From Candidatus Magasanikiibacteriota bacterium (GTDB taxonomy: Bacteria > Patescibacteriota > Patescibacteriia > Magasanikbacterales > GWA2-37-8): a stretch of 36,643 bases of DNA. A program made the position numbers and the translations under genes. The notes beneath the pieces are model-generated. The model was not told the origin of the DNA. It worked only from the letters and a program-made list of their open reading frames with translations, and searched no databases. This document shows positions 1 through 36,643 of this stretch, in pieces. The stretch lies in contig CALRIA010000005.1 in assembly GCA_943359595.1 (NCBI GenBank), positions 1 to 36,643 on the forward strand. Direction: 5' to 3'. Each line of letters opens with the position of its first letter. Position 1 is the stretch's first letter.

Positions 1-291
1 GGTTACCAAATTGACAGTTTCCCCAACCGCGAAATGTTTTTCCAAATCACTCAAATAAACCTCAGAAGGTCTAGTAGCAATACTAGTAAAACCACGCAAT
101 TTAGGGGTTGACTGCATCAAACGTTTGAAACCTTTCAATTTCAAACCACGACTACCACCAGAACGTGCAGTCTGTCCTTTACCACCATGTCCGGAATAAT
201 TTCCATGACCAGAGGCGTTACCACGACCAAGTTTTTTGGCAGTATGGCGGGAACCTTTAGAAGCCTTTAGAGTATGGATGGCTAATTTCAT
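1..291 (-). CDS. rplO: Ribosomal protein uL15, partial (C-terminus off window)
   Basis: Reverse translation MKLAIHTLKASKGSRHTAKKLGRGNASGHGNYSGHGGKGQTARSGG, typical L15 N-terminus; first gene on minus strand after S5. Confidence 0.93.
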   Translation of the reverse strand, partial: MKLAIHTLKASKGSRHTAKKLGRGNASGHGNYSGHGGKGQTARSGGSRGLKLKGFKRLMQSTPKLRGFTSIATRPSEVYLSDLEKHFAVGETVNLVT

Positions 292-299
292 ATAAAAAA

Positions 300-875
300 T
301 TATTTTTTAGTTTTGTTAGTTTTAGCAGTACTAACTTTTTCTTCATCTTTTGCTTCAGGAACTGGAGTAGACACAACGATACTTTTTGCTGTATGTCTTG
401 GAGTGCTCTGACGCAAAGCTTTTAAAGCTTCAAAAGTAGCTTTAATAATAGTAATTTTATTTTTAGTTTTACCAATAATCTTGGAGGAAACATTTGGTAC
501 ACCAGCTAAATCCAATACAACGCGCACGGCGCCACCAGCGATGATACCAGAACCCTTTGGAGCTGGTTTTAACATTACTTTGGCTGCCTTAAATTTCATA
601 TAGACTGCATGTGGAATAGTTTCATTGATTATCGGCACTTTAATCAAGTTCTTTTTGGCCTGACGAGTAGCTTTGTCTACACCAATCTGCACATCTTTAC
701 CTTTTTCAACTCCAAAACCAACTCGGCCCTTACGGTCACCGACTACAACTAACGCACGAAAACTCATATGCTTACCACCTTCAGTAACACGAGTTACGCG
801 AGCTAAATCCAAAATATTGGAATCAAACTCGGACTTTTCTTGTTGTCTACCTGGTCTCTTGAAACTTTTTTGCAT
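300..875 (-). CDS. rpsE: Ribosomal protein uS5 with Lys-rich C-terminal tail
   Basis: VTRVTEGGKHMSFRALVVVGDRKGRVGFGVEKGKDV, syntenic position. Confidence 0.97.
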   Translation of the reverse strand: MQKSFKRPGRQQEKSEFDSNILDLARVTRVTEGGKHMSFRALVVVGDRKGRVGFGVEKGKDVQIGVDKATRQAKKNLIKVPIINETIPHAVYMKFKAAKVMLKPAPKGSGIIAGGAVRVVLDLAGVPNVSSKIIGKTKNKITIIKATFEALKALRQSTPRHTAKSIVVSTPVPEAKDEEKVSTAKTNKTKK

Positions 876-897
876 AAATTTAAATCAATATTACAAA

Positions 898-1272
898 TTA
901 AAATTCCAAGCCACCAGCGCGAGCACCATCGGCCAAAGCCTGAACGCGCCCATGGTATTGATAACCACCACGATCAAAAACTACCTTAGTAAAACCGGCT
1001 GCCTTAGCTTTTTCAGCTAATTTTTTTCCGACTAAATAAGCAGTGGCAATCTTACCGGTCAAACCTTCTGCTTTCTCTTTGCCAACATCTTTTGCACTAG
1101 CTTGAGAAATGGTTTTACCAGCTTCATCGTCAATCAACTGAACAGTAATAGTTCTTAAACTACGAAAAACAGACAAACGCGGTCGTAACTGTGTACCACT
1201 CAAACGAGCGCGTACACGAGCGTGACGTATTTGGCGTAATCCATTTTTATTTTTCTTAGTCAATCTACGCAT
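898..1272 (-). CDS. rplR: Ribosomal protein uL18
   Basis: [25 protein letters not shown]...[24 protein letters not shown]-like end. Confidence 0.97.
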
Positions 1273-1297
1273 ATGTTTATATATTTTTTAAACTAAA

Positions 1298-1846
1298 TTA
1301 TGCAGCCCCTTTAGCGGCAGTCTTACCTGCTTTACGGCGTACTACTTCACCAACATATTTGATGCCTTTGCCTTTATAAGGTTCTACTTTTTTAGTACTA
1401 CGAATCTGAGCTGCCATTTCTCCAACCATCTGTTTGTCAGTTCCACTAACTGTAATAATATTTTTTTCTACTTCAAACTTAATACCAGTTGCCGGTTTTA
1501 ATTCTACCGTATGAGAAAAACCAACTTCCAATACCAAATCTTGACCCTTTAGGATAGCTTTATAACCAACACCATTGATCTCCAGTTGTTTTTTAAAACC
1601 AGCAGTTACACCTTCCAACATATTTTCAATGATACTAGAAAATGTACCCCATAAAGCTTTGTCTTTGGTGTTTTCTTCGTTGACGACACTAACAGTCACT
1701 TGACCTTCGCCAGTAGATACAGTAACACGTGGGTGTAATTTTTGGTGTAATTCACCTTTTGGTCCTTTTACTACCAAATCATCACCTTTTATCTCCACAG
1801 TTACTCCTTGTGGAATTTTTCTAACTTTTTTTCCAATACGAGACAT
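1298..1846 (-). CDS. rplF: Ribosomal protein uL6
   Basis: MSRIGKKVRKIPQGVTVEI...EPYKGKGIKYVGEVVRRKAGK. Confidence 0.97.
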   Translation of the reverse strand: MSRIGKKVRKIPQGVTVEIKGDDLVVKGPKGELHQKLHPRVTVSTGEGQVTVSVVNEENTKDKALWGTFSSIIENMLEGVTAGFKKQLEINGVGYKAILKGQDLVLEVGFSHTVELKPATGIKFEVEKNIITVSGTDKQMVGEMAAQIRSTKKVEPYKGKGIKYVGEVVRRKAGKTAAKGAA

Positions 1847-1871
1847 ATGTTTTTATTATTAATTCTGTCGA

Positions 1872-2261
1872 TTAATATACTTCGCAAATTAATTCACCGC
1901 CTAGTTTACCTTCTCGAGCTTCTTTACCAGTCATAATGCCTTTAGAGGTAGATAAAACTGATATACCATAACCATTAAGCACTTTCTTGATATCTGCAGC
2001 CTGTACATAATAGCGTGAACCTGGTTTGCTAATTCTTGTAATACTTTCCAAAGCACCCTGACGTCCAGAATACTTCAAAGTCACCACAATTTGTGGAAAT
2101 TTATCTTCGTTAATTAAAGCTTTTTCCAAATATCCTTCTTTTACCAAAATTTCACTGATTTTCATCTTTAATTTGGAATATGGAAATGTCGCTTCATGTT
2201 TGCGCACCTTGTATGCATTACGTATGCGGGTGAGCATGTCCGCGATTGGATCAGTCATCAT
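1872..2261 (-). CDS. rpsH: Ribosomal protein uS8
   Basis: MMTDPIADMLTRIRNAY...STSKGIMTGKEAREGKLGGELICEVY. Confidence 0.97.
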   Translation of the reverse strand: MMTDPIADMLTRIRNAYKVRKHEATFPYSKLKMKISEILVKEGYLEKALINEDKFPQIVVTLKYSGRQGALESITRISKPGSRYYVQAADIKKVLNGYGISVLSTSKGIMTGKEAREGKLGGELICEVY

Positions 2262-2299
2262 AAATACAGTTGTTATTTAATGTTATAAAATATAATTAA

Positions 2300-2485
2300 T
2301 TACCAGCTTGACTTTCGTACGCCTGGTAATTTACCAGCGTTAGCCAATTCACGAAAGCAAATACGGCACAAACCAAAATGGCGAATGAAAGCACGCTTGC
2401 GACCGCATTTCCAGCAGCGGCGCACGATACGAGTAGAAAATTTTGGTTTTTTATTTGATTTGGAAATTTGTGCTTCTGTTGCCAT
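2300..2485 (-). CDS. rpsZ: Ribosomal protein uS14, zinc-binding type Z
   Basis: 61 aa with [25 protein letters not shown] (two CxxC) and [11 protein letters not shown] end. Confidence 0.96.
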
Positions 2486-2488
2486 ATA

Positions 2489-3031
2489 TTATTTTATAAA
2501 AGGAAAACCTAGATGAGTTAACAATGCTTTTCCAGCAACACGATCGATAGCAGTGGTGTTGATAATAATCTGTAAACCATGCATTTTTTCAATTTCACCA
2601 GTCTTTACTTCAGGAAAAGCAGTATTTTCTTTCAAGCCCAAAGTATAATTTCCTTGGCGATCAAAAGCTTTATCAGTAATACCACGGAAATCACGGATAC
2701 GAGGGAAACTAACGTTAACCAATTTTTCTAAAAATTGATACATACGTTTTCCGTGCAAAGTTACCACAACACCAATTTCTTGTCCTTGTCTAATCTTAAA
2801 ATTGGAAATAGCTTTTTTAGCTTTGGTGCGAACTGGTTTCTGACCAGTAATTTTGGAAAGAGTCTTTTCTACATTTTCAATATAACTTGCTTCTTTTATA
2901 AAACGACCAATACCTGCATTAATTACTACTTTAGTAACTTTTGGTACCTGCATGGTATTTTTCAGTTTTAGTTCAGCCTTCAAGGCTGGCACTATTTCGT
3001 CTTTGTATTTTTGGTATAAATTAGGAGTCAT
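2489..3031 (-). CDS. rplE: Ribosomal protein uL5 (start trimmed from the ORF track, which runs into rplX)
   Basis: MTPNLYQKYKDEIVPALK...KPVRTKAKKAISNFKIRQGQEIGVVVTLHGKRMY; AGGAG just upstream of the ATG at 3031. Confidence 0.95.
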   Translation of the reverse strand: MTPNLYQKYKDEIVPALKAELKLKNTMQVPKVTKVVINAGIGRFIKEASYIENVEKTLSKITGQKPVRTKAKKAISNFKIRQGQEIGVVVTLHGKRMYQFLEKLVNVSFPRIRDFRGITDKAFDRQGNYTLGLKENTAFPEVKTGEIEKMHGLQIIINTTAIDRVAGKALLTHLGFPFIK

Positions 3032-3035
3032 AATA

Positions 3036-3344
3036 TTAGTCAATAAACTCTTTACATTTGCGGCAAACGCGTTTTTTATCTTTGCCATCTAATTTAAAAC
3101 CTACGCGAGTAGTATGGTTGCACTTTGGACAAACTAATGAAACATTTTCTACACGTACTGGAGCGGAAAGTTCAATCACTTGACCTTTTTCTCCGGCTTT
3201 GCGAGTACGCAGATGTTTTTTCATCAAATTTAAGCCTTCGACCACTACTTTACCGGCAATTGGAAAAACTTGAATAACTTTGCCTTCTTTGTTGCGATCT
3301 TTGCCCTTAATAATTTTTACTTTGTCGTTTGATTTAATCTTCAT
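3036..3344 (-). CDS. rplX: Ribosomal protein uL24 with C-terminal zinc-ribbon-like CxxC pairs
   Basis: MKIKSNDKVKIIKGKDRNKEGKVIQVFP (KOW) plus CPKCNHTTRVGFKLDGKDKKRVCRKC. Confidence 0.96.
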   Translation of the reverse strand: MKIKSNDKVKIIKGKDRNKEGKVIQVFPIAGKVVVEGLNLMKKHLRTRKAGEKGQVIELSAPVRVENVSLVCPKCNHTTRVGFKLDGKDKKRVCRKCKEFID

Positions 3345-3356
3345 ATATATTTTAAT

Positions 3357-3728
3357 TTAGAGCACTTCCGGCGCCAAAGAAATAATTTTTTGGAACCCTT
3401 TAGAACGTAATTCACGGGCAATTGGTCCAAAAATACGAGTTCCTTTTGGTTCTTTTGTTTTACGATCAACAATCACACCAGCATTTTCATCAAAACGAAT
3501 ATAAGTTCCATCAGCACGGCGAATCTCTTTACATTGACGAACTACTACTACATGGACAACTTCACTCTTTTTTACCATACCATGAGGAGCAGCTTCTTTC
3601 ACTACACAAGTAATAATATCACCAATCTGGCCATAACGTTTTTTATAACCGCCCAAAACACGAATACACTGCAATTTCTTGGCGCCAGTATTGTCCGCTA
3701 CTTTTAACATTGAACGATGTTGCATCAT
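3357..3728 (-). CDS. rplN: Ribosomal protein uL14
   Basis: [40 protein letters not shown]. Confidence 0.97.
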
Positions 3729-3739
3729 AAAAAATCGGG

Positions 3740-4006
3740 TTAACCATTAACTTTTAAAACTTCTACCAGTGTCCAACGTTTGGTAGCTGATAGCGGGCGA
3801 CATTCCGCAAAGCGAACTTTATCACCTACTTTAGCCGCTTGTTTTTCATCATGAACATGATATTTGCGACTAACAGTAAAACTTTTTGGATATTTCGGAT
3901 GTTTTTTGATACTGTCAACCTTTACAGTAATGGTTTTAGTCATTGCTGCACTGGTTACCAGACCAGTAAACGCACGAATTATTTTTTTAGTTTTTTCTTT
4001 TTCCAT
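3740..4006 (-). CDS. rpsQ: Ribosomal protein uS17
   Basis: [41 protein letters not shown]. Confidence 0.96.
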
Positions 4007-4018
4007 ATAATCTTTAGA

Positions 4019-4432
4019 TTAAGGCTTTTCAATAAATTTAGTACGTACGCCTATCTTATAACCAGCCAAATCCATAGCAATCTTGGCCTGATCACGAGTG
4101 ATACCACCCATTTCAAACAAAATTGTTCCTGGTTTAATCACGGCGACATAATGATCCGGAGAGCCTTTACCACCACCCATAGGTACTTCATTACCTTTTT
4201 TGGTAACTGGACGATCTGGAAAAACACGGATCCAAATCTTACCACCACGTCGAACATAACGAGTCAACACACGACGAGCCGATTCGATTTGGCGGCTGGA
4301 AATCCAACCCTGGGTAGTACTTTTTAAACCAAACAGGCCAAAAGCAATAGCATTGTTGCGAGTAGCAACACCGCGGAAACGACCGCGTCCTTTTTGCCAT
4401 TTTCTATGTTTAACTTTTTTTGGTATCAACAT
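4019..4432 (-). CDS. rplP: Ribosomal protein uL16
   Basis: [38 protein letters not shown]...[26 protein letters not shown]. Confidence 0.97.
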
Positions 4433-4447
4433 ACAGTTTCAAAAATC

Positions 4448-5134
4448 TTATTTAGTTTTTTCTTTTTCCACTTCTTTTTTAGCAAATTTGTCACGGCGAC
4501 TAAAAGCTTCACCCTTATAGATCCAAACTTTAACGCCGATTTTTCCATAGATAGTACTTGCTTCAACAATAGCGTAATCGACATCACTGCGCAAAGTAAT
4601 TAGGGACATTTTTCCAGCACCCATAACTTCACGACGAGCAATTTCTACACCATTCAAACGTCCAGCAACTGCAAATTTCACACCCTGAGCACCGGCAGTC
4701 ATTACTTTTTCCATCGCTTGTTTCATGACACGACGAAAAGGAATACGACGTTCTATTTCAGTGGCCATACTTTGACCAACAATCTGTGCGGACAAAGCTG
4801 GTTGATTTACAGCTTGAATATTTAATTTTACTTTAGTTTTAAATTGTAAAATTTTCTTTTCAATTTCTTTACGGATAACTTCTAGACCTTCACCGTTTCT
4901 TCCGATAATCACACCTGGCTTAGCAGCCAAAATGGTAACCATCACTTCTTTAGGAGTGCGTTCGATGCTAATAGCATCGATACCAGCGTCCTTCAATTTT
5001 TTAGCCAAAAATTCTCGTATCTTAATTTCTTGTTCGATGATAGTAGGATACTGATCTTTTTTAGCATACCATTTTGAATCCCAAGCAAAAATGAAGGGAG
5101 TGCGATGAATTTTCGGATGAACTTTGTGTCCCAT
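4448..5134 (-). CDS. rpsC: Ribosomal protein uS3
   Basis: MGHKVHPKIHRT...KPGVIIGRNGEGLEVIRKEIEKK (KH domain). Confidence 0.97.
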   Translation of the reverse strand: MGHKVHPKIHRTPFIFAWDSKWYAKKDQYPTIIEQEIKIREFLAKKLKDAGIDAISIERTPKEVMVTILAAKPGVIIGRNGEGLEVIRKEIEKKILQFKTKVKLNIQAVNQPALSAQIVGQSMATEIERRIPFRRVMKQAMEKVMTAGAQGVKFAVAGRLNGVEIARREVMGAGKMSLITLRSDVDYAIVEASTIYGKIGVKVWIYKGEAFSRRDKFAKKEVEKEKTK

Positions 5135-5148
5135 AGTATTAAATTATA

Positions 5149-5520
5149 TTATGATGTTTTTTTCACTTTCTTAACGGGCTTAGCAACCTCGGTAAGAATT
5201 AAACTGATATGTGAAGTGCGTTCACGAATTGGTGTAGCACGACCATGAGCTTTTGGCATCCAACGTTTTAACATTGGACCACCGTCAACCATAATAGTGG
5301 TCACAGCTAAATTTTCTGTTCCTAATTGAAAATTGTGTTTGGCATTTGCGATAGCGGAATTCAAAAGCTTAATTATAGGTCTAGCAGCTAGCTTATTGGA
5401 CAAAGTTAAAATCTCCAAGGCTTTGGCTACTCTACGACCGCGAATCAAATCAACCACCAAGCGCGCTTTGCGTGGGCTCATTCTCAAATAGCTTAATTTT
5501 GCAGTTACTGCCTGATTCAT
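5149..5520 (-). CDS. rplV: Ribosomal protein uL22
   Basis: AKLSYLRMSPRKARLVVDLIRGRRVAKALEIL. Confidence 0.97.
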   Translation of the reverse strand: MNQAVTAKLSYLRMSPRKARLVVDLIRGRRVAKALEILTLSNKLAARPIIKLLNSAIANAKHNFQLGTENLAVTTIMVDGGPMLKRWMPKAHGRATPIRERTSHISLILTEVAKPVKKVKKTS

Positions 5521-5551
5521 ATAAAAAATTTAAAAATCTTTTTATCTTTGA

Positions 5552-5884
5552 TTATTTTTTGGGAGCAGCTGGCTTAGCGGCAGCGGTAGTCTTAGGGGTA
5601 GCGGCTGTTTCTTGTTCTTTTGCCATTTTACCACCATGACGGACAAATTTCTTGGTTGGAGAAAATTCACCCAAACGGTGACCAACCATATTTTCATCGA
5701 CATAAACGCTAATGAAATCCTTACCATTATGTACCAAGAAGGTTACACCAACCATTTCTGGAGAAATTACGCAAGCGCGAGACCAAGTTTTGATAGGAGT
5801 TTTTTTACCACTCTCTTTAACTTTGTCTACTTTCTGTACGACACGTGGATCAATATATAGACCCTTTTTTAAACTTCTAGTCAT
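5552..5884 (-). CDS. rpsS: Ribosomal protein uS19 with Ala/Lys-rich C-terminal extension
   Basis: [19 protein letters not shown]...[47 protein letters not shown]. Confidence 0.97.
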
Positions 5885-5891
5885 AATTTTA

Positions 5892-6737
5892 TTAATTAGA
5901 TTTCTTTCTACGTGAACTGATGATAAATTTGTTACTCCATTTTTGTGGCTTACGAGTCTTCACACCACGAGCAGCTTTACCGTAGATAGTGCGAGGACCA
6001 CGTTTTTGACCGATTGGAGAGTGTCCCTCACCACCACCGTGCGGGTGATCTACCGGATTCATGTTCTTACCCTTAACGCGAGGACGAATACCGCGCAATC
6101 TCATGCGCCCAGCTTTACCCCAACGAATTAAACGATAATCAGCGTTACCAACCATACCAACACTAGCAAAACAAGCTTTTGGAACAATGCGAGTTTCACC
6201 AGAAGGTAAACGTAACTGAGCATAATCACCTTCAATACCGGTAAACTGAGCAGATAAACCAGCGCCGCGCACCAGTTGACCTCCTTTGCCTGGAGTCATT
6301 TCAATACTATAAACAAATAAACCAACTGGTATATGCTCCAATTTCATACGATTGGCCACTTTGGCTTCAATTGCTTTATCAGAAGACATTACTGTATCGC
6401 CAACATTTAGACCTTGTGGGCACAAAATATAAGCACGAGTTTTGTCTAGATATTCAATCAAAGCTACACGTGGACCACGGTTTGGGTCGTATTCGATAGC
6501 TATTACAGTTGCTGGAGCGTCAAACTTTTTTTGTTTGAAATCCACAATACGATAAAAACGTTTAACACCGCCGCCTTGATGGCGAACGGTCAATTTACCC
6601 TGATTATTGCGGCCAGAGTTTTTTTTCAAAATCGAAATCAAAGACTTCTGTGGTTCAGATTTTGTAATGTCGGCAAAAGCATCCACACTGGATTTTCGGC
6701 GACCTGGGGTAGTTGGTTTGTAAACTTTAATCGGCAT
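5892..6737 (-). CDS. rplB: Ribosomal protein uL2
   Basis: [14 protein letters not shown]...[37 protein letters not shown]. Confidence 0.97.
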
Positions 6738-6761
6738 AATAATTTAAAATATTTTCGGTAA

Positions 6762-7274
6762 TTAAACGCCTTCATGAATTACGATCGTTTTACCTTTTGG
6801 TAAAGTAACAATCGCTTTTTTGAAATCACTTCTTTTACCTGAATGTTTACCAAAGCGCATAGATTTGCCTTGGACATTAATTACATTGACTCTCACTGGC
6901 TTAACACCATAAACTTCATGGACTGCTTTTCTAATTACGGCTTTGTTAGCATTGTTTACTACAATAAAACTATATTTATTTTCACTTTGTTTTATAGCAG
7001 ATTTTTCAGTCACCAAAGCGCGCACTAAAATGTTATTGATAATTTTTTTAAGTTTTTTAGGAGCTTCATGTTCATGACCTTCATGATTATCTTGCTCAAC
7101 CACTGTGGCAACTGCTTTTTTGGCAGGAGCTTTTTTGGTCGAAACTGCCGCTTTTTTAGCAGTAGTTTTTTTCACCTCACCCACTTCAGCTACTTTGGCT
7201 TCGGTTTTTGGTTCAGACTTTTTTTCTAAACGGTCAGTTTGATTCTTTTTTGACCAGCGATCAAGTAATCCCAT
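6762..7274 (-). CDS. rplW: Ribosomal protein uL23 with long low-complexity N-terminal extension
   Basis: Core ILVRALVTEKSAIKQSENKYSFIVVNNANKAVIRKAVHEVYGVKPVRVNVINVQGK; about 77 residues precede it. Confidence 0.93.
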   Translation of the reverse strand: MGLLDRWSKKNQTDRLEKKSEPKTEAKVAEVGEVKKTTAKKAAVSTKKAPAKKAVATVVEQDNHEGHEHEAPKKLKKIINNILVRALVTEKSAIKQSENKYSFIVVNNANKAVIRKAVHEVYGVKPVRVNVINVQGKSMRFGKHSGKRSDFKKAIVTLPKGKTIVIHEGV

Positions 7275-7300
7275 ATTATTTAAACTCTAAAGTGATTAAA

Positions 7301-7930
7301 TTATTTTCCAAAGACTTCTTCCATTTTCTTAATCCCATCTTTGGAAGTTAAGATCACACCTTTGGAAAGTAAATCCATTACATTGCTATCTTGCGCACGC
7401 AAAGTCTTTACAATTTTCAAATTTTTGCTCATGCGGATAATGTCATCATTTTTATCAGCAGTCAAAACCAAAAATGTTTTTAACTTAGCTGGTAAAGATT
7501 TCAAAAAGCTAGCAAATAATTGTGTTTTTGGTTGTTCAAATTTGAAATCTTCTATCACCATCAAGTTACCAGACTGAGCCTTGTCAGATAGGCACATACG
7601 GATTGCAGCCTGACGAGTCTTTTTGTTGATTTTTGTTTTATAATTACGATCGGTCAATGGACCAAAAGCAACACCGCCGCCTTTCCAAATTGGAGAACGG
7701 ATAGAACCATGACGAGCGCGGCCAGTACCTTTTTGTTGCCAAGGTTTTTTACCACCACCACTTACTTCACCACGATTTTTAGTATCAGCCCAAGGTTCAC
7801 GTTGATTGTTGGTTTGTTGAACAAAAACTTGATGAACTAACTCTGGTTTGATTTTTACACCAAATACAGTATCGGATAATTCCATCTCACCAGTTTCTTT
7901 GCCAGCTAAATTGTAAACTTTAATTTTCAT
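7301..7930 (-). CDS. rplD: Ribosomal protein uL4
   Basis: KNRGEVSGGGKKPWQQKGTGRARHGSIRSPIWKGGGVAFGP. Confidence 0.97.
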   Translation of the reverse strand: MKIKVYNLAGKETGEMELSDTVFGVKIKPELVHQVFVQQTNNQREPWADTKNRGEVSGGGKKPWQQKGTGRARHGSIRSPIWKGGGVAFGPLTDRNYKTKINKKTRQAAIRMCLSDKAQSGNLMVIEDFKFEQPKTQLFASFLKSLPAKLKTFLVLTADKNDDIIRMSKNLKIVKTLRAQDSNVMDLLSKGVILTSKDGIKKMEEVFGK

Positions 7931-7950
7931 ATAAATAATCTTCTTTAAAA

Positions 7951-8658
7951 TTAGGCGTTCACAGTTTCTTCGCCAGCAGTTTCTACTGGGGTAGCTTCAA
8001 CTACCGGTTGTTCTTTCACTACTTCGGCCTTTTGTCCACTTTTACTAATTTTTAATACGCCTGGGCCCTGGATCACTAGCAAACTATTGCGACCACCAGG
8101 AACGGCACCTTTGATATAGATTTCATTTGTCTCTGGGTGAACTTCAACGACTTCCAAATTTTTGATAGTTACCTGATCACCACCCATACGACCAGCCATA
8201 CGCATACCTTTGAAAACGCGTTGTACACCACCAGCACCAATGGAACCAGGGGCACGCAAGTTGTCTTTATGACCGTGTGAAGCTGGACCACCGCGGAAAT
8301 GATGGCGCTTAACTACACCGGCAAAACCTTTACCTTTGGAGACACCCATTACTTCGATTTCATCACCAGCTACAAAAGTTTCTAGAGTTATAAAATCTCC
8401 ACGATTAATATCATCTGTTTTTTCTACTGAGAATTCTTTCAACCAAGAAACTGGAGCCAAATCTTTTAGATGGCCGGCTTCTGGTCTGTTTAAACGAAAT
8501 TCTTTCTTTTCTCCAAAACCAAGCTGAATAGCTTTTTCTTTTTCCTTAACTTGAATAATAGTACAGGGGCCAGCCAAAACACGAGTAACTGGCATCACTT
8601 CACCATTTGGTAAAAACACCTGTGTCATTCCAATTTTCTTTCCTAAAATGAATTTCAT
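7951..8658 (-). CDS. rplC: Ribosomal protein uL3 with C-terminal acidic tail (start trimmed to MKFILGKKIGMTQ)
   Basis: KFILGKKIGMTQVFLPNGEVMPVTRVLAGPCTI...GKGFAGVVKRHHFRGGPASHGHKDNLRAPGSIG. Confidence 0.95.
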   Translation of the reverse strand: MKFILGKKIGMTQVFLPNGEVMPVTRVLAGPCTIIQVKEKEKAIQLGFGEKKEFRLNRPEAGHLKDLAPVSWLKEFSVEKTDDINRGDFITLETFVAGDEIEVMGVSKGKGFAGVVKRHHFRGGPASHGHKDNLRAPGSIGAGGVQRVFKGMRMAGRMGGDQVTIKNLEVVEVHPETNEIYIKGAVPGGRNSLLVIQGPGVLKISKSGQKAEVVKEQPVVEATPVETAGEETVNA

Positions 8659-8673
8659 AAAAATTGTTGTCAT

Positions 8674-8964
8674 TGCTTCCCATCGGATGGGAAGATAACT
8701 GAATTAATTATTTAACAAAAAACTAGAAGCAATAACACTGTTTAAACCCAATCCTTCAGTGCTCTTGTTTCTAGCCTTCTTGTGGACAACTTTTGATTGC
8801 ACACGATTCACCCCCAAAGGGTGAATTTTATAGATGGCTTTAGTTTTTTATTTGTAAAAATCTTAATCTCCTGGCCAAATTTTTGCTGTGTAAATGTTTT
8901 TTGTTTCCCCGACTAAGTCGGAACAAATCTTATTTACTTGGCACTGATTGGCTTTGTAGTGCTA
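8674..8964 (-). promoter_or_regulatory. Long structured 5' leader of the rplC-rplO transcript
   Basis: Noncoding interval downstream of a consensus promoter with several nested inverted repeats: GTAAAT(8890)/ATTTAC(8932) enclosing TTTGTTCCGAC-TTA-GTCGGGGAAACAAA; TTCACCC-CCAAA-GGGTGAA; CTAGAA(8723)/TTCTAG(8769) enclosing CACTG/CAGTG; TTCCCATC-G-GATGGGAA (8677-8693). Confidence 0.6.
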
Positions 8965-8993
8965 ATAATAGCAGAAAAATTTTCTTCTGTCAA
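8965..8993 (-). promoter_or_regulatory. Sigma70-type promoter for rplC
   Basis: Minus strand TTGACA (8988-8993), 17-nt spacer, TATTAT (8965-8970). Confidence 0.8.
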
Positions 8994-9002
8994 GCCCAAC
9001 TA

Positions 9003-9362
9003 CTACATTTTTATTTCCACATCTACACCAGCTGGTAAGTTTAGATTCATCAGCGCATCTATACATTTTGGAGAAGCGTTTATAATGTCAATCAAACGTT
9101 TGTGAACACGCATTTCGAATTGTTCACGAGCATCTTTATGTACAAAGGTCGAACGATTCACAGTAAATTTGGTCTTTTCAGTTGGCAAAGGTACTGGACC
9201 GACAACTTTAGCTTCATTACGAACGGCGGTTTCAATGATTGTGCGAGTGGCCTGATCGATAACGCGATTATCGTAAGCACGAATTTTTACGCGGATACGA
9301 GTACCAACTTCTTCTTTGGCTTTTTCTTCTTTTACTTTGTTTGTAGGAGTTGTGGTTGTCAT
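9003..9362 (-). CDS. rpsJ: Ribosomal protein uS10 with short N-terminal extension
   Basis: [72 protein letters not shown]. Confidence 0.97.
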
Positions 9363-9404
9363 GTTATTTATTAAAATTAAAGAACTAATTAAAGAGCAAT
9401 TTTA

Positions 9405-9430
9405 AGGGGGCGTTATTTAGAACGCCCCCT
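9405..9430 (-). terminator. Strong GC-rich hairpin between tuf and rpsJ (partial terminator or processing/stability element)
   Basis: AGGGGGCGTT-ATTTAG-AACGCCCCCT, 10-bp perfect stem; no good U tract on the minus strand. Confidence 0.55.
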
Positions 9431-9438
9431 ATAAAATA

Positions 9439-10629
9439 TTATTTGATAATTTTTACTACTACACCAGAGCCAACGGTACGACCACCTTCACGAATAGCGA
9501 AGTTCATCTTATCTTCCATAGCTACTGGGTTGATCAATCTGATCTTCAAGTTGACAGTATCACCTGGCATTACCATTTCAACACCAGCTGGTAATTCAAG
9601 GATATCACCAGTTACATCAGTTGTACGAATATAAAACTGTGGTTTGTAGCCTTTGAAGAAAGGTTTGTGACGACCGCCTTCTTCTTTGCTCAAAACGTAA
9701 ATTTCAGCTTCAAACTCAGTGTGAGGAGTAATAGAACCTGGTTTGGCCAAAACCATACCACGTTCAACGTCTTCCTTCTTGGTACCACGCAACAATATAC
9801 CAGCGTTGTCGCCAGCTTGTCCTTCTTTCAAGGACTTGTTAAACATTTCGATACCAGTTACTACAGTTTTCATCGGTTCTTCACGCAAACCAACAATGGA
9901 AATTTCATCATTGATTTTGATCATACCACGTTCGATACGACCAGTTACTACAGTACCACGGCCTTCAATAGAAAAAACGTCTTCTACTGGCATCAAAAAT
10001 GGTTTATCAAGATCGCGAACTGGATCTGGGAAATAGGTGTCCATAGTAGACAACAAATCCATAATAGGCTTAGAAGCTGCTTCATCAGTTGGATTTTCCA
10101 AAGCTTTCAAAGCAGATCCACGGATAATTGGAGTGACATCACCAGGGAAGCCATATTTTGTCAAAAGATCACGAATTTCAGCTTCTACCAACTCTACCAA
10201 CTCAGGATCAGCCATGTCTAGCTTGTTCAAAAAAACGATAATGTTTTTTACACCTACCTGATTAGCCAACAAAATGTGTTCACGAGTCTGAGGCATTGGA
10301 CCGTCCGCTGCAGATACTACCAAAACAGCTCCGTCCATCTGAGCAGCACCAGTAATCATGTTTTTTACATAATCAGCATGGCCTGGACAATCTACGTGAG
10401 CATAATGTCTCTTATCAGTTTCGTATTCTACGTGAGCAGTGGCAATAGTAATACCACGAGCTTTTGATTCTGGAGCTTTGTCCAGATCACCTACGCCTTT
10501 TTTTTGAGCGATACCACCGCGGGCATTTAATACCTGCAAAATTGCAGCAGTTAAAGTGGTTTTACCATGATCAACGTGACCAATAGTACCAACGTTAATG
10601 TGAGGCTTGGTTCTACTAAACTCAGCCAT
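9439..10629 (-). CDS. tuf: Elongation factor Tu
   Basis: [30 protein letters not shown]...[22 protein letters not shown]. Confidence 0.98.
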
Positions 10630-10750
10630 AGGATTATACGTTCACGGCACTGTCCCGAGTGGTCGGAAACAGATTTTTGTCCAGCCGCTAAATTTTTAAT
10701 AAAATATTTGTTAATAAAACACGCTAACCATATAGCTGATTAGCGTGGGC

Positions 10751-10778
10751 ATTATAGCAGGTTTTAAAAATTTTGCAA
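10751..10778 (-). promoter_or_regulatory. tuf promoter with extended -10
   Basis: Minus strand TTGCAA (10773-10778), 16-nt spacer, TGC-TATAAT (10751-10756); a CACGCTAA/TTAGCGTG hairpin (10721-10746) lies at the transcript start. Confidence 0.7.
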
Positions 10779-10818
10779 GTGGGGAGAAATTGTGGATAAT
10801 TTTTCCTGAACACAATTA

Positions 10819-11223
10819 TTATTCAATGGGTTCAAGATAAAATTTTTCTTCTTCATCTTCTGGCAAACCAGACAAGTTTTCTTCACCAAAAGTTTGCTCA
10901 ACTTGACCAACTTCAAGTGGAATATTGGTTGTTTCCAAAACTGGTTCTGAAATTTTTTCTACTTCTTTTTTCGTATTATCTTCCCAACCTGGGATAGGCT
11001 GTCGTTTTTTTTGATCCTGCCAACGAGAAATATCATGGTTTAATTTATTTAACATATCCTCTTCTTCCAAGTTCTCTAGACAAGAAGTGTCGTTTAATAA
11101 GCTTTCATATTCATTTAGATTCATCAAGACCATGGTTTCGTCAGTTTCCTTATCCATTATTACAAACCTATCCCCAGTACGGCGAACTAATTTGATAATA
11201 CGATCCAATTGATTTTGTTTCAT
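10819..11223 (-). CDS. Hypothetical protein; N-terminus reminiscent of Phd/YefM-type sequence
   Basis: 134 aa ORF, MKQNQLDRIIKLVRRTGDRFVIMDKETDETMVLMNLNEYESLL; no toxin neighbour. Confidence 0.65.
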   Translation of the reverse strand: MKQNQLDRIIKLVRRTGDRFVIMDKETDETMVLMNLNEYESLLNDTSCLENLEEEDMLNKLNHDISRWQDQKKRQPIPGWEDNTKKEVEKISEPVLETTNIPLEVGQVEQTFGEENLSGLPEDEEEKFYLEPIE

Positions 11224-11291
11224 ATAATAATTAATTATGTTTTTATATTATACCTAAAAACGACAACTAGTCAACCTTTAATTTAAATAAT

Positions 11292-11394
11292 AAAAAATCG
11301 CTCAAGAAAGCGATTTTTTATTTTGCTCTAACCACAAATAATTGTGATTACAGTGTGTGCGCGCCAATCTACTCCTTTGAATTAGATGGCGCGC
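11292..11394 (-). ncRNA. Three-hairpin 3' element, copy A (HP1 11359-11394, HP2 in the linker, terminator 11292-11319)
   Basis: Minus strand: GCGCGCCAUCUA-AUUCAAAGGAG-UAGA(U)UGGCGCGC; AAUCACAA-UUAU-UUGUGGUU; AAAAAAUCGCU-UUCUUG-AGCGAUUUUUU; collinear with copy B. Confidence 0.7.
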
Positions 11395-11435
11395 GGTAAA
11401 GAGGAGGGAGGGCGATTGTTAACGATCGCTCTACT

Positions 11436-11654
11436 CTAGTTGACCGGAGCGAAGATCACGGGGCCAAACGGTCCACCTTCCCGCTTGCGCAGGTAGGCCG
11501 GACGATTCAGCACGCGCAGTTGCGCGCGAGTCGGTCCCGACCACCAGTCGGTGATGGCTGGAACACCTTGCGTCTTTGTCAGGCGCGAGTTGGGGGTGAA
11601 CGCCACCTCGCGAATAAAGAAACTACCATCCAACAAACGAAAGACAAGAGACAT
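11436..11654 (-). CDS. GC-rich small protein of unknown function (cassette A)
   Basis: MSLVFRLLDGSFFIREVAFTPNSRLTKTQGVPAITDWWSGPTRAQLRVLNRPAYLRKREGGPFGPVIFAPVN; GAGGGT upstream of ATG; own promoter. Confidence 0.55.
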   Translation of the reverse strand: MSLVFRLLDGSFFIREVAFTPNSRLTKTQGVPAITDWWSGPTRAQLRVLNRPAYLRKREGGPFGPVIFAPVN

Positions 11655-11712
11655 GTTAACCCTCACTTTGTCGGGTGAAAAAGGCTTGATAGCCCTGTCC
11701 CGAACGAATTAG

Positions 11713-11741
11713 ACTGTAGCACGGCTTAGCCAAAAAGTCAA
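11713..11741 (-). promoter_or_regulatory. Cassette A promoter
   Basis: TTGACT (11736-11741), 17-nt spacer, TACAGT (11713-11718) on minus strand. Confidence 0.65.
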
Positions 11742-11752
11742 TAGTGAACAAC

Positions 11753-11854
11753 AAAAAACCACTAATTAAGCGGTTTTTTATTGTATTCTGACTACAAATT
11801 ATTATAATCAAAATATGCGTGCGCCGAACTACTCCTTTGAATTAGTCGACGCAC
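11753..11854 (-). ncRNA. Three-hairpin 3' element, copy B (HP1 11819-11854, HP2 in the linker, terminator 11753-11779)
   Basis: Minus strand: GUGCGUCGACUA-AUUCAAAGGAG-UAGU(U)CGGCGCAC; GAUUAUAA-UAAU-UUGUAGUC; AAAAAACCGCU-UAAUU-AGUGGUUUUUU; same 39-nt spacing from HP1 to terminator as copy A. Confidence 0.7.
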
Positions 11855-11890
11855 ATCTGAGTTTGACACTGACGAAGGGTCATGCCGTAA

Positions 11891-12112
11891 TTAACGGCGA
11901 CGAGGACCACTACGCTGTACAATGCGCTGAGCGTTGGCAAGAGCAACCACGTGTTGCACCTGATAACGATAGTCACGCCGTTGCGCTAATGGGGGGGGCC
12001 ATGGACTGCTGACCGGAACCCGGACAAGATCCAGTTGCCGACAGATCAACGACGAAAGATTATACCCGCCCAAAAAAAACAGAAACGGCAACGGCAAATG
12101 AACAATTTTCAT
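11891..12112 (-). CDS. Small hypothetical protein (cassette B, second ORF)
   Basis: MKIVHLPLPFLFFLGGYNLSSLICRQLDLVRV...; strong SD AGGAGG 6 nt upstream of ATG; directly downstream of the 12151-12978 gene. Confidence 0.5.
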   Translation of the reverse strand: MKIVHLPLPFLFFLGGYNLSSLICRQLDLVRVPVSSPWPPPLAQRRDYRYQVQHVVALANAQRIVQRSGPRRR

Positions 12113-12150
12113 CAAAACCTCCTGGAATGAAAGATTGAACGTGCTGGCAC

Positions 12151-12978
12151 TTATTCAGTTGTCAACACACGTTCAGCGTTGAGATACCATTTGACAATCT
12201 CATAGAGCGAATCGCGTCCAACAAATGGGGATAGCCCATCACCATCCGTCCTAAACGCGAAACCAAGCAGATACGCAGCAATGGCCTCGGCCAGGCTCTC
12301 AGCAATTCCGACAAGTGAATTCGGCGGCAATTGGCCAGTAACTGGATCAAAGTAAGCGCCAGCATAGTGCGAGATTGGCGGGGCTGAATTGATTGCCGCC
12401 TCGGCCTCGCTGATGAACTCGAAAATACTTTTATTGCCAACCTGGTCAGAAACCAAGCGACAATTATCCGAGTTCCACATCTCCACATTGACAATGGAGT
12501 GAGCCAACTCATGAGCCAGACCTTCCAGATGAATGATTCGCCGAATTTCGGGCGCGACCAAATCTTGGATTTGAAATAGGACTGGATTCATTCTAAATCT
12601 ACTCCAGAATCTCGGCGGGAGATTCTCCACATCCACTTTGCTGGGTGCAATTGCCGTGGCAGAAATTGCCTTAGCAATATCCAATGTCGGCACAGGCTTC
12701 TCTTTGGTTGATGCCTGTGTAAACCATACCGAACGATCGAACGTGATTTTGTTGATCAACATGCGATTACGTGCTTTGAGTGGAAAAACCGCCAACACTC
12801 CTTGGATATCTGCCAACGTGAGCACATGAAGGCCGTGTGGATCCTCCAAGTAAAAACGTGGAGGACCGGCAAAATATTGAACAGGCATCGGCAAACGAGC
12901 CGTGAACATTTCAAGATTTGCCTCATACCACTGGATGGTTGGACCCATGTCAAAACCAGAAACTTTCTTGTTCTTCAT
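12151..12978 (-). CDS. GC-rich hypothetical protein with HELAH zinc-metallopeptidase-like motif (cassette B)
   Basis: MKNKKVSGFDMGPTIQWYEANLEMF...HLEGLAHELAHSIVNVEMW...; GGAG before the ATG at 12978. Confidence 0.75.
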   Translation of the reverse strand: MKNKKVSGFDMGPTIQWYEANLEMFTARLPMPVQYFAGPPRFYLEDPHGLHVLTLADIQGVLAVFPLKARNRMLINKITFDRSVWFTQASTKEKPVPTLDIAKAISATAIAPSKVDVENLPPRFWSRFRMNPVLFQIQDLVAPEIRRIIHLEGLAHELAHSIVNVEMWNSDNCRLVSDQVGNKSIFEFISEAEAAINSAPPISHYAGAYFDPVTGQLPPNSLVGIAESLAEAIAAYLLGFAFRTDGDGLSPFVGRDSLYEIVKWYLNAERVLTTE

Positions 12979-13039
12979 CGTAAACTCCACTGTGCTTTGA
13001 TTGCCAAACTACTATTGACGAAACATTCGCCAATTTAAA

Positions 13040-13068
13040 ATAATAACAAAAAAAATTAATAAAGTCAA
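13040..13068 (-). promoter_or_regulatory. Cassette B promoter
   Basis: TTGACT (13063-13068), 17-nt spacer, TATTAT (13040-13045) on minus strand. Confidence 0.75.
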
Positions 13069-13090
13069 TGACTGAAGCTAAGGAATATTA

Positions 13091-13121
13091 AAAAAAACAT
13101 ACTAATTTAGTTAGTATGTTT
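13091..13121 (-). terminator. Intrinsic terminator downstream of the 13150-13953 gene
   Basis: AAACATACTAA-loop-TTAGTATGTTT followed by a U tract on the minus strand. Confidence 0.85.
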
Positions 13122-13149
13122 CTCTATATCTATTGTTAAAAAAATATTT

Positions 13150-13953
13150 TTACTTCGTTTCCTTATCGTCATCAATTTTTTCAAAAATAAACATGTCATC
13201 CATATGATGTCCATTTTTATGGGGCAAACCAATGCACAAAACTTTGCCAATATTTTCTATCGCACTATGGCCAGGACCGAGCTTTTTATCTATTTTCCCT
13301 TTTACATAACTATAAAAACTTGGATCAACAGCCTCAAAATCTTCGTCTGTTTCCACTCTTTGCCAATATAAATCTAAATTATCTTTATCAAAAACAGCCT
13401 TTGTTTTTTTTACATCATTTAGCGTATTTATTATGCCAACCAACTTAAAATTTTTATATTCACGCATTTGTGTCGCGGTTTTATGCCAATCATTGCAGAG
13501 CACATGTCCACCAACTTTTAAATTTTTTATTGGACCATCTGGTCGTACGGCTGGATTTAACAAAATAACCACATCAGCCGATTCTGGTAACACAAAATTA
13601 TTGACATCGGCACATTCAGCTTGAAGACCACCTTTTTTTAATACTGCAATCGCCTCTGGATTTTTATCTACAAAAAACACTTGACTGTTTGGAAAACCTT
13701 CGGTAGGACTAGCGTCGACATCACAAGATGGGTAATAAATTATTTTAGGTTCAATATTTAATGTTTCGACAAACAATCTTTGCATCCCGGCCATATTTTC
13801 CGATATACTTGGTTGCCTTTCTATTATTGGTTCTGCTTCTTTTTTTTCGGTATGTTCTATCGGTTTATTTTGACAAGACTCACAAACAGGTAGCCAAGCG
13901 CCACCTTCAACTTCTCCAATCTCATTTTTACCACAGACAGGACAAAGAGACAT
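13150..13953 (-). CDS. Hypothetical protein: N-terminal zinc ribbon plus Rossmann-like (methyltransferase-fold-like) domain
   Basis: CPVCGK...CESCQ; YYPSCDVDASPTEGFPNSQVFFVDKNPEAIAVLKKGG...ADVVILLNPAV. Confidence 0.65.
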   Translation of the reverse strand: MSLCPVCGKNEIGEVEGGAWLPVCESCQNKPIEHTEKKEAEPIIERQPSISENMAGMQRLFVETLNIEPKIIYYPSCDVDASPTEGFPNSQVFFVDKNPEAIAVLKKGGLQAECADVNNFVLPESADVVILLNPAVRPDGPIKNLKVGGHVLCNDWHKTATQMREYKNFKLVGIINTLNDVKKTKAVFDKDNLDLYWQRVETDEDFEAVDPSFYSYVKGKIDKKLGPGHSAIENIGKVLCIGLPHKNGHHMDDMFIFEKIDDDKETK

Positions 13954-14018
13954 AAAAATTTATAACTTATTTTTTTAATTATATCACATATTTAAAAAAC
14001 GCCTACCACAATGCTCTA

Positions 14019-14729
14019 TCATTCCTTTTTAGCGATCAACAATCGACACATAGAAGCCGGCGAAATGTCCCAGATTTTCAGATCATCACTCAATATTTTA
14101 AAACTATTTTCTTGTAATAATTTTATTCTGGCTCGAGCACCAGCCCGCCATTTCCACCCATGTTTTAATTTACCATAATATTCACCAAACAGTACCGGCC
14201 ACACCAAAATTCCACCTTTTTTTAATACCCGATAAGCTTCTTTAACAAAAATTTCTTGACCTTGTGCGGTCATAAATCTATCAGCCGCCACTTCCACCAT
14301 ACCGTCTATCGAGGAATCGGCCACTGTTACCATCGGACCATTTAAATCTTCTACCACCGTAGGTACATTTTCAAATTTAACTTTTAATTTGTTTAATTGA
14401 TCCTGGCTTAAATCTGAGGCGCACACTTTAAATCCGGCGTCGAGCAATGCTTCCGTAATAATTCCGGTTCCGGCCGCTCTATCGTAAATTGTTATTTGTG
14501 AAGGATCGGCATCAAAATTTTCTAAAAAAACTATACCTATTTGGCGAGCCAATTTTTCTCTACTAAAATAATATCTGGCGACTTGGTCATACATTTCCGC
14601 ATCTCGCTGTGAAGTATATTTATGTACAAATCTAGAGCGCCAAAGCCAACTCAATGCTTCTAACAACGGAGGTTTCTTAGGATAAATCTCTTTTTGTTTA
14701 TAAATTTTTAATCTTTCTTCTTTTGACAT
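14019..14729 (-). CDS. Class I SAM-dependent methyltransferase
   Basis: ITIYDRAAGTGIITEALLDAGFKVCASDLSQDQLNKLKVKF...EAYRVLKKGGILVWPV. Confidence 0.8.
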   Translation of the reverse strand: MSKEERLKIYKQKEIYPKKPPLLEALSWLWRSRFVHKYTSQRDAEMYDQVARYYFSREKLARQIGIVFLENFDADPSQITIYDRAAGTGIITEALLDAGFKVCASDLSQDQLNKLKVKFENVPTVVEDLNGPMVTVADSSIDGMVEVAADRFMTAQGQEIFVKEAYRVLKKGGILVWPVLFGEYYGKLKHGWKWRAGARARIKLLQENSFKILSDDLKIWDISPASMCRLLIAKKE

Positions 14730-14779
14730 ATGTATTGATCTATCGATTTAAATTATAACACACCGCTCCAAAAACAAAA

Positions 14780-14837
14780 GACCGCCCGTCACTTAAAATC
14801 ATAAACTAATTATAATCTTAAGTGAGTGCGGGCGGTC
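14780..14837 (-). terminator. Long-stem intrinsic terminator of cassette C
   Basis: Minus strand GACCGCCCG-CAC-TCACTTAA-loop-TTAAGTGA-CGGGCGGTC-TTTTGTTTTT (9+8 bp with 3-nt bulge). Confidence 0.75.
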
Positions 14838-14919
14838 GAATGTTCTGACCAGCGCCACTACTCCACCGGCCAAAAGGCCTTTGCCCACCGTATTTCGGAA
14901 GATGGGATTTTAAAGGTAT

Positions 14920-15363
14920 TTACCCTATACCTGCGAAGAAGTGGTTGAGGTAAGCGAGACTGCGAGCGAGTTCTTCCTTCAGCTCGTCATAACCTTCTTG
15001 GCCGGCGTAGTAGGCGACCAAGCCGTGAAACTGCTGATGTCGAAACTCGACATAGTCAACCAAGATTGCCCGTGGCACTTCTTCCAATTCTTGCCTGAGC
15101 GTTTGCACACAACGCCCCTTTTGGCCGGCGCGCTGGACGAATTCGCGCACCTCATGACGCAGGATGTGGTCGCGAAACGCTTCCGGCACTTCCGCCGAGA
15201 TGAAGAGAAACGCGCTCTTGGGAAAGCCGACGAAGTACTTGAGGTCGGTCAATTCGGGATCGGGACTCAGAACGTGGTAGCCGTATTGAGCACCGTCTAC
15301 CTCGAGAACACCTTCCTCTACGATGAACGGTTTGGCCCAATCGGGCGGCTGCGAAATGAGCAT
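14920..15363 (-). CDS. GC-rich hypothetical protein (cassette C), contains HEVREF
   Basis: MLISQPPDWAKPFIVEEGVLEVDGAQYGYHVLSPDPELTDLKYFVGFPKSAFLFISAEVPEAFRDHILRHEVREF...; SD GGAGG 6 nt before ATG. Confidence 0.75.
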   Translation of the reverse strand: MLISQPPDWAKPFIVEEGVLEVDGAQYGYHVLSPDPELTDLKYFVGFPKSAFLFISAEVPEAFRDHILRHEVREFVQRAGQKGRCVQTLRQELEEVPRAILVDYVEFRHQQFHGLVAYYAGQEGYDELKEELARSLAYLNHFFAGIG

Positions 15364-15398
15364 GTTTACCTCCGTAACTGTTGAGAGAATGAGATGAT

Positions 15399-15426
15399 AA
15401 AATAGCAAAATATGAAAAAAAGTCAA
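15399..15426 (-). promoter_or_regulatory. Cassette C promoter
   Basis: TTGACT (15421-15426), 16-nt spacer, TATTTT (15399-15404) on minus strand. Confidence 0.65.
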
Positions 15427-15440
15427 CCCCCGCCATATTA

Positions 15441-15470
15441 AAAAAATACGATCAGACTAATCGTATTTTT
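15441..15470 (-). terminator. Intrinsic terminator after tRNA-Arg (bidirectional symmetry)
   Basis: AAAAATACGAT-CAGACTA-ATCGTATTTTT. Confidence 0.8.
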
Positions 15471-15512
15471 GTGTGCGATTATACGCCTCCCGTTTTTCGG
15501 AAAGTGTTATCG

Positions 15513-15587
15513 TGGTGCACCCATTAGGAGTCGAACCTAAATTTTCGGCTTCGCAGGCCAATGTCCTATCCATTGAACGATAGGTGC
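15513..15587 (-). tRNA. tRNA-Arg, anticodon GCG, CCA encoded
   Basis: GCACCTA TC GTTC-AATGGAT-AGGAC A TTGGC-CTGCGAA-GCCGA AAAT TTAGG-TTCGACT-CCTAA TGGGTGC A CCA folds as cloverleaf. Confidence 0.92.
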
Positions 15588-15601
15588 GGAATTTCTTACA
15601 A

Positions 15602-16105
15602 CTAAATTTTCATTATCCTACCCATTCGTTCGCTCAAAGGCTCTTCTTCTTGGTCTAAATCTTCTTCCATATATAGAGCTAAGTATTCTCGAATTGGCAT
15701 TGGATCATAATCATACAATGGAACCTGAATACGATGATTCAGCACACTATTTTGTGCAAAATACAGATTTTTGGTAAATGGCGGGTTGTATATAAGCCAA
15801 AAATTAGTTAATTCACTATAGCGATAGTACTTTTTTCCGATTACTACCCCTGTATTGGTAATAGCAAAATATACATCCATCGGAGCTACCATATCTTGCA
15901 TAAACAAAATTATTCCAAACAAGACTGTAATTAGCGCGAATAGATAGTTGGCTGATAATATTGCATAAACGGCTAGAGCAATCCCGATCGCTCCCATCAC
16001 CCAATACCATTGTTGGCCTCTTTCGTGCTGTTCATATTCCTTTACCGTCCACTCGTATTGAACTTCACCAATATTGATATCCTCTTTTAAAATATTTTTT
16101 GGCAT
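15602..16105 (-). CDS. Hypothetical membrane protein (two hydrophobic segments)
   Basis: MPKNILKEDINIGEVQYEWTVKEYEQHERGQQWYWVMGAIGIALAVYAILSANYLFALITVLFGIILFMQ. Confidence 0.7.
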   Translation of the reverse strand: MPKNILKEDINIGEVQYEWTVKEYEQHERGQQWYWVMGAIGIALAVYAILSANYLFALITVLFGIILFMQDMVAPMDVYFAITNTGVVIGKKYYRYSELTNFWLIYNPPFTKNLYFAQNSVLNHRIQVPLYDYDPMPIREYLALYMEEDLDQEEEPLSERMGRIMKI

Positions 16106-16123
16106 AAAAAAATTTTTAATCCG

Positions 16124-16197
16124 TGGATGATACTGGATTTGAACCAGTGACCTTTGCAATGTGAATGCAACGCTCTAACCAGCTGAGCTAATCATCC
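16124..16197 (-). tRNA. tRNA-Val, anticodon CAC, CCA not encoded
   Basis: GGATGAT TA GCTC-AGCTGGTTA-GAGC G TTGCA-TTCACAT-TGCAA AGGTC ACTGG-TTCAAAT-CCAGT ATCATCC A. Confidence 0.92.
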
Positions 16198-16255
16198 TTG
16201 ATTAGAGGTCAGAATTACTCTACCATAAACAAAAAAAGAAATCAACCCCGATATG

Positions 16256-16284
16256 TTGCTTTTTATGTTATTTTGTGATACAAT
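16256..16284 (+). promoter_or_regulatory. Promoter for LCP gene, very short predicted leader
   Basis: TTGCTT-N17-TACAAT; ATG at 16296. Confidence 0.6.
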
Positions 16285-16295
16285 TTTCCTACTAT

Positions 16296-17789
16296 ATGTC
16301 AATGAACGAGCCAATAAATCTATTGGAACCACAAGGTTTGGAATTAGACGAACCTAAACCAAAAAAGAAAAAATTATTTTGGCTATTTTTTATTATTATT
16401 GGACTTTTGTCCATTGTCGGTTGCAATACTTACCGCAACTACTCACTTGCAAAATGGTCTGATGATCCAGCCAACTATGATCTGAAGACTTTACAGCCAA
16501 AAAATGTTGGTATTTTACAAACAGTCAAAAATTTTATCTTTCACGCGGACAATGTCCTTGAAGGACAGAAAGACGACCGTATAAATATTTTATTGTTAGG
16601 TATTGGCGGGGCAGGCCATGACGGACCTTATCTAACTGATACCAATATTATACTAAGTATTAAACCTAGTACCAATGAAGTAGCCATGACCTCTATCCCT
16701 CGTGATTTAGGTGTAAATATCGGCAGTCACGGTGTTAGAAAAATAAATTCAGCTGACTCATTTGGTGAAGCGGAAACCGCTGGAGCTGGCGGAGAATATG
16801 CTCGTCAAATTTTTGAAAAAACTTTTGGTATAGATATACCCTATTATGCACGTGTAGATTTTACCGCTTTTCAAGAAATCATCGACGAGGTTGGTGGAGT
16901 AACGGTGAATGTACCACGTTCATTTGTTGATTATGAATTCCCTGGTCCAAATTTTTCTTATCGTACTTTAACTTTTAATGCTGGTGTGCAGGCAATGACT
17001 GGTGATCGCGCATTAGATTTTGCTCGTTCACGTCATGGCAACAATGGAGAAGGTTCAGATTTTTCGCGCTCTCACCGCCAACAGCTGATGATTTCGGCAT
17101 TAAAGGAAAAATTACTTTCTGTTGGCACTTATACCAATCCAATTCGAGTTCAAAGTATCTTACAATCTCTATCCACTCATATTACTACCAACCTCAATTT
17201 TGGTCAGATGATGTATCTAGCCAATCTGGCCAAAGATGCCGATAAAAATATAAAAATGTTAGTGCTGGACAATTCAGAAACTGGATTTTTAAAATCTTAT
17301 ATCGCTGATAGTGGCGCCTATATTTTGGCCCCCCGCACCAATAACTTTGATAATATCAATTTGGCTATCCAAAATGTCTTTGATAACAACCAAGTCAAAA
17401 TTGTCCAGAATTTGTCTACTGAAAATAAATCTATTTTCCCAACCGGAAAAATTCAAATCTTAAATGGAACTTGGCGAGCTGGTCTAGCGGCTAAATATCA
17501 ACAAGATTTACAGGAGAAGGGTTTTTCGACCTTACCAGCGGCCAACAGCCCAAAACGTCCAATTGATGCGACTACTATATATATAGTAAATCCAAAACTT
17601 TCCAACGATATAGTGCTAGCAATACAAAAAGAAATTACCGCCAAGGTGGAAAAGGGCTTGCCAGAATGGATAAAAAATGGTAGTACTAACGTAAATTCTA
17701 GCACTGAACAGTCCAATCCAAATTTAAAATTTAATACAGAAGCCGATATACTGATTATATTAGGGTCGGACTTAAGTGATAATAAATAA
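16296..17789 (+). CDS. LytR-CpsA-Psr (LCP) family protein with LytR_C-like C-terminus
   Basis: N-terminal TM, RINILLLGIGGAGHDGPYLTDTNIILSIKPSTNEVAMTSIPRDLGVNI...DRALDFARSRHGNNGEGSDFSRSHRQQ. Confidence 0.92.
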   Translation: MSMNEPINLLEPQGLELDEPKPKKKKLFWLFFIIIGLLSIVGCNTYRNYSLAKWSDDPANYDLKTLQPKNVGILQTVKNFIFHADNVLEGQKDDRINILLLGIGGAGHDGPYLTDTNIILSIKPSTNEVAMTSIPRDLGVNIGSHGVRKINSADSFGEAETAGAGGEYARQIFEKTFGIDIPYYARVDFTAFQEIIDEVGGVTVNVPRSFVDYEFPGPNFSYRTLTFNAGVQAMTGDRALDFARSRHGNNGEGSDFSRSHRQQLMISALKEKLLSVGTYTNPIRVQSILQSLSTHITTNLNFGQMMYLANLAKDADKNIKMLVLDNSETGFLKSYIADSGAYILAPRTNNFDNINLAIQNVFDNNQVKIVQNLSTENKSIFPTGKIQILNGTWRAGLAAKYQQDLQEKGFSTLPAANSPKRPIDATTIYIVNPKLSNDIVLAIQKEITAKVEKGLPEWIKNGSTNVNSSTEQSNPNLKFNTEADILIILGSDLSDNK

Positions 17790-17793
17790 TAAT

Positions 17794-19164
17794 ATGGCCA
17801 CACTTGCAAAAATAGTTGACCTCGAATTGCCTACCATCGCGTTAGTTGGCCGAGTAAATGTAGGAAAATCTACTCTATTCAATCGCCTCACTGAAAGTGA
17901 CAAAGCGTTGGTTTCAGATATCCCCGGCACTACTCGCACCCGTAATGAAGGCAAGTGTATTTGGCGTGGCCGACATATTCGTATTGTGGATACTGGTGGT
18001 CTGACATTTTCTGATGATGTACCTTTGGAAGAAGATATTATCAAACAAACTGAAGCAGCTCTTAAAGAAGCCGACGTAATTGTGTTTGTTACTGATATCA
18101 AAGATGGTCTGTTACCTCAAGAAAAAGAACTGGCCAAACTTTTATTACAAAAGAAAAAAGATTGTCCAGTAATTTTAGTAGCCAATAAAGCCGACAACCC
18201 AGTAGAGCACTCTCTGAAATATGAACGTGAATGGCTAAAACTTGGTTTTGGACAACCAATCGCTATCTCCGCTCAAAATGGTTCCGGATTGGGAGATCTA
18301 ATGGAACAAATTTTTTCATATTTAAAAAAGACTAAGAAAAAACCTCAATTATTACCAGATATAGAACCTATAAAAGTGGCTTTACTTGGCAAACCAAATG
18401 TGGGTAAATCCTCTCTCTTCAATAAATTAATCGGTGAAGATCGAGTGATTGTCAGCGACATGCCTCATACTACTCGTGAGCCACACGATACTTTGGTGGA
18501 AGTTGATGGTGAACATATTTTGTTTATTGATACCGCCGGTATTCGTCGCAAAGCCAAAGTATCTGGCCTGCTTGAACGTGTAGGCATAGGCAAAAGTATC
18601 GAGATCATGAAGCGCGCTGACATTGTTTTATTTTTACTCGACACTTCCTCTCCAATTACTGACCAAGATCAACAACTCGGTGGTTTGTTGCGTGAAAGTA
18701 CCAAGAGTGTGATTATAGTAGTCAATAAATGGGACTTGAGTGAAGACAACACCGATTCTTTCCGCAACGATGTCAAAGAAAAAATCATGAAATATTTCCC
18801 GCATATCGCCTATGCTCCAATTGCTTTTGTGAGCTCCAAAACTAGCTACCGTATTCACCAACTTTTCCCATTAATCAAACAGGCTTGGGAAGAACGTCAT
18901 ACTGAACTCTCCGAAGAAGTTTGTGAAGAATTTATTCGCCATGTTACCAAAGACCATCTACCATCTCGCGGCAAAGGTGTAAATCATCCAAAGATTTTGG
19001 GCTTCCGCCAAATAAATTTCAACCCTCCAATTTTTGAATTATTTATCAAATACAAAACTTCGCTTAATATTTCTTATGTTCATTATTTAGAAAATCGTTT
19101 GCGTGAACAATACAGTTTTTTTGCCGCACCGATTGTGATTAAACTAACGAAGACCAGAAGATAA
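17794..19164 (+). CDS. der: Ribosome-assembly GTPase Der (EngA), two GTPase domains
   Basis: IALVGRVNVGKSTLFNRL...DIPGTTR...VALLGKPNVGKSSLFNKLIGEDRVIVSDMPHTTR...NKWD. Confidence 0.96.
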   Translation: MATLAKIVDLELPTIALVGRVNVGKSTLFNRLTESDKALVSDIPGTTRTRNEGKCIWRGRHIRIVDTGGLTFSDDVPLEEDIIKQTEAALKEADVIVFVTDIKDGLLPQEKELAKLLLQKKKDCPVILVANKADNPVEHSLKYEREWLKLGFGQPIAISAQNGSGLGDLMEQIFSYLKKTKKKPQLLPDIEPIKVALLGKPNVGKSSLFNKLIGEDRVIVSDMPHTTREPHDTLVEVDGEHILFIDTAGIRRKAKVSGLLERVGIGKSIEIMKRADIVLFLLDTSSPITDQDQQLGGLLRESTKSVIIVVNKWDLSEDNTDSFRNDVKEKIMKYFPHIAYAPIAFVSSKTSYRIHQLFPLIKQAWEERHTELSEEVCEEFIRHVTKDHLPSRGKGVNHPKILGFRQINFNPPIFELFIKYKTSLNISYVHYLENRLREQYSFFAAPIVIKLTKTRR

Positions 19165-19181
19165 TTTACCGCTTAGAAATT

Positions 19182-19721
19182 ATGAAATTAATTGTTGGCT
19201 TAGGAAATCCAGGAAAAGAATTTGAAATCACTCGGCACAATGCCGGCTGGTTGACTTTGGATAGATTTACAAAAGCCGAAAATTTATCTTCCAAAAAGTC
19301 TTCAAAATTACAGGCTGAAATTTTTGATTATAAAGTTGGACGCAACAAAGTTGTCTTGGCCAAACCGCAAACTTTCATGAATAACTCTGGAATCTCAGCC
19401 AATATCATGTTAAATTTTTTCCGTCTCACTGCCAAAGATATTGTAGTCGTTCACGACGACAAGGATATTCCGGTTGGAGAAATTCGTGTGCAAACCAATC
19501 GTGGTCCAGCTGGACACAACGGTATTAAATCCATCATCGAGCATATCGGTACCCAAGATTTTACTCGTATTCGTATCGGCGTTGGTCCAATTGAAAAAGA
19601 AAAAATAGAAGAAATCAGTAATTTTGTTTTAAACAAATTTACTAAAGAAGAATTCAAACTTCTGCAAATTGCTATGGACAATGCGGCGATGGAAATAAAA
19701 AGATTGTCAGCGATTGAATAA
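19182..19721 (+). CDS. pth: Peptidyl-tRNA hydrolase
   Basis: MKLIVGLGNPGKEFEITRHNAGWLTLDRF...KPQTFMNNSG...VVHDDKDIPVGEIRV. Confidence 0.96.
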   Translation: MKLIVGLGNPGKEFEITRHNAGWLTLDRFTKAENLSSKKSSKLQAEIFDYKVGRNKVVLAKPQTFMNNSGISANIMLNFFRLTAKDIVVVHDDKDIPVGEIRVQTNRGPAGHNGIKSIIEHIGTQDFTRIRIGVGPIEKEKIEEISNFVLNKFTKEEFKLLQIAMDNAAMEIKRLSAIE

Positions 19722-19739
19722 TAAAAAAATAAGTTTATA

Positions 19740-19770
19740 AAAATACCATAAATTATTATGGTATTTTTTT
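19740..19770 (+). terminator. Intrinsic terminator after pth
   Basis: AAAATACCATAA-ATT-ATTATGGTATTTTTTT. Confidence 0.8.
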
Positions 19771-19788
19771 ATAAAACAATAAATATGA

Positions 19789-19794
19789 TATAAT
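19789..19794 (+). promoter_or_regulatory. dprA extended -10 element (TGATATAAT), probable leaderless transcript
   Basis: TATAAT ends 8 nt before the dprA ATG at 19803. Confidence 0.5.
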
Positions 19795-19802
19795 TATAAC
19801 TT

Positions 19803-20882
19803 ATGAATTATCACGCTTGGCTCGCCCACTTTCCTAAAATAACTTACAAACGTTACTCTGCTTTAAAAACGTATTTTTTTGATTTTAAAAATTTACATGA
19901 TACCGAATTAGATGAATTGCTCAAAGCTGGTTTGGAAGAAAATATCGCCTCAGAATTTTTGACCTGGCGTGATAAAAATCCGATTGAAAAAATTTTAGAA
20001 AATTTGGCCAAAGAAAATATTCAAACTGTGTCGCTAGGTGATGCCGACTACCCTGCTCTACTATCGGAAATTACCGATCCGCCACATACTCTTTTTTATC
20101 GTGGCACTTTGCCCCCAACTGAAATGCCAACACTCGCCGTAGTTGGCACTAGACGGATGACCACTTATGGCAAAATGATCTGTGAAGATTTGGTAATGCC
20201 TCTAGCTCGCCAAGGAGTGCTAATTGTTAGTGGACTAGCACTCGGTATTGATGGTGTTGCACACAGTACAGCGCTTACAGCTAATGGCGTAACGATGGCA
20301 GTATTGGGTTCCGGCATTGACCGTCTATGTGTCTATCCTTATGCCCACAAACAATTATCAGAAAAAATAATCACTGCTGGCGGATCACTTATTTCCGAAT
20401 ATCCGCCCGGATTTTTACCGACTCAATATTCTTTTCCAGCCCGTAATCGCATCGTTGCTGGACTGAGTCTGGGAACATTAGTTATTGAAGCGCCAATCAA
20501 ATCCGGTGCTCTTATCACCGCACGCTGTGCCCTTGATTATAATCGTGAAGTCATGGCTGTACCACATGCGATCATCTCGCCGACTGGTGCCGGACCAAAC
20601 AATCTCATTAAATTCGGCGCCAAGATGATAACTGAACCAAACGATATTTTAGAAGCGCTAAATTTGCAGACTATTAAACAAATAATCCCAACCAATCAAC
20701 CAATCGGCGATAACCAAACTGAAGAAAAAATTCTCAAACATTTAAGCAGAGAATCAAAAAATATTAATCAAATTATTTTAGAAAGTCAACTGAATAGCTC
20801 TACAATTAGTTCCACTTTAATACTAATGGAAATCAAGGGATCAATAAAAAATTTAGGAGGAATGAACTATATAAGAAAATAA
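19803..20882 (+). CDS. dprA: DNA processing protein DprA
   Basis: YPALLSEITDPPHTLFYRGTLP...VVGTRRMTTYGK...VSGLALGIDGVAHSTAL...LGSGIDRLCVYPYAHKQL...EYPPGFLPTQYSFPARNRIVAGLS. Confidence 0.96.
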   Translation: MNYHAWLAHFPKITYKRYSALKTYFFDFKNLHDTELDELLKAGLEENIASEFLTWRDKNPIEKILENLAKENIQTVSLGDADYPALLSEITDPPHTLFYRGTLPPTEMPTLAVVGTRRMTTYGKMICEDLVMPLARQGVLIVSGLALGIDGVAHSTALTANGVTMAVLGSGIDRLCVYPYAHKQLSEKIITAGGSLISEYPPGFLPTQYSFPARNRIVAGLSLGTLVIEAPIKSGALITARCALDYNREVMAVPHAIISPTGAGPNNLIKFGAKMITEPNDILEALNLQTIKQIIPTNQPIGDNQTEEKILKHLSRESKNINQIILESQLNSSTISSTLILMEIKGSIKNLGGMNYIRK

Positions 20883-20893
20883 AAAAATATTTT

Positions 20894-21613
20894 TTATTTC
20901 TTTCTACCAAGCAATTTTTCTAAAAACGTTAGCTTTTCACCAGATTTTAGAGGTGCCAACGAATGAATATTTTCTTTTATTTTTACACTAGAAACTATCG
21001 TAACATTTTCTCCTTGACGACGACCTTGACCAACTTTATTTACCAAAGTTATTTCTACCAATGGACGTTCTTTGCCAATTGCAACCCTCATTTCAAAAGT
21101 GATTTCAGCCAACCTCTGAGCACCAGCTTGCATTTTTTTCATATCCAAAATCCCTCCCATTTCATTTTCTCCACCCAATAAACTTTCGATAAAAAGTTCA
21201 CAGCCAGCTTCGTCTCTAAACTGTCTCATCCCTATATCACGAGTAAAAAGGGATTTTATTTGGTCTTCTTCACCTGTGGCTACCGCTCTAAAAATTTCAT
21301 CCATTTCAACTCTACGAGCTTTGTCCAACCGCTCTTGCCGATCTTGATACTGTTGCTGTCTTACACCACTAGACGCTTTTTGTACCGCCTGCAATGCGGC
21401 TTGTATCTGAGCCACATCAAGTTCAACCACTGTATTTTTTCTTACCATGTTCACTATCGGTGTTTGATCATCATCACTCAAAGGGGCGCCCTGAGGAGCG
21501 CTAGAAACATCAAAAAATCTAACTGGCCCAGAGAGATCATCATCGATCTCATCACCAGTTTTTGACATTTCCCAATTCGCCATATCCCCTTTTCCTTTTT
21601 CTTTTTCTACCAT
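20894..21613 (-). CDS. Hypothetical protein, coiled-coil-prone, no recognised domain
   Basis: 239 aa ORF, convergent with dprA; likely start at an internal Met (MANWEMSKTGDE). Confidence 0.65.
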   Translation of the reverse strand: MVEKEKGKGDMANWEMSKTGDEIDDDLSGPVRFFDVSSAPQGAPLSDDDQTPIVNMVRKNTVVELDVAQIQAALQAVQKASSGVRQQQYQDRQERLDKARRVEMDEIFRAVATGEEDQIKSLFTRDIGMRQFRDEAGCELFIESLLGGENEMGGILDMKKMQAGAQRLAEITFEMRVAIGKERPLVEITLVNKVGQGRRQGENVTIVSSVKIKENIHSLAPLKSGEKLTFLEKLLGRKK

Positions 21614-21654
21614 ATAAAATATATAATAATCTATTCACAAATTTTACCACAAAA

Positions 21655-21683
21655 TTGACATTTTAGTCAAAATCCGCTATCTT
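21655..21683 (+). promoter_or_regulatory. topA promoter
   Basis: TTGACA-N17-TATCTT. Confidence 0.6.
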
Positions 21684-21704
21684 AAGGAGGAAAAATAAAA
21701 AAAT

Positions 21705-23759
21705 ATGTCAAAATTAGTTATTGTAGAGTCACCGGCTAAAGCTAAAACAATCAGCAAATTCTTGGGTAAAAGCTTTGTAGTTAAGTCTTCTTTTGGGCAT
21801 GTCCGCGATCTGCCAAAAAGCAAAATGGGGATTGATATCGAACACAATTTTGAACCACAATATATCAACAGTCGAGACAAAAGCAAGGTAATTAAAGAAT
21901 TAAAAGACGCGGCCAAAAAAACTAGTGATATCCTATTCGCTACCGATGAGGATCGAGAAGGAGAAGCTATTTCTTGGCATTTAGCGCAAGTATTGGGTGT
22001 CGATCCAGAAAAAGCCCAACGTATTGCTTTTCATGAAATTACCAAAACCGCCATCGAACATGCTATCGCCAATCCGCGCGCTTTGGATCTAAAGATGGTC
22101 GACGCTCAACAAGCGCGTCGTATTTTGGATAGATTGGTAGGCTATGAATTATCACCATTTTTATGGCGTAAGGTGGCCAAAGGTTTGTCGGCCGGTCGTG
22201 TCCAAAGTGTGGCTATGCGTCTCACCGTCGAACGTGAACGGGAAATTTTAGATTTTAAACCGGAAGAATATTGGACTGTTGAAGGAATTTTTGAAAATAA
22301 AGAAAAAATAAATTTTGAGGCCAAGCTGTCCGCTACTCCAGAAAAAAAATTAGAGAAACTGGATATTAAAAATAAAGAAACGGCTGATAAAATATTCGCC
22401 GACCTTGTCGGTGTTTCTTACACTATCAACGCAGTGGAAAAGAAAAACAGCAAACGCAATCCCCCACCACCATTTACTACTTCATCACTACAGCAAGACG
22501 CCAACAACCGTTTGGGTTTTTCCGCCAAACAAACTATGCGTTTGGCACAACAATTATACGAAGGTGTAGATCTTGGATCCGAAGGTTCCGTAGGTCTGAT
22601 CACTTATATGCGTACTGACGCAGTCAATCTCTCTCAAAAATTTTTAACCGATGCTCACGCTGTTATCGCCGAAGAATTTGGTCAAAAATATAATTTAGAC
22701 AAACCACGTGCCTATACCAACAAAAGTAAAAATGCCCAAGAAGCACACGAAGCCATCCGTCCAACTGAAGCCAAACGTACTCCAGCTATAGTGGAGCCAT
22801 TTTTAGAAAAGAACCAATTCAAATTATACGAACTAATCTGGCGTCGTGCTATGGGCACTCAGATGGCCGCAGCTGACGTTGCATCCACTGGCGCTAATAT
22901 TATCTCCACCAACAATTATATCTTCCGTGCTACCGGTCAAACTATCGTTTTTGATGGTTTCTTAAAATTATATCCAGACAAAGGAAAAGATAACGCTCTT
23001 CCTAATTTAGAAAATGGTGAAAATGTAAACTGCCAAGAAATAAAAACTGAACAACACAGTACCGAACCACCGGCTCGTTACAACGATGCGGCATTGGTAA
23101 AAGCTCTTGAAGAATACGGCATTGGTCGTCCATCTACCTATGCTCCAACCATTGCGACCATCGAAGATCGTGGTTATGTTGAACGTGATGAAAAAAAACG
23201 ACTCAAACCACGCGAAGTCGCTTTTGTGGTTAATGATTTACTAGTAAAACATTTTCCAAATATTGTTGATTTTTCCTTTACTGCTCAGATGGAAGAAAAC
23301 TTTGATGCTATCGCTCGTGGTGAAAAAGAATGGCAGCCAGTGATTGCAGATTTTTATCACCCATTCAAAGAAAATTTAAAAATAAAAGACAAAGAAATTG
23401 CTCAAAAAGAAAAAATTCCTGATGAACCGACCGAGGAAGTTTGTGAAAAATGCGGAAAACCAATGGTCATAAAAAATGGACGCTTTGGTAAATTTATGGC
23501 CTGTACTGGTTATCCAGAATGTAAAACTACCAAAAATATTGACGTCGTTACCGGCGTAAAATGTCCAAAATGTTTAGAGGGTGATTTGGCGGAACGTCGT
23601 AGTAAACGTGGCAAAACATTTTATGGCTGCAACCGTTATCCAAAATGTGATTTTGCAGTTTGGGATAAACCCACCGGAGAAAAATGCGAAAAATGCGGTT
23701 CCTTACTAACCCAGACTTTCAAAGGAGAAATAAAATGTTCCAATAAGGAATGCAAATAA
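21705..23759 (+). CDS. topA: DNA topoisomerase I with C-terminal zinc-finger repeats
   Basis: MSKLVIVESPAKAKTISKFLG...YMRTDAVNLS...CEKCGKPMVIKNGRFGKFMACTGYPECKTTK. Confidence 0.97.
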   Translation: MSKLVIVESPAKAKTISKFLGKSFVVKSSFGHVRDLPKSKMGIDIEHNFEPQYINSRDKSKVIKELKDAAKKTSDILFATDEDREGEAISWHLAQVLGVDPEKAQRIAFHEITKTAIEHAIANPRALDLKMVDAQQARRILDRLVGYELSPFLWRKVAKGLSAGRVQSVAMRLTVEREREILDFKPEEYWTVEGIFENKEKINFEAKLSATPEKKLEKLDIKNKETADKIFADLVGVSYTINAVEKKNSKRNPPPPFTTSSLQQDANNRLGFSAKQTMRLAQQLYEGVDLGSEGSVGLITYMRTDAVNLSQKFLTDAHAVIAEEFGQKYNLDKPRAYTNKSKNAQEAHEAIRPTEAKRTPAIVEPFLEKNQFKLYELIWRRAMGTQMAAADVASTGANIISTNNYIFRATGQTIVFDGFLKLYPDKGKDNALPNLENGENVNCQEIKTEQHSTEPPARYNDAALVKALEEYGIGRPSTYAPTIATIEDRGYVERDEKKRLKPREVAFVVNDLLVKHFPNIVDFSFTAQMEENFDAIARGEKEWQPVIADFYHPFKENLKIKDKEIAQKEKIPDEPTEEVCEKCGKPMVIKNGRFGKFMACTGYPECKTTKNIDVVTGVKCPKCLEGDLAERRSKRGKTFYGCNRYPKCDFAVWDKPTGEKCEKCGSLLTQTFKGEIKCSNKECK

Positions 23760-23760
23760 T

Positions 23761-24243
23761 ATGGAGGAGGATTGGAAATTAAAAATTGATTCCACCAAAA
23801 ATCAACGTATCATTGGCGTAATAATTTTTTATTTTCTAATTACTTTTATCATCTCGCGATTAATGGTTTATCTAGTTATTGGTAAATGGCTACCAAACTT
23901 TTTTCTTAATATTCGCGGAGTACATATTCACCACTTTACTTATGGTGTATTTATATTAGTTTTGATTGGTTTTTATCTGATTATGCGTCGACCAGAAGCT
24001 GAATCAGAAATTTTTAAAATCTGCACTGCTTTCTACGGTATCGGACTTGGCCTAACTTTCGATGAATTTGGTATGTGGGTAAGGCTAGCTGACGAATATT
24101 GGCTACGTCAAAGCTATGACGCGGTGATAGTTATACTATTATTACTACTAAATATTGCTTATTATCGCCAAGTGTTCCATGGCGTTCGTGAAGTTGGCAA
24201 ACTGTTTAAAAAAATCTTTCTTCGATTGTTTTCCATGACCTGA
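23761..24243 (+). CDS. Hypothetical integral membrane protein
   Basis: 160 aa, several TM segments, GVHIHHFTYGVFILVLIGFYLI. Confidence 0.7.
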   Translation: MEEDWKLKIDSTKNQRIIGVIIFYFLITFIISRLMVYLVIGKWLPNFFLNIRGVHIHHFTYGVFILVLIGFYLIMRRPEAESEIFKICTAFYGIGLGLTFDEFGMWVRLADEYWLRQSYDAVIVILLLLLNIAYYRQVFHGVREVGKLFKKIFLRLFSMT

Positions 24244-24246
24244 CAG

Positions 24247-24275
24247 TTGACAAACCTTATATTTTAAGCTATTGT
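24247..24275 (+). promoter_or_regulatory. rplA promoter, abutting the upstream gene stop
   Basis: TTGACA-N17-TATTGT. Confidence 0.75.
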
Positions 24276-24289
24276 TAGAGTATATTAAC

Positions 24290-24323
24290 GGTGGGATCTC
24301 GACCACTCGAGAGTTTGTACCAC
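24290..24323 (+). promoter_or_regulatory. Candidate L1 autoregulatory leader (23S rRNA mimic)
   Basis: GGTGGGA-[TCTCGA-CCAC-TCGAGA]-GTTTGTACCAC, same framing as the 23S L1 site GGUGGGA...GAAAUACCACC. Confidence 0.7.
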
Positions 24324-24351
24324 TAAAATCGCAATTGCGATTAAAAAAAAT

Positions 24352-25038
24352 ATGATTAAATTAACAAAACGCATGGCTGCAATTTCAGCCAAAATAGACA
24401 AGAATAAGGTCTATTCCCTAGACGAGGCAATTGCGCTAATCAAAGAAACTTCTGGTGTAAAATTTGACGCCAGTGTCGAAATCCATGCTCATTTAGGTAT
24501 TGATCCAAAAAAAGGCGACCAATTGATTCGTGCCACTGTAGTTTTACCACACGGTATTGGCAAAACCAAAAAAGTAGCTGTTTTTGTTTCCAGTGAAAAA
24601 GAAAAAGAAGCCAAAGAATCCGGTGCTGATGTAATCTATACTGAAGAAGGAATCAAAAAAATCAAAGATACTGGTAAAATTGATTTTGAAGTAGCTGTTA
24701 CCACACCAGATATGATGCCTAAATTGGCCGCTATAGCTAAAGTACTTGGTCCAAAAGGTTTGATGCCTAGTCCAAAAACTGAAACCGTCGGACCAAACAT
24801 CAAAAAAATGGTAGAAGAATTAAAAAGAGGTAAAGTCACTTTTAAAAATGATGACACTGCTAATATCCATCAGATTGTAGGAAAAGTGAGTTTCGATGAC
24901 GCTAAATTAAAAGAAAATTTATCGGCTTTTCTAGAAGCCTTAAAAAAATCACGACCGACAACAATCAAAGGATCATTCATAAAAAACTTAGTCCTTTGTT
25001 CTACGATGGGGCCGTCAATAAGAATCAACGAGAACTAA
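24352..25038 (+). CDS. rplA: Ribosomal protein uL1
   Basis: [73 protein letters not shown]. Confidence 0.97.
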
Positions 25039-25042
25039 ACTT

Positions 25043-25074
25043 AACACCCCTCATTATTGAGGGGTGTTTTTTTT
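25043..25074 (+). terminator. Intrinsic terminator after rplA
   Basis: AACACCCCTCA-TTAT-TGAGGGGTGTT + TTTTTT. Confidence 0.9.
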
Positions 25075-25083
25075 AAAAAATTT

Positions 25084-26097
25084 ATGCTGATTTTTGCAAC
25101 TGTTGGCCACACTACACTTGCCGAAGACCAAATTAGAAAAATTGTATTAGCTGGTGCTGATGTAATTAGATATAATTTTGCTTATCGAAATATAAGTGAA
25201 AATATTGAATTGGTATGTACGGCTCAAAGAATAATCGAAGAATTAAATTCCTCAGCGCAAATTTTAATAGACTTTCCTCTAAACAAAATTCGTCTAGGAG
25301 ATTTTGATATAAAAATTTTTGCAGTAAGAGAAAATCAAGAATTAATTCTAAAGTCCGCGCCTTTCTCGCCAAATTGTTATGAATATATCCCGGTCGACAC
25401 TCAATTACTGGGACAAAAAGTATACGTTGATCAAACTATAACCATTGGGGATGGTGAAATATCGATGCAAGTGATTGAAATTTTAAATACCGACACCATT
25501 AAAGTAAAGATTTTAAATAATGGAGTAATAAATTACATCAAAACATTCAATTGCAAATATCGAATTTCTGAAGAAGTTATCTTAAAATTATACGACGAAA
25601 CGCTAGAAAAAATTAGTATGATCGGGCCTGACAAAATTGCCATATCTTTTATTAATTTTGAAACTAATGAAAAAATAAAACAATTAATTTTATCGAAAAA
25701 CATACAACCAAAAGTAATTATTAAAATTGAATACGGAATAAATGAAAGTGAACTAGAAAAAATTTGTTTAGATAATTTCTACAACGCTATTCTGATTGAT
25801 CGAGGTGAACTAGGAGTAAATGAACCGTTTGAAAAATTAGGTTATTATCAAGATTTAATCATCAAAACCGCCAAAAAATTCAATAAACGAATAATAGTAT
25901 CGACCCAAATTTTGGAAAGTACGATTTATAATTATATACCGTCACGCTCAGATATCAATGATTTAACTGAAATTATTCGCTCTGGAGTTGATGGAATAAT
26001 GTTTTGTATGGAAACATCTTCCTCCATACGGCCAGCTTATCCCATTTCAGTTGCAAAAAAAATTATTTTGGAAATACAGAGTCATAAAAAAATATGA
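25084..26097 (+). CDS. Divergent pyruvate-kinase-like TIM-barrel protein
   Basis: FATVGHTTLAEDQIRKIVLAGADVIRYNFAYRN; IKIEYGINESELEKI...AILIDRGELGVNEPFEKLGYYQDLIIKTAKKFNKRIIVSTQILES...PSRSDINDLTEIIRSGVDGIMFCMETS. Confidence 0.85.
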   Translation: MLIFATVGHTTLAEDQIRKIVLAGADVIRYNFAYRNISENIELVCTAQRIIEELNSSAQILIDFPLNKIRLGDFDIKIFAVRENQELILKSAPFSPNCYEYIPVDTQLLGQKVYVDQTITIGDGEISMQVIEILNTDTIKVKILNNGVINYIKTFNCKYRISEEVILKLYDETLEKISMIGPDKIAISFINFETNEKIKQLILSKNIQPKVIIKIEYGINESELEKICLDNFYNAILIDRGELGVNEPFEKLGYYQDLIIKTAKKFNKRIIVSTQILESTIYNYIPSRSDINDLTEIIRSGVDGIMFCMETSSSIRPAYPISVAKKIILEIQSHKKI

Positions 26098-27170
26098 CAC
26101 CTACAAAAAAAGTGCCCTCAATAACTGAATGGCTTTCGGAAATTAATTACAAACAACTGGACGTCTTTAGGCGCGAAGATGCCGAAAAACGCGATCGTTT
26201 AGAATTGTTAAACAAGATTATTGGATTACCCTATTTAAAAGCTTATAAATTTACACTATCTGAAGTGCTAAATCATAGTATACGATTTGAAAAATTATTA
26301 TCTGCATCTGGTAATACTAAATTTTTATTTAAACTTTTACCAACTTATTCAAAATTACCAAAATTACGTACTAGAGATAAAAATTTAAAACATTGTGTAC
26401 AGTGGCTAAAAAAACAGAAAATTGACGACGATAAATATAAAATTGAAATAGTCCCAATAGATAAAAATGAAAAAAATTCTGCGGTTTTTTGTGTTAACAA
26501 AAATGGAATATGGGGAGAGATAATCAACGGTCCAATTTGGAATTTCTCTAAAGGTACTTACAAAAAACAACCAACAATATTTTCTTTTGATTTTAAAAAT
26601 TGGTATTTTTCTAGTCATAACAAATTGACTGAAAAATTTATTAAAAAAGCGATCAAAAAAATAAAAATAAAAAAAAATAGCCAAGTTAAAGCCCTTAAAA
26701 ATAAAATCGATATTGAAATTACCTCCCAAAATTATTTACAAGGATACTTTGAATGTATCCAACGAAGTAATGATTTACTTTTTGTTGATTACAACCGACG
26801 TTTATTCAAAATAATTGAAAAATCGCTAACAACTATTTCGCATGGGATTGATCTGTTGCACGGAACCTGTCTAGGCCCAGGAAAGGCTACTGGCAAAGCC
26901 GTGATAATCAAAAATTTAAATAAAAAAATAAATTTCCCAAATGGCTCAATTATAATATGTCACACCGCAAATTTTGAAATGTTACCTTATCTTAAAAAAG
27001 CTAGCGGCATAATAACTGAACGTGGTGCTGTGTTATCCCATGCAGCTATTGTCTGTAGAGAATTAAATATGCCATTTGTAGCCCATGTAAAAAACGCTAC
27101 TGAAAAGATAAAAAATGGTCAAAAAATTTTTATTGATGCTGATAAAGGGATTGTTAAAATAATAAAATAG
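26094..27170 (+). CDS. Protein with C-terminal PEP-utilising-enzyme mobile (phosphohistidine swivel) domain, paralog 1
   Basis: ASGIITERGAVLSHAAIVCRELNMPFVAHVKNATEKIKNGQKIFIDADKGIVKII; start overlaps upstream stop (ATGA). Confidence 0.85.
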   Translation: MTPTKKVPSITEWLSEINYKQLDVFRREDAEKRDRLELLNKIIGLPYLKAYKFTLSEVLNHSIRFEKLLSASGNTKFLFKLLPTYSKLPKLRTRDKNLKHCVQWLKKQKIDDDKYKIEIVPIDKNEKNSAVFCVNKNGIWGEIINGPIWNFSKGTYKKQPTIFSFDFKNWYFSSHNKLTEKFIKKAIKKIKIKKNSQVKALKNKIDIEITSQNYLQGYFECIQRSNDLLFVDYNRRLFKIIEKSLTTISHGIDLLHGTCLGPGKATGKAVIIKNLNKKINFPNGSIIICHTANFEMLPYLKKASGIITERGAVLSHAAIVCRELNMPFVAHVKNATEKIKNGQKIFIDADKGIVKIIK

Positions 27171-27177
27171 TCTAATT

Positions 27178-28260
27178 ATGAGCATCACCGAAATTATCGA
27201 CAATCAAATGCCTTCTTTGACTGAATGGTTAGAGAAAATTAATTTCATCCAAACTGAAGAATTTCGCAAGGAAGACAACACCAAACGCGATCGTTTGGAA
27301 ATTTTATTTCAAGAAATTGGTTTGGAATATGATCGCCCCGCCAGATTTATGGCCAGAGATTTAAAAGACAACACTTCAATATTTAAAAATTACTTAGATC
27401 AAGCTGGTGAGGAACAATGTGCTTTGCGTTTAATTCCAATTTCTGCTGGATTGCCAAAATTACGAGTACGTGGAAAAACTCTCAGAGAAAATTTGGTATG
27501 GTTTAAAAATCAAGATATTGATGCCGAACAATACAAAGTAGAAGTTGTGCCACACAGTGATTATTGCAAATATTCCGCTACTTTCCTAATTAACAATCAC
27601 GGTATTTTAGGAGAAATTATAAAGGGATTGCATTGGCAATTAACTCAAGGATTACATCAGGAACCGCCCATTTATTTTAGCTTTGATTTTCATAATTGGA
27701 CATTTTCTGCACTAGACAAAGAAGCTGAAAGATGGATTAAACAGGCAGTTGCCTCCCTTATAATCACACCAGACAAACAAAAAGATATCCAGAAAAAATT
27801 TGAGGCGGAATTTACCAGCCAAGGATATTTAAAAGGGTATTTTGAATTTGTTGTTTGGCCAAATGATAAAATTTTATTTATCGATTATAACCGTACTATT
27901 TATCGTTCATTAAAAGATGTTAAATCAAACGCTATACACTCAGACCTAGAATTATCAGGCATCTGCGCTAGCGCTGGAAAAGTATCTGGCACAGCTAAGA
28001 TAGTTTTGGATCCAAAAAATACTGACTTTTCTGAAGGAGATATTTTGATTTGTGCGATGACTCTAATTGATTATGTGCCACTCATGAAAAAAGCGGCTGG
28101 AATCATCACCGAACAAGGCAATATTTTGTCCCATGCGGCCATTGTCGCGCGTGAATTACACAAACCTTGTCTGGTGGGGGTAAAAAATGTATTGAGACAA
28201 ATTAAAAGCGGACAAAAGATTACTTTAGACGCAGACAATAGCCAGATAATTTTGAACTAA
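27178..28260 (+). CDS. Protein with C-terminal PEP-utilising-enzyme mobile (phosphohistidine swivel) domain, paralog 2
   Basis: AAGIITEQGNILSHAAIVARELHKPCLVGVKNVLRQIKSGQKITLDADNSQIIL; N-terminal half collinear with paralog 1. Confidence 0.87.
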   Translation: MSITEIIDNQMPSLTEWLEKINFIQTEEFRKEDNTKRDRLEILFQEIGLEYDRPARFMARDLKDNTSIFKNYLDQAGEEQCALRLIPISAGLPKLRVRGKTLRENLVWFKNQDIDAEQYKVEVVPHSDYCKYSATFLINNHGILGEIIKGLHWQLTQGLHQEPPIYFSFDFHNWTFSALDKEAERWIKQAVASLIITPDKQKDIQKKFEAEFTSQGYLKGYFEFVVWPNDKILFIDYNRTIYRSLKDVKSNAIHSDLELSGICASAGKVSGTAKIVLDPKNTDFSEGDILICAMTLIDYVPLMKKAAGIITEQGNILSHAAIVARELHKPCLVGVKNVLRQIKSGQKITLDADNSQIILN

Positions 28261-28280
28261 TTTTTAGCTCAACTAAGACA

Positions 28281-28315
28281 AAAAATAGCTATTGGCAACG
28301 GTGGCTATTTTTGTT
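28281..28315 (+). terminator. Intrinsic terminator after the PEP-mobile-domain genes
   Basis: AAAAATAGC...GCTATTTTTGTT. Confidence 0.65.
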
Positions 28316-28346
28316 AAAATAACAGTGAAATTATAACCTATATTTT

Positions 28347-28814
28347 ATGTTAACAGCAAGAGAAAATGCTATTTCTTGGGATGAATGCTTTATGCGTATG
28401 GCCCATGTGATTTCCGAGAGATCAAAAGACCCTAGCACCCAGGTAGGAGCCGTAATTGCCGATATCCAGAACGTGGTATTAGGATTAGGCTATAACGGTT
28501 TTCCACGTGGCATTGAAAGCGATCAACTACCTTGGGAACGTGAAGGAACTTTTGCAGATACTAAATACGCTTATGTTTGTCACGCCGAAGAAAATGCTAT
28601 TTACAACGCCAACCAAAAAGTGCACGGCTCCAAAATTTATTGCACCTTATTCCCTTGTAATGAATGTGCTAAAACCCTAATCCAAAATGGCATCACCGAA
28701 GTGATTTACGAAAATGATAAGTACCACGACGTGGACACCTTCGTAGCCGCTCGTCGTTTGCTAGATGCCGCTGGAATTAAATACCGCCAATACCTATCTG
28801 ATTCGTCTAAATAA
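28347..28814 (+). CDS. dCMP deaminase family protein
   Basis: RSKDPSTQVGAVIAD...YVCHAEENAIYNA...CTLFPCNECAKTLIQNGI. Confidence 0.92.
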   Translation: MLTARENAISWDECFMRMAHVISERSKDPSTQVGAVIADIQNVVLGLGYNGFPRGIESDQLPWEREGTFADTKYAYVCHAEENAIYNANQKVHGSKIYCTLFPCNECAKTLIQNGITEVIYENDKYHDVDTFVAARRLLDAAGIKYRQYLSDSSK

Positions 28815-28825
28815 ACAACAACCCT

Positions 28826-29377
28826 ATGGCAAAATTAATTATTGGCATCGTTGGAGAAAATGCCGCCGGCAAAACGACAGCGACTGAATATTTAAAAAAC
28901 AAATTCAACGCCGTTACTTTTCGATTTTCTGATATGCTCTATGATATCTTAAAAAGAATGTATATCGAACCAAACAGAGGCAATTTACAGATGATTTCCA
29001 CAATTTTGCGCCAAAATTTTGGCGACGATATCATGTCCAAAGTTATCGCTAAAGATGCCAAAAATTCCACCTCGGAAATTATTATTACTGAAGGTGTACG
29101 TCGACCAAGTGACGTCCCCTATCTCAAAGAATTGTCCAACTTTATTCTAATTTACATCAAAGCCGACGAACAAACACGTTTTTCCCGCTTGGCTAATCGT
29201 GGTGAAAAACCAGACGATGCCATCAAAACTTGGGAAGATTTTCAGAAAGAAGGTTTACAAGAATCAGAACAACAAATTTTGGCGATTGCGCAAACTGCTA
29301 ATTCCACAATTGACAATAACGGCTCTCTTGAAGAGACTTATGCCCAGTTAGATAAAATTGTTGCTCAATATTTATAA
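28826..29377 (+). CDS. P-loop nucleotide/deoxynucleotide kinase-like protein
   Basis: IIGIVGENAAGKTTATEYLKNKF (Walker A), DNMP-kinase-like layout, between dCMP deaminase and dut. Confidence 0.75.
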   Translation: MAKLIIGIVGENAAGKTTATEYLKNKFNAVTFRFSDMLYDILKRMYIEPNRGNLQMISTILRQNFGDDIMSKVIAKDAKNSTSEIIITEGVRRPSDVPYLKELSNFILIYIKADEQTRFSRLANRGEKPDDAIKTWEDFQKEGLQESEQQILAIAQTANSTIDNNGSLEETYAQLDKIVAQYL

Positions 29378-29378
29378 T

Positions 29379-29813
29379 ATGCAAGTTTTAATCAAGCGCC
29401 TCGATAAATCTCTCCCCCTCCCCCGGTATCATACTTCCGGTTCGGTAGCTTTTGATTTTTCAGCGCGCATTGAATCTACTGTGAGGCCAAAACAAATCGC
29501 TCGCATTCCCTCAGGATTAATTATTGGTACACCAACTGGCTATGTCCTCACTTTAGCTGCCCGCTCCAGTTTGGCCGCCAAAAAAGGCCTAATGTTGGCC
29601 AATGGTATTGGGACTATCGACAGTGACTACTGCGGACCAGAAGACGAAATTTTGATTTCTGTATACAATTTTACTGATCAAATTGTCACTGTAGAAAAAG
29701 GCGAACGCATCGCTCAAGGTATGTTTTTAAAAGTAGAACAAGGGGAATGGAAAGAAGTCGATGAGATTACCGAAAAATCCCGTGGTGGTTTTGGTAGTAC
29801 GGGAGATAAATAA
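29379..29813 (+). CDS. dut: dUTP diphosphatase
   Basis: LPLPRYHTSGSVAFDFSA; LAARSSLAAKKGLMLANGIGTIDSDYCG; GERIAQGMF; SRGGFGSTG. Confidence 0.93.
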   Translation: MQVLIKRLDKSLPLPRYHTSGSVAFDFSARIESTVRPKQIARIPSGLIIGTPTGYVLTLAARSSLAAKKGLMLANGIGTIDSDYCGPEDEILISVYNFTDQIVTVEKGERIAQGMFLKVEQGEWKEVDEITEKSRGGFGSTGDK

Positions 29814-29817
29814 ATAT

Positions 29818-32490
29818 ATGTCAAAAGAATTTGGTAATTTATCACAAGCAATAGAAACGCAAAGAGAAACTGGTGTAATGACTGACCAATGGTTATTGCC
29901 TAAATTTTTTCAATTAACAAAAGGAACTGAAGTTCATTTAGTAGCTACCGACAGCTTTATCGGTAAATCAAAAGACCAATACAATGCCGCCTGGTTATCA
30001 CGTGAATTAATTCAAAATTTTGTTGACCACAACCCAGACGATCAAGGAACTTTAAATGGGGTTGAAATTAGCACTGAAGATTTACCAGCGTCAAAAGACA
30101 TGCCTAAGGGCGGAAAAAGAATTATTATTAAAGGAAATTGGAAATTTGAAAATCCTACTGGTGTTATTAGCCCTCATTCTGAAAAACCCGCTGATACAGA
30201 AACGGCGGGTGGAAATGGTATTGGACTAAAACAATCTGCTTTAAGAATGTTAAGAGATTTTGGAGCAAAAAAATTTGAGATTGAAGGTGAAGGTTGGAAA
30301 GTAGATTATGGGATGATTAAAAAAGATGAAGTCAATCAAACTATTCAAGACAATCTACCAGAAATGGAATCTGCCCGAGTCCGCCATGATTGGTTGGTAG
30401 CAGATCTATCAAAAACTAAAAACAGTGGGACCAATTCTTATGTGATTGAAACAGACAACCAAGAATTAATAGCGTCTTTATCAGAACTTCCAAATCTAGG
30501 CGTCTCTGAAAAAAATAAATATCTGCAAGATTTAGATTTAAATGTAAAGACTGGTGATAAAAAATCCATTGCTTTAAAATGGCTACAACCAGAAGAAAAA
30601 GGACGTCTCTTTTTAAATGGACAGGTGATGAATTATGAAAAAAACGGCACTAGTTCAGACGATTATTGGCGTGGGCCAGAAGGTCTATCTATTTCTTTAA
30701 AAGGAGTGAAATACAAGATGAGCATCGACCGACCGCCGGTAGATAAATTCGATTTTGGCAGTTATTTGGAAAATTTTGTAAAAAAACTTTCCACTCAACA
30801 GCTTACTGAACAACTCCAAAAATCCTACCATTTGTGGCGCGGGACTCTCATGCCTTCATATGCCAGAAAAGGATTTATGGTGGCAGTAGATAGTATGGTG
30901 GAAGCTTTACAAAAAAGAAAAGACTACACATCAAGCCAATTTAAAGAATTATTTCCTGAAAAATTATTAGCGAATGATACTGGTTTAGAAAAAAAAGATA
31001 TTCAAAAATTAGAAAAAGATGGTTATGTCGTATGTGATGAAATATTTGGGAAAATTGGCATGGAAAAAGCCAGCCAAATTTTAAAACCAGACGAGTCGTT
31101 AGTGAGAGAGAAACGTCCGGATAATCCATCTGGACAAATCGAAAAATTGGCTGAGGAAATGGGTTTACAGGTTTATTTCCAAGAATACGGGCACATTAGC
31201 ACTTCTGATTTTATAAATAAAATCGATGAATTTGTAAAAAAATATAGCGCCAAAATAGAAATAACCAAAGAAGGAATCAAAATTATCATCCCAGAAGGGG
31301 TTCACACTGAAACATTATACGCACAGATCCCCTACCCTAAAAAAAATCTGGAGCAAAAATTAATTTTTGAATTACGCAGCTTAATTAAACACGGACTACA
31401 AAATGAATTATTCGATGAGCATTCCCATACCACAAACGCCGATGTGGTAACTACTTATAAATCAGACATATCTTTTGCCTGTGGAGATCGTGAACAAACT
31501 CTAATAATTCGCAATACTCGTATTAGACCAAAAAAATATACTAAAGAAAAATTATTACTAGAGGCAACCTTGTTATTTGGCAAAAAACTAACGGCTGAAC
31601 AAATTGAATCTTTTTTAAAAAATATTAACCAATCAACTAAGATAACCCCTGCAAAAACAGATTCAATCAAGGCACGGTTGGATTTGGCATCTCATACCAA
31701 CATCCCTTCAGCCTATCAAAAACCAAACTGGCTCAAGCGTACCTTGGTAGTTTTGGGCATTGGAGCGATTGGCGCTATTGGGACTTATGAAGCATCACAA
31801 CCAACAGGAGTGGCAGCCATAAAAAAATCCTCAGATGATGACCAAACTTTAAAAAAAATAGAGCCTGTTGGAACCACAATACAACAAACAAATATCGACC
31901 AAATAAAAAAACAAAAAGAGGCTAATGAAAAATTTAGTAGCTTTATAAATCAACACCCAAATGCTCTAATTGGTGGATCTGATTTTGGCAAAACCGAAAT
32001 TACATCAGTTAGAAAACACACTGCTACTGTCGAATCTGCTTCAACAGTTAGAGATACTGAACAAAAATCTGATCAACACGAAGAAACAGATCAAATAGAG
32101 GATTTTGAACCACTAACAGAAATTACTGTCAAACAAACCGAGCAACTTAAAGTGTTAACCGCCTATTTAGAATTAACCACAGATGCAAAACTATCAGGAA
32201 AAAAATTCTTTATTTTTAAAGGAAAAGGGGCATTAGGAGTAAACCACGGAAAACAATTCATCGGTTTACACGAAGCCATGTTTGAAACCAATTTTTTTGA
32301 AGCTTTATCAACTTTGATTCACGAAGCTGCGCATTGTGACCCCGAGGCAAACGGTCACGACAATCAATTTCGTCACACTATGCAAGACATGTTCAGTGCC
32401 GCTTTAGAAAAAGAACACTTTGATGTCGATCCTAATTCTAAAGAATCCACTTTTAGAAAACGCTGGGAACAATTAAGATTAAATAAATAA
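29818..32490 (+). CDS. GHKL-ATPase-like N-terminus + single TM + C-terminal zincin-like domain
   Basis: N-box-like WLSRELIQNFVDHNPD; GGNGIGLKQSALRMLRDFGAKKFEIEG; TM LVVLGIGAIGAIGTYEA; C-terminal STLIHEAAHCDPEANGHDNQFRHTMQDMF. Confidence 0.8.
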   Translation: MSKEFGNLSQAIETQRETGVMTDQWLLPKFFQLTKGTEVHLVATDSFIGKSKDQYNAAWLSRELIQNFVDHNPDDQGTLNGVEISTEDLPASKDMPKGGKRIIIKGNWKFENPTGVISPHSEKPADTETAGGNGIGLKQSALRMLRDFGAKKFEIEGEGWKVDYGMIKKDEVNQTIQDNLPEMESARVRHDWLVADLSKTKNSGTNSYVIETDNQELIASLSELPNLGVSEKNKYLQDLDLNVKTGDKKSIALKWLQPEEKGRLFLNGQVMNYEKNGTSSDDYWRGPEGLSISLKGVKYKMSIDRPPVDKFDFGSYLENFVKKLSTQQLTEQLQKSYHLWRGTLMPSYARKGFMVAVDSMVEALQKRKDYTSSQFKELFPEKLLANDTGLEKKDIQKLEKDGYVVCDEIFGKIGMEKASQILKPDESLVREKRPDNPSGQIEKLAEEMGLQVYFQEYGHISTSDFINKIDEFVKKYSAKIEITKEGIKIIIPEGVHTETLYAQIPYPKKNLEQKLIFELRSLIKHGLQNELFDEHSHTTNADVVTTYKSDISFACGDREQTLIIRNTRIRPKKYTKEKLLLEATLLFGKKLTAEQIESFLKNINQSTKITPAKTDSIKARLDLASHTNIPSAYQKPNWLKRTLVVLGIGAIGAIGTYEASQPTGVAAIKKSSDDDQTLKKIEPVGTTIQQTNIDQIKKQKEANEKFSSFINQHPNALIGGSDFGKTEITSVRKHTATVESASTVRDTEQKSDQHEETDQIEDFEPLTEITVKQTEQLKVLTAYLELTTDAKLSGKKFFIFKGKGALGVNHGKQFIGLHEAMFETNFFEALSTLIHEAAHCDPEANGHDNQFRHTMQDMFSAALEKEHFDVDPNSKESTFRKRWEQLRLNK

Positions 32491-32493
32491 GAT

Positions 32494-33366
32494 ATGCAAG
32501 CCTACTTAGATATTGTAAAAAAAGTATTAGAACAAGGAGAAAGAAAAAGCAATCGTACTGGTGTTGATACTATCGCAACTGCGGGAGCAATCTTTGAACA
32601 TGATATGAGCAAAGGATTTCCTCTATTGACCACCAAAAAAATGCCATACAAGGTCATCGCTTCTGAATTAGAATTTTTTATCAAAGGCATCACCGATAAA
32701 AAATGGTTACAAGATCACAATAATCATATTTGGGACGAATGGGCCTATCCAAAAAAAGCACCCTATGGGCATGATGAAATATCCAAAAATCGTATGAAAG
32801 AAGAGCGCGATTTAGGACCAATCTACGGTTTTCAATGGCGCCATTTCAATGCGCCTTATTACAATTTTGAAGCCAACTATACCAACCAAGGTGTTGACCA
32901 GCTCAAACGTGTAATTGAAAAATTAAAAACTGACCCAAATGACCGTCGCATGATCGTAATGGCTTGGAACCCACTCGCTTTGCAAGATATGGCGCTACCT
33001 CCCTGCCACTATGCTTTCCAAATAACGGTGATTAATGGCAGGCTAAATTTACTATGGAACCAACGCTCTGTTGATACTATGCTTGGTTTGCCATTTAACA
33101 TCGCCAGCTACGCCACTTTATTACATCTATTAGCCAAAGAAGTCGGTTTGCAAGAAGGAAAATTAGTAGGTTTTTTGGCTGATGTTCATATCTATATAAA
33201 CCATATAGACGGCGCTAAAGAGCAGCTCACCCGCGATCCAAATCTCTATCCATTGCCAAAAATAGTTACAGAAAATTTTACTTCCATTTTTGATTGGCAA
33301 TGTGTTGATACTAAAATAGAAGGCTATCAAAATTATCCAAAGATTGAATTGGCTATCGCCATATAA
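32494..33366 (+). CDS. thyA: Thymidylate synthase
   Basis: ERKSNRTGVDTIATAG...GPIYGFQWRHF...DRRMIVMAWNP...ALPPCHYAFQ. Confidence 0.97.
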   Translation: MQAYLDIVKKVLEQGERKSNRTGVDTIATAGAIFEHDMSKGFPLLTTKKMPYKVIASELEFFIKGITDKKWLQDHNNHIWDEWAYPKKAPYGHDEISKNRMKEERDLGPIYGFQWRHFNAPYYNFEANYTNQGVDQLKRVIEKLKTDPNDRRMIVMAWNPLALQDMALPPCHYAFQITVINGRLNLLWNQRSVDTMLGLPFNIASYATLLHLLAKEVGLQEGKLVGFLADVHIYINHIDGAKEQLTRDPNLYPLPKIVTENFTSIFDWQCVDTKIEGYQNYPKIELAIAI

Positions 33367-33369
33367 AAT

Positions 33370-33843
33370 ATGTCTTTTTCTCTCATTGCCGCCGTGGCTG
33401 AAAACAACTGTATTGGAAAAAATAATAAAATTCCTTGGAACATCCCGGAAGATTTTCAATACTTTAAAAAAATGACTTTAGGAAAAACTTGCCTAATGGG
33501 GCAGGCTACTTTTGAGTCTATTATTGGATATTTAGGCAAACCATTGCCAGGACGCCAAACTGTCGTGCTCACATTGGACAAAAACTACCAAGTGCCAGAA
33601 GGCGTGCGTATTTTTAACTCTCTTGATGGAGCTTTTAAACAGCTAAAAGCTGAAGATGTTTTTATCTGTGGTGGTGCTAGTATTTATCGACAAACCATTA
33701 ACCGAGTCGATACTTTATATATTACACAGATTTATCAATCCCCAGATGGCGATACTTTTTTCCCCGAAATTGATAAAAATGTCTGGAAAGAAACCACTCG
33801 TGAGGACCACGATAATTTTTCATTTGTGACTTATAAAAAATAA
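33370..33843 (+). CDS. folA: Dihydrofolate reductase
   Basis: MSFSLIAAVAENNCIGKNNKIPWNIPEDFQYFKKMTLGKTCLMGQATFESI. Confidence 0.96.
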   Translation: MSFSLIAAVAENNCIGKNNKIPWNIPEDFQYFKKMTLGKTCLMGQATFESIIGYLGKPLPGRQTVVLTLDKNYQVPEGVRIFNSLDGAFKQLKAEDVFICGGASIYRQTINRVDTLYITQIYQSPDGDTFFPEIDKNVWKETTREDHDNFSFVTYKK

Positions 33844-33847
33844 AAAT

Positions 33848-34552
33848 ATGTTCATCATGATCGATGGTATTGATGGCAGTGGAAAGAGCACGGTAGTCTC
33901 ATCTTGGAAACATTATTTGTCTGATCAAGGCAATAAGATTTTTGATTTAAAAAATTATTTAAAAGAAAACGATCATTATCCGACAATACACGAGCTCAAT
34001 AACTATGATTTTATTTTTTCAGCTGAACCAACATTTACTGGTGTCGGCAAAGTAATTCGTGAAGAATTAATAAACCAAGAAAATCACTATTCGGCTGAAG
34101 CGATAACACAGGCATACTCATTGGACCGACTGATTCTTTACACTAAAATTATTATACCTCTGTTGCAGGCTGGCAAGCATATTATCCAGGACAGAGGGGT
34201 CAGCACTTCTTTGGCTTATCAGACTACTCAAAATTCTCATCTCACGTTAAAAGCCATTTCTGAATTAGAAGGAAATAAATTAGCGTTAAAAAATAATCCG
34301 GATCATTTAATACTATTGAAAGTAACTCCGAAAACCGCTATGCAGAGATTGTCTGGACGCCTAGAAAAACAAGATGACGTGATTTTTGAAAAAATGGATT
34401 TTTTGAAAAAAATATCTAATCAGTATGAATCAGAAGACTACAAAAATATTTTTAAAAAACTAGGCACACAAATACATTATTTGTCTGGTGAAGAAAAAAT
34501 TGATATAATGAATGAACAAGCTGTGAATTTATTAAAAAATATCTTAAAATAG
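33848..34552 (+). CDS. tmk: Thymidylate kinase
   Basis: MFIMIDGIDGSGKSTVV...FSAEPTFTGVGKVIREELI...QDRGVSTSLAYQ. Confidence 0.93.
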   Translation: MFIMIDGIDGSGKSTVVSSWKHYLSDQGNKIFDLKNYLKENDHYPTIHELNNYDFIFSAEPTFTGVGKVIREELINQENHYSAEAITQAYSLDRLILYTKIIIPLLQAGKHIIQDRGVSTSLAYQTTQNSHLTLKAISELEGNKLALKNNPDHLILLKVTPKTAMQRLSGRLEKQDDVIFEKMDFLKKISNQYESEDYKNIFKKLGTQIHYLSGEEKIDIMNEQAVNLLKNILK

Positions 34553-34553
34553 T

Positions 34554-35309
34554 ATGCTACTTTCAATATCAGAACTTATTCAACAAAGTTGGAATAATTA
34601 TTTAAAAACTTTACGACGCTTTGCGCCTTTTTTAGATGTATTATTAGCAAGTTTTATCATTCGTTATTTTTTAGGATTTGTCGGATTATATCTCAACGCT
34701 TATACCAAACTATCCAATCTTTCTGTAGACCTAAGCATTACATTGGTTATTATTGCTCTATCTTTTTTGGGCATCTGGACAAGTCTTGCTATTATCAAAT
34801 TAACTCAATTAGTCCAAAAAAATTCAACATTACCAAATTTTAAAGAAAGTTACATCAAAACTGTTCACTGTATTATTCCAACTTTTTTATTATCTTTATT
34901 GGTGGCTTTAATTATTATAACTGGTAGTATTTTATTTTTAATTCCAGGTATCATTTTTGCAATTTGGTATTATTATGTGAATTATATTATAATCTTTGAA
35001 GAACAAACTGGTTTAAATAATTTAAAAATTAGCAAACAATTGGTGGTTGGCCGCTGGTTTAGTATGGCTATTAGAATTATCATACCAAAAATTGTTTTTC
35101 TTATTGGCGTGATTATTTTAAGTATTTTAATACCAGAAATAATTATCAAAATATTTAATCCTTCGAGTGTTAAAATTACTCTTATTCTAGAACTAGTACG
35201 CGGTATTATTACAATTTTAACTTTACCCTTATTTATCTGGAGTGACACAATACTATATTTTAATGCCAAGGAAAATCCGATAGTTAACACCCAATCAGCT
35301 ACTAAATAA
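34554..35309 (+). CDS. Hypothetical polytopic membrane protein
   Basis: 251 aa, multiple hydrophobic stretches, LIPGIIFAIWYYYVNYIIIFEEQTGLNNLKISKQLVVGRW. Confidence 0.75.
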   Translation: MLLSISELIQQSWNNYLKTLRRFAPFLDVLLASFIIRYFLGFVGLYLNAYTKLSNLSVDLSITLVIIALSFLGIWTSLAIIKLTQLVQKNSTLPNFKESYIKTVHCIIPTFLLSLLVALIIITGSILFLIPGIIFAIWYYYVNYIIIFEEQTGLNNLKISKQLVVGRWFSMAIRIIIPKIVFLIGVIILSILIPEIIIKIFNPSSVKITLILELVRGIITILTLPLFIWSDTILYFNAKENPIVNTQSATK

Positions 35310-35311
35310 TT

Positions 35312-36643
35312 ATGCCAAAATATATACCCATCATTGGACTAGAGATCCACGTCGAACTAAAAACTAACAGCAAAATGTTTTGTGCTTGCTCCAACAATCC
35401 GGATCGCGATGCCCCAAACAACAATATTTGTGAAATCTGTCTCGCTCACCCCGGCACTCTTCCAGTACCAAACAAAATTGCTATAGAGTGGGCTACTAAA
35501 ATTGCCAAGGCTTTGGGTTGTAAAATAAATGAATATTCCAAATTTGATCGCAAACATTATTTTTATCCTGATCTGCCAAAAGCCTATCAAATTTCTCAAT
35601 ACGACTTACCTATTGGCGAACACGGAGTCGTTGAATTAGAATTTTTACCGGGGAAAAATCATCGTGAAATGACCAAAATTGGTATTACTCGTGTTCACCT
35701 AGAAGAAGACACCGCCAAACTTACTCATGGTAACGATGGCAACACACTAGTAGATTTCAATCGTGCTGGCGTGCCATTAGTAGAGATAGTTTCTGAACCA
35801 GATATCCAAAGCAGTGCCGAAGCAAAAGCTTATTGCCAAGAATTACAAACCATTTTACGCTATCTAGATGTTAGTGACGCCGACATGGAAAAAGGCCATA
35901 TGCGTTGTGAAGCAAATATCTCAATTCAAGAGGAAGGAAAATTTGAAATTAACAATGGTGTAGTAAAACCAATTGGAAATTATTTACTCAACCATAAAAT
36001 TGAAGTAAAAAATATCAATTCTTTTAAAGCCATGGAAAAAGCAATTGAATTTGAAATAAAACGCCAAACCACTTTACTTGAAAAAAATGAGACTTGGGGA
36101 CCGGAAACTCGAGGACTTGACGATAATAAAGATGAAACTATTTTACAACGAGTCAAAGAATCTGCCGCTGACTATCGCTATTTCCCAGAACCAGATATCC
36201 CTCCTTTTCATCCTCTACAGATCTCTGGTGAGCTAAATTTGCCAGAATTACCAGCTACTCGCCGTCATCGTTTTCATCATGAGTACGGATTTTCTTATGC
36301 CGATGCTCATATTTTAACAACTGATAAATATTGGGCTGAATTTGCCGAAAATGTTTTTAGTGAGTTACAGAATTGGTTAAAAGATTTAGATAGTAAAACA
36401 GAAGGTGCCACTTCAAACCAGCTAGCCAGGCTCACTGGTGGTTGGCTCACCTCAAAGTTAGCTGGAGCCATAGCTGAAAGAAAAATTGATATCAGAATTT
36501 TAAAAATTAAACCAGAAAATTTTGCTGAATTAATCGCTTTAATTTTTACCAATCGTTTAAATTCTACCAATGCCCAAAAAGTTTTAAATGAAATGCTTGA
36601 TTCAGGTGTTGATATGGATCCGACTCATATTATGGAAGAAAAA
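35312..36643 (+). CDS. gatB: Asp/Glu-tRNA(Asn/Gln) amidotransferase subunit B, partial (runs off window; not in ORF track)
   Basis: ATG at 35312: MPKYIPIIGLEIHVELKTNSKMFCACSNNPDRDAPNNNICEICLAHPGTLPVPNK...YFYPDLPKAYQISQYDLPI. Confidence 0.96.
   Translation, partial: MPKYIPIIGLEIHVELKTNSKMFCACSNNPDRDAPNNNICEICLAHPGTLPVPNKIAIEWATKIAKALGCKINEYSKFDRKHYFYPDLPKAYQISQYDLPIGEHGVVELEFLPGKNHREMTKIGITRVHLEEDTAKLTHGNDGNTLVDFNRAGVPLVEIVSEPDIQSSAEAKAYCQELQTILRYLDVSDADMEKGHMRCEANISIQEEGKFEINNGVVKPIGNYLLNHKIEVKNINSFKAMEKAIEFEIKRQTTLLEKNETWGPETRGLDDNKDETILQRVKESAADYRYFPEPDIPPFHPLQISGELNLPELPATRRHRFHHEYGFSYADAHILTTDKYWAEFAENVFSELQNWLKDLDSKTEGATSNQLARLTGGWLTSKLAGAIAERKIDIRILKIKPENFAELIALIFTNRLNSTNAQKVLNEMLDSGVDMDPTHIMEEK

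Follow-up and report, generated by a model that had tools for sequence, protein, structure and literature searches.

Two minus-strand elements in the analysed DNA (the window, 36,643 nt), A at 11394–11292 and B at 11854–11753, were each composed of three hairpins, and each closed a GC-rich unit in a genome of 36% GC. From 5′ to 3′, each element contained a GC-rich hairpin (HP1), an AT-rich hairpin (HP2), and an intrinsic terminator (HP3). The reading favoured here, with somewhat better than even confidence, is that the element is the 3′ untranslated mRNA tail of a GC-rich accessory gene, in which HP3 would terminate transcription and HP1 and HP2 would block 3′-to-5′ exonucleases, leaving the transcript long-lived. 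Similar tails close most other fast-changing GC-rich genes of the genome, and their role is probably to end the mRNA and to shield it from decay. This reading replaced that of a separate RNA gene, and a 3′-UTR role was the best of the three options of the first-pass annotation, which had also considered an RNA- or ribosome-binding site and the end of a mobile cassette.

The HP1 hairpins of A (11359..11394, minus strand) and B (11819..11854, minus strand) were both 36 nt long, with a 12-bp stem, a single bulged U on the 3′ side, the same 11-nt loop AUUCAAAGGAG, and a stability of about −20 kcal/mol. The HP1 stems of A and B differed by the pair changes C-G/U-A, C-G/U-G, A-U/G-C, and U-A/A-U. 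HP2 was an AT-rich 8-bp hairpin in both copies, AAUCACAA-UUAU-UUGUGGUU in A (11330..11349, minus strand) and GAUUAUAA-UAAU-UUGUAGUC in B (11790..11809, minus strand). HP3 (11289..11322 in A and 11749..11782 in B, both minus strand) had the anatomy of an intrinsic terminator, a G+C-containing hairpin followed directly by a U run at the end of the transcription unit, and termination at HP3 is very likely from this anatomy. The two copies were aligned without gaps as far as the terminator loop. The folding energies of A and B were −49.6 and −48.4 kcal/mol, with z values of −10.8 and −10.0, respectively, and none of 200 shuffles was equally stable. On re-reading, the positions, strand, 36-nt HP1, bulged U, and pair changes listed in the first-pass annotation were all correct, its 8-bp HP2 and U-tract terminator were as described, the G-U pairs that it read in HP3 of copy B were present on the transcript strand, and its gap-free alignment held up to the terminator loop. 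It had recognised no known RNA family, and indeed no family of Rfam 15, tRNAs excepted, was found above the gathering threshold in the window or in the loci of six relatives; the sub-threshold matches were weak and aligned mainly to the terminator.

Both elements were located 3′ of GC-rich orphan ORFs, as had been proposed. Cassette A consisted of a 72-aa orphan gene (11436..11654, minus strand; 58% GC, GC3 0.67), with an orthologue at the same place in the sister species G001. A promoter-like site, TTGACT-17 nt-TACAGT (11713..11741, minus strand), was identified by reading, and its −35 element and neighbourhood were conserved in G001. The 5′ leader hairpin of cassette A (TCGGG..CCCGA enclosing GGCU..AGCC; 11671..11703, minus strand) was located upstream of the ribosome-binding site. 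Cassette B was composed of two orphan genes. The first, of 275 aa (12151..12978, minus strand), encoded a protein with a HELAH motif, zinc-peptidase-like by eye and without a Pfam match, and was preceded by a promoter-like site, TTGACT-17 nt-TATTAT (13040..13068, minus strand), also identified by reading. The second, of 73 aa (11891..12112, minus strand), had a frame that reached TTG at 12115 and was unrelated to gene A; the C-terminus of its protein, ANAQRI.QR..RR, was conserved in G001. Pfam likewise gave no match for the 72-aa protein, PHROG gave none for the 72-aa, 275-aa, and 73-aa proteins, and no viral relative of the 275-aa protein was found. Since the genes closed by A and B were non-homologous, the tail is, to judge from its position, a module that does not belong to any single gene family. 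The window contained another GC-rich orphan, the 147-aa gene of cassette C (14920..15363, minus strand), which had a homologue only in the congener G002 among 57 genomes. Its 3′ tail (14780..14837, minus strand) was nested, with a GC-rich terminator stem enclosing an AT-rich hairpin, followed by a U-tract.

Two other loci of the window were recorded separately. The ORF at 10819-11223 (minus strand) had a Phd/YefM-like antitoxin-type N-terminus (sub-threshold Pfam match) and a long acidic tail, with no adjoining toxin gene, and was conserved beside EF-Tu in G001 and G002. Two paralogous ORFs of 358 and 360 aa were found in tandem at 26094-28260 (plus strand), immediately downstream of a 346-aa pyruvate-kinase-like ORF, and their C-termini resembled a PEP-utilising swivelling domain.

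A covariance model was built from copies A and B and searched in the genome and its relatives. A and B were the only strong matches in the genome, and two more were found in G001, with 102 and 77 bits. A and its G001 counterpart A′ occupied the same place, with the same downstream gene and promoter, and were syntenic and vertically inherited. Over the four copies, 96.2% of the cells were paired, compared with at most 50% in slid-structure controls. Nine of 33 pairs, distributed over all three main helices, were changed on both sides, which was matched by none of 500 shuffles of this small set of four sequences, uncorrected for relatedness. G-U pairs accounted for 13 of 127 paired cells on the transcript strand; these would be A-C mismatches on the opposite strand, an asymmetry that favours folding as RNA or as same-strand DNA. 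The covarying structure reported earlier is therefore real and is read as RNA from these G-U pairs. The first-pass annotation had proposed this search and had held that a lack of further copies would speak against the element; since copies with extra covariation were found in a related genome, that objection does not apply.

The loop had been described as invariant, which was true between A and B and did not extend beyond them. The sister-genome orthologues contained the loops AUUCGAAGGAG and AUCCAAAGGAG, and more distant congeners retained only AAGGAG or GAGGGG. In three other congeners the element had diverged: its HP1 stem was a different one, and its HP2 was near-identical to that of copy B. 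In a set of 192 genomes sampled from the class, no genome outside the family reached E = 1e-6, and within the family only G020, with the same layout, did so; the AAGGAG-loop type thus appears, so far, to be confined to this genus (5 genomes). When viral and genome collections were scanned for exact 17-mers, the matches (3 and 6, respectively) were at chance level only, the HP2 pattern had no match in viral contigs, and blastn against phages gave only weak partial matches.

Dozens of islands of high GC content were present in the genome, each containing from one to a few ORFs. The tails of the other GC-rich genes differed in sequence, while the design of a GC-rich hairpin, an AT-rich hairpin, and a terminator recurred, and the median tail from stop codon to terminator was 120 nt. 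A 3′ tail with z < −3 was observed in 16 of 21 GC-rich genes vs. 12 of 82 AT-rich genes (P = 6e-7), with mechanical gene calls and, for GC-rich ORFs, a choice of start and strand made partly by eye; the tails of three of the 21 were unstructured. The sister genome, about half of which was covered, repeated this result (12 vs. 30 genes, P = 0.003). It was also in agreement with loci of other families, which were chosen by the model and so form a biased set. The bodies of the GC-rich ORFs showed slightly more structure than synonymous shuffles did, with a median z of −1.06 vs. −0.18 (P = 0.002). No description of such tails was found in the literature on Patescibacteria-like genomes. In addition, long AT-rich hairpins (15–20 bp) lacking a clear U-tract were observed upstream of many GC-rich genes (e.g., L068:7039-7170, L085:14830-14957, and L083:2680-2810), so hairpins may flank GC-rich units at both ends.

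In seven GC-rich orthologue pairs, GC3 was 0.50–0.72 in both sister species, and 46–61% of conserved residues had a changed codon, compared with a GC3 of 0.28 in AT-rich orthologue pairs and in the genome. The persistence of high GC3 despite this codon change suggests that the high GC content is maintained or, at the least, has not been lost across a divergence with heavy synonymous change, the changes being unpolarised in a comparison with no outgroup. When 13 GC-rich proteins were compared with Pfam, eight had no match, two had only sub-threshold matches, and three had a family (nucleoside phosphorylase-like, metallo-beta-lactamase-like, and uracil phosphoribosyltransferase-like). Homologues of two GC-rich proteins, searched in 57 relatives, were found in no genome and in one other genome, respectively; the GC-rich genes are therefore described, from these searches, as patchily distributed and mostly orphan.

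In the proposed mechanism, HP3 would end transcription as an intrinsic terminator, and HP1 and HP2, arranged in series upstream of it, would block 3′-to-5′ exonucleases. The short GC-rich transcript, which in the case of gene A also would begin with a 5′ leader hairpin, would thereby become durable, and in this genus the purine-rich AAGGAG loop may provide a further contact with the ribosome or a protein. Stable 3′ stems hinder PNPase but not RNase R. PNPase was present, and no RNB-family RNase R/II was detectable, in one draft genome (G000, estimated to be 100% complete), which amounts to a reduced complement of 3′ exonucleases. RNAs whose 3′ ends are structured are resistant to decay (PMC3997798). 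For these reasons, serial hairpins should make the transcripts durable, and we infer stabilisation by the tail. Stable conserved hairpins were located between the stop codon and the 3′ end, as in 3′ mRNA-stabilising elements. One strong terminator stem is usually enough to protect a 3′ end, and exonuclease blocking would leave the keeping of two additional hairpins unexplained. The conservation of the loop motif suggests a role beyond passive blocking.

An alternative is that the tail is a regulatory 3′-UTR element, whose AAGGAG loop in HP1 would be bound by a protein or by the 16S anti-Shine-Dalgarno sequence and would alter mRNA stability or localisation. AAGGAG or a close purine variant was kept in all seven congeneric copies as the HP1 stem changed completely, and AAGGRG was over-represented in the 3′ tails of GC-rich genes (8 observed vs. 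1.5 expected, 0 of 200 shuffles), several of these tails being interrelated. However, other GC-rich tails with the same layout lacked the motif, and no start codon was consistently placed after AAGGAG. CsrA is the best-known binder of GGA loops. A CsrA target hairpin was rejected: GGA was present in the loop, but CsrA was not found in the genome by PF02599. Regulation through the loop is considered unlikely. An ordinary long intrinsic terminator region, imported with recently acquired foreign GC-rich genes and carrying functionless extra hairpins, would agree with the orphan and patchy nature of the genes, and structured 3′ ends are common in bacteria. This explanation is very improbable: HP1 and HP2 contained compensatory changes, the GC3 of the orthologue pairs stayed high in both sister species despite the codon change, and the tail is not simply foreign DNA because HP2 and the terminator were of native AT-rich composition.

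The same patchiness could reflect a recombination or insertion site (attC-like or a transposon end) that folds as single-stranded DNA and moves GC-rich cassettes. Filled and empty sites between the sister genomes indicated that GC-rich units were gained or lost as whole transcription units, each bringing its own promoter and tail. In the G002 homologue of cassette C, the tail was cut exactly after the AT hairpin and another GC-rich gene came next, and at one empty G001 site the terminator was there and the gene was absent. On the other hand, the inspected insertion sites shared no breakpoint (none in six plus eight filled/empty site pairs), although two junctions, that of the G002 homologue of cassette C and one G000/G001 site, fell between the AT hairpin and the terminator. 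Furthermore, A and A′ were inherited vertically in synteny, and the covariation relied on G-U pairs on the transcript strand. An integron attC, as an instance of the cassette-end option of the first-pass annotation, was rejected: R″ RYYYAAC and R′ GTTRRRY boxes were absent from all four copies on both strands, and none of 57 relatives had an integron integrase above the TIGR02249 cut-off, the matches being weaker ones to general tyrosine recombinases. Movement by another recombinase is not supported, and a mobile-cassette end is quite improbable overall. At G002:C84:7046-8137 (L052), the GC arm GGCGAGCGGTTTT that ended the second GC-rich gene could pair with ACCGCTCGC of the cut tail, and the locus looks like an insertion into the tail or a shared terminator. 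Separately, a 24-bp palindrome, TTTGTATAGACTAGTGTATACAAA, was observed at G001:C37:13427 and 13926 (L174) and at G000:C3:70613 and 70738, and an extra G001 copy flanked an inserted GC-rich cassette. It was rejected as an att/dif insertion mechanism because 45 of 57 relatives contained it, frequently as two copies separated by about 100 bp and sometimes beside the DnaA-box-like TTATCCACA; it looks like the operator of a regulator.

The reading as a terminating and protective mRNA tail matters because orphan genes that evolve fast and greatly exceed their genome in GC content are usually dismissed as recent foreign DNA. The persistence of GC-richness and folded ends between species suggests that the mRNA itself is under selection. 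If this is correct, the tails would provide a sequence-based means of finding such genes throughout the order, and a testable case for gene-by-gene mRNA durability in bacteria with a reduced RNase set. More speculatively, and as a tentative proposal only, this order of small AT-rich bacteria may keep a special set of genes in which selection acts on the entire transcript to make it GC-rich and structured (leader hairpin, structured ORF, GC hairpin, AT hairpin, and terminator). These genes would form a durable-mRNA reserve for accessory proteins that evolve fast. The tail types would be family-specific, the AAGGAG-loop type of this genus being one example, and a dedicated factor might recognise them.

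When the elements were compared with known systems, HP3 resembled an intrinsic (Rho-independent) terminator in its stem and U-tract at the 3′ end of a gene, whereas here two more conserved, covarying hairpins preceded it at fixed spacing. The 3′ mRNA-stabilising stem-loops (REP/BIME downstream of malE and PNPase-protecting terminator stems) share the serial hairpins between stop codon and 3′ end, which should block 3′-to-5′ exonucleases. However, REPs are short dispersed palindromes mobilised by RAYT transposases, while here the stem sequence was gene-specific, the layout mixed GC and AT, and the hairpins were tied to GC-rich genes; REP/BIME requires many near-identical dispersed copies and was rejected with only two strong copies in the genome. 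As in the integron attC, a hairpin conserved in structure and variable in sequence was located 3′ of unrelated accessory genes, but the elements had no R′/R″ boxes, integron integrase was absent, each gene had a native promoter and terminator, and the loop was conserved instead of the stem ends. The STAB-SD of Bacillus thuringiensis cry mRNA is likewise a Shine-Dalgarno-like sequence not used for translation start; it lies unpaired in the 5′ UTR, whereas the present motif is located in a hairpin loop of the 3′ UTR.
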